From Gracilaria domingensis (taxonomy: Eukaryota > Rhodophyta > Florideophyceae > Gracilariales > Gracilariaceae), in assembly GCA_022539475.1 (NCBI GenBank), contig VCMS01000014.1, positions 248,001 to 312,000 of the forward strand: a stretch of 64,000 nucleotides of DNA. The letters are read 5' to 3'. The first letter of the stretch is position 1; every line of letters begins with the position of its first letter. Shown here one piece after another: positions 1 through 64,000 of this stretch. The notes below the pieces were generated by a model. That model had not been told where the DNA came from. It saw nothing but the letters and a program-made list of their open reading frames with translations, and made no database searches. A program made the position numbers and the translations under genes.

Positions 1-560
1 TTTTACAACGCTTCCTGCGAGGAAGGTGTGGAACATATCAGATTTCTGTGAGTACGCAAGCGTTTCTTCTCTGTGTGGAAGGTATTTTAGAACGAATCTC
101 ATGGATGTGTGCAGTGGAGGTTGTAAAGACACTTTCTCGTGAGGCGAGTTCAGGAAATGAATGGAAGAAAGTCATTGAAGATATGGCTGTTGTTATTTGT
201 TGCATAGAGGTTTTCCGTTTGCCTGGTGGAGGATCGGCAGAAACAGATGCAACGATAAACAGAAGAATACGAGAAGTTCGGTTGTTCATATTGGATGCTG
301 TCGTTCATAAGTGTGTAATGGTTTCACGGAAGCCTGAAAGGCCCAGAGTTAATGGCCTTCTCGCGTTTTGGCTCTCCGGACTAGTCTCTGCTGGAGGATC
401 AAGTGGATTCTCGGGAGCTGTCGACTTCTTGGATCGGTTGGAAGTATTGGAAATACTCAGGAGTTTGAAACTCGTTTCGAACTGGTGCACGTCAGGGCTG
501 TCTAGGGAGCGTTGTAACATGGTTTTTAAAACTCTGGAAAAACTGATTCAAAAGCAATGA
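1..560 (+). CDS. 3' end of an unknown gene (5' part outside the window)
   Basis: The reading frame is open from base 3 of the window to a TGA at 558-560 and contains no ATG at its left end, so this is the C-terminal part (about 185 residues) of a longer protein. The visible part is Leu/Val/Arg-rich and probably all-helical, with segments such as LSGLVSAGGSSGFSG and a basic helical tail ending KTLEKLIQKQ. It has no signal peptide or obvious metal site. I do not recognise the family; a helical-repeat C-terminus is possible. That it is coding is inferred from the uninterrupted frame and protein-like composition. Confidence 0.5.
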   Translation, partial: LQRFLRGRCGTYQISVSTQAFLLCVEGILERISWMCAVEVVKTLSREASSGNEWKKVIEDMAVVICCIEVFRLPGGGSAETDATINRRIREVRLFILDAVVHKCVMVSRKPERPRVNGLLAFWLSGLVSAGGSSGFSGAVDFLDRLEVLEILRSLKLVSNWCTSGLSRERCNMVFKTLEKLIQKQ

Positions 561-1854
561 GGTCGGGTTTACTCTGCGTGTACACGTAGTCTCGTCGAGC
601 TTCGATACCTTACATCACCATCATCATCATGATCATGATGATCGAGATTACATCAGATATGTAGATGATCATCATACCCTTGGAGTCAAGGGCCTGGACA
701 CGCTTACGATGCGAAAGCCTCCCATGGCCGCCTTCAAGCATCATGCTCATGCCCAGAGAGGGCTGTGATGTAAACGCGCAGCTGGCATTTTATTGGCTCT
801 GGCACTGGTCATGACTCCTAGCCATAATGAATTCAGATTTGTACCGTCGGTACAGTAACGCTACCCTCGATATTTTCAGTAGGTAGCTTCGACACCTTGC
901 AGGAGTCAAGTGACAAGAGCACTATTACGGCTGCTGCTTTCAAGAGGGCTAAGTGGCGTAGATTTCCTCCCAATCACGAAGTTCCTGGCCGCCACTGAGA
1001 CCTCAGCACACTGTGGAATAGCGCTCATTCGTTCATGTGCTGCTTCTCTATGTCAACGCTGCTTTGAAAGCAATCGCAGTTACCTCATTCTCGTTCTCGT
1101 TCGAAAGCCATGCTCACCAAGGGAAGCGTGTTCCCTAGTTGATTGTACCGTCGTACATGCGTCAGCGGCTGTAAACGGACCGCACATTTCGGTCCCCCCT
1201 CCCAAACACCCTAAGAAATCCTCATGGTAAAACCTGAAGCTGCTTCTTCATTATTCTTGTTCAGTACTAATTCATCCAGGGTTTGGAATGAACAGCCTTT
1301 TCCACACTCACAACAAGGCCGAATCTTCAGAATCTTTTACAAGACGTTTCCCGAACTTTGCGCACGCAACGTCTTCAGGTCGCGTACTCCGACGGCCAGT
1401 TCAGAGGCGGGCCCGATAGCCGTTAGTGGTAGGAGCGCGTCTCCTTTGGGTCGCAATGATGAAGAAAACAGCGGCCAACGTTTGGTACATCCTCGGGTCT
1501 TGTGATAACCTTCGTATCATCCTGACTGCTTTCGAGATGAGGTGGACTTAGAAGTGAAGGAGGCTGTTAGGAAACGGAAGCAGCATCTACTTCTCAGGAC
1601 ACATACTTTCTTGAAATTGCATATATTCGACCCGATCAATGAAGTGAGTATCAAGAACACGTCTTTGGATGGAAGACAGTGTTCTGGCACTCCTATTGTT
1701 CGAGAATCTTTTTGTCCCTACAGAATGCGAAGTAGGTCTACATCTCCAGAAGTTCCGAAAACATCACAGACTGTTCTCTGTCGAAGCCTTCGCGAACAAA
1801 ACTTCTCTTCTATAAAAGGACGGCGTGCATTATGACCTCCATGTTAACACCAGC
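561..1854. other. Intergenic, no supported gene
   Basis: Only short overlapping frames without recognisable protein features are present. A 20-bp perfect palindrome made of ATC/GAT triplets lies at 623-642. The right end holds the promoter of the first phosphate transporter. Confidence 0.5.
1811..1820 (+). promoter_or_regulatory. TATA box of phosphate transporter copy 1
   Basis: The sequence TATAAAAGGA lies 94-103 bases upstream of the ATG at 1914. With the usual 25-35 base spacing, transcription would start near 1840-1855, which is where identity with the second transporter copy begins (1855). Inferred from the motif and position only. Confidence 0.5.
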
Positions 1855-3855
1855 CACAGGACTGTCATCAACGAATTCCGAAGTAGCCAAGCTCTTCGAG
1901 ACACCAATTCATCATGGCTGAAAGTTTCACTTGGCCTCTAAGCGGCACCGAGTTCAAACTCATCGATGGTGTTGTTATCGAATCTGTTGACAGGTACCGA
2001 TGGATAGTCATTGTCGGTGGTATCCTTGCGTTTGCTATGGCCTGGGGTATTGGTGCCAATGATGTCGCCAATGCCTTCGCTACCTCCGTGGGTGCCGGTT
2101 CCCTCGATCTCAAATGGGCTTGCGTTATTGCCGCTGTGATGGAATTCGCTGGCGCTGTTCTACTTGGTGGCTCTGTCACTGATACCGTCCGTAAGAAGAT
2201 CATTAAGGCTGATGTTTTCAACCCTCTGGAGGAAGATGGTGTTGCCAACGGTCCGGAGCTCCTCATGACCGGTTTCTTGGTCGCTCTCATCACTGCCACC
2301 ACGTGGTTGATTGTCGCCACCTACTTTTCCCTCCCGGTTTCCACCACTCACTCTATCATTGGCTCCCTCGTTGGTGTCGGTCTCGCCTTCCGTGGTGGTT
2401 CGGCTGTCGTATGGATCTCCAGTGGCTCTGGCTTCGGTAAGCTCAAGGGTCTCGTTGGCGTCATCCTCTCCTGGATCATCTCGCCGGTTCTTTCCGCCAT
2501 CTTAGCTATCGTCATGTTCCTGATTGTCCGTACTCTTGTGCTCCGCCGCAAGGAACCCCTCAAGGCCGGTTACTTGTTCATGCCGCTCTTCTATGGTATC
2601 ACAATCTCTGTCACCATCTTCTTCATTATCTTCAAGGGTGATAAGCGTTTCGGTATCAAGAAGAAGCTTTCTCTCGGTGCCGCCATCGGTATCGCTTTTG
2701 GAGCTGGAGCTCTCGTCGCTCTCATCTCCTTCTTTACCATCGTCCCACTAGCCAAGAAATACGTTGAGAGATGGGATGCTCGCCAGAAGGAGCTTGCCGA
2801 AAACCCTGAAGCTGCCGCCGCTGAGGCCGAGAAGAAGGCCAAGGTCGAAGGTGCCCTCAAGAAGGTCGGTATCAACCTCAACGTTGAAGAGGAGCTCGGC
2901 GACGATGTCATTCGTATGCATGACAATGTCGAGAAGTTCGATCCCAAGACTGAGCGTCTATTCACTTGGGTTCAGGTTTTCACTGCCGCCTTCGATGCCT
3001 TCGCCCATGGTGCCAATGATGTTGCTAACGCCATTGCTCCGTTCGCCTCCATCTACCAATTGTACAGGAACAATGGTGTCATCTCCAAGGTCAATAGCAA
3101 CGAGTTCGAGCAAGACGGTAAATTCGTTGGAGGTGGCGACCTTAACGGAACTGAATTCGCTGAAGAGGACAAGATTCCGGACTTTGAAGCTTTCTGTGGT
3201 GAGGATGGCGACGATAAGTACATCGCTTGCCAGGCTAGCTTCCCTTTCTTGGAAGGTGCCCCCTCTTCTGCCGGGTCCAAGACTTTCTCCAAGTATGACG
3301 AGGACGGCAAGTACATTACAGACGATGTTTGCTACACCGAATGTAACCCGGGTTCTGCGACCGCCTATAAGAACGACAAGCAGGAAGTACCAATCTGGAT
3401 TCTTGCTCTCGGTGGCGCTGGTATCGTTCTTGGTCTCGCCATGTGGGGTTATCGTATCATTGTTGCCATCGGTGTGAAGCTCACCAAGCTCACTCCGTCT
3501 CGTGGTTTCGCTATTGAGATTGGGGCTGCCATCACCGTCCTCATTGCTTCCAGCGTTGGTATACCAGTTTCCACCACTCACTGCCAGGTGGGAGCCACCA
3601 TGGGTGTCGGTTTGGTTGAGTTCAAGGCCTCCACCGTCAACTGGAAGCAGTTCTTCTTCATCTGCGTCGGATGGGTGTTTACTGTCGTCCTCACTGGTGC
3701 GATGGCCGCCGCCATCTACGCTGTCCTCATCTACACCCCGATGGCCTTCACCCGCGGTGACGGTCCCATCAACTACTGCCCAGGAAATAACCTGTTCCAA
3801 TTCAACTCTGACAAGCAAGCCTTCCAGGGTATTGCCTGCTCTGGCCTCGTCTAAA
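1855..3855 (+). repeat. Inverted repeat arm 1 (phosphate transporter copy 1)
   Basis: This 2,001-bp segment is repeated in reverse orientation at 8177-10177. Comparing the two copies shows two substitutions: A/G in codon 392 and C/T in codon 631. The match starts 59 bases before the ATG and stops one base after the stop codon; the flanks on both sides are unrelated or strongly diverged. Confidence 0.95.
1914..3854 (+). CDS. Sodium-dependent phosphate transporter, PiT/PHO89 family, copy 1
   Basis: The 646-residue membrane protein belongs to the PiT (SLC20/PHO89) family, which imports inorganic phosphate with Na+ or H+. Both halves carry the family signature: GANDVANAFAT at about 47-57 and GANDVANAIAP at about 366-376. 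The paired PVSTTH motifs at about 140 and 548 are the other conserved element. Hydrophobic segments fill residues 28-290 and 475-625; a long acidic hydrophilic loop with several cysteines separates them (about 295-475). The ATG at 1914 follows a TATA box at 1811 and gives the usual family N-terminus. There is no intron. It faces its twin at 8178-10118 tail to tail; the proteins differ only at residue 392 (Lys here, Glu there). High-affinity phosphate uptake at the plasma membrane is the likely role; an organellar membrane is not excluded. Confidence 0.95.
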   Translation: MAESFTWPLSGTEFKLIDGVVIESVDRYRWIVIVGGILAFAMAWGIGANDVANAFATSVGAGSLDLKWACVIAAVMEFAGAVLLGGSVTDTVRKKIIKADVFNPLEEDGVANGPELLMTGFLVALITATTWLIVATYFSLPVSTTHSIIGSLVGVGLAFRGGSAVVWISSGSGFGKLKGLVGVILSWIISPVLSAILAIVMFLIVRTLVLRRKEPLKAGYLFMPLFYGITISVTIFFIIFKGDKRFGIKKKLSLGAAIGIAFGAGALVALISFFTIVPLAKKYVERWDARQKELAENPEAAAAEAEKKAKVEGALKKVGINLNVEEELGDDVIRMHDNVEKFDPKTERLFTWVQVFTAAFDAFAHGANDVANAIAPFASIYQLYRNNGVISKVNSNEFEQDGKFVGGGDLNGTEFAEEDKIPDFEAFCGEDGDDKYIACQASFPFLEGAPSSAGSKTFSKYDEDGKYITDDVCYTECNPGSATAYKNDKQEVPIWILALGGAGIVLGLAMWGYRIIVAIGVKLTKLTPSRGFAIEIGAAITVLIASSVGIPVSTTHCQVGATMGVGLVEFKASTVNWKQFFFICVGWVFTVVLTGAMAAAIYAVLIYTPMAFTRGDGPINYCPGNNLFQFNSDKQAFQGIACSGLV

Positions 3856-5241
3856 TTTTCACAGATACAATCTAGAATATGTAGGAGCTGATGAAGACGT
3901 CTTGATGATGTAGTTCTTGGATTGCGATTGTGGGTTCATTGACTGGTTTTCGGAAAGGTCAAGAGAAACATAACGCTTTTAGTTTCTTCGATCATCAAGT
4001 ATGTGTCTTATCGATATGCAAATAAACAATTAAATGCCTATCAGGATCGCTCTCCTACCTTGCTACTCCCCTTCTCCGCGTGCAACGAGTCCCAATTTTT
4101 TATGCAATTTAAGAATTTTCTCGAAAGGAACCAATCTTTTCCCACTATCCTTAAATATACCGCTGGCAGGAGACAAAAAAAGATTGTTGATGATATAAAC
4201 TAATTTCATAACCGGAAGACTGTTGTTGTGTTTTTAGAGGTATGAGGTGGGTAACCAATACCCCCAAATACCAACATAGTTCAACCCCTCTAAGCACCCC
4301 AAAATCCTGGGTTCAAATGGTTACAGAATGAAATTGACCTGTATTGATATCTGTTCTGTACCGATACCTTCACAAAGGATACAGAACACCGATGGTATAT
4401 ACCATTGATAAAGCGCTTATTAAAGACGTCTTCGAATTCGACCCTAAATTCAAGTCAATGACTATATCCGGAAAAGCCGAACGGATAAAGGTTTAACATT
4501 CGTAACCATCGTAACCTAATGTGTTCCCAATAGAAAAAGGTTATGCTGAGATCTAAACCTGGATAATATGCATTATTGTATTCGGTAGATCACAAGACAG
4601 TTGTAGCTTGTATAGTTCGTGCAGAAAAGGCAAGGACCGCGTCCTTTTAGCCAAGGTATATCTTCACAAGATAAACCACTCGGGGATAAGAGGTGGGTGG
4701 GCGAAAAACTGCAGCAGCTTCGAAGATCGCAACGCGATCTGAGAAAAACAGTAGCCTTGAAGATCGCAACGCGATTCAAAGTGGAGATGATAGCAGTGAG
4801 GTCTTCACAAAGACATCTGCGAAAGGCACAGGCAGAGAGGTGCCGCAGTCGTCGCGGCGCGACGGCGGTGCATCAAACACACGCACAACTGTCCAGGATC
4901 GAAAACCTATAAATAAACTATATTCTTCGTCCCTCCAAAAGATCAGCGATGGACCGTGTAAACTGTGTTTGTATGTAAAAATCTGATTGCTTAAGAACTT
5001 TTGTAGAATCGCGGATCATCTCAAGGCGCATTAAGGGTGCAAAGGCATCCATAAAAGGCTGTTTCGTAGTCTATGATAAGTCACTTATGCCGATTTCTTT
5101 GATATTTGAAGAGCAAATGGGTTACGCGAGGATAACATGCGAATATTAAGAGCTATGAAGCAAATACTCCGACAATTAAATTGAAGTATATTGCACATGT
5201 AAATGCAATAAGCAATGTATCTCAATTTTATCGGCGTTCTT

Positions 5242-5305
5242 GCCATAAATATGACTGTAGAAATCTTCTGACTGTATAGAAGATTTCTACAGTCATATTT
5301 ATGGC
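5242..5305. repeat. Perfect 28-bp hairpin, 8-base loop
   Basis: Arms 5242-5269 and 5278-5305 are exact reverse complements around the loop GACTGTAT. It sits near the middle of the spacer between the transporter copies. It is too AT-rich and too long for a simple terminator and no neighbouring gene needs one here. Confidence 0.95.
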
Positions 5306-6239
5306 CGTATTTGTGACTGACTAAATTGCAGTTTTACGTAGTCATTAGTCACAAAGAAAATTATGTATTCAGTCATTTTAGTCATTTAAAGCTATAAAAT
5401 ACTTTTTTAGTCCCTTTTTGTCAATTTTGGCGCAATTGTGTCCACCGAAGCACCTTAAGTCCCTTCAAAAAGACGTAGAAGTCTCTTGTACGTGTAGTCT
5501 GCGCGCAAGAATTGTTTTAAAGCTCAATTGTAACAAAAACGCGAAATAAATGGGAAGTTTTCAACCATTTTTGTGAAAATCTTTGAGCATATTTTCGTGA
5601 AAAAGACCATATATAACCTCCAATTTCTGTAAATACGCCCATAGTTCAGTATCGTGGTAAACATCCGGGTTTAATACATCATTGTAAAGGACCTCAACTT
5701 GTTATGACTAAAATGACAACAATGTGCAACGACAGTTCAGTATCAGTCTTGGAACTTTCATCGAAGATATTATTTCATTGTTTTTACCATTGGTGAAATT
5801 AACGACAAAATGCTCTCTCTGAAACAAAGGAGCAATAGTCAATAAGAATCATTGCCAGTGAGCATCATGACGCATAATGCTCGATATAAATTTATTTGGT
5901 TCCAATCTGAGTATCTAATTTGTATACATTGGAGCACTAAATATTTCAATATAGAGGAGAATGCAATATTTACTACAATATGATATTGATTTTATATATT
6001 TCTATATTCTGTGATAGAAATTCATTTGTCTCAGATATAATCCCAGAAATTGGGAAATATTTAAGGATATATACAGGCGCTTTAAATGTTTTTGGCTCCA
6101 GAAGCCGTTTGTAGAGAATTAGGGACAAGGGGTCACATTCGGGTCTTCAATCACATAGAACAATTCGAACCCTTTTCTTATTGGTCATAATGCACATAGA
6201 AGAAGGCCTGGATAATAGGCATAACACGTTTAAATCTAG

Positions 6240-6620
6240 ACAGTTATTGCGAGCAGGGTTGTCTACAATATAATTGCAGATTATTGCTGATAAAACGCAA
6301 TAAACAATACAATAATTTATTGCTTCTCTTTTGCAATATATATTGCAACACATTTTGTTACTTTGCAATACGTTTCCAATACCTACGGCAGCAAACAATA
6401 GAATAGCAATAAGCAACTTGATCAGATCCTTTCTGATCGTCCTTTGGTTGTCTGGGGTGTGGTGACACTTTAGAAAAAGCAATACAAATTGCAATAATGT
6501 AGAACGGTTCCCAATATAGACGGCAATAGAAAAGAAAAATACAATATAAATTGCAATCCTCAAGTACTCTGCAATATATATTATTCATTGCATATTGCAA
6601 TATATTGCAATGGCAATTTA
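6240..6620. repeat. Cluster of TTGCAATA-type motifs
   Basis: More than ten short motifs of the type GCAATA, TTGCAAT or TATTGCAA, on both strands, crowd this AT-rich block, several fused into self-complementary runs such as GCAATATATTGCAAT (near 6598). The density is far above that of the flanks. Function unknown. Confidence 0.55.
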
Positions 6621-8176
6621 TTGTAAGACACCCCTGCATACGAGCCTGGTCCTTGTAGAACGTATTTTTCGAGGATATTATGGTATGATAGTGGGGGTAA
6701 AAAAAACGGAGCTCAACCGAAACTCGGTCAAGGAGTACAGCTAGGAATATGTCGACAAATAACACTGTGATTTTTGATTACCCATGCTTGCTGTGTTGAT
6801 AGTGAGACTCGGGAAAGGAACCCAGGTTTCAGACCTGTCTGCGGGGACTATGGTCTGAGAGCGAAGCTAGCGCAACGATACAGGTCGATTATGAAGAAAA
6901 ATTGTGTACTGGGGGGAAATAGTACTCTAACAGAGAGGGAGTGAGAGAGCGTGTCTACCGCCTTCTGTGGCGTCTGCTTTGTAGTAGGCACAGCCGAAGG
7001 TCCTTCCAGGGATTGGCTCATTCGATATCTACTGTAACGACGGTAACAAATGCGACGTGAACGATAAAGGTGTGTCGTTCTTCTTAACCGAATAGCTATT
7101 TGAAGGTTACGCCACTATTAGTTCGCCGCTGTAAACAAGAAAACGCATTCTTCTTCTTCTTTGGAAATCAGAATTCTATCACTAATCTGAACCAAAGCTT
7201 TTAAATCAAGGCTTCCCTCTGTAGAAATTTCTTTGCGTCAACCAGCTAATTAATTTAATCGATTAGGAAGTCCAAAAGTGATAAGGTCTAAAAGATTACA
7301 CAAATTGCAAGCACTTTCCTTCTTTATTATGAGCGTGATACGCTTATTACCCGTATCGCGTGGGGTTTTGCTAAGGACCCCCAGCACTTATAATGCTTGC
7401 CCTATCAACTTAGCTGCTGACTACAAATGTGATTAGTACCGTGTTACGCTCACTGAGCTATGTGTTAGGAGAAGAATTAACCTCTAATGTGTTCTCGTCT
7501 GCGTGAGCATTTCGTCACCGATGATTCAGCCTCTTCATCTCTTCTTCCTTTTGAACTACCTCTTCCTTCTTCCTCTTGAGGTCATCGGCTAAGGGGTACA
7601 CCACAGGACTTTCCTTATAAGAGACCGTCGCTTTCAACAAAACTGTTCTGCACTATGTTGTAATCAAGGACCAGTGAGACGGCAAAGATAAAGAAAGAGA
7701 ACTTCGTTGAAATTTCTGTTCATTCACGCTCTCTTTTTGCTTCTTGTCTGCGGAGATCCTTTTCCCCATAACGTTTTTTCGATGCGAAAACTGATGGAAG
7801 TTTTAAGAATTTGTGAGTTCAGCATTTGGTAGGACTGCTGCCGTAGGACAGTGAAAATGACAAAGAATGTACAAACATTCTTTGAGCTTGCTTTTGTATC
7901 AATTCGAGGGGCCCTCTTTATTCTGTCCACAATGTGGACCCCAAGCAGCTTCTGATGTGAGTGGTTTGATACATGCTACAGGGTACGGGGAATATTTGTC
8001 CGGAAATACTAGTTTCTAACCAACATGATGTGTTTTTAGACGTTTCCGAAGGATCGCTTTCATAGATGGACACATTCCGCGTCCCCTGCTCCCATTGATA
8101 CAAGCACAAGCGCTTGGAAAGAAAGTTTAATGTATGCCAAGAATAATAATCGGCTGTTATCTTACGACTTCAAAAG

Positions 8177-10177
8177 TTTAGACGAGGCCAGAGCAGGCAA
8201 TACCCTGGAAGGCTTGCTTGTCAGAATTGAATTGGAACAGGTTATTTCCTGGGCAGTAGTTGATGGGACCGTCACCGCGGGTGAAGGCCATCGGGGTGTA
8301 GATGAGGACAGCGTAGATGGCGGCGGCCATCGCACCAGTGAGGACGACAGTAAACACCCATCCGACGCAGATGAAGAAGAACTGCTTCCAGTTGACGGTG
8401 GAGGCCTTGAACTCAACCAAACCGACACCCATGGTGGCTCCCACCTGGCAGTGAGTGGTGGAAACTGGTATACCAACGCTGGAAGCAATGAGGACGGTGA
8501 TGGCAGCCCCAATCTCAATAGCGAAACCACGAGACGGAGTGAGCTTGGTGAGCTTCACACCGATGGCAACAATGATACGATAACCCCACATGGCGAGACC
8601 AAGAACGATACCAGCGCCACCGAGAGCAAGAATCCAGATTGGTACTTCCTGCTTGTCGTTCTTATAGGCGGTCGCAGAACCCGGGTTACATTCGGTGTAG
8701 CAAACATCGTCTGTAATGTACTTGCCGTCCTCGTCATACTTGGAGAAAGTCTTGGACCCGGCAGAAGAGGGGGCACCTTCCAAGAAAGGGAAGCTAGCCT
8801 GGCAAGCGATGTACTTATCGTCGCCATCCTCACCACAGAAAGCTTCAAAGTCCGGAATCTTGTCCTCTTCAGCGAATTCAGTTCCGTTAAGGTCGCCACC
8901 TCCAACGAATTTACCGTCTTGCTCGAACTCGTTGCTATTGACCTCGGAGATGACACCATTGTTCCTGTACAATTGGTAGATGGAGGCGAACGGAGCAATG
9001 GCGTTAGCAACATCATTGGCACCATGGGCGAAGGCATCGAAGGCGGCAGTGAAAACCTGAACCCAAGTGAATAGACGCTCAGTCTTGGGATCGAACTTCT
9101 CGACATTGTCATGCATACGAATGACATCGTCGCCGAGCTCCTCTTCAACGTTGAGGTTGATACCGACCTTCTTGAGGGCACCTTCGACCTTGGCCTTCTT
9201 CTCGGCCTCAGCGGCGGCAGCTTCAGGGTTTTCGGCAAGCTCCTTCTGGCGAGCATCCCATCTCTCAACGTATTTCTTGGCTAGTGGGACGATGGTAAAG
9301 AAGGAGATGAGAGCGACGAGAGCTCCAGCTCCAAAAGCGATACCGATGGCGGCACCGAGAGAAAGCTTCTTCTTGATACCGAAACGCTTATCACCCTTGA
9401 AGATAATGAAGAAGATGGTGACAGAGATTGTGATACCATAGAAGAGCGGCATGAACAAGTAACCGGCCTTGAGGGGTTCCTTGCGGCGGAGCACAAGAGT
9501 ACGGACAATCAGGAACATGACGATAGCTAAGATGGCGGAAAGAACCGGCGAGATGATCCAGGAGAGGATGACGCCAACGAGACCCTTGAGCTTACCGAAG
9601 CCAGAGCCACTGGAGATCCATACGACAGCCGAACCACCACGGAAGGCGAGACCGACACCAACGAGGGAGCCAATGATAGAGTGAGTGGTGGAAACCGGGA
9701 GGGAAAAGTAGGTGGCGACAATCAACCACGTGGTGGCAGTGATGAGAGCGACCAAGAAACCGGTCATGAGGAGCTCCGGACCGTTGGCAACACCATCTTC
9801 CTCCAGAGGGTTGAAAACATCAGCCTTAATGATCTTCTTACGGACGGTATCAGTGACAGAGCCACCAAGTAGAACAGCGCCAGCGAATTCCATCACAGCG
9901 GCAATAACGCAAGCCCATTTGAGATCGAGGGAACCGGCACCCACGGAGGTAGCGAAGGCATTGGCGACATCATTGGCACCAATACCCCAGGCCATAGCAA
10001 ACGCAAGGATACCACCGACAATGACTATCCATCGGTACCTGTCAACAGATTCGATAACAACACCATCGATGAGTTTGAACTCGGTGCCGCTTAGAGGCCA
10101 AGTGAAACTTTCAGCCATGATGAATTGGTGTCTCGAAGAGCTTGGCTACTTCGGAATTCGTTGATGACAGTCCTGTG
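8177..10177 (-). repeat. Inverted repeat arm 2 (phosphate transporter copy 2)
   Basis: This is the reverse-complement counterpart of 1855-3855, with two substitutions in 2,001 bp. The arms are separated by 4,321 bp, so the locus could fold into a very long hairpin or exchange sequence by gene conversion. Confidence 0.95.
8178..10118 (-). CDS. Sodium-dependent phosphate transporter, PiT/PHO89 family, copy 2
   Basis: The 646-residue product is identical to the 1914-3854 product except Glu for Lys at residue 392, in the large hydrophilic loop. All PiT signatures (two GANDVANA motifs, two PVSTTH motifs) are intact, so both copies appear functional. The ATG at 10118 is preceded by its own TATA-like element at 10211-10220, while the DNA beyond 10178 does not resemble the promoter of copy 1. 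The two genes may therefore be regulated differently while encoding the same transporter. They converge and share the spacer downstream of both. Confidence 0.95.
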   Translation of the reverse strand: MAESFTWPLSGTEFKLIDGVVIESVDRYRWIVIVGGILAFAMAWGIGANDVANAFATSVGAGSLDLKWACVIAAVMEFAGAVLLGGSVTDTVRKKIIKADVFNPLEEDGVANGPELLMTGFLVALITATTWLIVATYFSLPVSTTHSIIGSLVGVGLAFRGGSAVVWISSGSGFGKLKGLVGVILSWIISPVLSAILAIVMFLIVRTLVLRRKEPLKAGYLFMPLFYGITISVTIFFIIFKGDKRFGIKKKLSLGAAIGIAFGAGALVALISFFTIVPLAKKYVERWDARQKELAENPEAAAAEAEKKAKVEGALKKVGINLNVEEELGDDVIRMHDNVEKFDPKTERLFTWVQVFTAAFDAFAHGANDVANAIAPFASIYQLYRNNGVISEVNSNEFEQDGKFVGGGDLNGTEFAEEDKIPDFEAFCGEDGDDKYIACQASFPFLEGAPSSAGSKTFSKYDEDGKYITDDVCYTECNPGSATAYKNDKQEVPIWILALGGAGIVLGLAMWGYRIIVAIGVKLTKLTPSRGFAIEIGAAITVLIASSVGIPVSTTHCQVGATMGVGLVEFKASTVNWKQFFFICVGWVFTVVLTGAMAAAIYAVLIYTPMAFTRGDGPINYCPGNNLFQFNSDKQAFQGIACSGLV

Positions 10178-11154
10178 CGGGCTGAACGAAAGGAGAAGGA
10201 GAGTTTCATCTCCTTTTTAAGTGTTTGTCAATCGCAGTGGTTGTTACTTACGAGATGAAGAAGGAAGTCGTGGATGTACATGGATCGATCGGGCCCAAGG
10301 GTTTTGCATGGTTCTGAAAGGGAATATCATCCAGGTAAGGCCACAGTTATTTCCAACGTTCAACATGAGGCTATGCTCATGAGCCAAGGTCCCAGATGAT
10401 AGATTATATTACAGGGACGAATAACTGTAGAGAATCTTTGCGTACTTCAGCTTTTGCTGATATTCATATTCCGTCGAGTATCTCAATAACAAGATGTGGT
10501 CATTGTTATGTCCGAATTAGGGTGCTCAACCCGCTCAAGAACTTGATTTCAACTTTTTCCAGTTTACTAGGTACAAGTTTGGACCAACCGAAGTTTACAC
10601 TGGGCTGTTCTACAGTGAGGTTCCGATCATGACATGGATCTAGTTGCAGTGGTGTTCCGTTCTGAAGTAGGAAGGTACATTTCAGTTTCTTTGTATGCAG
10701 GGTATCTGTCAATCATAGAAAGATTCAAGGGATATGTATTGGCGTTTTGAATATGCCTTACGAGGTCGAAGTACTGCGGCCCATTTGCTCATCGTATGAT
10801 AAGGACAATGTGGATGATGATTGATTCATATGCCAAAACACGCGAAGTAAAAATGTTTACGTGTATCTAAGCAGTCTATTCACCATCTTAACGTCTCGTG
10901 TTGATGCAGTTATATAGTATTTGAGCCGCGGAATGCGGACATTGGCTCCTCCAGTATAATGGATGCGCACGAAAACAAGACCTAATGTATTCCCCAGAGC
11001 ATCACAAATATTATGGATAGACTTCGAGGGTAACAGTACATTGGTTGAACAAGTCTTCCCATGTTCTGCGCCGCATGAAAGAAAGGGCAATGATATACAT
11101 TGTTACATGTGCTACTAGCTTTACACAGCAGCCCTATTTGTACGGACCCAGATG
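10178..11154. other. Intergenic region upstream of transporter copy 2
   Basis: It holds the promoter of copy 2 (TATA-like element 10211-10220). Only short overlapping frames occur beyond that and I support no gene. Confidence 0.5.
10211..10220 (-). promoter_or_regulatory. TATA-like element of transporter copy 2
   Basis: On the minus strand the sequence reads TTAAAAAGGA, 34 bases before the start of the repeated tract at 10177. The TATA box of copy 1 sits at nearly the same distance (35 bases) from its own breakpoint. Motif-based inference. Confidence 0.4.
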
Positions 11155-12141
11155 TTACATTGCAAAGGAACATGATATACATGCGACAGTGACATCGTCT
11201 AGATGTGGGCTGGGCGGGAAAGGAAAAGGCAGATAGGGTTCAGAGTTTGTAGCTGTGGCAAAATTTGCAGCGATGATTGCCAGGTAGTACGAGATGAAGT
11301 GCGCATCGTCATAGCGCCAGCTTCCCAGACAAGTGGCATTTGCTATGGCCAGTGTGGGATCTTCTGCATCCGGCACCGGGCGCACGAACGCAAGAATTTG
11401 GCGCTCGCTGACATTGGAGAAAAACCCATCTGTGCCGGCGATGACCAGGTCGTTATCCTGCAGAGAGAAATAGTCCACATGAATGTCTGATGTACTGACA
11501 GTATCGCGATGTGGACGTTTCCGCGCCGCCAACGAGTCGGGAGTGAGTGGTGTGGCTGTGGATGTGGTATGTAATGGACGGGAATCACCGGCTTCTTCCA
11601 AGGCATGCTCGAGAGCCGGTCGCCCTAAACGGTCACCATAGCTTCTGTACACAATTGCGTCATCCCTGACGACGACGAATCCACATGAACCAACCCAGGC
11701 GATGTGCAAGAAATCGTGTGCAGTGTCGACCAACAAAGCGGAGAAGCTCGGTGGACTACCGTACGCAGAAAGGGCGGCAGCCAGAATGGCACGAAGATCC
11801 GATTGCGGTTGATGTGGCCCATACAGATGGCTTCGTGACATACGATGCCGTATGTACTCCAACATGAGTGGACCGTTGGCGGAGGCCTCTGCGTAATCCA
11901 CAATGGCGAGGGCGGGCGATTCGCTCCTTGTGAAGGTGTGGTCCATGGGAGCGTCGTCATCGAGCGGGATTGTGTGGGCCGCTAGCTCAATCATGAGGGG
12001 ATGATGACGCGGGGCATAGCGAGACGGACTGAATGAATCGGGCGCGCGCACAGAGCTGCATACTGGCGCGCTGCCATGGCACACAGAAGGGCACCTTCTG
12101 CGCGCGAGCGGCAATAGCGGCGTGAGAAATGCGGGCTGCAT
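11155..12141 (-). CDS. Divergent PP2C (PTC7-like) protein with altered metal-site motifs
   Basis: The 328-residue protein resembles PTC7-type PP2C phosphatases: a region like LLVDTAHDFLHIAWVG (about 135-150), GTDGFFSN (about 236-243) and a C-terminal LDDVTVA (about 314-320). Compared with the intact PTC7 at 52828-54228, the motif GVFDGVGGW is replaced by a region around AIVDYAEASANG, and GDSG by GSCG, so metal binding may be weakened or lost. The frame is open further upstream, but the first ATG is at 12141; from there the N-terminus is rich in Arg, Pro and Ala and looks like an organelle transit peptide. It is transcribed divergently from HAT1 across a GC-rich 329-bp interval. It could be a pseudophosphatase or a specialised enzyme. 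Confidence 0.65.
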   Translation of the reverse strand: MQPAFLTPLLPLARRRCPSVCHGSAPVCSSVRAPDSFSPSRYAPRHHPLMIELAAHTIPLDDDAPMDHTFTRSESPALAIVDYAEASANGPLMLEYIRHRMSRSHLYGPHQPQSDLRAILAAALSAYGSPPSFSALLVDTAHDFLHIAWVGSCGFVVVRDDAIVYRSYGDRLGRPALEHALEEAGDSRPLHTTSTATPLTPDSLAARKRPHRDTVSTSDIHVDYFSLQDNDLVIAGTDGFFSNVSERQILAFVRPVPDAEDPTLAIANATCLGSWRYDDAHFISYYLAIIAANFATATNSEPYLPFPFPPSPHLDDVTVACISCSFAM

Positions 12142-12470
12142 GGCGGTTTGAGGCGCTGGGAGAAGGCGGCGACGGCAGCGAGTGAGCAAACCGCGGCGAC
12201 GCGTCCAGCGCCTTGATGGAGACACTGCGACAATCGTGCGCAGCGACGCCAGTGATTCCACTGGCGCAAGTGCGATCGCCGTGATTGGCTACTGCAAAAT
12301 CTGACTGTGGGTGGAAAGCGCCGGTCGACGTGGCGCTTCGTCGGCAAACCGACAACCGCGAAGCGCGCGGTTGCGGTAATGCATCTTTCCCGCCAAATTC
12401 CGCTCCTTCTCCGCCGCCGCAGCTGTCCTCGCCTTGCGATCTTCCCCGTCCGCGCCGCACGTCGCCCCCC

Positions 12471-13733
12471 ATGGCTGGCACTTCTCCGCAACCGCCCGCG
12501 CGCAAGCGCGTCCGCTTCGACCCGACCGCCGGTGCCGACGGTCGCGGACCGGGCTTGCCGGCGCGCGACTGCGTGCAGCTGCGGTTTGTCCGTTCGGATT
12601 CTTCCGTACCGTCGTCGCCGCTCGAGTCGTACGATCGTCAACTCACGTCCGTGCCTTCCTTTCTGCATCAGATCGTCCCTCGCGAGAGCGTGTACGGATG
12701 GGACAGTCTTCGTATCGCGGTGTATGTGCACATGCGCACGCTGGCGACTTGGATCGACAGCGTTGGCGACAGATCGGAGGCCGACCCCGGCGCAGAGGCC
12801 ACTGATGTACCCGCACTTCTCTCCCCGTTCATCAAGGACGGCTTGTGTTCATCGCGGGCCGCTTTCGAAGCGGTCATGACCTCCGAACCATCATTTCTTC
12901 CGTTCACCAATCAGATATCTTCGTTCAGCGCAGACGGCGTACGTTTCGGCATCTTCAAGGAGAAGTTCTTGATTCGTGACGAGGAGTCCAATGTCGTTTC
13001 TCCAAACACGCCTCTGCTTGCCTTTCATCACCGCATGGCTTTCCTCATGCTTATTCACATTGACGACGCTTCCTTCATCGATGTTGATGATGAACGCTGG
13101 GAACTGTTTGCCATCGCCCGTTTGGAGAACGGTCGTCCGGTTGAGTTCGTGGCTTACTCAACTGTGTATCCGTTCTCCGCACTAACCTCTGGCAACGGCC
13201 CGATGCGCTTTGCGGAAAGAATCCGCATCAGCCAAGTTTTCGTGATGCCTGTATTTCAGCGCAGCGGACATGGATCTAGACTGCTCAACGCTATCTACGA
13301 AGATGCTCAACGTAGAAACGCGTTGCAAATCACCGTCGAAGATCCAAGTCCTGGTTTTCGTCTTCTGCGTGACGTTACCGATCTGCGACGTGCCTACGAC
13401 GCGGGAATACTGGACGCCGATCTTCCGTTGGATTTGGCTGAGGAAAATAATCTGATGGAGGCTTTGGGAACAAAGCTATTGCTGACTCCTGGCCAGGCTC
13501 GACGCTGCGTCGAAGTCCATCAGCTGCGACATACCAACCGATCTGATGAGGAGGCGTACAAAAAATACCGGCTCTGGGTTAAGCGTCGACTGTTCAAGGC
13601 AAATCTTGAAACGCTTGATCAATATGACAAGGAAGAGCGAAAGGAGAAATTAGCTGAGATTTACGCTGGCTTAGAGATGGAGTACGACACTGCCATACTT
13701 CGTGTAAGATATCGTCCCACCAATAAGCGGTGA
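12471..13733 (+). CDS. HAT1: Histone acetyltransferase type B catalytic subunit (HAT1)
   Basis: The product (420 residues from the ATG at 12471) has the HAT1 layout: an N-terminal domain with a typical FKEKFLIRDEES-like segment (about 160-175) and a GNAT acetyltransferase domain. The acetyl-CoA motif reads RISQVFVMPVFQRSGHG (about 252-268, Q-R-x-G-x-G loop), followed by ITVEDPSPGFRLLRD, the counterpart of the ITAEDPS block of HAT1 enzymes. HAT1 acetylates newly made histone H4 before its deposition on DNA, in cytoplasm and nucleus. The frame extends upstream without an ATG, so the start is the first ATG. There is no intron. It shares a GC-rich divergent promoter region with the PP2C paralogue. 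Confidence 0.9.
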   Translation: MAGTSPQPPARKRVRFDPTAGADGRGPGLPARDCVQLRFVRSDSSVPSSPLESYDRQLTSVPSFLHQIVPRESVYGWDSLRIAVYVHMRTLATWIDSVGDRSEADPGAEATDVPALLSPFIKDGLCSSRAAFEAVMTSEPSFLPFTNQISSFSADGVRFGIFKEKFLIRDEESNVVSPNTPLLAFHHRMAFLMLIHIDDASFIDVDDERWELFAIARLENGRPVEFVAYSTVYPFSALTSGNGPMRFAERIRISQVFVMPVFQRSGHGSRLLNAIYEDAQRRNALQITVEDPSPGFRLLRDVTDLRRAYDAGILDADLPLDLAEENNLMEALGTKLLLTPGQARRCVEVHQLRHTNRSDEEAYKKYRLWVKRRLFKANLETLDQYDKEERKEKLAEIYAGLEMEYDTAILRVRYRPTNKR

Positions 13734-13885
13734 TATTCACTTCTGAATTTGACATCCATGCTCTGGACTGCGTTGCTTTGGAGACCTAGAATAAGATGTA
13801 AACATGTCCTGAGGACGCCTTGTACACAGTGTGATGCTTTGACTCATTCTGAGCTTTTACAATGCTGGGTGGCAGTGCTGGGTAT

Positions 13886-16609
13886 TTAGCTTGGCAGTTC
13901 TTCGAAAAACGTTCCCTCGTAGGGTCGTTTCAAACTCTGTGCTCGAATTGTTTGGTCGGCGACAGCGACTGCACTACCAGCGACCTTCCCTAAGAACGCC
14001 CTTGTTTCTGCAGGACCAAAGCTGTCGTAGAGTTTAAATTCCTCAGCCGCCACAATGTTTGCCAATTCCATCGCTTCCGAATAAAGCCCACTCTCGTGCA
14101 GAACCTGGTGAAGAAGCATCACTAGCTGCGGTACAGCAAAGCTTCGAACCATCTTCAGTTCGGCCTGTCGATCACCCTCAGCTTCATCCTCATTTTGCAT
14201 AGAATTTTGATCTCTGAGGTCCTGCATCCACCCTCCTTCAAACAGCAATGCGGACTTGAGGGTTTCTACAGCTGCTTTACGCTTCTTCGCACAAACAGTC
14301 TCGAAGTCGCTCACGCTCTGCTCATAGTCCTGAAGCATAACCTTCGCACTGCTTTGTTCCGTGTAGTTCACATTGCCAGGAGGTGCTTTCGCCGCTTGTA
14401 TCACGTGATCCGGGAGAGGCATTGGTCTGCTTGACGAATGAAACACATTCCATTGATGATACATTTCGAGTGCATCATGATATGCAATCCAGCTCTTGTA
14501 CTCTTGCAATGCTTCTTTGCACAGTTCTTCACGCAGGTGTTGCAAGATATCTCGTGGGAACCAATCAATAGCGTACTTCGCTGACTTCCGCTTACCGGCT
14601 AGAAAGAAACTTCTCGCAGATCTCGTAACTCTACGTAGAGCTTCAACCACGTTCGTGAAAGCAGGAAAGGTGAGAAATCTTATCGCTCGAACAACGAGTT
14701 GGTCATCTTCGGATATCTCCCCCTTCCATGGAAAATCAGATATAGACCTATCAAGACGATTTGATGGTAGGGTCTCCTTCCAGATGACATCTACAGCGCA
14801 AACGACCAATCGCTGAAGTACTTCCGTCCTAAAGCACTGTCCGGCACTTGCCAAACAAAGAGTTCGGCGGTCATCGAACTCTGCTCCAGAGATTTGCTTG
14901 TCACCAGCTTCAATTTTTTCCTGCCGAAAATCATGACGGAGAGATGCAGCCAGCAAAATGACGTATGATTCAATTGTTCGCTCCGGACTCTTCAACTCAG
15001 CCAAGAAGTAAGAGGCTGCAGCGTATACCAAAGGCCTGGGTCTCAAAACTGTTCGCTGTTCGAAAGCCTTTTCTTCTTTCCGCAGGGCCAAGTTTATTAC
15101 AAGCTTGGCGTACGATTGAACAGCAGTATCGAAGTTGTCAAAGAGATCAGAGTTTGGGTCGACTTCATCCAGTCGGCCGCTGAACTTAAAAAATAGGCAT
15201 AACTGAGCTACGAAACGCGACAACCACTCAGCTTCCTGAGATAGCGCAAGTTCAGCAACCTTCCCGAGATTATCAAAGAGTTCGCAAAGATGACTTTTCC
15301 CAATTTCCGGCCCAAGGGCCATAAACGCTTGCAGGTTGCGAATTCCCTTGAGCAGTTGAGAGCTAATACCGTCAGAACCTTTACCAGAGTTCTGGCATTC
15401 AGCGAAGGATTGAAGTATAGTACTATCATCCACTTTGCAATCGCCATTGGGACCGCCCACCAGAGCCCTATCAGTCAAACCATCTAGCAAAACAGATATT
15501 CTTGCCCACGCTTCATCTTCATACGTTTCAGCGACTGCTAATAAAGGTTCCAAGACGCCACACAGAGCAGCACAAACTGCTCTTTCATGCGGAAGGATGG
15601 CAACGTCCCTCGAACGAGCAATGGCGGTGGCCGCCTTCCGCCAAATTCGCCGTGCTTGCCCTTTTACACCGTTTGCAGCAAGTAGCGATGCGCGTTTCCC
15701 ACCCCCAAGAACTGCTGCACGCCAAGGCTGGTTAACATGTCGACAAATTTCTTCCGCTTCGGATAAACGCCCAGCTCGGACAAGCTTGAATACCTCTTGT
15801 GAGAGTCGCGCCTCTGCTTTTCTCTCAACGTTATCTAGTTTGTTTTCATTTTGAATAGGAAAGTCCATTGATACAGGTTCATTGTCTGCAACGCGCGACG
15901 CGGTGTACTCCCATCTGTAGGCAGGGTCATCCAGCGGCTTCAGCTTCACACCACCCTCCCGCTCCAAGGCGCTATCTGCGAGGCGCTCAAGCCACTCAGC
16001 TATTCTTTGCAGCTTGGTATACCCTGGAATAGTTGATAGATGAGCGTCATCGATCACGCTGAGAGCGAGTCTTCGAGTGCAAAGGTCGTCACTTCGAACG
16101 TCTTCGTTTCTCCAAGAGGCAAGCAGTAGATTCCATGCATTGTATTCGAGTCTAAGTTGAGCTCTATGGCGCTGAAGAGCCAAACGAGAAGCGGCACGTA
16201 GCGAGGTTGCTTTCGCCAACTCATCTGATATGTGCAACTGCTCCTGGAGACCATTGATGATTTGTGATACAAACTGCGTAGCCGATTCAACCTGGGAAAC
16301 TATTGCCGAGCTTTTGTGAAACGCGGAAACGGTGTCAATTGCTAGACCCCGCATGAAAGTTGTAAGATCGCCACTCACGTATCTCTCCGCTTCCTCAGCT
16401 TTCGAAAAGTCTCTCGTTGTGTTGATACCACCATTTTCAGGATATTCGGAATGCTGCGCACCGCTTCCAGAGAGTGATCCGGACCGTCGGCGTGAGGACG
16501 GGGTGTAGGGTGACGGAAGAGGCCTAGCAAGCGGATCTTGGAGACCCCTCGGTGTCACTGTGAATGTCAAACGCCTGGGCTCATAGCTTGCTGGTGTGAT
16601 TGCTGCCAT
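13886..16609 (-). CDS. NUP107: Nucleoporin NUP107 (Nup84)
   Basis: This is a 907-residue alpha-helical scaffold nucleoporin of the Y-complex of the nuclear pore. The diagnostic Nup107/Nup84 block is clear: LVRAGRLSEAEEICRHVNQP (from about 276) then WRAA, followed by an IWRKAA segment and HERAVCAALCGVLEPLLAVAE, the family's ERAIYGAL-x-G-x-L-x2-LLPV block. A WEYT motif precedes it (about 234). The first 70 residues are Ser/Pro/Arg-rich and disordered. The start is the ATG at 16609; the frame is open 13 codons further without another ATG. It is transcribed divergently from GLE1, another nuclear-pore gene. Confidence 0.9.
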   Translation of the reverse strand: MAAITPASYEPRRLTFTVTPRGLQDPLARPLPSPYTPSSRRRSGSLSGSGAQHSEYPENGGINTTRDFSKAEEAERYVSGDLTTFMRGLAIDTVSAFHKSSAIVSQVESATQFVSQIINGLQEQLHISDELAKATSLRAASRLALQRHRAQLRLEYNAWNLLLASWRNEDVRSDDLCTRRLALSVIDDAHLSTIPGYTKLQRIAEWLERLADSALEREGGVKLKPLDDPAYRWEYTASRVADNEPVSMDFPIQNENKLDNVERKAEARLSQEVFKLVRAGRLSEAEEICRHVNQPWRAAVLGGGKRASLLAANGVKGQARRIWRKAATAIARSRDVAILPHERAVCAALCGVLEPLLAVAETYEDEAWARISVLLDGLTDRALVGGPNGDCKVDDSTILQSFAECQNSGKGSDGISSQLLKGIRNLQAFMALGPEIGKSHLCELFDNLGKVAELALSQEAEWLSRFVAQLCLFFKFSGRLDEVDPNSDLFDNFDTAVQSYAKLVINLALRKEEKAFEQRTVLRPRPLVYAAASYFLAELKSPERTIESYVILLAASLRHDFRQEKIEAGDKQISGAEFDDRRTLCLASAGQCFRTEVLQRLVVCAVDVIWKETLPSNRLDRSISDFPWKGEISEDDQLVVRAIRFLTFPAFTNVVEALRRVTRSARSFFLAGKRKSAKYAIDWFPRDILQHLREELCKEALQEYKSWIAYHDALEMYHQWNVFHSSSRPMPLPDHVIQAAKAPPGNVNYTEQSSAKVMLQDYEQSVSDFETVCAKKRKAAVETLKSALLFEGGWMQDLRDQNSMQNEDEAEGDRQAELKMVRSFAVPQLVMLLHQVLHESGLYSEAMELANIVAAEEFKLYDSFGPAETRAFLGKVAGSAVAVADQTIRAQSLKRPYEGTFFEELPS

Positions 16610-16693
16610 TTCCTGGAAAGAAATAGAGCGAAGAAGTTCGAACTGCAATCAATGCCAGTTTGGCCAAGGGTTAAAGAAGGATCAAACCTGGAA

Positions 16694-16729
16694 GGAATGA
16701 AAGGAATGAAAGGAATGAAGGGAATGAAA
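16694..16729. repeat. Tandem repeat GGAATGAAA x4
   Basis: Four consecutive 9-bp units (one with a final G) lie 85-120 bp upstream of the NUP107 start codon, probably in its 5' leader or promoter. Confidence 0.9.
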
Positions 16730-17222
16730 GTGAGTTAATCTTCAGGCACGTGCCAAGGCATGGACCTTCGTTCAGTATCAAAATACCGGACGTTCGATGC
16801 TTTCGATTTCCTTAGTTCTTCTTCCCGAATTTGAACTCTTCTTTCAAATTTCTCCGAGGGAACAATTTTCGTCAATCAATCGCTTCGCAGATATGCTGTA
16901 GATACCTTGGCAGATGATCTTTAGATCCTGGTAATGGAGGATATCAGCTGGTGCTTTACTTCCTTTGCTCGCACGGTGCGACCAGGCTGCTGTTTGGTGG
17001 TCGTGGGGAAATGTAAGCCCGTGGTTTATGTAGGTTCAAAATGTCCCAGAAAGCCTCCTTTGTTCGTCACAACTTCGACTTGTATAAACTCACCAACTCG
17101 ACCTCTGAACTGCCAAGGCAAAGCTCAAAAGTGCGCCTGCTAACTTGTTTTTCAAAATGTCACACAATTATCTACAAAAATCCTCCAAAAATTTGAATCT
17201 GACCGATAACAAGAAAATAGAG

Positions 17223-17251
17223 CGCGGACCTGGATAGTGTCCAGGTCCGCG
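17223..17251. repeat. Perfect 12-bp hairpin, 5-base loop
   Basis: Arms 17223-17234 and 17240-17251 are exact reverse complements (CGCGGACCTGGA) around the loop TAGTG, between the divergent NUP107 and GLE1 genes. Confidence 0.9.
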
Positions 17252-17648
17252 TTCGACTAGACAGTGGACCCCAGGTCTATTCAAGCTTTCGAAGCAGAGA
17301 AAGAGACATGCTGCTGTACCATGATTCGCTCTGGAACGAAACATGACTTTACGGCAGAACTGAGAGGACCTGTGCTCGTAAGGAGCATCTTCGGCAGTTT
17401 ATTGTCACCCTCATTGGGAACCGTTTTGTTCAAAATCGTTTGAACCAGATTATGTTGCCAAGTGCAAACTTGTCCTTCAGACTCGTATCATTTCTGCACC
17501 ACCCCCCGCGATTCTTTTGTCCGCTCAAGCTCTCTACTAGTTTCTTTGATTGACAGAACTTACTTTATTGAGAACAAGACTTTTTCACTGGTTGTGGCAC
17601 TAGAACTTGGGACAGGGACAGGATTTCGGAGTTTGGCTGTGCGCACAG

Positions 17649-19274
17649 ATGACTGCCTCAAGTGCTTTATTGCCTGTCAAATCTTCTCAATTGCCCCCGA
17701 AAAGAAGCAAATCGCAATGGAAGCCAAACTACAGGCACGAAGCGTTGCAACTATGGGTTCGACATGGGCTCGAGATGTCAAGTCGGTACGCGAAATTGAT
17801 GTCTAAGTGGAATTCCTATCATACGGCGGCCAAAAATGACCACCAGTGGTTGAGCGCTTCCTATGATTGTACTCTACCGTCATATGGCAAATCAGTAACA
17901 AATAGGGCGACGCGCACCTCCTTATTGACTATCACCCGCGATGACGAGAAAAGAGAATCGCTTCGCGTCTTGAGGAAATCGAAGATAGATTTACTAGCAA
18001 AACGGGAAGAAGCCGAACGTCTTGCACGTGAAAGAGAGCTGCGGCATAGAAGAGAAAACGAGCTTGCAGCGCAGCGGGCTCAAGCAGAGCTGAGAGCTGA
18101 AGCTGCGAAGAGCGCGGCAGCCATTGCCGAAGCAAAAGACAAGGCCCAGTCACATACGGAGAATGCCGTTCGTAGCAGTGGAAAGAAATCTGAAGCTGCA
18201 TCAGTCCCCGCGAGGGCTGACACGCCGAGACAGAATGTTGAACGATCGCAGACGATAGCAAAGCCCGAATCAGGAACACAACAATTCCCGCAAACTGTGA
18301 ATGAGGTGAAACAAACCGTGAAACCGCAATTGCAAAAATCGGAGAGCACGGATGAGGACGTCCTTCTCAAGCAAGCTGAAGACGGACTTCGAATGTGGCG
18401 AGAGGTATCTACAGAGGCAGAGCAGTTCAGAAGCAATACCGCTCTCAAGAGGGCACGGCTCACTTTGAGGAAACGCGTCAACCTTGCTGTCAATCAGATT
18501 GCTGCGAGTGTAAAACAGGTATGGCGGAAAGTAGTTGATCTGACAAAGATTGTGGCTGAGATGAAAGCGAGTTATAGCACCATAGGCGAATCGTTTGTGA
18601 TGAAGATGATTGCTGAACGGTTAATAAGTGAATCCGATGGAAGTGCTGCCCTTAGCAAAACAACCGCATTTGCGGTTGCCGCGGTGATCGTTAGTTTAAC
18701 CGCAAGCGTTGAAAATGTGAAGAAGTTCAGATTCGTCTTCCTGGGAGCGTTCTATGATCACTGCATTTATACGATCCCAAGATATGAGAAGAGGCGCCGA
18801 GGAGAATCCGTTGATGATTATAAGACTCGAATTGGTTACAAAGAGGGCGAGGATGCAGAAAGCTATCTTGAGCGTATGTGTGGCTGTGTCAATCTGTTTG
18901 CCGCAGTTGTGCAAACTGAAGAAGTCTATACCGCCCAAAGGATAGCCGGAGCACGAAACCCGTTTCCCTTATCATGGGGTTGGTGCATATTGGCTCGGCT
19001 GTGCAACAAGGAGCAAAGAAGTATCACACCCTCTATTGCTTACGCTTACCTCGAGATCTCTGGGTATCGCCTATCGAGGGAGTATGGCCTACAGTTTAAG
19101 AAACTTATGTATAGCATTAGCGAAGCAGTCGTTAAAAGGGCAATCAAATCTGCGCCAAAAGGGCCAACTACGCGGCTTCAGATTTTCGTAGAAGACTTTG
19201 AGCAGGCTGGATTCGTTGTGCGTACACCACCAGAAGGTCGGAAGCTACCTAGGTCGGATGCAGAAAATACTTAG
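17649..19274 (+). CDS. GLE1: mRNA export factor GLE1
   Basis: The product (541 residues from the ATG at 17649) has the GLE1 layout: a long charged coiled coil (about 95-200, rich in Ala/Arg/Glu), a linker, and a C-terminal all-helical GLE1 domain (about 260-520). Family hallmarks there include FLGAFYDHCIYTIPRY (like FLAHFHKKCPYTVPYY), IGYKEGEDAESYLERMCG, and PLSWGWCILARLCN (like HGWRWLARLLN). GLE1, with inositol hexakisphosphate, activates the DEAD-box ATPase DBP5 at the cytoplasmic face of the nuclear pore. No intron is needed. The upstream neighbour, divergently transcribed, is NUP107. Confidence 0.85.
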   Translation: MTASSALLPVKSSQLPPKRSKSQWKPNYRHEALQLWVRHGLEMSSRYAKLMSKWNSYHTAAKNDHQWLSASYDCTLPSYGKSVTNRATRTSLLTITRDDEKRESLRVLRKSKIDLLAKREEAERLARERELRHRRENELAAQRAQAELRAEAAKSAAAIAEAKDKAQSHTENAVRSSGKKSEAASVPARADTPRQNVERSQTIAKPESGTQQFPQTVNEVKQTVKPQLQKSESTDEDVLLKQAEDGLRMWREVSTEAEQFRSNTALKRARLTLRKRVNLAVNQIAASVKQVWRKVVDLTKIVAEMKASYSTIGESFVMKMIAERLISESDGSAALSKTTAFAVAAVIVSLTASVENVKKFRFVFLGAFYDHCIYTIPRYEKRRRGESVDDYKTRIGYKEGEDAESYLERMCGCVNLFAAVVQTEEVYTAQRIAGARNPFPLSWGWCILARLCNKEQRSITPSIAYAYLEISGYRLSREYGLQFKKLMYSISEAVVKRAIKSAPKGPTTRLQIFVEDFEQAGFVVRTPPEGRKLPRSDAENT

Positions 19275-19931
19275 CTCCTATAAATCAAGATTGACAGTAA
19301 TGCTGGCCCAAGCAAAAATGGGTCCTGATCGACCTAAGAGGCCCTCTCGTCTCGTATTGAACTTGCATAAGCAAGTCCGACCCCTCCAAAACCTTCTTCA
19401 AGAAATAATGACAGAAGTGCCACTGTCCTCAATGTTTGTGGATGAGCGATACAAAACTAAACAAAGAGCAGTAAGGGAAATCCAACTCTTTCCTGATGAT
19501 AAGCAGAGTGGTTCTCACTCAAAAGCTACAAGTTCTCCAGACTCGAAATTCCAGAGAACGTTTCTATTCAACATATTGCTATGCTACTGCATGGCAACAT
19601 ATATGTTCACTGTGTATGATGATGCAACATGATCATCATGATGTTGTATGTAGCACGTGGTATCATAAAACCGAAGGTATCCTTATAGCCTTCTACACGT
19701 ACAGTATGATGCTGGTACCGATGCCCGCTAATTCATTGGTGTCATTGATGCAACCCAGATCTCACGCAAATCTTCTGATCAGATTTATTATGATTTCTAT
19801 CTGATCAGCTACCATTGGCGTCATCCGAAAGCATCACGAAGCATCCGCGGTTGCAAGCATTTCTTGTTTGGGGCTGTTCTTCCATTTTCATCGTCGAGAC
19901 TATCCCTTTGCTCATTTACTTCGGGAACAAT
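19275..19931. other. Intergenic, dispersed repeat
   Basis: It contains an ATC/GAT-rich near-palindrome (about 19613-19650) and one copy of a dispersed motif block CGAAGGTATCCTTATA...GTACAGTATGAT (19672-19710) that recurs at 25523-25580. A frame of about 100 codons overlaps the end of GLE1 but shows no protein features I trust. Confidence 0.45.
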
Positions 19932-20732
19932 ATGAAAGAATTCACTTTCGTTTCGCCGTTCGTAGCGAGCCGGTGCTCTTCCCGATCACTTCGTACGGGT
20001 GGCCGTATTCAAATATGCGCCAAAGTCTCCTCTCCAACGGCCAACATATTGGTAGTAGCAGCCAACCGTGGACTCGGAGCACATCTTTCCGCTGCATTAG
20101 GCGACACAGAAAACTTGCACACGACTCATCGACCTTGCAGTGCAACTTCTTCTGAACAGGAGCAGGCGTCAACGACGCACGCACTTGACGCCTTAGATGC
20201 TTCCGCAGCAGAGGCTTTGTTTAGTAGTTTGAAACCTCGCACAGTAGTGTCTTGCATTGGTGGAAAAGCTGGGGCAGCAGAGTTGCCCGATTATGAGGGA
20301 AACAAGAATCTTATAAAAGCAGCAAGACAGGCAAAAGTTCGACGTTTCGTGCTCATCTCCGCATTGGGTGCTGGTAACAGTGAAGGAAGCGTGCCATTCC
20401 AAGTGATGGACACCCTGCGCCCTATACTTCTCGAAAAAAGTCGCGCAGAAGCATACTTGAAACAAGTTGAAGGTATGGAATGGACTATCATCCGGCCAGC
20501 ACCGATTGTGGATGGGAAGGGCGGAAACCCTGTTGCTACAGAGGATGTCAGCTGCTATGGAACGATCACGAGGCCGGATTTAGCAAGTGTGGTGAAAAAG
20601 ATTATCGTCAGCGACAAGGCGAAAAATAAGACGTTGCACGTGGTGGATAGGACCGGCTTGCTCATTGTGTCACCGTATGTACGACCTCTAGAATTCTGGG
20701 AACCTCTCCCGTTTACCGAGTTCGAATTGTGA
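19932..20732 (+). CDS. NAD(P)-binding atypical short-chain dehydrogenase, probably plastid-targeted
   Basis: From the ATG at 19932 the product has 266 residues. The first 35 or so are Ser/Arg-rich with few acids (FVSPFVASRCSSRSLRTGG), typical of a chloroplast transit peptide. A Rossmann fold follows: ILVVAANRGLGAHLSAALG (G-x-G-x2-A type dinucleotide loop), VVSCIGG, VRRFVLISALGAG and the block EWTIIRPAPIVDGKG, as in atypical SDR/NmrA-like proteins of plastids (Tic62, HCF173, Ycf39-like). The substrate cannot be read from sequence. The frame is open upstream of the ATG without another start. There is no intron. Confidence 0.75.
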   Translation: MKEFTFVSPFVASRCSSRSLRTGGRIQICAKVSSPTANILVVAANRGLGAHLSAALGDTENLHTTHRPCSATSSEQEQASTTHALDALDASAAEALFSSLKPRTVVSCIGGKAGAAELPDYEGNKNLIKAARQAKVRRFVLISALGAGNSEGSVPFQVMDTLRPILLEKSRAEAYLKQVEGMEWTIIRPAPIVDGKGGNPVATEDVSCYGTITRPDLASVVKKIIVSDKAKNKTLHVVDRTGLLIVSPYVRPLEFWEPLPFTEFEL

Positions 20733-21692
20733 CAGACATTTACACAGGTTTTCCGATGAAAGTCCTTCCAAATATACGAGCTAGGGTGAATTTAGAAAGG
20801 TCTTCTTGTCATTTTTGCTGAAGAGCTCTTCAAGATTACATCAATTATCAGGAAAGTAGAAACGTGGGTTGGGAAAGAGATGTATCCCTAACGTTTGATG
20901 GTATGTCCCGGAATTCAAGATCGACGATCATCAAGGAAACACACGTCGTTAGGTTGTAGCAAAAGCTGCTTTCTTTTGAAGCATCAAGCGTTTTCTATAC
21001 CTGGTCAACAACCTCCCTCGATTTCATTGGGCCCGAGACACCACTATCCTTTGGCTTGTCACACGGCTAGATAGCATCCAAAACAATTATTGTATAGCTT
21101 ACCATTCATGCCGAGTCACATTGACGTAAAGGTGGGTTTTAGTCTGTTAGGCGAACGAGGCAAGGAGGCAAGAGCGATTTTCCACGGCATCTTCTGGACA
21201 TTTTACGGATAAGCTCAGAAGGATATTCCAATGCATGCATAGATATTCCTTCGTAAATCTGAATTTGTATCTCCAGAGAGAATCTGTGGTAAGTTACCAC
21301 TGGTAACGTGTTCAAGAAGAACGTTCTACCTTTCATAACTCTATCCGACTTCATTACGTATCTCTGTACGGAGATACATATGGAGCTCTTCCTTTTTTGG
21401 TATATAGGTGTCCACGTGTACAGAGGAGGTGCTCCTTTGTGTCGTATCAGACTGTAGCTTTCGAGAGATCAAAAGTGGAGAGCATTGAGCTGCGCCGGAA
21501 CGTTTTCATCAACCGCTCTTCTACAAAGTATCCATATAGTGACGGAATAGTTTCAAACGCCCTGGCACCGAGAACATTGTGGGCAGTTTGGATGCTTAAT
21601 TTGGTGTTGATGATAGTTTTGTTCGCCACTATCAACGAATAGCACAATCTTCGAGCGGGAAAGCCAGTTTGTTGAGAATATCACGTCCTTCA
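20733..21692. other. Intergenic, no supported gene
   Basis: Short frames only. A near-palindrome GTATCTC-TGTACG-GAGATAC-like element lies near 21357-21378. The 3' part should contain the TraB gene promoter. Confidence 0.4.
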
Positions 21693-23034
21693 ATGGCCAA
21701 AGCATTTGTGTCTTCTTTCCCGTGCTCTCTTCATCAGAAAAATTCATGTATATGGGGGAAACCTGCGAAAAGCTTGACGCAGAATTGCTCCCAAACTTCG
21801 TCTCGCCGTTCAACAAGCTACATTGAGCCGATATACGGACGGCGTCCGATACACTTATCTCCGATATGTTCACGGGAATCCTGGCTTCCGCCGAGCGTTG
21901 CGACCGTAACCGATAACTCAACAGGCTCAAAAATATATATTGTTGGGTGTGTCCATGGATCTAATGTCAGTGCCGGTGCGTGAAGAACCATCACTTAATA
22001 TGTGCCCGTTGCACATTCATCAGACCTCTTTTCTAACCATTTTTACTCTTGTTTCAGACGACGTACGTCAAGTTTTAGACAGAACAGATCCGGACGCCGT
22101 TGTACGTTACCTTTCTCGTCCTATGCCTGATGTTTATGTAACTTTGCAGTATTCTGACAAACTGTTGCAGGTTTTAGAACTGTGCGAACCGCGATTGAAA
22201 GCACTTCGAAAGACGATAACTTTGAATGAGAAAGGATCGCAGTACATGGCAAACATACGAGCCAGGAAAAAAAGATCGTTCGCCAAGTTGTCGGAATCCT
22301 TTGGAGGTAGTGGACCAGCTTTGGTTGCCATACTTCTTGAGAAGGTGTACGAATTCCAAGCACTCGTCGGTGTCGACCCAGGAATCGAATTCGTGGAACC
22401 CATTGTAAGATTCCCTCCTAATCGAGTTATATGTGGTGACGCATTGGCGAAAGATACTGTCAATGCATTGTTCAAGGTATTTGCAGCCCCATTTCGTTCG
22501 CTTAACGATTGCTTGTTGTCCATTGTTGACATTGTCAACAGGCTGATATTTCCACCAGAGGGTGCTGTGCGAATGCCTTCCGTCTTCCTCAGAAGTCCAG
22601 CACGACTTCTCGAACTTGTAAGATTGATACTTCCGGCTTCAGTGGTTGCAATTTTGATCGGTTTGGCTGGTAATGCTGGGGCCTTGGCCTTCGATATGAC
22701 CCCAATTGGTGCTTCTGTCTCACATCCGATGCTTGCATCTTCTTTATCATCATTATCATCATTCTTAGATACCGTGCTACTTGCTTACGTTAATGTATCT
22801 TTGCTCCGCTTCGTCAAAGTTTTGATTGCTGATCGAGATAAGGTACTTTCCCAAAATGTGCTTAACACCCTTGCCAACTTTCGAAAAGGTCAGGGAGCTC
22901 CTGTGACGATCTGTGTTGTTGTAGGTCTTCTTCACGTTAACGGTATATTGAAAATCTTGCAACAGCGAATTAAGAATGGAGAAGGGGGTGACATTGTCGG
23001 GAGCGAAACGGTCCTACAGTCGAAAGCACCTTAG
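21693..23034 (+). CDS. TraB family protein, two exons
   Basis: The exons are 21693-21975 and 22058-23034 (419 residues). Exon 1 ends in KIYIVGCVHGSNVSA, the family's IYLVGTAHVS block. Exon 2 opens with DDVRQVLDRTDPDAVV, the x-EVR-x-VI-x2-x-PDAV block, and is joined in frame by an 82-bp GT-AG intron (GTGCGT donor, CTAAC branch site at 22033, TTTCAG acceptor). Other TraB features are SQYMANIRA (like the RDEYMA segment) and a C-terminal VVGLLHVNGILKIL (like VVG-x-GHVPGI). The Ser/Arg-rich N-terminus suggests plastid or mitochondrial import; hydrophobic segments around residues 285-360 suggest membrane association. TraB proteins include PrgY, TRABD and plant mitochondrial TRB proteins; the exact role is unknown. 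Confidence 0.8.
21976..22057 (+). other. Intron of the TraB gene
   Basis: The donor is GTGCGT, the acceptor TTGTTTCAG and a CTAAC branch-site match lies 20-25 bases before the acceptor. Splicing joins two conserved TraB motifs in one frame (phase 1). Confidence 0.8.
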
Positions 23035-23370
23035 GTTCCTAATATTTTCTTTGTACTACATATAGTAGCGTACTGAGTGTGCCTTCGATACCACGGCTAA
23101 GATTGCAGTTGGTTTCTAAGATGTGAAAGGAAGCATTAGAAGTTTTTGGGGGTCCATAGCACCCCTGCGTTGGGAACACCGTACGCATTTCTTGAGACGA
23201 GAAGGAAAGTGTATAATTAAACAGGTCAACCTCCATCAAGTCGTGATTCATTCGTGTATTCGTATACATAATAATACAAACGAGTGCCGAGAATCTGTTT
23301 CAGCATGGATTTCAGTTTCTATACATCAGTGGAAGCTTGCTTCTAAGATCTATGTGTACAATCTTGCATC

Positions 23371-24984
23371 TCATGTACAAGGTGGATCCTTTTCAAGAAG
23401 ATACAAAGTATGGAACATTCCTGCCGCAGCACGCAACGCCCTATATCCCTTTGGTATTTGGACTCTTGACAAAGAAACTCGATGAGGCCTGATTACACGA
23501 GCATTTTGACTTCCCTCAATGGTAAGTCCCATTTCACCTGCAGCAATTTGCCCGAACGTGTTTGTGCCAGTCGCAAAAGCACATCCATCATCGGTAGTGA
23601 TAGCATAATGAGAAAGACCGGCACTAACTGATGCAGCACTTATGTGAAGCAGTTCGTCAGTCACATGAAAACGCTTTCGATGAAGACTTACAGCGACCTC
23701 ACTCTCATCAGTGCTCGCAACGGCAAACCCTTCCCCGACAGAGAGATGTGTCACACGACTCATTCCCAAACCACCGATGACGCTTAGACCACCATGACGC
23801 TTTCCTGTGACCAATACCATATTATCAGCTGTGAGAAGCATAGTGGTATCCGAACCACAAGCAACGCGCACAACCTTTCTACCAAAACAGCCAATGGGTG
23901 CGAACTTGTCGCGTCCACCACCTCGTCTCCCTCCAAGTTGCCCTCTTGAATTATCTCCAGTCCCCCACGCGGTACCGTCCTCCAGCAACACCACCGTATG
24001 AGCATTTCCTGCGGCAATCATACGCGCTGGCATAAGCTCAAGCTTCGAAAATCGTGTTTGCTGCGCACAGTTGCCGAGCCCCAGCTGCCCAAATTCGTTC
24101 GCTCCCGTGACGAGAACAAGCCCTTGGCCAGTAAGAACCACAGTGTGTACAAGTCCGCATGCTACCTGCGCGACTCTCGCCCACTTGAGATCTACAACCG
24201 GCGTCCACGCAGTGCGGAGGGACAGGTCTCCAAGTCCAAGCTGTCCTCTGTGATTAGCTCCTGCGACATGTAGCACACCAAGCTCAGATACTGCTACGGA
24301 ATGGTGAGATCCGGCGCTGATGATTATTAGGTTGGCGGGCGATCGTTCAAACTCATATGCTTCAGAGGCCACTCTGTACGTGGCAGTAAGAGCATTTTGA
24401 TCATTGTGATCAGGTCTGACGCCTTGTCCTAGATCGTTTCGACCACAGCTCCAAACTTCAGTTTGCCCCATGGGTGCAGCAGCTCCATCCAGTCGCTGCA
24501 AATAGCGCAGCAAGGAAATCCAAGTTTCTGAGGGAAGTTTGTTCTCCACCAAAGCTTTGCCGTTCGGATGTGCATACACTAGAACGGCAGCAGCTACTTC
24601 GGTGGCATACGCAAGAGATAGCACGTTCTCTACCAGCGCGGCATTCTTCAAAGCCGAAAGATCATTCGCAGTCAAATCACAGCAGAACAACATATGCTCC
24701 ACAAGATGTTGGGGAAGGACGGCAAAAATTGCGAGACCATTTGGTAAGGGCACCGGATAGGATCCCATTTTCATATGCTTCTTTGTACGACTTGACGTGC
24801 GGTCAGGCGATGATAACGACACTCTTTGGAACATGTGTGTGGCATGAGTGTTGGCAGCAGAGGGCGCAACAGAGTACGCTTCACCAAAACTGGCGAACGC
24901 TTGCGAAGACGACAAGGGGCTCGGAAAGCATCTCTGTTGTGGCGAATCAGAGGAGGCATTACAACGCGAACCGCGGACCGACAT
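23371..24984 (-). CDS. RCC1-repeat protein with F-box-like N-terminus
   Basis: At least five RCC1 (beta-propeller) repeats are visible, for example EVWSCGRNDLGQGVRPD, VLHVAGANHRGQLGLGD, LVLVTGANEFGQLGLGN, TAWGTGDNSRGQLGG and CAFATGTNTFGQIAAGE, each followed by a V-x-CG-x3-T-x-L type strand. Before the propeller a segment resembles an F-box helix pair (around AIFAVLPQHLVEHMLFCCDL), hinting at an SCF adaptor or a regulator; the RanGEF RCC1 itself is less likely. The frame is open to 25170 but the first ATG is at 24984 (537 residues); an internal ATG at about 24837 is an alternative start. It is convergent with TraB. Confidence 0.75.
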   Translation of the reverse strand: MSVRGSRCNASSDSPQQRCFPSPLSSSQAFASFGEAYSVAPSAANTHATHMFQRVSLSSPDRTSSRTKKHMKMGSYPVPLPNGLAIFAVLPQHLVEHMLFCCDLTANDLSALKNAALVENVLSLAYATEVAAAVLVYAHPNGKALVENKLPSETWISLLRYLQRLDGAAAPMGQTEVWSCGRNDLGQGVRPDHNDQNALTATYRVASEAYEFERSPANLIIISAGSHHSVAVSELGVLHVAGANHRGQLGLGDLSLRTAWTPVVDLKWARVAQVACGLVHTVVLTGQGLVLVTGANEFGQLGLGNCAQQTRFSKLELMPARMIAAGNAHTVVLLEDGTAWGTGDNSRGQLGGRRGGGRDKFAPIGCFGRKVVRVACGSDTTMLLTADNMVLVTGKRHGGLSVIGGLGMSRVTHLSVGEGFAVASTDESEVAVSLHRKRFHVTDELLHISAASVSAGLSHYAITTDDGCAFATGTNTFGQIAAGEMGLTIEGSQNARVIRPHRVSLSRVQIPKGYRALRAAAGMFHTLYLLEKDPPCT

Positions 24985-25830
24985 GCGGCTAAAACAGTGA
25001 GAGCACGATGCGTAATAGCTCGGCTCACGCGCAGCGCATGTGTCGGGGCAATAAAAGACCCTGAAAAACGGGGCGCAACCTCGAAACCACCGAGTCGATA
25101 GGATGATAGGGCCGCGTGGACGTTTGACAGTGACGAAGATGAGATTGGTGGGGACGATGGCGAGGTACAACTAGTATGCGACGGTTGTGAGTGGAAGCGG
25201 TAGAGCAGATGGCACCATGGCGTCTGGGTTGGTGTGCGGTGCTGTGAGAATGGGTGACGTCCATGGCGGCGTTTTGACGATTGGTGGCGTTCTATTTGGC
25301 CGCAAAAGCTTTCCATTTGGCCAATTGAGTTGCGACTATTCATGGCGGTTTCGTGATCTTTTGTCGCTCCATTGCTCGAAGCGGCGTACTAAAAGCTCCT
25401 TCCGTATTTAACGGCACGGGCACCGGCTAGTGTCTTTGGCTGACATCACTTGATGTCCAATGGATGCAGTACAAATTGCAGCAGTTCGTTCGATAGAGAG
25501 AGCGGGGATGTTCTCATGGTCTACGAAGGTATCCTTATAACCCTTAGCCTTCTACCCCTGGGGTATCTAGTACAGTATGATAGCCCACCAGTTCAGAGAA
25601 AGAAGCTTCAAGGTTATGGTGCTCACCTTTCTAGTCCAATAGCCAGATATTGCGCATGGGCCTGTAGTTGTGTCTCGAATATCCTGCGAATATCGCCTGT
25701 GGTCCTATCCGACAAAGAGCTATGCGTGACAACGTGAACTTAATGGACAAGGACATATTTTACATGAGATAGTAAGATACAGCGTTGCCGTCCCATATCG
25801 ACAGAGCTGAAGAAACCCCTCTTGATTTGC
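24985..25830. other. Intergenic, dispersed repeat copy
   Basis: It contains a second, longer copy of the CGAAGGTATCCTTATA...GTACAGTATGAT block (25523-25580). No gene is supported. Confidence 0.45.
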
Positions 25831-27171
25831 TCAGGGAGCAGCCAAGTCATCCAGATATTTCTCCACATTCACCGTATGCTTCATGATATCTTTCCTAAAC
25901 GCCTCATTCACATACCTCTCTATCGACTCTCGTTCTGTCCCACCGAACTCATTCGCATTTGTCCGTGAGGAAAGGGAAGCAGGCTCAGAGGTAGAACCTC
26001 TCTTTTCTACCCTAGCAAACTCTTCGATACCGCGTTTCATCGCAGCATTGCCCAAAGAAGTCGAGTACTTCTTCCGCAAACCAGCTTGTTGCCCTCCATC
26101 ACCGCCCAGATGATTGGGGCCCCTGCCATTATTCACCCGTCCCGCATCCACTTCAGCAGACCTTCCGAACTCGAAAATGTTCGTCCTCAAAGTCTTTGAA
26201 GTCTTTCGCAAAAGACTGCGCAATGGGTTCCTTCTGGGTGAGTCGTCATTGTCACCCCTCCTCAAGGAAAGCAGCTTTCTCAACGACCCAGTCTTAGACA
26301 GGTTCCGATTCCCGTCGGCTCCTTCTTCGTCCTGATTGCCATCCACTCCTGTTTCCAACGGCGACGGAACTCCATTCTCCACTCTGTCATTTCTCGATGT
26401 TCCGCTTCCGCTTGAATTTCTGGTCAGCTTCCTGATGAAGCCCCTCCCATCCCTGAAGTCTGGCGACTTCTTTCTCACAAAGTTCAACGACGAAAGAACA
26501 TTCATCGCACCTTCTTGCCATCCTTCTTGTGCATCACCACGCCGTTCCCGTTTCTCGACCTCTTCTTCCCCCGTGTTTCGTGGCAGCTCAAAGACAAGCC
26601 CCCTGTCATGACTTTCGGACGGTGCGAGACGGGCAGTAGACAACTGTCTTGATAGCCTAGGTTGAACAGCAGTAAATTCAGCCGAAACCGACTTGCGTGA
26701 GACATCCGGGCGAGCATCAACCACTAGCGACTTTCTGTCTTCGTGCACGACCGGTCTTATCTCGTCGTGGTCCAATGGAGCGCAGGGAGTCTCTTTGACG
26801 TCCTTCATTTCACCTGGAATCCCACCGTCTATTTGTAACGAAGAATTCATACGAGAGCCGCCCATTGCGTGATGAACGTCTCCTGAGAACGAGGCCATCG
26901 AATTAAAGTCCCAAGTAGAATCCCCCGATGTCGTGATTGACATGTTCGTGCGAAAGCGAAAATCCGGAGGAAAGTTCTTCCTAGAGTCTTCTAGCATGAC
27001 TCTTTGAAACTTGTGCGGGCTATTGTATGCTACCGGGCGGAAGCATCCAGGCCTGTCCGTGTCCAGGAATGGGTTGAAATTGAGAGGACATCTTCTTGCC
27101 GGCGAGGGAAGAGTCGCGCGGACGGCACCAACAAAGTCGACAAGTTCCTTTCTGCGTCCGAGAATCGTCAT
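25831..27171 (-). CDS. Unknown basic, Ser/Arg-rich, largely disordered protein
   Basis: The ATG at 27171 opens a 446-residue frame. The sequence is mostly low-complexity, with many Ser, Arg, Asp and Gly and clusters that look like phosphorylation sites (RKSVSAEF, RLSRQLSTAR, SKTGSLRKLLSLRRGD). The C-terminal 60 residues look ordered and acidic-amphipathic (ERYVNEAFRKDIMKHTVNVE). There are no membrane segments or metal sites. I do not recognise it. It lies downstream of a divergent region shared with the coiled-coil gene at 28309. Confidence 0.6.
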   Translation of the reverse strand: MTILGRRKELVDFVGAVRATLPSPARRCPLNFNPFLDTDRPGCFRPVAYNSPHKFQRVMLEDSRKNFPPDFRFRTNMSITTSGDSTWDFNSMASFSGDVHHAMGGSRMNSSLQIDGGIPGEMKDVKETPCAPLDHDEIRPVVHEDRKSLVVDARPDVSRKSVSAEFTAVQPRLSRQLSTARLAPSESHDRGLVFELPRNTGEEEVEKRERRGDAQEGWQEGAMNVLSSLNFVRKKSPDFRDGRGFIRKLTRNSSGSGTSRNDRVENGVPSPLETGVDGNQDEEGADGNRNLSKTGSLRKLLSLRRGDNDDSPRRNPLRSLLRKTSKTLRTNIFEFGRSAEVDAGRVNNGRGPNHLGGDGGQQAGLRKKYSTSLGNAAMKRGIEEFARVEKRGSTSEPASLSSRTNANEFGGTERESIERYVNEAFRKDIMKHTVNVEKYLDDLAAP

Positions 27172-28308
27172 TGCGGCGTTGTTTATCAAAAGATATTAAG
27201 GTTGCAAAGATCGTTTGGTGAAGACCGAAGTTAGCTCAAGAGGTTGTGCTTGAGTGTTCTAAGAGTTTCAACGGCTTAGGGGAGTGAGAAGAGAGCAGTT
27301 GAACGAGAGAATGGGGGTATTTATACCGTTCTGGCGAGGAAGAAACTGTTAGAACGACGCAGAAGTTGCGTAGTGTGAAATGAAAGTGGCTTGCGTGTCA
27401 AAGTCAGAAACTGCCGTTCAATTCAAGCGGAAGTCTCTTTTCCTTGACTTGGAACAGCCTCATGGCGGTTCTTTTTGGTTTGAGACGTACATGCAACGGT
27501 CTGGTGTTGCTCCAGCTATAGATACAGAGCAAGCAATTCAGAACAAGTTTGATTTGTAAGTTGCTGACTCACTAGACTGTGAGGAATAATGATTTCTGCT
27601 TCCCGTTTGGGATCTGGGACGCAGGTCGAAATAGGGCTTCTGTTTTGCAAAACTTTCACTGAAACAGTTGCCGACGTTAAGATATTCAATTTTGATCATC
27701 ATCATCAACAATCATCATAGTCTTTGCCAAGTTGAAAGGATACTGGGTAAAGGAATGAAATGTTGGTATCGGAGGTCGCCGACCTACTTCATCCTTCTAA
27801 ACGATTGGTAGCGAGCGAGCAGCGATTTTGACAAGGTCCCGACCCCCGCAAGTGCGTTTTCGACAAGTGGATTCGACATCAGGTGGCAAACTGGTCGCAA
27901 AAGATTGCGTCATGACAAGCAGGTCCATGATATCCATGATGGTGGAGAAGTAAGTAAAGGAGCGATGAAGTCGACGGCAGTATCGCGAAACCTGACGTAC
28001 TCAGCAGTCGTGGACATCAAGTTCGATGAGGTTCGAGAATCTGGCCATTGCAGCATTCGGGTCTCATAACAATCACCCTTCGTGTTGCATTTGCCCTTCG
28101 TAAACAGCCGAATCGAAAGATATCCGCATGCTCGGGAGGGTGGCGAAATCGACATTCTGTTCCCATCGGAGCTGCAAGTCTGAAGCGAAAGGTATTGTTT
28201 CCGTAAAAGGGGAGCCATGCATAAACACCTCGCGCTTCGTCCTTTCTTCCCCTTCGAACTCTGGTGATTGCGGCGAACTTCCGTACAATCGATTTTCCCC
28301 GCTTTAGC
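27172..28308. other. Divergent intergenic region
   Basis: It has an ATC-triplet stretch near 27694-27720. Open frames on both strands near 27850-28300 are short and lack recognisable features. Confidence 0.4.
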
Positions 28309-28894
28309 ATGGATGAACAGCACAACACCCGAAGAACGCCCAACCTTCCCATCCCGGAGGGCTCCAAGGCCATTCCATCATCTTCCAAACGTGTTTTCAA
28401 TCGCAGCTCGGTAAGCCAAACGCAGTCAGTTCTTTTCTTTCTACGACTTCGGCATGACATATCTAACGCCCTACCGTCAGACTCCCAGTTCCATATCGAA
28501 GGGCCGGGCAAAGACCAGGAGGAACTCGGGTAGGCGCCACGCCGTTCCGCGACCAGTTGATTCTCGTAGGATGGATTCGCGCAGAGTTGATTCCTCCGAC
28601 TTGGATCAAGGCGGCCCGATTCTCGTCTTTGACAACAATAGTCGCCCAATCGATTCTGATTTGATTGACGTGTTGGCTAGGCTAGAGGGGCACGAACAGA
28701 GGATTTGCCTCATTATCGGTAACATGCACAATGAGATGACGAAATGTACAAACTATATGTTGGAATGCGTCTCTATCCATATGAAGAAGGTTATTGAGGT
28801 TGAGAAGAAAAAGATACCCACAATTGAGAAGCTACGAGAGACGCAAAGGGCTGCCAACGTTCATCTCCAAGAGCTGCAAGGCAGCACACGCTGA
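28309..28894 (+). CDS. Small coiled-coil protein with one intron
   Basis: Exon 1 (28309-28410) encodes 34 residues; exon 2 (28481-28894) continues in phase 0 to a TGA, giving 171 residues. The N-terminal 75 residues are basic and disordered, followed by an ordered helical part (DSDLIDVLARLEGHEQRICL onward) with a coiled coil to the C-terminus (HMKKVIEVEKKKIPTIEKL). Length and helical pattern recall small subunits of BLOC-1/BORC-type or kinetochore-type coiled-coil complexes, but no family motif is decisive, so the function is unknown. It is convergent with the DEAD-box gene. Confidence 0.6.
28411..28480 (+). other. Intron of the coiled-coil gene
   Basis: This 70-bp intron has a GTAAGC donor, a CTAAC branch site at 28463-28467 and a CCGTCAG acceptor. 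Without splicing the ATG-containing frame ends before the coiled coil. Confidence 0.75.
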
Positions 28895-29180
28895 TTGACT
28901 GATGCATCGCTGGTTGTCGTCCACTCGTCTCCTTCTCTGTCCCTGGTCACGATTACCGATGATTGATTTGCATCTCTGGAAGCAAAGACGGTCCTTCGCG
29001 TATGGCGTGTTTAGAAAGAGATATGCAAAGCTCCTCACTGATCATTACGCATAACAAGGGCGTGTTACGTGAAAGAATTCGTCCGCAGGAATGATCTTGT
29101 GCTAGCGGGTCTTCTCCATCAGCGAAAAACCCACGCGGGAAAGACACAAGTAGATGTTGTCTGTGTCCTCCTGAAAGAAC

Positions 29181-30728
29181 TTAGCGCGCGTTCCTGCGTC
29201 TAGAGTTATTTCTCACAATCAAGAAATCTCCTTCTTCGTTTTCATCTTTCGTTGCCATGATTTTGCGCTTTCTCCCTCTGTAGGTTCCATCTGCTTTAAG
29301 TCTTTCATCCACCCACCTTGCTTGTCTCTTGGACCTCGCCATCCTCATGACCTTATCTGTCGCGATACGGTCGCGTCCCGCATTCGTATATTCTTTCCAA
29401 GCTTTCTGTGGACTTACACCGGCAACTGGGAGACCCTTGACATGAGACAGGAACAATTCTTCGGCAATGGCTAGTTCTCGTCTTCCAACAAGCACGTACG
29501 CCCTCCCCGTACCCCTGATCCGTCCGACCCGATGTAGGTATTCACTGCCAGTCATCGGCACGTCGAATAGGATCACTGTGTCAATCTCATGGTCATCAAT
29601 TCCTCTACTGAAGCTCTTTGAGCAGACCGCCACCCAAACCTGACCAGAAGAAAAGGCGTCCCAATCTGCATTCCGATCATTCCTGTTCCGCCCTTCACCA
29701 GATAAATGGACGACATCTGTTCCTCTAGAGCGGAGTAGTTGTACTATAGTTTCCCTGCGTTTGACGTTGTCGCAGAAGATCAGAACTTTGCCCGACTTAG
29801 TGCGCTTCTGGGATATAGAGAAAACCTCGACCAACTTCTGAAGCTTAGCGTCTTCAGATCCGTCAACTCTGATAAAGGTCGTTTTCACACGTGACGATGG
29901 TGTTGCTCGATGTAATCGGCTTCCTCGGGCAACTTCCAGATTCCCTGCATGCCACCGTCGCAAATCGCTTTCCATCGTTTGTGGAACCGTAGCACCGGAG
30001 TAGACGAACTGGGCGTCTCTTTCGCGGAGTACATTCATAAGTCCGGTCAGCTGCGGTCCGAATCCAGATTTAGTTGATACCAGTTCATCGGCTTCATCCA
30101 AAACTATAGTTGAGACGCGAGAAAGGTATAAAAGCTGCTGATTACGCATGTTCTCGATGCTTCCGGGGGTACCAACTATCATATCCACAGGGGAATTTCG
30201 CAGTCGCTTTCGTGACTGCCCACTTTGGGGGCCGCCTACTGCAGCTCGGACCCTGAACTTGCCGATATGTGATAGCAACTTGGATACTGAGAACACCTGT
30301 GAGGATAACTCCCTGGTGGGTACTAGGACAATAATAGATGGCCGCATTGGTGACAATGACATCCCTCGCACCAGGCCATTAGTGTTGGGATGCAGTTCTG
30401 AGTGCTTTAGAGATGAAAGAATTGGGGCAAGATATGCAATTGTCTTTCCCGCACCAGTTTCGGCTGCAATGACAGTATTATTGCGCGCCAGCAGAAGAGG
30501 TGCTGCCTGGGTTTGTATTCCAGTGGGTTCAATGATATCATTCGCAGACAACGCTTCTTGTATGGATGAGTGTATTCCAAGGGATTCAAATGATGTCCTG
30601 GCAGGCAGAACAGGTGGAGAAGGAAGATGTGGTGCAATTGTCGATAATGATACGCAACAACGAATATGTGATTGTAGGCCCAGGCAACGCAATTGTTGGC
30701 TTGACCTAGCCAACATAAGACGAATCAT
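29181..30728 (-). CDS. DEAD-box RNA helicase, probably organellar
   Basis: The protein (515 residues, ATG 30728) has an N-terminus like a mitochondrial or plastid presequence (MIRLMLARSSQQLRCLGLQS), then both RecA-like helicase domains. Motifs: Q motif GIQTQ (about 70), I AETGAGKT (89-96), Ia PTRELSSQ (137-144), II DEAD (211-214), III SGAT instead of SAT (244-247), V SFSRGID (about 372-378), VI HRVGRIRGTGR (399-409). Motif VI departs from the canonical HRxGRxGRxG, and motif V lacks the usual TD-x-A-x-RG form. The C-terminal 90 residues are basic, as in rRNA or group II intron helicases. Ribosome assembly or RNA processing in an organelle is the likely role. Confidence 0.88.
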   Translation of the reverse strand: MIRLMLARSSQQLRCLGLQSHIRCCVSLSTIAPHLPSPPVLPARTSFESLGIHSSIQEALSANDIIEPTGIQTQAAPLLLARNNTVIAAETGAGKTIAYLAPILSSLKHSELHPNTNGLVRGMSLSPMRPSIIVLVPTRELSSQVFSVSKLLSHIGKFRVRAAVGGPQSGQSRKRLRNSPVDMIVGTPGSIENMRNQQLLYLSRVSTIVLDEADELVSTKSGFGPQLTGLMNVLRERDAQFVYSGATVPQTMESDLRRWHAGNLEVARGSRLHRATPSSRVKTTFIRVDGSEDAKLQKLVEVFSISQKRTKSGKVLIFCDNVKRRETIVQLLRSRGTDVVHLSGEGRNRNDRNADWDAFSSGQVWVAVCSKSFSRGIDDHEIDTVILFDVPMTGSEYLHRVGRIRGTGRAYVLVGRRELAIAEELFLSHVKGLPVAGVSPQKAWKEYTNAGRDRIATDKVMRMARSKRQARWVDERLKADGTYRGRKRKIMATKDENEEGDFLIVRNNSRRRNAR

Positions 30729-31085
30729 TCCTTTGTTTCTTTTGCTAGTCAGAGTTCAAAGACGACGTGCATGCGTCAAATGATAAGCGCACCCCGAGGT
30801 ACCTGTAGCTTCTTTGCCTCGACGATTCTTATGAACATTGGTGATGGCAAAGCAAATATGGCACTGTGATCCTCCGAATGGAGGAACGGGTTGATTAGAG
30901 GTCCGGGCGCGACGTGAAAAAACAAGCACAACTTCTGTCAAATACGGAGATATCCTTCTTACGTAAATCTGTAGTGAAAACCCAGAAATCTTGATCCGAA
31001 TCAAACTTGCTGTCCTTGGGTGCTTGTGGTGCTCTTCCGCTTCTTCTCTTCTGTTTCGTGTACTCTCCCTTGAGCTTGGTCTAAA

Positions 31086-31138
31086 GATTCGTATAGCTTA
31101 AAAGGTTTAGACTCTAAACCTTTCAAGCTATACGAATC
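31086..31138. repeat. 25-bp hairpin, one mismatch, 3-base loop
   Basis: Arms 31086-31110 and 31114-31138 are reverse complements with one mismatch, around the loop ACT. Confidence 0.95.
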
Positions 31139-31407
31139 GCTCATGACCCTCGTACTTGATTCGACGGTGGACGTGGTCGATTTTTATCTGTTCAAACGGA
31201 AACTATGTTTGTGAGGGATGGCAAGATGTGGTAAGGCTACCATCATCTTTCAAAACCTCCGAAACAGTTTTACGATTTGTCCTTGCTCTTTCGCGTCACA
31301 GGAACGGTTACTGTTATATCAACCTTGTTCTACATAACTGCTTTATGCTGACCTTCTTCCGAAACGAGGCCTGCTTCTTTTCTAATAAGTTCTACTTCTT
31401 TCGCCAC

Positions 31408-31432
31408 CTACGACATGTAGTACATGTCGTAG
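31408..31432. repeat. Perfect 12-bp palindromic hairpin, 1-base centre
   Basis: Arms 31408-31419 (CTACGACATGTA) and 31421-31432 are exact reverse complements around a single G. Confidence 0.9.
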
Positions 31433-31583
31433 CTTACGCATCCATAGATGCCTTGAGAAACACGGAGCTTAAGTCTTCGCTTACACCAAAGCAATATCAG
31501 CTGCGACCATCTACGTACAGCCTAGACCACCGCTTCTGCACGAAGAAGACCAACAGGACAGCCGTATCTGTTCCAGTCGGCTT

Positions 31584-33664
31584 TCAAACGCCCAACCTAC
31601 TTATCGTATTCCTGTAATCCACTGGGTTCCCAGTGTCGTATGCCGAGCCGTCTAATAATATAGCATCCATGCCTTCCTCTTCCAATACAGCTGTCATCGT
31701 GGGAGTTAGTTGGATCTCTCCGTCCATAGACTGATTAGCCTCAACATTTTCATGCAACAATTTCATCAACTTCGGAGTGAAAGCGTAAGGACCCAGTATG
31801 ATGTTACACACATCGTTAAAACTTAGCGACTTCGCTACCTCTGCGTCTGGTTTTTCTATCATCTTCTCGATCGCTGTGCGCTCTCCATTCGTACGTATCT
31901 CGCCCGCCGTCTTCACTACTCCATACGCCCCGGCTTCGCAAATGGCTACGTGCGTCACCCCGACAACGGTCCTTGAAGGATTTTCGTCATATGCTTCCAG
32001 TATTTGTTGTATACACGACTTCTTCGAGTTGCCTGGGTCAAAGGCCACATCGCCCAGCAATAGTAGGAACGGTTCGTCCTGTGCCACACTAGCACAGGAA
32101 ACAGCGTGACCGAAACCTCTAGGATTCGGTTGAGTATCGATTTGGACAAGTTTGCCAAGATTTACAATTCGATCTGCATACTGTCGCATGTGTGGCTTGA
32201 GCGCCTTATACAGGTCCCTCGACACTGGCTTGAACACGTCGCGAACTCGATCTTCCTGCTCTCCGGGGGAGACCACTATGGCGATTCTCTGTATTTGGGC
32301 TTTTGCACATTGCTCAACCAAGTGAAGAAGCAATGGCTTCGCAAATCCGTCAGAATCTATAATGGGGAGTAATGCCTTTGGACGAATACTTTTAGATGCG
32401 GGATACAACCGTGTGCCGAAGCCTGCAGCAGGGATGACGGCTGTCTGGAGCTTGATTTGTTTCGATAGAGGTCGTTGAGGGTACGCAAAGGGCTCGGTCC
32501 CTATGTCGGCAGAATCCAGCTTTCCGACTGTTACTATGAACGGTTCTGTCTTCAACTTGTTTGAGAGAATGGACAGCAAGACCTTAGCCGCGTCATTGCT
32601 CTTCGCGACAAATTGTACCGAACCATCGCCTTGGCTTCCCACTAGTGAAGGTGAATCGCAGTTGGTGTGTCATTGTTGTGAGGAAGAAACAGTGTCAGAC
32701 ATTGTCTTCATTGCCGAATATGAAAATTTGGGCACCGTTGGAACGTACCTCCTTTACCGCCGTAAACAAGAGGAAGAACGTCTGCATCCTGCAAAATGCG
32801 GTGCAAATTGGGGGCGGTGAGTTGCTCCGGACAGAATGGAATTGCAGCATTGTCAAAGATGGCCTGCGCCTTTGTCATCAGCCGCCCTAGCATGATCGCG
32901 TCCCCGCGGCCTATAGCCTGATTCATAGTCTGTATCATGCTCAGATTCTCTGCTCCGAGCGCTTTTTGAAGGCGGATCTTTTCAGCAGTATCTGCGTTCG
33001 GATATGCTTTATGCAAGCCACGCAGAATTTCAGCGGTATCTTTCGTGCCAACTTGAGCGACTACAATATGAATGGGAGCTTTTGGATTTGGTAGCACTCT
33101 GTGCGAAACATATTCTCCATCGAACGTCATGTGAGCCGCACGACCCGATCCTATCGCAACGATTTGATCCATTCTTCCACATGCGCTTCCCGTGAGGCGC
33201 TCACCCTGATAGGCAATCTCCATCTCTCCAGCCTCTGTGAAGGAAAGTCCATAAACTATATTATAAGCACGTGCAACAAGCACACAAATAGCCGCAGAAG
33301 AACTCAACCCCTTTCTCGGCGGCAATGTTTCCTGTATAACTCGAATACAGACCGCCTCCGGCACGGCAAACCGGCGGTGAATGACGTACGAAACCGCCAC
33401 GGCATATCTCCAAGGAGAATCGCTCTGAGCGACGTTAAGAAGATGTTCACGGGAGACTCTAAGAGTGGATGCTAGTGGAGAGTAGAGTGACAGATCGGAC
33501 GAGCGCGATACTTGTGCCTGTATACCTTGGTTGAGAGCTACAACGAGGGCGGAACCGACGGTCGCGTGGGCGGAAACTTCCCGATACGACGCGGCCCAGT
33601 CTGAATGTTCGCCCGCTAGGCAGAGACGCCCTGGGACGAAGAGATCGTACGAGGTCATTGCCAT
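31584..33664 (-). CDS. Bifunctional GHMP sugar kinase / GalU-like nucleotidyltransferase, two exons
   Basis: Exon 1 (33664-32749) encodes a GHMP kinase: motif 1 PGRLCLAGEHSDW as in galactokinase/arabinokinase-type enzymes, and motif 2 LPPRKGLSSSAA (ATP loop). Exon 1 stops short of motif 3. A 107-bp GT-AG intron (32748-32642) joins it in phase to exon 2, completing motif 3 as GGKGVGSQGDGSVQFV. The frame then runs into a nucleotidyltransferase: AVIPAAGFGTRLYPASKSIR and PKALLPIID match the UTP-glucose-1-phosphate uridylyltransferase (GalU) signature, with RGFGHAVSCA and IEKMIEKP downstream. The total is 657 residues. A C-1 sugar kinase plus UDP-sugar pyrophosphorylase would turn a free sugar into a nucleotide sugar in two steps. 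The start could be 33664 or 33658; an upstream ATG at 33778 overlaps the divergent small gene. The sugar is unknown. Confidence 0.8.
32642..32748 (-). other. Intron of the kinase/nucleotidyltransferase gene
   Basis: It has a GTACGT donor and a TTCACTAG acceptor. Splicing (phase 1, new codon GTG) restores the conserved third GHMP motif across the junction, which is the main evidence that the two halves are one gene. Confidence 0.75.
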
Positions 33665-33769
33665 GTGGTGTTGCTTCGTAGCAATGGTTGGTTGGGTATT
33701 CAGTACAGTATTGACGAGGTATCGATAATCACGATCCGAGATGCTGCCACGTGCAACAACGATTCTGTC

Positions 33770-34048
33770 ATGACTCATGAGAGCGTGAAACGCAAGCGAC
33801 GTATTGGGGGGCGAAATGAATGGAAGAGCCAAGTGCAACGGCGGCTGTTCTGTGCAATCGGCGAAAGCGGGAGCATTGGACAGTTACTAACAGAACTACT
33901 GGAGGTGATACAACCGCGAAGCGACGAAGACATAGCGGCTGTGGTATGCGGTGTGCAAGGGTTGCTCCGAGACGGGTGCATACAACGGTTCGTTGTAGAG
34001 GAAGGCGACGTGACCGATGAGCAGTTTGCTGCGTGGCACGCAGTGTAG
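33770..34048 (+). CDS. Small unknown protein (92 aa)
   Basis: The ATG at 33770 opens a 92-codon frame with protein-like composition: a basic N-terminus (ESVKRKRRIGGRNEWK), then alternating helix-like stretches with SIGQLLTELLEVIQ and VVCGVQGLLRDGCIQRFVV, reminiscent of a winged-helix fold. I do not recognise it. Its start region is divergent from and close to the sugar kinase; its stop lies 17 bp from the end of the convergent Uma2-like gene. It could be a chance frame. Confidence 0.45.
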   Translation: MTHESVKRKRRIGGRNEWKSQVQRRLFCAIGESGSIGQLLTELLEVIQPRSDEDIAAVVCGVQGLLRDGCIQRFVVEEGDVTDEQFAAWHAV

Positions 34049-34200
34049 TTAATGCGACGCAGCGTTCAACTTTTACGTCGTGATCGCTTCTGCACTGGGC
34101 TGCTGGTCTTGCTACTACTTTGACTACCATTAGTGCTACTTGTTACCTCGTCCGGAAGATTTTTGCGAACTGAGTCCTTGTAATGCCTTTTCTGGGCAAG

Positions 34201-34331
34201 AGCCGCCTGCTCTTCTTTCAGAGCCTCCTGTTCTCTCTTCAGATCCGCCTGCTCCTCTTTCAGAGCCTCCTGTTCTCTCTTCAGATCCGCCTGCTCCTCT
34301 TTCAGAGCCTTCTTTTCTCTCTTCCGAGCCG
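34201..34331 (-). repeat. 42-bp tandem repeat encoding a coiled coil
   Basis: About three copies of a 42-bp unit encode the 14-residue heptad pair KEEQADLKREQEAL near the C-terminus of the Uma2-like frame. Confidence 0.85.
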
Positions 34332-34393
34332 CCTGCTTCTCTTTCCGATCCTTCTCCCACTCCTTAGCTCTCTCATCAAAAGGAGCTGAGGGG

Positions 34394-34622
34394 TTGGGGT
34401 TTTGTAAATTGTTTGGAGTGTCAACTCCAAACAATCCCGTATCCACTGGTGTTTCCCCACGATATACTTCTCTCGAACCCCAGCTGTTCGTTGTAGGATT
34501 CCTGCGGTAAACTTCAACGCGTTTGTCTCTTTTGTCTTCATTCTTGCATTGGGAATCAGTGTTTATAACAACATACGTATTTACACCGGCTCTCTCATAC
34601 TTCGCAACCTTAACCACCGTGT
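34394..34622 (-). repeat. Inverted repeat arm 1 around the Uma2-like domain
   Basis: This 229-bp arm is the reverse complement of 35138-35373 with scattered substitutions and a 7-bp length difference. It contains the natural 3' half of the Uma2 domain (TVVKVAKYERAG to GVDTPNNL) and an internal 12-bp hairpin (34408-34435). Confidence 0.92.
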
Positions 34623-35137
34623 CCGTAGATTCGTTTTTGCTGGTAACCTCCACAACTGTGTCTACTCGCCCGGGAAGCGGGTGAGTGATCCTTTTCGATT
34701 TTGGAGAACGTTGCTCCCTTGTTTCCGGTGATACAGGCCTTCCGATGCCGACATCGGGCCTCCGTATCGTTCTTTTCGATGAAGGATTGCCAGAAGAAGA
34801 AGGCGAACGGAGAATAGCCAATCTCTCTTGGGAGCCTGCTAGATGCTTGTTCTCGCCTCTTAGATATAGTGCGTGGCCACGGTGGAGCACATGGCGAAGA
34901 GCACGATCGTGGGGCTCTTCTTCCATAGGTAGTGCTACGAGAATGCCTTCCACGTATTCGTATTTTCCAAACACCGAAGCGTCTATGTCCAAATAATCCT
35001 CAACCGAGCAAAGCGTGAGATATAGGGAGCCTATTTCGGTTGGTGGTGGTGCAGATGGGATGGCGTTAGGCAAGAAAGCGAGAGCAAAAGGCTGCTCAAC
35101 CGGTTCGAGTTCAAAATCATCGCCTTCACGCTCAGGC

Positions 35138-35373
35138 ACACGGTGGTTAAGGTTGCGGAGTATGAGAGAGCCGGTGTAAATACGTATGTTGTTATAAACA
35201 CTAATTCCAACTGCAAAAATGAAGACAAAAGAGACAAACGCGTTGAAGTTTACCGCAGGAATCCTAGAACGAACACTTTTCGGCAGGGGTTCGAAAGAAG
35301 TATATCGTGGTGAAACACCAGTGGATATGGGATTGTTTGGAGTTGACACTCCAAACAATTTACACAACCCCAA
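35138..35373 (+). repeat. Inverted repeat arm 2: partial reversed copy of the Uma2-like gene
   Basis: The plus strand encodes a second, partial copy of the same domain end (TVVKVAEYERAGVNTYVVIN near 35142-35205). A frame change separates this from the matching SKEVYRGETPVDMGLFGVDT. The mirror-image hairpin (35332-35359, loop TGAC versus GTCA) is retained. Because this copy is reversed, it supplies only meaningless antisense codons to the 5' end of the main frame. Confidence 0.9.
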
Positions 35374-36799
35374 TCACATCTCGTTCTCTTCTTAGGGAGG
35401 TCTTACAGTGACAATTGTAACAAAACGAACGAAAGACCGGACGAGATTGGCCCTCATGATGAGAGAAATTCGATCTTCTGCTCTTGGAGCAGTTGGAAGT
35501 TTTAGCTCTGCGCCTTGTCTTTTCGATCACTACGCGATTACAGATTCGGTACGGAAGTATTTCTCGTGATAAAAACATGTAAGATGACTATACAGACTGC
35601 TGTCCCGACTGCATCATGCAGTCGGTGTGGTCGTCTTTACTTGTGCCGCGGTCATTGCGGATCTAGTGCAGAACTGCCTGCAGAAGCTTCAACAAAACGG
35701 TTTCCATTCCGGTTCCGAATAGGTCTTAGCTTTATCGTTTCTGGGCCCCAGAGGGCATAAAAGAGAAACGCTTTACTTCTGATTCGTTGCAATACGAAGG
35801 TAGATTATTCCAGTCCCGAACGGGATTCAAAGTTTTTGGTGAAGATCAAGGTGACGTGTCATGGCCTCGAAAGAGCATAATACTAACCGTGACCTTTGCT
35901 GACGCCATTCCAGTTGTCGATGGTGTAGTCGTTCGGTTGTCAGCATTGTTTGATGCCTTAGAGCGACTGAACTCAAACGATGGGGCGGAATTTATGCTCG
36001 CAGTGCTCCTGCTATTCCGATTTTATTCAAAGATGAGTTTGTCAGTATCATCTGAACGTCTTCTTCCTTTCCACGCTGCGTTGTTACCACCGGTGTCTTC
36101 GACCGTGATGACAATGAACATCACTTTTTACGGGCGTGTCGTATGGTTTCCTCTAAGGACAATTCAGGGGGTTGACTTGGCGAATATTGACTGCATCTCA
36201 CCCATACCTTCATACTGTACAAAGGATAAGTGGGCTAGCTATTCGTTTGTGATAACAATTTTATCATGCACAACTACATCATTGTCTGTAGAGCAGGATT
36301 CCTTTGGCCTCTTCTTCATGTGTTACAGTTCTACCGCGTGGGATGTAACGAGCCCATGAGGTTATGCATGCAATCTCTTTCGCAACGCGAGCACCCTGCT
36401 GTAACGCACAAATTGAAAGCGTAAGTCATGGTTATGTCCTTCGTTCTACCTTGATGCTGGTGTTACTTGAAGCATTTTTGGCAGCTTCACATCTACGATG
36501 CATGACTGTGATGCAGAACAGCCTATTCCCTGGTTTCCTGTCGTGCTCTCGAACGGACATTGATTCTGTTACCAGAAACGTGAGTCTTCGCAAATATCCA
36601 TGTGTAATACCGGGGTAGACTGGACTGGTATGCGCCTTTGGATGGTATGAAGCATGCTCTTCATCTTGTTTTGACTTGACCCTTTCGTCAGCAAAAGCGA
36701 CATAAGAACTGTTTAAGAAGACTCTATAACCGTCTCATCGGAACTCTTCCCTTTTAGCAGACGAAGTCCGTTGTGGAGATCCTCTGGGTCAAATCCACG
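35374..36799. other. Intergenic, one doubtful frame
   Basis: A plus-strand frame at 35787-36359 is open for 190 codons but its first ATG is well inside (near 35994) and it matches nothing I know. No gene is supported with confidence. Confidence 0.4.
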
Positions 36800-37450
36800 A
36801 TGCAGCTTGTTCAGATGTTTCTCTTCACTGCGCTTCAATATCTACTTCCTCCAGCTTGTTCTGTCCCATCATCCTTCCAAACTTCTGCACAAAAAATTGT
36901 TCACCGGTCAGAAGGTCAGCTCAACTATGGTGCACGCCTGTCATCCACTTCACACACCAACGTTTCGTTTCTTCAACTTCCAACCATTAGAATAATACCA
37001 GAGTACGTGATTGTGACTTGCGTTCGGGACATGTGCTTCACAGGTGATGCGGTTCGCATGCTCTGTTCAAGGTCGCAACGACCAGTTTTTTCCTCCCCCG
37101 AAACCGCATTGTTGTTCATCACCGAAAGGGACGAGGAGAATCATCGAAAGATCTCGTTTAAAGCAGCAGTTCCAATAGCATCTGTCGAATCAGGATTTGT
37201 CGCATATATTCCATGGGTATCGATGTCGACAGAAAACGAGAGGGAGCCCACAGTTTGCTCCCCTGTGTGGGGAGTTTATCGCCGTTCTGCCGCGACGGGT
37301 ACGCGGCGATTTCTCTTTGGAGTTCCATTCGGTTCTTGCTGTCGTGCTTGTACGTTTGTATGGAGACTCAAAAAATATGCATATCCTCCTTCGCTTTCCT
37401 GCTGTCGCGTATGTCCAATGCTCTCTTCGTATCATCCATGGACGATCTAA
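36800..37450 (+). CDS. Secreted ten-cysteine protein, member A (unknown family)
   Basis: The ATG at 36800 gives 216 residues with an N-terminal signal peptide (MQLVQMFLFTALQYLLPPAC). The mature part shares a cysteine framework with the protein at 39963-40457: V-I-x-T-C-x4-C-F-x2-D-x5-C, then I-P-W, a single C, and a C-terminal block FGVPFGSCCRACTF ... PPSLSCCRVC (counterpart FGTCCGACPF ... PPRFSCCRAC). Ten cysteines align, which suggests five disulfides. This copy has about 15 extra residues before the FGxPFG block. I recognise no known family. A small extracellular or cell-wall protein is likely; defence, adhesion or signalling cannot be distinguished. Confidence 0.6.
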   Translation: MQLVQMFLFTALQYLLPPACSVPSSFQTSAQKIVHRSEGQLNYGARLSSTSHTNVSFLQLPTIRIIPEYVIVTCVRDMCFTGDAVRMLCSRSQRPVFSSPETALLFITERDEENHRKISFKAAVPIASVESGFVAYIPWVSMSTENEREPTVCSPVWGVYRRSAATGTRRFLFGVPFGSCCRACTFVWRLKKYAYPPSLSCCRVCPMLSSYHPWTI

Positions 37451-38913
37451 GAATGCTTTAAAACAGACTTTCTCGGACAAGGCTTGTACAGAGGTAATCG
37501 ATTCTAGTGGACTTCACATACCTTTCACGCTGTTATGAGTAAACTGGCGCTTATGACTCTGATCATCGTTGAAACCATCTGACCTGATCGTTGTCACCTT
37601 TGACAGATCCTGAATCATAATGATAAGGGAAAAAAGGCTTCATCATCATCAACCAAATCACTTGCCCAAGTCAGAGCTGATGTCACACACTTGACCATTC
37701 AGGAATGGAGGAATTTCCTTTGCTGTGGAAGCACAATTCTTTTTCGCAGCACAGCTTTAGGGTGTCTTCATGATGTGCACCGATAAATACCGTCGTACAG
37801 CAAGCGATAAGCAGATGCAGAGTAACCTTCTACCTTTGGAAGCTACCTCTGGCTAGAACACGGCTTGCGTTTTCCGAACAAGTTCAGCTTTTCGTGTATA
37901 AACTGTGATACGGCTTTCCAACGGGTGCTATTTATGTGACAGTATGACTTTGCAGTAGGAGATTGCAGCCGTCATGTCATGCAAGTGTGGAAATGATCCG
38001 TAAGACTGCGCTTGACTCGAAGAAGCCTACTAGTTTTAGAGATATGTCACCCGAGAACGGAAGCAAAACCATTTTCTTCTCTCTTCGTGGAGCGGCACGA
38101 ATATTTTCCTTCATGTATCATTTACGAATGTAACTGTAACCTTAGGCTGTGCGTTTCATTATGGTGGCTAAAAAGGATCAATTTCGACCGTGAAACGTTG
38201 GTTCATCCAGATGTGCAGAAGAACGAGTATCATATTCGTTCTTCATCATGATGATGATAGCTTTCTATGGCCACATGACCACGATCAGCAAATACAGTTT
38301 GTTTGGAGAAAATCCTATAACACCTCGTATCATGCATGCAGCTGTATCTGCCAACTACAATTGCTGGTAAGAGAAGGGTTCGTTCTTCTCTGAGAAACGA
38401 CAACAATTTCTATTGTATAACCTGCGTGTATCTGTTGAACATTATTTGTAAAGATGTTCAATGCGAACAAATTCAGGACATCCCAGCCTGCCACCTCAGC
38501 GAGCGTCAAATCTGGTTATTACTGATATCATATCCACGTCGCCCAACAAGGTGTTGGCCTTCTGTATGTGAGCATTTGTTTAAGAAACGCTCTGCACATT
38601 ACAATATCCAACTAAGCTCTTGTGTCTGAAAAGCAAGAGAGAGATACGTGTAGATCGAAAGAAGCCATAGTCATGAAGTGCCGGCGCATCGGAAGTTCTT
38701 CTAGTGATTAGCTCCGTTTACCGTTGCTACCACTGCGGTCTGTGAGAGAGGTGGGACTGACACTCAAACAAACGGAGGTGAGGATGCTTCCCTCAGCCCG
38801 AAGTGTGCAGGATTTGACCCTACGCCGTAGGATAGAACGAACGAATTGCGTTACCAACACCAGGACCTACACAGAAGAAAGAGCTCTGTGAGGCAGCCGC
38901 ATCCTTTAAGACC

Positions 38914-38980
38914 AAATTCGGCCTACCCAGGCTCTCCCATTCTGAATCAGAATCGGTTAGCCCTGCCGTAGGCCGAATTT
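38914..38980. repeat. Imperfect 67-bp hairpin
   Basis: The outer arms 38914-38926 and 38968-38980 (AAATTCGGCCTAC) are exact reverse complements. The interior is partly self-complementary around ATTCTGA-ATCAGAAT. Confidence 0.85.
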
Positions 38981-39590
38981 CTGATGGAGATATTTTCGCG
39001 AATACAGGATAGTTATTGGAGGATAGTAAACTATTTACTGTATATTACGTAGAAAGGTATAGCTAGTAGGGCCCATGCTAACAATCCGAAGTCCTATCGC
39101 GTCAGCAGCAATGATTCTGTAGCATTGACCCACGGAAGTATCCTGAATACCTTCTAAGTGGAAATTGGGGTGGCAAGGTTCACCTTCACACCTACACGGA
39201 GGATACAACGCTAGAGGTCGAAGAGATGGCTCGTCTCTTCGTCGCAAAGTGATCACCACTACGTAGCGCATGTCGACACCTGCCAACGAGATAGCCTTGA
39301 CTCGAGGTTTCCTTTTGGTAAGAAGCTCAGGTCTCTCTTCGTGTTCGCCTTCTCAAGAGAAACTGAAGCGTAAGTAGACTTTTGCCTTACACGAGCTCTA
39401 TACGGTGTAGCTTCAGGTTTTTCTGTCGCACGCCGCGTTCTGCGTTGCTGCTTGTAATATACGAAGTATCCTTATACTGTATGTACCGTCGTAATCGCTT
39501 CTCGGAATGCTTCATTTATGACACTAAACTCAAACTTTGTCAAAGTACCACGCTGGCCAAATCCATCAAAACATGGCATTGCATACCCTT

Positions 39591-39635
39591 GCTGTCACAC
39601 AGTCCTCCTGCTAAGCAGGAGGACTGTGGGACAGC
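39591..39635. repeat. 22-bp hairpin, one mismatch, 1-base centre
   Basis: Arms 39591-39612 and 39614-39635 are reverse complements with one mismatch, around a single A. Confidence 0.95.
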
Positions 39636-39962
39636 ATCCCAGTCCATAACTTGCCCTGAGGGATCTGGTTTTTGTGTAGCATTTGAAACATCTAAACGCA
39701 ACAATTCGTGTTCCATGTGAACGCATGTTCATACAGCTCGACACCGTACTGTATGACGTGTTTTTGCCCTCGCTAGCATTGCCGACGAAGTAGTTTCCTT
39801 TTAACTCGGACATCAGGCGCTTTCGCCCTTCTCAATCGATGGCGGCGTACTAAAGATCGATGCGCGGCAACTGAACCTTCCATTCCGTCAACTCCCCGTC
39901 GGCCTTCCGCATCCATCGCCAGCAACCTGGACTTCATCTGCCTCAATCGTTCTCGTGTCGCC

Positions 39963-40457
39963 ATGAGCAAGCTTTCCGCGATAGCCGTCACAATCTTGGC
40001 GTTTCATCTGTCCATATTGGCAGTCAATTCCGTTCCAACCAAAGCCCGACAGCTGCAACAAATGCTCCCTTTAGAAGCACAGAGCTTGATTCCCGAATCC
40101 ACCCCGGAACCGTCACAAGTTATCCTAACTTGCAATCAGGCAGCGTGTTTCTCCTCCGATGAGCTAACTTTTTCGTGCGACATAAATGGCCCACGAAACG
40201 ATCGGAGGTTGATACTACTCCTAGCAGAAGAGCAACCAGATGCTTTCGGTTTGGTGGTCACGTTAAGAGCTAATGTTAACAGACGACTTGCAGATTTAGG
40301 AATCTTGCCCTTCATCCCGTGGAGAGAACCTCGTCGACAGATAACTTGCGCGCAGATAGGCTTTTTGGGACGGCCGTTTGGAACTTGTTGCGGAGCTTGC
40401 CCATTCGCACGACGAAGACAAAATCCGCCGCGTTTCTCGTGTTGCAGGGCTTGCTGA
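39963..40457 (+). CDS. Secreted ten-cysteine protein, member B (unknown family)
   Basis: The ATG at 39963 gives 164 residues with a clear signal peptide (MSKLSAIAVTILAFHLSILA, cleavage near NSVPT). The mature protein aligns with member A at 36800-37450: VILTCNQAACFSSDELTFSC, then FIPW, ITC, and FLGRPFGTCCGACPF ... PPRFSCCRAC at the very C-terminus. Sequence outside the cysteine framework differs strongly, as expected for fast-evolving secreted proteins. The end of the protein is the cysteine block itself. Function unknown. Confidence 0.68.
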   Translation: MSKLSAIAVTILAFHLSILAVNSVPTKARQLQQMLPLEAQSLIPESTPEPSQVILTCNQAACFSSDELTFSCDINGPRNDRRLILLLAEEQPDAFGLVVTLRANVNRRLADLGILPFIPWREPRRQITCAQIGFLGRPFGTCCGACPFARRRQNPPRFSCCRAC

Positions 40458-41451
40458 TAACGTCTCATTACAACACTACGTTGTGGCGCAGTTACGTCAG
40501 TCAGCTGAGAAATATGCTCACCTGTGTAACTGCCAGAGGTTCCTAACCATCCAACAGTGGAGAAAGTGTGATTGACGTTGATTGCATTTCACTTCGTCCG
40601 TGTTTGTTCCAGGTGTCCACTTTCGCCATTGCTTCGAAAGCGTTTCAATTTTCACACGCTACCACCCCGACTGCGTACTTCATTCAAGCGTCTGCGAACT
40701 GCTCGAAACATACTACACCAACTGGTGCACAGCCGACATTCAATCAGTTCTTAGTCAACCTAGTTAAACGCCTGAGGTCTCTTACATTGTCTTTCTGGAG
40801 GGTGGACAAGTTTGGCATTACTTTAGTTCATCCGTTTTCCGCGGTATCCCTTCTTCTTTGCTTCCGTCCTGAAGCCCGATGAAAGCGTATCTGTGGACAA
40901 ATAAAGCAAAGGGCCAAAGACGACAAATTCACGACGCTCGAAGCTCTGCGTGCGACGTGTACTTTGGCATGACCGAAACGATCCGTTTCAAAATCCTCCC
41001 ATGTTTGTTGCCAAAATGTCACAACGACGGCCACTTCCTTCAGGTCATCTGTCAAAGCTTAAAACCCTCTCATGTGCTCTCTTTCTGCGTCTGTTATAGA
41101 CGAATGCAAGGCAAAGATATAAAACTCTTCTCGTTGCATTGACCGATTTCTAGCTGCGACATTGACTACTCGGCTAGGCATGGCCGAGTAGTCAACACAT
41201 CCTGGAAATCTCAATCCTGCAGCAAGGTACTATTTCCATAAAAGACCATCGACTCTGGCGTTTTGTGTCGGTGTATCCTTCCACACGGTGTGCATGGCTG
41301 TCTTGTCGTAAGGCACGAAACCAGGCTCTGAAACGCGAATTGGTGCATGAAATCTGCGCCTTTTCCTCACGAATGCAGGTAGTTTCTCTTTGACTTCATG
41401 CAATCACCAGAAAGCATACCGAAAGTGCAAGCACATCGTGTTCACACCTTT
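40458..41451. other. Intergenic, all three plus frames partly open
   Basis: Downstream of member B, frames of 60-100 codons stay open in all three plus-strand phases (40570-41140). None has recognisable features, so no gene is called. The hairpin at 41162-41195 lies between the convergent genes. Confidence 0.4.
41162..41195. repeat. Perfect 13-bp hairpin, 8-base loop
   Basis: Arms 41162-41174 (TTGACTACTCGGC) and 41183-41195 are exact reverse complements. Confidence 0.92.
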
Positions 41452-42021
41452 CTAAACGGTAAACTTCAGGCACCTGGTTTCTTGATGAACTTCATTGCAT
41501 CTCACAGAGCAGAACCGTGTGAAGCATCTTGTGCAAGTATAGGGAGCAGCATACCCACATGTTGAACAGAAGTACCGAGGAGGACGAGAGCTCGGAGGTA
41601 CAATCATTTGCTCCCATGTCACCATCTTGTTTGGTCGAGCAGACAAGTTTTCTTCTTCGAAAGCTGCATGAGTAGATTTGTTCCAACGTTCAATTCCAGC
41701 CCCCTTCGCTTCCGCGCGATTATCCTTAAGACCGCGCTGCCGTCTTCGTTGCTTTCGCTTCCGTGTTCGCGTAGACTTTTTCTTGCCCGCCATCTCCTCC
41801 TCAGACTCCATACCTGGTTCGTACTCATCCTCACCCTCCAGTAGAATAGCTTCTTGTTCGGCAGCATAGTTGTCGTTTTCAAGGGCCTCCAACCGCCGAT
41901 TTCGAGCCTGTTGAATGACCGAGAAGTCCACATGTTTCACCCTGTTTGCTACTTCTCGCTTTCGCTTACCCCGAGTGGTAGTCTCTTCGAGTTTTGAACT
42001 GCCACTTTTAAGCGAAGTCAT
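41452..42021 (-). CDS. ZNHIT1: Zinc finger HIT protein ZNHIT1 / VPS71 (SWR1 complex)
   Basis: The product has 189 residues from the ATG at 42021. The C-terminal HIT zinc finger reads RYFCSTCGYAAPYTCTRCFT followed by RFCSVRCNEVHQETRCLKFTV, very close to the ZNHIT1 pattern, including the invariant HQETRCLK-x-TV end. The middle is acidic then strongly basic (GKKKSTRTRKRKQRRRQRG), consistent with a nucleosome-binding subunit. ZNHIT1/VPS71/SWC6 belongs to the SWR1/SRCAP complex that installs histone H2A.Z. There is no intron. Nine further codons upstream lack an ATG. Confidence 0.9.
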   Translation of the reverse strand: MTSLKSGSSKLEETTTRGKRKREVANRVKHVDFSVIQQARNRRLEALENDNYAAEQEAILLEGEDEYEPGMESEEEMAGKKKSTRTRKRKQRRRQRGLKDNRAEAKGAGIERWNKSTHAAFEEENLSARPNKMVTWEQMIVPPSSRPPRYFCSTCGYAAPYTCTRCFTRFCSVRCNEVHQETRCLKFTV

Positions 42022-42757
42022 GTTGCGAGGTGAGATGGTCCGGTTCAACTTTCCGCCCGATTGTAACGAGTGCAGAGGGTTTGTGGAACCCTGGAAGATA
42101 TGTTTTCAAACACGGTAAAAGCTCTCCGTCTCAGACGTAGTTCATACATCCAAACCGTTCACTTTCTGACTGCTTCCTCGTGAGTATTTGCCTCGAGTTT
42201 GAAGTACTGCTTTGATCTGTTCTGACTCAGACCTGACCTGCAGAACTTCGGAGGAAGAGCCTTAGGTGAAACTGCCAGCAAGGCAAAGTCTTACGGGGTC
42301 GCTAAATTTGCTACCCTCGTTAGTACGTTCGCGAGCAGTTGCTGCCTTGCAACATTTGAAAAAAATTGCAAGTCTGCAAGCGCGGCGTTTCGATGCGGAA
42401 CTTCACATGTTCAGCGACTAGGCGAAGGCTTCCTCTGGCCCAAGCGCTGTGTTGACCGGCTGAGCTTCTCATGCGCTTGACTTTGGATGCTGGAACAAGC
42501 CGGTTGAACGCAGACACGCCACGCGTTTGAATGGAGTCCGACTTAGAAGACCAGGGTGGCCAATAACACAGAGGTACTCAGTCTGTGCTTCCAGACCGCG
42601 GTTGCACACCTCTCCCCGCGCTAAATCTCCGCCATATTTACGGTGAGCGCGGCTTACTGTTGTTGCGTAGCTTCTCGCGTTTCGTTTAAGGGAGCGGATT
42701 GGCAGCTCTGACTTGTTCTTCTGCCGAACGGATCTTCAAACTTTCCATATAAGCTCA
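42022..42757. other. Divergent intergenic region
   Basis: This is the promoter interval between ZNHIT1 and the RING-UBC gene. No gene or strong motif seen. Confidence 0.45.
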
Positions 42758-45753
42758 ATGGCAGATTCCGAGATCAACTGCGAACCAGTCGCTCAGATTG
42801 TAGACGGTCTGCTCCGGTCGGTGTTTGAAACCGTCAGTGAAGGAAACAATGTCGCAGTGGTAGACCTGGAAAACGATTCGCATCTGTTGAAAAGCGATGA
42901 CGACGATGTTACAGTCGTCAACGAAAGGAAGCAGTCACAGCAAGACGATGACGAGATTGAAATTGTTTCAGCGCAGATTACTCACCCAATACGGAAACCC
43001 AGTAATTGCCTCGACGCTGATACCATTAACGTTGATCTGTTGGAAGACATAGATTTGCTATTACCGAATCCTCCTCCATTGCCTCCAAACATCAATGGGC
43101 AGCAACAGGCTATTGATGTTGATACTCTCGATAATGTGGAAGCAATCGCGGCGCCGCCTTCACTGCAACCATCTGTTGTTCCAGTTGGACCACCACCGTC
43201 CCAAAGAGAGCCGGTCCCTGATGTCGTCGAATGTGTCTCCTCTGGTGCAACAAAACCTATGCATCCGGATAATTTGAAGTGTCATAGTTGCGACGCAGCT
43301 TTGCTAAAACCACGGCCTTTAACGCGATGCAAGCATTTGCTCTGTGCATTGTGTCGCATACGCGCAGTGACAAACATGGCAAGCAAAGAGAAACCTATCG
43401 CCAGTCAAGTGCGCATGCTACCTGTATGCGTCGTTCCGCGCTGTGGGGCACCTCTTTCGAATATGGAATCATTAGAGGCCCTGGCTCCAGATGTCGCCGA
43501 TTCGGCGTTTCAAGATTCGTATCAAGCTTTCTGCAGTTGGGCACAGACCGCTCCTGAGAATGAAGTAACAGGAGCGGCAAACGTTGAGTTTCCCTGCTAC
43601 GCGGAAGCTGAACCCCACATGACATCTTCCCAAAAGGACGAAGACACGTTCGCCGCGTCCGAAGATCCTGATTCTCTTCTAGAGGATGACTTTGATGCTG
43701 CGGTAAACCCTCTGTGGGTATGGGACATCGAGCACGTCTCCAATGCACGAGGAGAGGGTTCTTGGCTATGCGTGGCATGTGGTACATACGAGATGCCTGG
43801 ACAGGACGCTGCTCCATCTGCAGTGCCGCCGCCGAGTGAAATGACGGACAATGAGCCACCAGATGTCCCAGCCCACCTCACTGCGCCTATGCAAGAGCGC
43901 TCGCGGTCCTTGAGTATATTAAGTCTCTCACTGAGGCTCAAGAGGAACGGTCTTCGTCTTCAAAGTCTAAGCGTTCGAAGCGCAGTACACCGAAGAAGTC
44001 CTCAAAATCACGAAAGAGATATAGAAGTGTTTCCTCGGTCCAGGCAAGCAAGAGACAAAAGACTGGGTTTGCGAAAGGCACTGGTTACGCCGGTCGTAGA
44101 GGTTCTGAGTGGAAAGGGGCGAGCAATAAGATGCTTCAAAAGAAGAATCGCGTTGACAGCGAAGTAGCGTTTTGGTTGAGGCGTTTGCGATGTGTATTGC
44201 TCATAGGAAGCGAAGGACTCCATACCTGGCCGGGATTTATGCGCATTCTTCTAAAAGAGTTCAAACTAGTTAACCAGCTGGCTACTATTCTAATCAACGA
44301 AAGTATAATGGATGTTCAGGAACGAATACCGGTCTTTGTTTCTGCCTTACGCGTCGTACATGCAATGACTGAGTCACCACAGTTACGTTCTTTGATTGTT
44401 CACCCCATCGGCGGACCGACAGGTCGGAGTATTGCGGAGCTTGTTGAGTCTTTATCTCAGCAGGCTGCTTTCCTCACAACTGGTGCGGAACAAGCTAGTC
44501 TCCCGATGCATACGGCTGTATTAATCAAACAGATTAGACGTTGCATACGGGTGATCAATCGGCATAGACTCTTGGAGAAAACGAAGAGTGCAATGGATAC
44601 CGGAACTGTGAATCTTGACAGTGTTTCAGCCCAAGCAGATGGAAAAGACGGAAACAAAGGGAGCGAAAATGTAAACACCGACAGCCCGGCAGATTTGAAG
44701 GTTCAAGACGATATCTTGGAAGAAGACAAAGCTGCTTATATTCAAGAGATGCGTCAACATCAATTCAAGGCTGTACCAGGGCTATTCAAGTCCAGCACTT
44801 TCAAGTCAAAGGCAGAGCAATATGATCGAAACGGTGTGCCACATCCTCGGCGGCAGAGAAGAATCGCAACCGAAGTCGCCTCTCTGTTGTCTAGTCTACC
44901 ACTGAGCTGGTCCTCTTCCATTCTTCTCCGCGTCGACGAGGACCGATATGATATTCTACGCGCTTGCATTTTCGGTCCTGAAGACACACCCTATGATTCT
45001 GGTGCTTTCTTGTTTGACATTTATCTTCCATTAGACTATCCTGTCAATCCGCCAAAGTTCTCTCTTTTGACGACAGGTGCTGGCAAAGTGCGATTCAACC
45101 CAAATCTATACAGCAACGGGAAAGTATGCCTATCTTTGCTTGGCACTTGGAGTGGGCCTTCTTGGAATCAATCTTCTACAATTCTTCAAGTTTTGGTGTC
45201 TATTCAAAGTCTCATCTTCGTCTCTGATCCATACTTCAACGAGCCAGGTTACGAGTCCCAAATAGGAACAACAAGGGGGAAGCAATCGAGTGAGCTGTAC
45301 AACTCGAGGATCAGATATTATTCGGCTTTTCATGCGATTCAGACTCAGATTCGAAAGCCACCGCCTGAGTTTGAGGATGGGATCGCCACTCACTTCCGGT
45401 TAAAGCGCAAGTATATAAAGAATAGGTTGGCTCGATGGTTTCCCAGTGCCGCAGAAGGTGCAAAAGAAGGGGCTGAAGAAAGCAACCCAAGTGCAAACGG
45501 GCATTGTAACCCCCATGTGACGGTCGACCCAATATTGCATTCTCTCCACATGGTGCTGGCAAACGCGTCCTCAAGTGCAGCGGCGCAAGTTGGGAACCAT
45601 CCGAAGCAAAACTTCGCTCATTTTGCGAGTTATGAACCCGGTCGGAATTACAGATCGTCAACCACAATGACAAGCGCAAACCTAAAAAGCATTTTCGAGG
45701 ACCTCGATGCTTGCGCATCAGAGACACCACAAGATAGTGCAGCTGATCTCTAG
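42758..45753 (+). CDS. RING-like plus BIRC6-type ubiquitin-conjugating enzyme, with an internal frame change
   Basis: The ATG at 42758 opens an acidic N-terminal region followed by a RING-like cluster, CHSC...CKHLLCALC...CVVPRC (43279-43445). From about 43855 a second frame, shifted by -1, continues through a Ser/Lys-rich linker, TGFAKGTGYAG, a helical region and a UBC domain (about 44870-45420). There LPLSWSSSILLRVDEDRYDI, GPEDTPYDSGAFLFDIYLP and RFNPNLYSNGKVCLSLL match BIRC6/UBE2Z-type E2 enzymes, with the active-site Cys in KVCLS. The first frame stays open to 44167, so the frames overlap. The change may be a small intron, an indel in the assembly or a genuine shift; a GTGGGT donor at 43714 has the right phase but the acceptor is weak. 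Together they give an E2/E3-like hybrid of about 990 residues. Confidence 0.7.
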
Positions 45754-45996
45754 CCAGGTCACATTAAACTCTAGGCAAGGAGGATGGGAAGTAGCAGTTT
45801 CACATGTTAAGCACGCAGGAACGTGAAGAAACTGTCCACCAAAGCGATAGAAGAATAGTGTATGTATCGTAACTTTCATCATCATTAACAATGTATACAT
45901 TAAGCCAAACTTGAGCTTCAGGTGTGAAGCAGAGCAGGACAATGTGTTCAACAATAGTCAACAATGCCACGCTTTCACAGCACACAGCGCTTAACC
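45754..45996. other. Short convergent intergenic region
   Basis: The 3' regions of the UBC gene and RMI2 meet here; nothing else seen. Confidence 0.4.
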
Positions 45997-46476
45997 TTAC
46001 GCATGTTTAGAATCGTCTATCATTTCCACGTTGCTTGCATCTTCGGCCCCACATTGCTTCTCCTTCGAAGTAAGAAAAGCATCAACGACTTCAAGATGCC
46101 ACATGCTTTCCATCATAACACCTAATGGCGATAGGTTCCTCAAAGTACTTGCAATTAACCCCATCCTGTGTCCTTTGTACCGACCTCTGACTTCTCCGAC
46201 AATAAGCACGTAGTCGCCATTTTTTATATTCGCCGCGTCGGAAGCAAGATCTCTTCTCGTGTGGTTCGATACGTCGATTCGTGCAATTCCAGAGCCGTCG
46301 TCAATTGCGATCTGATCTTTTCCGATCCATACCACTACGCCCTGAATCCAAACCAATGTCTTCTTTGAGAGCAGGCGCGCTTGGCATATAAGGCACTTTT
46401 TGGCGGGAGTTCGTGACCCCTCGGAAGGACCAGAGCTCTTTCTGCCGGAAGAGGATACGGATCGGCTCACCGACAT
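45997..46476 (-). CDS. RMI2: RecQ-mediated genome instability protein 2 (RMI2), OB-fold
   Basis: The 159-residue protein forms one OB-fold: VWIQGVVVWIGKDQIAIDDG then GIARIDV, DYVLIVGEVRGRYKGHRMGL and a C-terminal helix ESMWHLEVVDAFL. These correspond to RMI2's VWMQGRVV, KYVMVMGVVQ and ESLWELEVEDLH. RMI2 stabilises the BLM/RecQ-TOP3A-RMI1 dissolvasome that resolves double Holliday junctions. The N-terminus is Ser/Arg-rich. The start ATG is 46476. A generic OB-fold protein is the alternative, but the end block favours RMI2. Confidence 0.75.
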   Translation of the reverse strand: MSVSRSVSSSGRKSSGPSEGSRTPAKKCLICQARLLSKKTLVWIQGVVVWIGKDQIAIDDGSGIARIDVSNHTRRDLASDAANIKNGDYVLIVGEVRGRYKGHRMGLIASTLRNLSPLGVMMESMWHLEVVDAFLTSKEKQCGAEDASNVEMIDDSKHA

Positions 46477-46724
46477 CGGTGGTGGACAGCTGCAGAGCTG
46501 TCACGTGGTTTATTGCGCGTGACAAGCAGAAGCAGCGCTAGAGTTCGTTCAATATGCATGAATAGTAGTATGGAGTGCATAAAGCGTGTCTTTGATAACT
46601 TTCATAAAGAGGATTCCTCAATGAGGAAGAGCCTGGGCTTGGGAGGGCGATGTCAAAGTCAAAAGAAAGAAGAACAGCCTTGATAAGCTATTATTTTATT
46701 TGGAAGTGCCGGTGGGTGTATCAT

Positions 46725-46763
46725 AGGCACGTGGTAGCTACGATTCATAGCTACCACCTGCCT
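46725..46763. repeat. 16-bp hairpin, one mismatch, 7-base loop
   Basis: Arms 46725-46740 and 46748-46763 pair with a single mismatch. Confidence 0.9.
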
Positions 46764-46846
46764 GGCAGGACCTACACATGCACAACATTTAATATTATAT
46801 GCGTTTTAAATCCCTTGAGATTCGAAACCCCAGACGAAGAGCGCAT

Positions 46847-46877
46847 TTCTTCTTCTTCTTCTTCTTCTTCTTCTTCT
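46847..46877. repeat. (TTC)n microsatellite
   Basis: About ten TTC units in a row. Confidence 0.95.
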
Positions 46878-47078
46878 TTCATGATTTCACGCCTCCTGGA
46901 CTTTATCGTTCAATTGAACCTCTTTAAATTCGTACCACAGCAAACATCGAACTCGACCACCGGAATGATTCGCGCCGAATCATAAAGCGAGGAAATAAGA
47001 AAGTACCAGAGTAAGTGTAGCAGTATGCCGGCAAACAATAAAAAACTTTTAGTACAACAAAACGAAACAAAGCAAGGA

Positions 47079-48008
47079 TTATGACGACGTGTGAATCACT
47101 GAAGAAACATTCTGCTGATATACAAATGGAAGCGGGTAATGAGCGGCTTTGCCAATCCGTTCAAGAGAACCGATTGTCAATCGCCAAAAGTCAAGCAACA
47201 CAGTGACAATTGCGGCAGCACCGCAAGAATTAACCACAACTTCCCACAATGTATACTTCCGAATGTCATCCTTAACAGGCGTTTCGTCAAGCGCCAAGAA
47301 CATTGGAAAGCCAACGACAAAGTACAAACCATAAAACACTGAGCCTATCGTGACAAACGAGTAACGATCATCAAAAGTGTACAGAGGAAAATGCTGAATT
47401 GATACAGCTTCAAATACAGCGGTGGAATAGGAAAGAATGAATATGCTGAGCCATCGCAGACTGATGCGAAGGTAGGGCGGAAAATGGAGAGTGTTAAATG
47501 AGAGACGACGTAACAACAGGGATGCGAAATTGAAGTAGAAGGTGAAGTAAAAGAATGTGCATAGAAAACAAACAATTGGAACATCGTTGACGCGGTGCGA
47601 ATCGAACAAATACTTTGCTCCAAGCAATTGATAGAAGTAGTGTGTCCAGAAGTAGTTGCCGAAAAATCCAAACACAGAAATCCAAACGGTTCCTTTGACC
47701 CAAAAGCGGTCACAAAAAGCGCGTCCTCGATCTTCCGCACATGGAAATAAGATGGGAATGAGAAAGCCGGGTAAGCATCCTACAAGAGATATGAGGAGAT
47801 ACGCATTTCTATCGCACGACTTGTATAAAGGAGTGCCAAGAATCACGGCAAGAAGGATAAATACCGACACTGGCGCCCATATCAATGACAACTTTTCGTA
47901 GTACGCCTTCGAAGCATCAGGCGCAAACCACAGCGACTGGATTGAGGAAGTGCTAGAATGCGGCTGCTCCCCCTTGTTGGAGGTGGGTTTAAACGTCTGT
48001 GTCACCAT
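47079..48008 (-). CDS. CPI1: Cycloeucalenol cycloisomerase (CPI1)
   Basis: The product (309 residues, ATG 48008) is a polytopic ER membrane enzyme that opens the cyclopropane ring of cycloeucalenol to obtusifoliol in the cycloartenol-derived sterol pathway. The family blocks are clear: SLWFAPDASKAYYEKLSL, DRFWVKGTVWISVFGFFGNY then FWTHYFYQLLGA, LLLRRLSF, AVFEAVSIQHFPLYTFDDRY and VVGFPMFLALDE. About eight hydrophobic segments are visible. Opisthokonts lack this step, so the gene is good evidence for an algal or other cycloartenol-using host. Thirty-two further upstream codons lack an ATG. Confidence 0.92.
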   Translation of the reverse strand: MVTQTFKPTSNKGEQPHSSTSSIQSLWFAPDASKAYYEKLSLIWAPVSVFILLAVILGTPLYKSCDRNAYLLISLVGCLPGFLIPILFPCAEDRGRAFCDRFWVKGTVWISVFGFFGNYFWTHYFYQLLGAKYLFDSHRVNDVPIVCFLCTFFYFTFYFNFASLLLRRLSFNTLHFPPYLRISLRWLSIFILSYSTAVFEAVSIQHFPLYTFDDRYSFVTIGSVFYGLYFVVGFPMFLALDETPVKDDIRKYTLWEVVVNSCGAAAIVTVLLDFWRLTIGSLERIGKAAHYPLPFVYQQNVSSVIHTSS

Positions 48009-48768
48009 GGCTGCACGAGAAATCCGATACAACACAGAGCTTCGGGCCTTGAACGGGCCCCTACGTTCCGTGAGTCGGGCGATGACGACAGCCCATAGCC
48101 ACAACTGCCTTCAGCTCGGCAGTTGCAAAGAACAAGCTGAGCTTTTTAACGCTGGCCACGTGAGAGTGTATCATACGATATCTTACAGTACTCTGGTCGA
48201 TACGTCACACGCGCCATGCGCGTGCACACGAGAATTGTACTCTTTTTTTCCGTTCAACTCCGTGGAAGAAGTGGTGACTGATCTACGACGCCTCGAGAGT
48301 ACGTTCATCCTTGGTGCTTTTGGCACCGAAGTTCGGTCCGAACAAAGTGGGCGCGCTAAAAAAGGCTATCCTTAGGATATAAGGATACTTCTTGCATCTA
48401 CATAGAAAAGTGTGTTTATCTTTGCCCTTCTGAAGAGATCCCTTTCGCAACTGGACATATCTTCCATTTGATGAATTCTGTGCCCCCAGTTCTCCGTTTG
48501 AAGTGGAGATGATGTGTTGTCTCTCACAAGTGCACCTTCAGTGCCATCATGGTGATCATCACCACCAGTCTCTCAAGGGCTATTTGTAGCGCTACCTGTC
48601 CTCAAAACTCTTGTGGTACTGTTGTCATGCTTGTCACGAGACAAAACTGTACATGTTCTGTTCTCAGTTGCGTGTCCCAGTGGTGCAAGCGCGTCATCTC
48701 CGCCGCTCTCAGTGCAGTTGTGGGGGCAGACGCTTCGACGTGCCGCCCAGGGTGGCGCCTTGTGTGAA

Positions 48769-48817
48769 TCGAGCAAAACCGCTGTGTCAAGTCCCTTGAC
48801 ACGGCGGTTTTGCTCGA
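48769..48817. repeat. 23-bp hairpin, one G-T pair, 3-base loop
   Basis: Arms 48769-48791 and 48795-48817 are reverse complements except one position that would be a G-U pair in RNA. Confidence 0.95.
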
Positions 48818-49230
48818 CTGTCTGGACTCTTGGACCACCCGCAGTGATCATCACTTCCCCTCCTCCCTCACTTGACGTATAGATCACACCCTCCAGGAGA
48901 CGAGGGTTCCAAGAGTAAGTTGAATGAAATTCTACGTGCGTCGATAGTGTTGGTTCCCGTTACCATGTTCCACCAGTCTGTATCCATAGGATATCTAAGG
49001 ATAGCCTTTGACGTGCTACTGTAGTTGATGAGTAGAATAGGACAAGAAAGAAGGTTGCGATAAGCTCATGATGAATTGCAAGAAGGGAATGGCCTGCGTA
49101 TTGCTCCACGTTTTGATACGCGCTTGGCTGATAAATAAACGGATTTGGACGTTCAGGGAGCGACAAGTTGATATCGATACTGTTGTACAGTGACTGTATC
49201 ATGCGATTGCGAGAGAGCACAGACGCGAAG

Positions 49231-49308
49231 AACAAAGAGAATAAAGGAGCACCATGATGGTGGTGCTCATGATGGTGCTCATGATGGTGCTCCTTTATTC
49301 TTTTTGTT
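49231..49308. repeat. 25-bp hairpin with GATGGTGCTCAT tandem repeats in its loop
   Basis: Arms 49231-49255 and 49284-49308 pair with one mismatch; the interval carries tandem copies of a 12-bp GATGGTGCTCAT-like unit that extend into the second arm. Confidence 0.9.
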
Positions 49309-49783
49309 GTTCGCCCCTATCCATTCAGATAAAAGCGGTTTGTTATTGCAGTTGACTGACACGCTCAATGAGTCATGCGTGTTTGTACTGACCCAGATAC
49401 TAACTCTACTGAGAGAAGGAATCTTCTTCCTCCGGCACAAGACTTGCACAAGGGAAGCGCCTTTTTGAGTGCGAGATATCTGAAATTCAAGATCTCGACC
49501 CCGTCAAAGCAGGGGCAAATTCAGATGCCACGTACATAACATTCCGCCATTCAACCACGGCTGGAAGGGAGCCATTGGCAAGATGTGAAGATGCGATGCT
49601 GTGATACATTGATGGAGTCGAACGCATGATTGCATGTTTGGAAGAAGCATTCGCATGAAAGATGCCAGGAAGCTCTCAGCAGGCTGAAGAGAAGAAGAGA
49701 CGTGCGAAGAGCGGCACGTCACAAGAGCGCGCAAGCGGCGGTGTGTGTACAGCCGCCAGCAATGAACGCATGTACACGTCGTG

Positions 49784-50074
49784 ATGGCGCGCGCTCATTC
49801 GCGTTCACCCTCCACAATCCGGCAAACATTTTGTACAGCCGCCCGTTTCCCGCTCACCTTCGCCGCCGCGCATTCCCTCGCCGCGCATTCCCGCGCCGTC
49901 GTCGTTCCCCCGGCAGCACTGCCGCGCGATCTTCCTACCTTCGGCGACGCGCCGCGCCCGCCGCGCGCCCTCAAGCTCTGCACGATGCGAAGCGACGCGC
50001 CCGCCACACAGCGCGACCGCACGTCGTTCTCCACGTCGCGCGCGTCCACCAGCCCCGCCACCACCGCCGCCGCC

Positions 50075-50107
<33 letters not shown>

Positions 50108-50500
50108 ACCGCCGGCGCCGCGCGCCGCGCCACGCAGCGCCACGCGCTGCAGCGCGCGTCCACGACGCTCCCCCTCACGACGCTCCCCCTGCCGGCCGTG
50201 GCCGGCGGCGCCACCGCCGCGAGCGGCGTGAAGCCCATGTCGCCGTCTCCGACCAGCGTGTGCTCCCCGCCGGCGTCTCAGTTCGGCCGCATCCGCGCGA
50301 AACAACGCACCTCCGAGCAGTTCCGCGCGGTGGCCAGCGCGCCCGTGTTCGTGGCGGACGAGGAGCTGCTGCACATTCTGCGCGCGCATAACCCGAGCAC
50401 GGAATTTGTGAAGATGAACGCGGTGACGATGCGGCGACACTGCGAGCCACGGGGGGAGGAGAGCGGCGTGGGCGACGAGGAGGCCATGAGCTTTGTTTAA
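49784..50500 (+). CDS. Hypothetical Ala/Thr-rich protein
   Basis: An ATG at 49784 opens 238 residues; an internal ATG at about 49985 would give a shorter form. The N-terminal two thirds are Arg/Ala/Thr/Pro low complexity from very GC-rich DNA. The last 65 residues look ordered: ASQFGRIRAKQRTSEQFRAV then APVFVADEELLHILRAHNPS. That balanced C-terminus suggests a real gene, but no family is recognised. It is convergent with the AIG2-like gene. Confidence 0.45.
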
Positions 50501-50612
50501 TGGAGACACGCAGCAAGGCTGCAAGCTGGGAACAGACAGCGAGGTGCAAACGGAGTGCACACGTAGTGAGTTTACATAATATGGGCACAGAACGCGAATT
50601 GTACACTGCGAA

Positions 50613-51320
50613 TCATTGGTTGGATTCACACACGAGCGAGCGCATATGACGCGGCACATAAAGTCGACATTGGTAGTCATCCAAGTACTTGTTCTTCGCC
50701 AGCTCGGTCAAGTTGTTCTGCTTAAGGTACACAAACGCCTGCATCGAGAAGGAGCGATCAGCGCAGCAGGAGACGCTGGTGACGCTTCTCGAGTAATTGA
50801 CGCCCACGTTCTCCAGGTCATCCAGATCCGACAGCACGGCGTCGTCCACCATATACAGCTCGCCCTTTACGCGGGAGCCTTTGCACGGCATGTCCAACAG
50901 ATAGGGCGAATTGTACTTGCCGCCAACCACCAGCGGGTAGCGCGTCTGCGTGCGAAAGTCGCCGACGTACGTGGCGCGCTCCATCAAGTAGCTGTTGGCG
51001 AAGCCGCGTTTGAGCGTGCCGTACACGAAGACGTAGTGGCGACGCGCGGCCAGCGGCTTGCGGTGCGGCGGCGACAGCGGCGTGGGGTGTCGGTGCGGCC
51101 TGCGCGTCTTGGGGTAGGAAAACGTGAGCGGCATGGCGGCAGGCGCCGAAGCGGGCGCGCTGGCTGCACCGCCTGCTGGCGCGCGCTGCTTCCTCTTGGC
51201 GGGCGCGACGGGCGGAACGGCGACGGGCGGCGACGGCGGCGCGGCAGAAGACGCGGTAGACGCCATGACAGCGGCACGCGGCGCAAGCGCAGGCGCAGCA
51301 AAGGCGGCACCAGCCGGCAT
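50613..51320 (-). CDS. AIG2-like / gamma-glutamylcyclotransferase-fold protein (GGACT type)
   Basis: The product has 235 residues from the ATG at 51320. The N-terminal 90 or so are Ala/Pro/Arg-rich, resembling a plastid transit peptide. The cyclotransferase-like domain follows: VFVYGTLKRGFANSYLM (phosphate-loop-like YGTL motif), TRYPLVVGGKYNSPYLLD, VKGELYMVDDAVLSDLDDLE and NYSRSVTSV, matching GGACT/AIG2 proteins, in which the Glu of the DxLE segment is the likely general base. GGACT releases 5-oxoproline from gamma-glutamyl-lysine cross-link products; the exact substrate here is not known. Confidence 0.8.
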   Translation of the reverse strand: MPAGAAFAAPALAPRAAVMASTASSAAPPSPPVAVPPVAPAKRKQRAPAGGAASAPASAPAAMPLTFSYPKTRRPHRHPTPLSPPHRKPLAARRHYVFVYGTLKRGFANSYLMERATYVGDFRTQTRYPLVVGGKYNSPYLLDMPCKGSRVKGELYMVDDAVLSDLDDLENVGVNYSRSVTSVSCCADRSFSMQAFVYLKQNNLTELAKNKYLDDYQCRLYVPRHMRSLVCESNQ

Positions 51321-52827
51321 GAGGCGCGCAGGCGGAGCACAACCAGCGCAGCCACCCCACAGCGCGAACCGGCGGCGCGAGCGCGGGCGCGCGCAGCGGT
51401 CCGCGGCGGCATAAATGGGGGCGCGGGAAGCAGCCGGCCGCGGCGCCGACAGCAGCAACGCGGCGCACCTGCAATGGCGGCCGCGCGCTCACGCGGTGGC
51501 GCGGCGCGCTTGCAGGAGCGGCGCGCCGCGCGCCAGCGGCGGCGGAACGCGCGGCGCGCGCGCGCCGTTGATTTGGGCGCGGGGGCGGCGCGCGCGCTGC
51601 GCGCGCCGCGCGTGTGGCTGGCGCCACGCGCGCCGCGGCGGTTGACGTGTCCCGCGGACAGCGCCCCCGCGCGCCGATGCGGCCGCGGCCGCGCGCGTCT
51701 CCGGCCTCCCCGCGCCGCGGCGCGCGCCAGCTGCACAGCCGCACACGCCGGCCGCGTGTGCGCGCTGCACACGCGGCCGGCGTGGCCGCGGCGGCGGCGG
51801 CCGCGGCCGCGAACGCGGCGCGCGCGCGGCCGCGCGGCACCGGTTTGCAGATCCGTCGGCGTTCCGCGCGGCGGTAGGTTTCGCAAGGCGCTGGGGGCGC
51901 GCGCGACGAGACGTCCGCGGCGTGCAAGTGATGACTCGTCCGTCGCGCGCGGGCGCGCGCGAAGAAAAAGGCACGCGCGGGAGGCGCGCGTGCGCCGCGC
52001 GCCGCGACCCGCCGTGCACGCCGGGCGCGCGCGCGCGCGCGCCTTTTAGCGCTCCGTCGCGCGCGCGCGGTGGCGGCGGCGCGCGGTGTGGAAAACGAGG
52101 CGGGCGTGCGGCTCGCGACGGTGCTTTTTGCACGTGCGTTGCAACTCGTCGCCGCCCATGACACGGTTGGAAGCGCCACCGCGCGCCGGCCACATTGCGC
52201 CGCAATGGACGGGTAAGCGGGCAGACGGCGTCGGCTGGCGGCCGCGCGCAGGCGGGTCGCGCGCGGCTCTTGCGTCACCATGACGCCGCGTGCGGGGGGC
52301 GGCGCGCCGCGAAGCGCGCGCGCGGTGACGGCAGTTGGATATGCGCGCGTCCAAACAAATGAATATTAAAGTTACCTTCTTCATGACGGCGCGCATTACG
52401 CACGCGCGCCCAAAAAACGCACACGGCAAGAAAAAGACGTGGCGGCGCGTGCGCGCGGCGCGTCGCGCGGAGATACAAGGCAGATACGGCGCGCAGAAAA
52501 ACGCCCACGCCAGCCACAAAGGCGCGCCGCGCAACGCGCCGCAGCAAGCGGCGCGCTGATTGGCGCCAATGGAGGCGCCGCGCGCTTGCGCCAAGCGCGC
52601 AATCTCGTACCACATAAATTCCACCCACCCGCCGCGCCCAATCCGCGCCCGCAGCGCGCGCTGGCGCTCGCCCAAGAAAATCGGCACAAAAATCGGCGCC
52701 AAAAAGAAAAATACACAAACGTTTCATTACAAAAGCAACAATGAGCAGTCCCCGCAAAAAGAAAGACAGCACGTCAACTGCCAAAAAAAAAAAAAAAAAA
52801 AAAAAGGAAAATGCAAAACCTCGCACG
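51321..52827. other. Extremely GC-rich intergenic block
   Basis: About 1.4 kb is dominated by GCGC/CGCG words, including an alternating CG run near 52026-52043, so every frame stays open by composition alone. I call no gene. It ends in a 23-base A run (52783-52805) just beyond the PTC7 stop codon. Confidence 0.7.
52783..52805 (+). repeat. A23 homopolymer
   Basis: Twenty-three consecutive A on the plus strand, 23 bp past the stop of the minus-strand PTC7 gene. Confidence 0.95.
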
Positions 52828-54228
52828 TCATTCCTTTCCGTTCTTCGTCTTCTTCGCCGAGGCGCCCACGGCCGAAGGATCCACCACCAGCGCCGAGATG
52901 ATGGTGATGTCGTCCACCTTGCCTCCCATAAACACATGCCCAGCGTTTCTCGCGTTCACCGCAAATGGCGACGACGACCGTTCGTTGTTGGCAATCTTCA
53001 CCGCCACCTCGCCCAGCTTGTCCGCAATCATCTCCGCGCCCTGCCTGCCACTGCTCGCCAGTCCGCCGCAATCACTCACAACGCTCGATTCGTCCGACGA
53101 CGAGCTGTCGCTCTTATTCACGCGCTCTGCCTCCTTTCCGTCCGCCTCGAGCTGCTCTTGTTGTCGCCGCTGCCGCTCGTGTTGCACCACCACCTCCACA
53201 ATGTTCTCCGCAAACACGTTGTCCCACAGCCCATCCGTGCCCATGATAATCCAATCGCCGTGGCGCAGCGGCACCTCAATCGAGTTGGCCACGTCCACCG
53301 TATCCAGCGAATCGGTGCCAATCTGATACGGGCAGTTGAAATAATGCTGCTGCTCCACCGTCTTATAAATCACACATCCGTCGCGAATCACAATCAACCC
53401 CGAATCACCCAAGTTAACACCATACAACTTATGTTCATGAATCCCCACCACACACGCCGTACTCGACCCAATAGCCTGATTCGTGGCGGCCGCCTGTTTG
53501 AGCGCTTCCTTCACGGAGCATGTACCCTGTTTGCAAATGTGATCTGCTGTCAGTTGTGCCAGTTGTTTCGAATAAAGTCCCGCGTCGACGCCGATACTGG
53601 CCCAACCGCCCACGCCGTCAAACACGCCCAGCGCGTTCGACTGCACAAAGAATGCATCCTCGCCACCCTTTTCGGCCTTGTCCGGGTGTGGGATGCTCAC
53701 AACCGCCGACCGAAGCAGCAGCGAAGGCGACTTGACATAATTTGTTTGCGTGTGTTGTAAAGAGTCGTCTGTTGTGACGCTACTACTCGACAACGCAACC
53801 GTCTCGCCCGAAGACGAGGAGGACGAACAAGTGGAGGAGGAGGAACAGCGCGTGGATGGTTGATACTCCATGCGGCAGTCATCCGTGGCAGAGGGGCTTG
53901 TAGCAACCAGCGCCGAAGCCACGGCGGTGGCGGCTATGGCGCCGCCCACGCCATTCGCCAAGGCAGCGCGAGAAGGTCGCCGAGGCGCGTCTGGCGACGA
54001 GGGCGGCGAGGACGGTGGCGCGGTAGAGGTGGCCGTGCAAAGCATGCAGGAGTGAGACCTTTTGAACGACAAGCCCGATAAGGGGGGCTGCACGAACGTT
54101 GAGGAGGGATGTCGTCGACGACGCGGAACGTGTGACGGGAGCGCACTGAGAGAGCTTTGCGAGAGAAGAGCCGAGGAGAAGGCTGGCGGAAATGATCGTA
54201 CGAGAGTGCACGTACGGCAGGCGTTCAT
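52828..54228 (-). CDS. PTC7-type PP2C protein phosphatase, organelle-targeted
   Basis: The product (466 residues from the ATG at 54228) has all PTC7/PPTC7 signatures: GEDAFF (about 189), GVFDGVGGW (201-209, metal-binding Asp), ACVVGIHEHKLYGVNLGDSG (to about 277), GTDGLWDN (330-337) and C-terminal KVDDIT (metal-binding Asp). A Ser/Arg-rich presequence precedes a poly-Ser stretch. Relatives act in mitochondria (yeast Ptc7 on Coq7) or plastids (photosystem II core phosphatase PBCP). A Ser/Asp-rich insertion lies between the last two blocks. The frame is open far upstream only because of C-rich DNA. It is divergent from the phosphohexomutase gene. Confidence 0.88.
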   Translation of the reverse strand: MNACRTCTLVRSFPPAFSSALLSQSSLSALPSHVPRRRRHPSSTFVQPPLSGLSFKRSHSCMLCTATSTAPPSSPPSSPDAPRRPSRAALANGVGGAIAATAVASALVATSPSATDDCRMEYQPSTRCSSSSTCSSSSSSGETVALSSSSVTTDDSLQHTQTNYVKSPSLLLRSAVVSIPHPDKAEKGGEDAFFVQSNALGVFDGVGGWASIGVDAGLYSKQLAQLTADHICKQGTCSVKEALKQAAATNQAIGSSTACVVGIHEHKLYGVNLGDSGLIVIRDGCVIYKTVEQQHYFNCPYQIGTDSLDTVDVANSIEVPLRHGDWIIMGTDGLWDNVFAENIVEVVVQHERQRRQQEQLEADGKEAERVNKSDSSSSDESSVVSDCGGLASSGRQGAEMIADKLGEVAVKIANNERSSSPFAVNARNAGHVFMGGKVDDITIISALVVDPSAVGASAKKTKNGKE

Positions 54229-54919
54229 GACCGACGGGGGGGACGGCTTTTTGGAGAGACGTTGGGTCCAACTGCTGGGGGCAGATGCGAGGGAACGGGG
54301 AGCGGGGCGGCGCGTACTCGGGGAGCAAGAGGCGAAAGAAGGCAAGGGTTTTGGGGGGTGGGGTGGGGGGGGGTGGAGGGGGGGTTGGAGGGGGGGGGTT
54401 TGTGCGGGAGGGGGGTGGCGGTGGAAGTAGAGCCGAAAGTACCAAGGGGGACGGACAGGCGGCGGTCGGGTAGGTGGTGGCACTTTTGCTTAAGGAAGAA
54501 AAAAAGGCAAAAAGTTGGAGGCGTGCGCGCAGCCGCGCGCATTCGTGTTGTTCCGTGCGGGTGTCGCGACGCACAAAAGCAACAAACACATGACGCCGCC
54601 GCGCAACCACCGCGGCGCGCGCCGCGCGCGCGCCGCACGCGCGCCGCATGATTGGCCGCGCGCGCCGCACGAGCGCCATTGCGCGCGCGCGTCTTTGACG
54701 CTGGCGGCTGGCGGCGCCGCGCGCGAGCGCGCTGTAATGGCGCTGCACCGGTGACGCTGCTGGCGCGCCGCGCGTGCGCCGCGCGTGCGCCGCGCGTGCG
54801 CGCGCGCCGCGAATCTCGCGCCGAGCGCGCGCGCGCGCGCCGGAGATATGCGCCGGCGGTGCGGCGGCGCCGCACCGCCGGCGGCGCTGCGCGGCGGGGC
54901 GGGGCTGCGCGCGCGCGTG
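54229..54919. other. GC-rich divergent promoter region with G-quadruplex potential
   Basis: It contains a run of at least six G-tracts (54353-54418) and a CG-alternating block (about 54770-54845). No gene. Confidence 0.6.
54353..54418 (+). promoter_or_regulatory. G-quadruplex-prone G tracts
   Basis: The plus strand has G tracts of 6, 4, 9, 7, 9 and 6 separated by short gaps, about 125-190 bp upstream of the PTC7 start. Quadruplex formation is inferred from sequence only. Confidence 0.6.
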
Positions 54920-56641
54920 ATGGCGGCGAGCGCGTTTGTGTCGACCGCGGCGCTGCCGCCGCGCGGCGCGCTTTCGCGCCGTTCGGGCGCGCGCTCCGCG
55001 CGGTGGCGATGCGCGCCGCGCCGATGCGCGCCGCGCCGCGCGCGCATGTCCGCGCCGACGCCGCCGTCGCCGGCGCCGGCGCCGCCGTCGTCGCCATCGG
55101 CGGCGCTGCTGCACCTGCAAAACGGCTCGGACGTGCGCGGCGTGGCGGCCGCATTGCACCCGGAGCAGCCGGTCACGCTGACGGAGGCCGCTGTCAGCGA
55201 GATAGTCGCCGCGTTTGTGCGCGCCGTCGCGGACAAGCTGCGCGTACGGCCCGCGGACGTGCGCGTTGCGCTGGGACGCGATTCGCGCATTACGGGCGAG
55301 CGCTTGCTGCGCGCGGCGGCGAGCGGCGCCGCTTCGGAGCGTGCTGCCGTGTTTGACTTTGGGCTGTGCACGACGCCGGCCATGTTCATGAGCACCGTTC
55401 TGGAAGGCTATCAGTACGAATGTGCGTGTATGCTCACGGCGAGTCATTTACCTCCGAATCGAAATGGCATCAAGTTCTTCACACGTGAGGGCAGCGCCGA
55501 TAAGAACGCCGTCCGCGCCATGTTAGTGAGCGCTTCGCACGCTAGCACCGCACGAGCTCGCCATATCGATACCATTCCCAACGCCGTAAAGCAGAGCTTC
55601 TTGCCAGTCTACGCTCACCATCTGGCAGATTTGATTCGCACGCGATGCAATCATCCCACTCATTATCACACACCGCTGGAGGGCTTCAAGATTGTGGTGG
55701 ATGCTGGAAATGGCGCTGCTGGATTCTTCGCCCAAATTCTTACCAGTCTCGGAGCCGATACCATTGGCCAGTTCCTTGAGCCGGATGGAATGTTTCCGAA
55801 TCACGTTCCAAACCCGGAGGACAAGAAGGCCATGCAGATGACCGTCGACGCCACGAAGAGAGAAAACGCCCATCTCGGCGTGATTTTCGATACTGATGTC
55901 GATAGATCAGGCTTTGTGGCTTCCAATGGCGTTGCGATAAATCGCAACAAGCTCATTGCGCTTCTGGCTCGTATTGTTCTTCGAGAGCATCCGGCGTCTA
56001 CGATTGTCACAGACAGCGTCACGTCAAACGGCCTCAAACGCTTTATTGAGTCGCTGGGTGGAAAACATTTCAGGTATCGAAAAGGCTACAAAAACGTGAT
56101 TGATAAAGGTATCGAACTCAATCGCAATGGTGTACAGACTGAATTGGCCATTGAGACGTCCGGTCATGGTGCGATGCGCGAGAATTATATGTTAGATGAT
56201 GGCGCATATCTGGCTGTCAAAATTATTGTGGAGATGGTGCGTATGAGATTGTCTGGAGATGAACGTGGTATTGGCGGCTTGCTTGACGGTCTGGATGAAC
56301 CTCTGGAGGAGAAGGAATTCCGACTACCGTTTTTGGATCAGGGCGAATATCAAGCCTACGGTGCTAACGTTGTTGAGGCGTTTGCCGACTTTGCGCAGAA
56401 TGTGGATGGCTGGACCCTTGAAGATACAAACTATGAGGGCTATCGGGTGAGCGTGGACGAGGGGGATGGAAAGGCGGGCTGGTTGCTACTGCGACAAAGT
56501 CTTCATGACCCCCTTCTCCCTCTCAACGTCGAGTCCGAAACTTCTGGCGGTGTTGCCGCAATTGTCAATGTGCTCGTCAACGATTTCTTTCCGAATTACA
56601 CTAATGTGGATACCAGTCCGCTCAAAGCCTATGTCCAGTGA
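54920..56641 (+). CDS. Phosphoglucomutase/phosphomannomutase family protein, plastid type
   Basis: From the ATG at 54920 (573 residues; 54848 is an alternative) the N-terminus MAASAFVSTAALPPRGALSR resembles a chloroplast transit peptide. The alpha-D-phosphohexomutase core follows: active-site serine loop TASHLPPNRNG (Ser near 175), metal loop DTDVDRS (near 324, in place of DGDxDR) and sugar-binding loop ETSGHGA (near 412, in place of GEMSGH). DTDVDRS and ETSGHGA are typical of the plant plastid branch rather than classical PGM. It interconverts hexose 1- and 6-phosphates, so it could feed nucleotide-sugar synthesis. GC content falls sharply from about 55.4 kb, within the gene. Confidence 0.87.
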   Translation: MAASAFVSTAALPPRGALSRRSGARSARWRCAPRRCAPRRARMSAPTPPSPAPAPPSSPSAALLHLQNGSDVRGVAAALHPEQPVTLTEAAVSEIVAAFVRAVADKLRVRPADVRVALGRDSRITGERLLRAAASGAASERAAVFDFGLCTTPAMFMSTVLEGYQYECACMLTASHLPPNRNGIKFFTREGSADKNAVRAMLVSASHASTARARHIDTIPNAVKQSFLPVYAHHLADLIRTRCNHPTHYHTPLEGFKIVVDAGNGAAGFFAQILTSLGADTIGQFLEPDGMFPNHVPNPEDKKAMQMTVDATKRENAHLGVIFDTDVDRSGFVASNGVAINRNKLIALLARIVLREHPASTIVTDSVTSNGLKRFIESLGGKHFRYRKGYKNVIDKGIELNRNGVQTELAIETSGHGAMRENYMLDDGAYLAVKIIVEMVRMRLSGDERGIGGLLDGLDEPLEEKEFRLPFLDQGEYQAYGANVVEAFADFAQNVDGWTLEDTNYEGYRVSVDEGDGKAGWLLLRQSLHDPLLPLNVESETSGGVAAIVNVLVNDFFPNYTNVDTSPLKAYVQ

Positions 56642-56746
56642 GCATTTGCGTAAGAAGCTCTTTGCTCGCACTGGTACTGGCATTTTTTGTTTTATACACA
56701 TCTAAAAGCACATGATGATGCCCACCACTTCTTGTAGCCAAATCGC

Positions 56747-57640
56747 CTATTGAGCGTGTGGTTTGTTACATGTTGTCTGCTCCCAATGTTGTGCAAATTG
56801 TTGCGCCGCTTCGTATCCGATCTTTAGCGGAGGCACTCCAGCCAGTGCGGCAACCGATGATTGATGATCGGCCCCTTCCCGCGGCACGGCAGACAAGCGG
56901 ATTCGTGATGATAGCTTCCACATGCCCATGGCGTGAAGCAATGTTTTCGATCGTGACTGAATGGTTCGGCATGCTGATGCTTTCGGTGTGTGCGAGATGC
57001 CGCAGGCGTAAAGCGTGGTGCGTTCGGGGATGGAAGATGGATCGAGTTTGTACAAGAAACGAAGAACGCCCTTGCCGTTTGTTGAACAGCCTTCTGCTAG
57101 AATGCAGAGAGGACCGTTTCCTAGAAAGCTTTGTGTCGGCTTCGGGGTGCTAGTGGGTTGCGGTGGAATTGACGATATTGTTAGAAAGGCTTGAAGCAGG
57201 GTTAGGGAATGGAGCTGGGTTGGGTCTTGTGGCGATGGTACCGCAAAAGTTGGAGAGTACGAAAACGACAGAAGCAGAATGTCGATAGGTGACGAAATGT
57301 TGGTGAGGATGATATCCAAGCGTGAAGGATGCTTTCCACGAGCGGCGTCTCGCACACGTGGTTGTTCTAACGATGAATATGTTGGAATGACAGAAAGAGA
57401 TAAAAGAATGTATGGGAGGAAGAGCTTGTCGAGAATGCGCCGAAGAGGGTACGATAGAATCGATGGAAGCAAGAAGAAAACAGAGCTCAAAACCGAGTAT
57501 GGAATGAAGAGGAGCACGAAGACGGGAAAGCGGATCAAGGTGAGCAGGGGCCGGAGCGGCGGGCTGAAAAAACGGGTGGTTGGTGGGATGAAGGGGTGGA
57601 TGCCGGTCGATGGATCGGCTGTGGAGCGGTACTTCTCCAT
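56747..57640 (-). CDS. LPLAT/AUP1-like acyltransferase-fold membrane protein
   Basis: The product (297 residues, ATG 57640) has a strong N-terminal hydrophobic hairpin (about 30-90), then LPLAT-like blocks: DIILTNISSPIDIL (113-122) in the place of the NH-x4-D motif and ILAEGCSTNGKGVLRF (180-195) in the place of FPEGTxTNGK, closest to AUP1/LOA1-type sequences. The catalytic His is replaced by Ile, so acyl transfer may be lost. A lipid-droplet or ER membrane role like that of AUP1 is possible. The gene converges with the phosphohexomutase gene. Confidence 0.6.
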   Translation of the reverse strand: MEKYRSTADPSTGIHPFIPPTTRFFSPPLRPLLTLIRFPVFVLLFIPYSVLSSVFFLLPSILSYPLRRILDKLFLPYILLSLSVIPTYSSLEQPRVRDAARGKHPSRLDIILTNISSPIDILLLSFSYSPTFAVPSPQDPTQLHSLTLLQAFLTISSIPPQPTSTPKPTQSFLGNGPLCILAEGCSTNGKGVLRFLYKLDPSSIPERTTLYACGISHTPKASACRTIQSRSKTLLHAMGMWKLSSRIRLSAVPREGADHQSSVAALAGVPPLKIGYEAAQQFAQHWEQTTCNKPHAQ

Positions 57641-60600
57641 GGTGGGGGAAGGTTTGGTGCGGAATCAAGTCACTGACACCGCGCGGGGAAGAGTGCTGAC
57701 TGCGTCCCGACTCTGCACGGGAAGTGGATTTTAACCGGTGCACGTCCGCTTTACGGACCCCGTAAATGACTGCCCAAGTTGATTTACCAGTTCCTGGCCA
57801 TCTCGTTTTTTTTTTGGTTAAGGATTGAAAATCATGCCAATTGCTTCGGAATCTGCAAAGGCACGAGGCTTCCGCTTTGGAAAGTTCATTTCACCTTGAA
57901 GGTGTTTGTCGTCGTGTTGTAGCCAATCATCGAGGTGATACAGTAGATATCATACGAGGGCCACGTCAGGGCTTGGGCAAGACTGGATTCGTGCGTAACA
58001 GTTCATCCTCCTGAGGGACATCTCTCTTACCGAAAGGAGCTCTTTCTATGCATAGTTCGAACTTGCTGTTTTACTCTCTTTATAGACCCTGTACAAATAA
58101 AAATCCTACTCTAACCTTACCCCTGCTCGGCGTAAACAGTGTAACTTACGCCGTCTTCCCCGATCCTTATCCGTGCAGAAAGTTTTATTTCGGGGTGCAG
58201 ACAATTTTCCCTGTATTAGAAGAGGTATCCGTATCACTGGGGTCCTTGTAGTTCCGGTGCGCAGTGCCGCACACTCCCGTCGTGTTAAAACTCAGAAATG
58301 TGTCAACAGTGAGTCCAGGGCAACGCTACAAAAAGGCAGAGCAGGTTCCCAGGTTAAACCTTACAGAGCGCGCAGGAGATGCACCACATTCTATAAACCC
58401 TGACCTTGAAAATATCAAATCCACCCCGATCTCTCACTCTTTGCAAGAAAAGGGCACGCAAGGGCTTTATTACTGTAGAAACGATAATTCGTACTGTAGA
58501 TATCTGTTGTCAACCTCCGCAATCGAGAGCCCGTCAAAAACAAAAAAGCAGCGCGTCTTTGTAGCTACAAGACACATAAAAGCCTGCTTGCTTTGGCACT
58601 TCGTCACGCAATCACGCCATAATTTTTGGATGTACAAGTCGTACAAGTCAATTCCCTTCTCTCCGAGGTACCTTCGGTAGAAGAAACCAGACAACAAAGC
58701 GCCACTGTGCTCAGGCACTACCAGCACAGCCGAAGTTACGTGTAGGCGGATACATGTTAAAACTTCACGACTTGGTGAGTCGATGAAGCCTTCGGCTTGG
58801 ATTCGGTGCGTTCACAACCCTGCTGCAAGATACGTCCAAGCAAAACATCTTTCTTTGAATTGCTGAATCGTGTCATTGGTTCAGAACACTTGCATTCGAG
58901 CCGTCGTGGCGAGTAAGCCCTTTCCTCTTCTTGAAATCAAATAAGAGTTCTGTTAACGATATTGCGATTCTACGCTACTTCTGATGCATACACCGGTGGA
59001 GAATGAACATAAGCGGATGCAAGCGCTTTAGGTAACTTAAATGGCCGTCGGGATCATCCTGTCATGATGACAAGCCCTTATCTCGTTCACACATATTGCA
59101 CAGGTCAAGAGTTAACGCTTATCCCTCTGGGAGCACACCACTGAATGCCACATCGTAACTCGACTAGAAACAGCATATAATGTTAGATTTATGCACCTGA
59201 GAGTTTTATGGAAATGGAAGCACTGACCTTCTCAAGGATCCAGATTCAGCGGTGGGGAGCCTGCATTACTGTACACTCGTGGTGATTGGAAAGTTGTATT
59301 GCTTTTTGTCAGTCAAATAACTAGTAAGTTCCGATACTTTTGTAGCTCGTTGAAAATTTCAAAGCTGTCAGCTTTGAGCTGAAGACGAGCTGTCTTGAAC
59401 AGTTGGTTAAGAGTTACCTTGTGGTCTATTCCATACTCTTGTAATACACGCGTTTCTTCTCATTGCGTAGTGTCTTTATTTGCTGAGGTGTGTGGAATAA
59501 AGAACAAGAGTTGTACGGCTCCCGTTGTGTACACTGAGCAAACTAGGACCGAAAGCACTGAAGCTTTCCAAGCCGAGAACGGATGTAGAAGAGACAGCTC
59601 AGATTCTTCGCTCGAAACGTAACGCTTTTTTCTTGAGTTTTTCAAGAGAAGTGTAAAGCAATCACGCAATCACCGACAGTTGTCAGCACTGTGTTGGATA
59701 CACCAACGTACGGTCGCTCTTTTTCCAGTGCGTCATACAACTTGTTCAACAAAAAACATTTTGTAGGCAATCCTTCTCGTTGACATTTTATTCTAAACGC
59801 CGGGAGTGCAGTGCAGCTACTCATCGCATTGAGGTAGTCCAAAAGGGGCCGAGACGGCGCCAAAAACGTCCAATGAGACTCTTTGACTCTGATTCTGACT
59901 CTGACACGTTCGCCTTGTCGGGAAAATCATAGAAGGAGTCCCACTCGGAGGTAAAGTATATGATCGTTCATGACCCAAGTTGAGCGCCAACCAAATATAG
60001 CTTTTGTTGAACAGGGAGGTGGAAGCTAAACGTAGCAAGCAGAAACCAAACATAAGGTATTCTTGTCCTGCTCAAAACATTGTTACCCATTTGTCACCAT
60101 CACCAAGGCAATGAAGTGGAGAATCAGCTCTCTCACTGCAACAGGAAAAGTGCTCAATGAGTCCGCATTGAGTACGTAAAGAAAATGACTGCGATAATGG
60201 TCGGTTTTGGCTTTAAGGGTAAAGCCAAGCTTGGTGCAGCACTGCTATTAGGCCGACAGGCATGTCATCAACTCGTTGTATCGTGATGACTGTAGAATTG
60301 CCAAAGTACATGGTACTTGTCATCTCTTGAAGCAGAACCCTGAGAGCTGGATTGTGTGCACAGTTAAGGCATGCTCTTCTTCTTCTTTACTTCGGGCAAT
60401 AGCTCCCGATTGAAGGGCTGAAGTGAAACTATCCACAAATAGATTTCTCTTACTAAAAAGGTAAGAACTGATGAGGACGTTCTCTTCCCCACGTTGGCAA
60501 GTCTAATTCGCGGCATTGTACTAGTGCAGGAATAGTGTGTCGTCTCGACGAGGGCGAGGTACTCGGAGATTAGTTTAGAGGGAGAGAGGGTGTGGATCAT

Positions 60601-60939
60601 CTTTATGATAGCCCTGTGCCATGTACCTGTACATGTACATGTACAGCCGACTTCGAAGGTCATGCTGCTCCGCGAGCATTGTTGAAGCAGCCAAGCACAA
60701 GGCGGCAGCAGCACTATGACGCCAGCAGAGGAGCATTCGAGTCCTTGTTCAAGATGTTTAAACTCTTTAACGGTTAATAGTCAATAAATTATATCTCGCA
60801 GATTACACAATCTAATGACATTGCTGCGAATAGATAGAAGGGTTCGAACGAAAAAGAGGCGAGCCGATCACTCAGGTTTGTGTTTGAGTGGGGAAGGATT
60901 AGTATGCGGACAAACTATCAGTTAGTTACGGCGCCCTGG
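57641..60939. other. Gene-poor interval
   Basis: About 3.3 kb of average composition with only short frames. Small hairpins occur (for example near 60215-60240, TTGGCTTTA/TAAAGCCAA), as does a GTACAT microsatellite-like run (near 60624-60642). I see no gene, RNA or mobile element. Confidence 0.45.
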
Positions 60940-63900
60940 TCACTTTCTGTTGCGCCTCCATCGATTGCGCCTCCACTGATTGCGTCTCCACCAGTTCCGC
61001 CTCCACCACCACTTGCGTCTCCACGTTTGCTTTCGTGCGTTCACAACTGATGCAGATGGTGTCTTTGAACTTGAAACAGTCGGGATAGGGCTTGAAGATG
61101 CGGAAAGCACAGCTGACAAACTCGGTGACGCAGACAGAGTCGGAATGGGAGATGAACTTGGTGATACTGAAGCCATCGGAGTGGGGCTGACGGACGTGGA
61201 CGGTACGACAGATGAACTCGGTGATGCAGATGGCGTCGGACTAATAGATGCGCTCGGTGTCTCTGAAACAGTCGGAATCGGGCTCGCTGATGCTGATGGT
61301 GCGACAGACGAACTCTGTGATGCAGATGGCGTCGGACTGATAGATGCGCTCGGTGTCTCTGAAGCAGTCGGAGAGGGGCTCGCGTATGCCAATGGTGCAA
61401 CAGACGAACTTAGTGACGCAGATGGGGTCGGAATAGGAGATGCAGAAACAGAGGGTATAACTGACGGAGAGCTGCTTGGTGCCGAACGATGCGTCACAGA
61501 ATTCGATCGAGAAGAACCCTGTGAGTTGCTATCCAATTCGCTCATCTGTCGTACCCCGTGCGTTTCTGCATCAACGCCATAGTAGAACTCTTCATCATTG
61601 AACACGACCTTGAGCAACTCACAAGAAGTCTGTTCCATCGAAAACTGCTCTGGAGCGCCCAAGTGAGGATAGAATGCCATCCAGATCAATTCTTCTTCAT
61701 CGTGGTCGCTTCGCACCACAAGTCGACTGTGTCGCTTATCGCTCTTGAATGTTTCTGTCCTGTAGGACACTGATCGCCCCCGTGTCAAAACGTGAACATC
61801 AACCTGAGCAATTCCGTCATCCACCAACACCATCCGGCACCGATTCTCCTCGCAACTCGATGATTCGCTCTCCACCTCCACGTTGTCCCCGAGCGCTAGG
61901 TACGACTCAAACTTGTCCTTCGAGCGGGAGCCCGACACTCTTGCGGAGTCAACAACCATAAAGAAGCCCGGTCCGCTTCCTGCGCGGTTAAGAACCACAG
62001 ACCGCACCATCCACGACAGTGGTATTTCCCGGTAGTCCCTTCTCCAAGTCCACATCCCCCGGAACCCTACCTCATCGTCTCCATGCATGTTAAACCCGTC
62101 CCGCGTGAATCCCAGGTCCGCGCCGTCATCGTCGGCTGGCCACCCAAAGTCGCGTGGATGCCCGTACACCGCAGTGTCGAACACTTTCCGTTCCTGATTC
62201 GCAGTGCCGTCATCATCGTACACTGTCACAAGTGCCGTCGGCGCCTTATCGTGCGGCCAGTTTGGTGCCCATTGCACGTTGTACGCATAAGTCAAGTCCG
62301 CCACTGCGATGACGTGCGTACCAGTATCCTCCGTGCGAACCATGCGAACTGACGGCGCCTTGGCGTCCTGCGCGAGACCGTTCACGTGGAGGAGAGAATG
62401 CTTCCTGGAGTCGATGTTATAATTCCAGCGGTAGTCATCGATCCAAGCCGTCTTGAAGGCTGTGAGAGTGAAAATGCCGCGGTCTGCATTATCGTGTCCG
62501 GGAAACATGGCGTCAGGGCGCGCATCGAAGTGCACATACAGTGCGTCCTCCGCCTGGCTGCTTCGCGCAATCAGCAATCCTCGACGAGGGCTGAAGTACG
62601 AGAGGGGAAAGTGCTTTGCAAACTCTTCCTCCAGACCCTGCGGCGACTCTGCGTATGTCGAAGTTCCGTGCTCCATTCCGAGCACCGTCACATGCATTAT
62701 GTTCTGGCCCCACTGGATCCGGCACGGGTTGTTATTCTTGAAGCTCTTGCCCATCCTCTGCTTCCAAACCATTTGCGGCAGCGCCCCATCGGGATAAGCG
62801 TACTTGAATAGTGCTGCCCAGGCGGGGTACGAGATCCCACCCCCAGACGAATGGCCCACAATTCGAGCACATTGCCATGGCTCCATCATTTGGGCTGCGT
62901 TGTGGATCAACCCGCGGAATCTGTCTGTATTCATCACTTGCAGTCCTCGACGTTCGGCCGCAACCAGCGCAAGAGATCCTTCGCGAAGCGCGATAAAGTA
63001 TGTATATGCGTCTTCAAATGTAGCTCCATCCGGGTACACCGCATGCGTCATGTACGCCCGAATCATTGCGGAAAACCGCGTATCAAGACCGACATTGAAC
63101 CCATCATCGCCGCTTGACGATAGCACAGCGGATGAGTATACATCATACTCGGTTTCTCCTTCAAGGACGAGGTTTGTGATGTAAAGATGTCCATGATAAA
63201 GGGCCCAATTGCTGAAGATGCGATGAGGATGTTGGACAGCGTTCGGAGAGCTGCGTGAGCTCTCAAGTGCCGTTCCCCATGAGGTCTGCTTGTACATGAG
63301 CATTGCCAGCGCGCTCAGAACGAATGTCTTTTCCTCATCGGCAAATCGGTCGTACATGACATCCAACGCAAGCGCTAGCGAAGCTCCTGCTGAGTACCAG
63401 TCGTTTTGAACCTGGAACCATCTTCTTTCGTCCCACAAGAATGCGCGAGATCCAGTTCGTTCTGTTGGACACTTACCGGCACAATTCACGGCGCGATGGG
63501 CGAGTAGCACTTTGGCCCATGCGACAGACGCCTTCACACAGTCGTCCACGCTGGTTGTCATGAACGACGCGGCACTGCCACGCTCTTTCACTACCTTCTC
63601 ATTCACGCTACTCCATACTGCACACATGAAGAAGCTTTGGCAGTAACGTTCAGTCATGTTCATGATGTGACTCGCCAATGGTTCGAGTTCATCCAACTCC
63701 TTGCGAGAAGCGGATGACAAATCCTGCTTCCCACTGTACACGGCAGTCTCACCATCGCGTTCCATTTGTGCCAGTCTCTGTAGAAGGGGATTCGATTCAG
63801 CGAGGTGCAACGAAGTTCGACGAGAAAAATGGGACCAAGAAGTCTTCAGGTCGAACGTGTCTTCGTTCGAATAGCGTTCTAAGAGCTGCTGCCATCCGCT

Positions 63901-64000
63901 TTGATCAAACAATATGCGGGGATGGACAGTCGGTTTAAAGGCAGCTGAAGGAGCCGGAGTGATTGCTGCTTTTCCAAACAGTGAACGGTGCGGTCCTGAC
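60940..64000 (-). CDS. Heparinase II/III-like protein with Ser/Pro repeats and Trp/Arg tail (5' end outside the window)
   Basis: The frame is open to the right edge of the window, giving at least 1,019 residues without the true N-terminus. The first part resembles the alpha/alpha-toroid of uronan lyases (WYSAGASLALALDVMYDRFA, HSSGGGISYPAWAALFKYAY), followed by a heparinase II/III-like beta domain (DNADRGIFTLTAFKTAWIDD, HSLLHVNGLAQ). The lyase-like region is followed by about 140 residues of Ser/Pro repeats, each containing SPTPSAS or ASPIPT, then a C-terminal tail rich in Trp, Arg and Asn (WRRKWWWRRNWWRRN...). An extracellular role on sulfated or uronic-acid polysaccharides is likely; catalytic residues cannot be assigned by eye. 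Confidence 0.75.
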   Translation of the reverse strand, partial: SGPHRSLFGKAAITPAPSAAFKPTVHPRILFDQSGWQQLLERYSNEDTFDLKTSWSHFSRRTSLHLAESNPLLQRLAQMERDGETAVYSGKQDLSSASRKELDELEPLASHIMNMTERYCQSFFMCAVWSSVNEKVVKERGSAASFMTTSVDDCVKASVAWAKVLLAHRAVNCAGKCPTERTGSRAFLWDERRWFQVQNDWYSAGASLALALDVMYDRFADEEKTFVLSALAMLMYKQTSWGTALESSRSSPNAVQHPHRIFSNWALYHGHLYITNLVLEGETEYDVYSSAVLSSSGDDGFNVGLDTRFSAMIRAYMTHAVYPDGATFEDAYTYFIALREGSLALVAAERRGLQVMNTDRFRGLIHNAAQMMEPWQCARIVGHSSGGGISYPAWAALFKYAYPDGALPQMVWKQRMGKSFKNNNPCRIQWGQNIMHVTVLGMEHGTSTYAESPQGLEEEFAKHFPLSYFSPRRGLLIARSSQAEDALYVHFDARPDAMFPGHDNADRGIFTLTAFKTAWIDDYRWNYNIDSRKHSLLHVNGLAQDAKAPSVRMVRTEDTGTHVIAVADLTYAYNVQWAPNWPHDKAPTALVTVYDDDGTANQERKVFDTAVYGHPRDFGWPADDDGADLGFTRDGFNMHGDDEVGFRGMWTWRRDYREIPLSWMVRSVVLNRAGSGPGFFMVVDSARVSGSRSKDKFESYLALGDNVEVESESSSCEENRCRMVLVDDGIAQVDVHVLTRGRSVSYRTETFKSDKRHSRLVVRSDHDEEELIWMAFYPHLGAPEQFSMEQTSCELLKVVFNDEEFYYGVDAETHGVRQMSELDSNSQGSSRSNSVTHRSAPSSSPSVIPSVSASPIPTPSASLSSSVAPLAYASPSPTASETPSASISPTPSASQSSSVAPSASASPIPTVSETPSASISPTPSASPSSSVVPSTSVSPTPMASVSPSSSPIPTLSASPSLSAVLSASSSPIPTVSSSKTPSASVVNARKQTWRRKWWWRRNWWRRNQWRRNRWRRNRK
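61040..61450 (-). repeat. Ser/Pro-coding minisatellite
   Basis: Units of roughly 100 bp, themselves made of shorter motifs, recur three to four times (compare 61207-61300 and 61309-61400). They encode SPTPSAS/SSSV/ASPIPT modules. The opposite strand is also open through the array because of its composition. Confidence 0.85.

Follow-up and report, generated by a model that had tools for sequence, protein, structure and literature searches.

Judged by their sequences, the neighbouring genes A and B of the window (the whole stretch of 64,000 nucleotides analysed here, C14:248001-312000) belong, as divergent members, to a large family of signal-peptide-type, ten-cysteine proteins and do not form a special pair. 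The genome from which the window comes (77.9 Mb in 680 contigs) holds at least 37 uninterrupted domain frames of this family, spread over 23 contigs; with phycobilisome genes on its contig C680, it is very probably that of a red alga. A preliminary description, made from the letters of the window, had presented A and B as two linked members of a new family; their homology stands, but the extent of the family was considerably understated.

The two genes of the window and their family

Both plus-strand frames named earlier are present and unbroken (Table 1). The ten domain cysteines are at residues 74, 79, 89, 153, 180, 181, 184, 201, 202 and 205 in gene A, which has an 11th cysteine in its signal peptide, and at residues 57, 62, 72, 129, 142, 143, 146, 160, 161 and 164 in gene B, which has exactly ten cysteines and ends on the tenth. 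The motifs on which a common framework had been proposed (TC-x4-CF, IPW, PFGxCCxACxF and PPxxSCCRxC) were found in both genes. A BLASTP comparison established that the two proteins are homologous, with 31% identity over 143 aa (E 9e-15). The earlier remark that they share little else thus captured a strong divergence but slightly overstated it.

Table 1. Positions of genes A and B and of their parts within the window
Feature	Position	Strand	Remarks
Gene A (P0001), 216 aa	36800..37450	+	single unbroken frame, ATG 36800 to stop ending 37450
Gene A signal-peptide-like N-terminus, ~23 aa	36800..36868	+	from hydropathy; cleavage site without tool prediction
Gene A spacer, ~42 aa	36869..36994	+	between signal peptide and domain
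Gene A ten-cysteine domain	36995..37414	+	11-residue tail after domain
Gene B (P0002), 164 aa	39963..40457	+	single unbroken frame, ATG 39963 to stop ending 40457
Gene B signal-peptide-like N-terminus, ~23 aa	39963..40031	+	from hydropathy; cleavage site without tool prediction
Gene B spacer, ~25 aa	40032..40106	+	between signal-peptide-like start and domain
Gene B ten-cysteine domain	40107..40454	+	from cysteine positions

At E up to 10, B had 40 matches in the window's own genome and A had 32; weak, partial and unrelated ones are among them. The homologues on whose existence the preliminary description had made its reading depend were found in the same genome. The 37 members were assembled stepwise (27, then five, then one, then four more), with degenerate, short and broken matches excluded, and the number is a lower bound because searches with divergent members kept yielding new ones. 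The weak matches on C67, C20, C294 and C428 were excluded as unrelated frames by eye, and the match on C143 (E 9.6) was excluded unread. With domain B reversed, the search of the same genome at E up to 10 produced no match, against 40 in the forward sense; taken alone, this empty result weighs little. A DNA pattern for C-C-x-A-C was also tried and was too unspecific for use (828 matches versus 475 for the reversed pattern).

Domain, spacer and protein ends

The framework C-x4-7-C-x8-11-C-x52-74-C-x10-53-CC-x2-C-x8-16-CC-x2-C stands near the C-terminus in 37/37 members (A, B and 35 others), the pattern having been derived from the same 37 proteins on which it is scored. Across the 33 domains that were aligned, each of the ten columns is cysteine throughout, and the four members added later keep the framework. 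Other residues are widely shared in this alignment: a tryptophan in 30 domains; a threonine preceding the first cysteine in 29; and the residues of GxPFG in 32 (G), 27 (P), 30 (F) and 31 (G). The most conserved loop is G-x-PFG-x-CC, and no histidine column in the 33 domains is conserved at 50% or more. The domain measures 116-163 aa (32 members). Cysteines four and five enclose a loop of variable length (10-53 residues over the 37 members), and the tenth cysteine is followed by 0-22 residues (median 4), with nine of the 37 proteins ending on it.

The cysteine count took in everything from nine residues ahead of the first framework cysteine to the protein end. On this count exactly ten are present in 21 of 33 members, 11 in eight, 12 in one and 13 in three; i.e. 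12 members have 11-13 cysteines, and 11 of these have an odd number. The value for C360_70k includes two cysteines from its signal peptide. AlphaFold2 returned a mean pLDDT of 38 for the two window domains, and for the gene A domain alone, so the disulfides and the fold of the domain are only assumed.

An in-frame methionine followed by a signal-peptide-like stretch is found in 35 of the 37 members, 31 by hydropathy and the four later ones by eye; C258_57k and C258_61k are without an in-frame methionine start. Genes A and B are among the 31, which agrees with the signal peptides first assigned to them, and the hydrophobic core of gene A is the weakest of those measured (mean hydropathy 2.07 over 10 residues). 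A hydrophobic start was present in 31/31 methionine-starting members versus 4/76 of the window's remaining ATG frames with 100 aa or more, a contrast that is inflated because most of the family methionines were chosen for hydrophobicity.

Between this start and the domain there is usually a spacer, variable in length and often rich in proline, serine or acidic residues. In 32 members it spans 0-103 aa, with proline making up 16% and serine 13% of the residues, and it is almost missing (0-7 aa) in C360_70k, C248_25k and C17_81k. An acidic pro-region ahead of a basic mature peptide was considered and rejected, as the net charges of spacer and domain are not generally opposed; by eye, no common dibasic site was seen upstream of the domain. 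A GPI or membrane anchor was likewise rejected: inspection by eye showed no hydrophobic C-terminal tail in the members, and the proteins should therefore be soluble after secretion.

Duplication, decay and selection

A tree of 33 domains (IQ-TREE, 129 columns, 9 of 30 inner branches starred) placed gene A in a six-member clade with C258_53k, C258_55k, C258_57k, C156_78k and C22_178k, on an unstarred branch (UFboot 89 / SH-aLRT 90), and gene B elsewhere with weak support. The tree thus gives no support to a special, conserved pairing of the two genes, contrary to their description as paired.

The members are clustered in the genome. Nine neighbouring pairs are less than 10 kb apart, against an expected 0.13 and a maximum of 3 when 33 points were placed at random 20,000 times. 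Contig C258 carries five members within ~8 kb, in an array that mixes two clades. The pairs C160/C403 and C17/C248 are block duplicates with 95-97% identity over ~3 kb, and might represent alternative haplotypes of the assembly. A second member lies 2 kb away on both C17 and C248. For C74_89k versus C74_131k, similarity by BLASTN spans the coding frame and ends within ~10 bases of it. This is the behaviour of one pair and not a general one, since in C74_152k/C96_80k, in C84/C39 and in the block duplicates the flanking DNA is alike too.

We also found ~14 broken or partial places. Approximately eight are spread over the genome (C39:41k, C39:219k, C238, C187:192k, C79, C151:75-86k, C323:46k and C541); C39:41k, C79 and C323:46k were read as sequence and the other five were judged by match tables. 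The remaining six are short copies of a C50-like 3' end within a dispersed repeat (C21, C83, C151:29k, C39:262k, C545 and C430). The family has thus expanded via tandem and block duplication, and some of its copies have decayed.

Substitution patterns were examined in 14 paralogue pairs. Ka/Ks of the domain was 0.14-0.43 in the 11 usable pairs, and the domain is under purifying selection in pairs with a usable Ks. The part preceding the domain was mostly more variable, with Ka/Ks of 0.23-0.87 in 10 usable pairs, the highest value belonging to C74_152k/C96_80k; whole-protein values reached 0.53 among the pairs listed (22). The third codon position was the most changed in 13 of the 14 pairs. Pairs lacking a usable Ks were saturated, except for the very young pair C248_25k/C17_81k, where two replacement and zero silent differences give no ratio and are too few to weigh. 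Positive selection as the driver was rejected because every pairwise Ka/Ks that could be calculated was below 1, although single selected sites escape this measure. The proteins had been called fast-evolving, and the members are indeed strongly diverged; because of the domain ratios, however, fast-evolving does not here mean positively selected.

Known families and proposed function

The initial statement that no family with this pattern was known to its author agrees with our searches, which gave no credible match in Pfam, NCBIfam or PDB. Genes A and B had no match in Pfam-A at E up to 10. With 27 members at E up to 1, Pfam yielded four families, each hit by one member (best E 0.006) and unrelated, and NCBIfam yielded two, also unrelated (best E 0.018). 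Against PDB sequences, gene B and a 27-member profile that included gene A each gave a single match at noise level (E 1.1 and 1.5, respectively). GTDB prokaryote genomes and IMG/VR contigs contained 51 and 66 pattern matches, among which tblastn identified no relative. These scans used one pattern each, confirmed with the gene B sequence, on collections that are not algal; from this result little can be concluded except that a near relative is lacking among bacteria and viruses. In the open-access literature, the titles and abstract starts of the top-ranked papers mentioned no family with this framework.

Several known systems are comparable in part. Rhodobindin, the gamete-binding lectin of Aglaothamnion callophyllidicola, is a 50.7 kDa protein of two domains with four tandem repeats each and a repeat motif ML[H/Y]DG[S/A]D, and in the sections of the paper available its authors report no homology to any reported protein (PMC4413206). 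The likeness is that of a red algal binding protein without a sequence homologue among reported proteins; it differs in having no motif in common with the ten-cysteine family, and the term 'cysteine' appears nowhere in the main text of the paper (PMC4413206). By eye, the ML[H/Y]DG[S/A]D repeats are absent from A and B. Non-specific lipid transfer proteins have eight cysteines on helices, with CC and CXC elements. They too are described, in the accessible part of the source, as a secreted cysteine-rich multigene family (PMC9832785), but the family here has ten cysteines, two CC-x2-C blocks and no Pfam match. Plant NCR peptides, pollen-coat proteins and fungal SSCPs resemble it in their signal peptide, in a cysteine framework kept while the rest diverges, and in clusters undergoing birth and death; the present proteins differ in having a framework of their own and in belonging to a red alga. 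A domain of 116-163 aa also exceeds most of those peptides in size. The von Willebrand factor C domain (VWC) has ten cysteines, with an early CxxCxC and one terminal CCxxC. The number of cysteines and the terminal CCxxC are alike, whereas our family has two CC-x2-C blocks, and the VWC Pfam profile had no match in A or B (E up to 10) or in the 27 members (E up to 1). Lineage-specific secreted cysteine-rich families are a known kind; the framework, and a family of such size built on it, appear to be new within the collections and literature searched.

We propose that the proteins are soluble, extracellular, disulfide-locked binding modules, most likely for biotic interaction, a reading to which we give a little less than even confidence. 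From the architecture we infer that the protein would enter the secretory path, that its ten cysteines would form five disulfide bonds locking the domain, and that the spacer could act as a flexible, perhaps glycosylated stalk. The domain would then bind a glycan or protein ligand outside the cell, with targets that may differ between members, and the use would be defence against, or recognition of, bacteria, epiphytes or parasites. Among several uses (wall structure, mating, metal binding and inhibition being the rivals), biotic interaction is the most likely because the repertoire is large and diverged, duplication and decay are ongoing and the domain is still constrained. Some observations sit poorly with the binding module: the odd cysteine totals in 11/33 members are unexplained by five disulfides; C258_57k and C258_61k are without an in-frame start; and an arms race would predict more than purifying selection unaccompanied by signs of positive selection. 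No homologue with an assigned function was found in Pfam, NCBIfam, PDB, GTDB or IMG/VR.

In plants, fungi and animals, secreted cysteine-rich families of many copies often serve in dealings with microbes, mates and walls. We know of almost no such families in red algae and, to our knowledge, few protein players are known in red algal innate immunity. A wider interpretation, which we hold tentatively and consider rather unlikely, is that of a red-algal extracellular recognition/defence repertoire in which dozens of secreted modules are built on a single new disulfide scaffold and copies still duplicate and decay. If true, this would be among the first recognition/defence repertoires proposed for red algae. 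For red algal biologists, a family of at least 37 genes marked by a precise cysteine pattern is concrete test material, and a scaffold without a credible PDB sequence relative is a target for structural biologists. In Gracilaria conferta, there is direct evidence of a response to agar oligosaccharides, according to the portion of the source available (PMC8307928).

Structural wall proteins are an unlikely alternative reading, in which intermolecular disulfides and a glycosylated Pro/Ser spacer would cross-link or organise the agar/cellulose matrix. The proline and serine content of the spacer (16% and 13% in 32 members) would suit this role, and an odd cysteine number in 11/33 members could spare a thiol for intermolecular bonds. 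However, a spacer that ranges over 0-103 aa and nearly vanishes in C360_70k, C248_25k and C17_81k is unlike a wall glycoprotein backbone, 21/33 members have exactly ten domain cysteines, and bulk structure would have no obvious need for so many diverged copies. Extracellular metal binding, with the CxxC...CxxC of the two CC-x2-C blocks holding a metal in place of disulfides, seems very unlikely to us. The blocks are invariant (37/37) and their CxxC pairs lie 9-17 residues apart, much like zinc-ribbon knuckles, but the other four cysteines are equally invariant, no histidine is conserved at 50% or more, and the 27 members gave no metallothionein or zinc-ribbon Pfam match. Proteins of the secretory pathway with ten conserved cysteines normally oxidise, which also argues against a metal site. 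There is a similarly small chance that the family consists of secreted inhibitors of bacterial or grazer proteases or glycosidases, i.e. a disulfide scaffold presenting a reactive loop. The disulfide-type scaffold and the many paralogues would fit, and the loop of 10-53 residues between the fourth and fifth cysteines could be the variable business end; against this, no inhibitor family appears among the Pfam matches and the most conserved loop, G-x-PFG-x-CC, is no variable reactive site.

In other groups, it is typical of mating-recognition proteins to be secreted, rich in cysteine, linked and diverged. A role in contact between spermatia and female cells, with A and B as linked partners, is nevertheless quite improbable: the two genes are non-sisters in the tree, and the family to which they belong counts at least 37 members over 23 contigs. 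Red algal lectins with gamete-binding roles are listed in the part of a review available (PMC11766507), yet rhodobindin, at 50.7 kDa, is made of two domains of repeats, and the main text of its paper does not use the term 'cysteine' (PMC4413206). A weak point in the same direction is that the main text of a study of the Gracilaria UV sex chromosome does not contain the terms cysteine, signal peptide, extracellular or lectin (PMC12502185). Finally, it is scarcely credible that the frames are not genes, i.e. chance frames or mobile-element debris. The six short 3' fragments within a dispersed repeat and the ~eight other broken or partial places would fit debris, but the 37 domain frames run without interruption and keep ten invariant cysteines, the domain Ka/Ks is 0.14-0.43 in 11 usable pairs, the similarity of C74_89k and C74_131k stops at the coding frame, and the reversed query had no match. 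Chance frames, and equally a curiosity of two genes, were rejected on account of the family, together with the reversed control and the Ka/Ks values. Two of the 3' copies in the dispersed repeat, those on C39 and C545, agree at 99.97% over 3 kb and may be one locus represented twice.

Atypical members of the family

At locus L087 (contig C258, 60600-61500), the ten-cysteine domain is out of frame with a start resembling a signal peptide, and either the start is broken or a short intron separates the two. A group of related members (loci L033, L034, L036, L082, L083, L088 and L089) has an additional cysteine shortly before the third cysteine of the framework, giving C-x2-C. The five members of this set that were counted have 11 cysteines in the domain, an odd number that suggests a free or intermolecular thiol.

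Duplicated and dispersed copies

Loci L082/L083 and L034/L036 are block duplicates, 95-97% identical over ~3 kb and lying on different contigs, and family members are present in each. Either the duplications are recent or the assembly contains two haplotypes. A dispersed repeat (loci L025, L026, L027, L031, L032 and L035) carries a 3' fragment that is 77-79% like the family member on contig C50; its copies are 80-92% alike (one pair, 99.97%), with common stretches of up to 1.4 kb.

Other features of the window

The two PHO4 genes are a recent inverted duplication: compared by eye, their proteins differ by 1 amino acid. They lie on opposite strands, ~4.3 kb apart. The Uma2 domain is, as a rule, bacterial; the long inverted arms belong to a structure that resembles a mobile element, and the Uma2 frame overlaps it.

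Other features of the window
Feature	Position	Strand	Details
PHO4 phosphate transporter gene	1914-3854	+	646 aa
PHO4 phosphate transporter gene	8178-10118	-	646 aa
Uma2-domain frame	34066-34926	-	Pfam E 6e-12
Long inverted arms	34394-35373		138 nt (96%); 91 nt (95%)
G+C-rich block	50000-56000		G+C 61-72%
Frame with Ser/Pro/Ala-rich C-terminal part	60940-63765	-	941 aa

A Pfam search with the 941-aa frame gave no match. Its C-terminal part is a long repeat rich in Ser/Pro/Ala, reminiscent of an extracellular protein's stalk. G+C content is 38-56% over most of the window, in contrast to the G+C-rich block, which holds many overlapping long frames and part of a phosphoglucomutase/phosphomannomutase gene.
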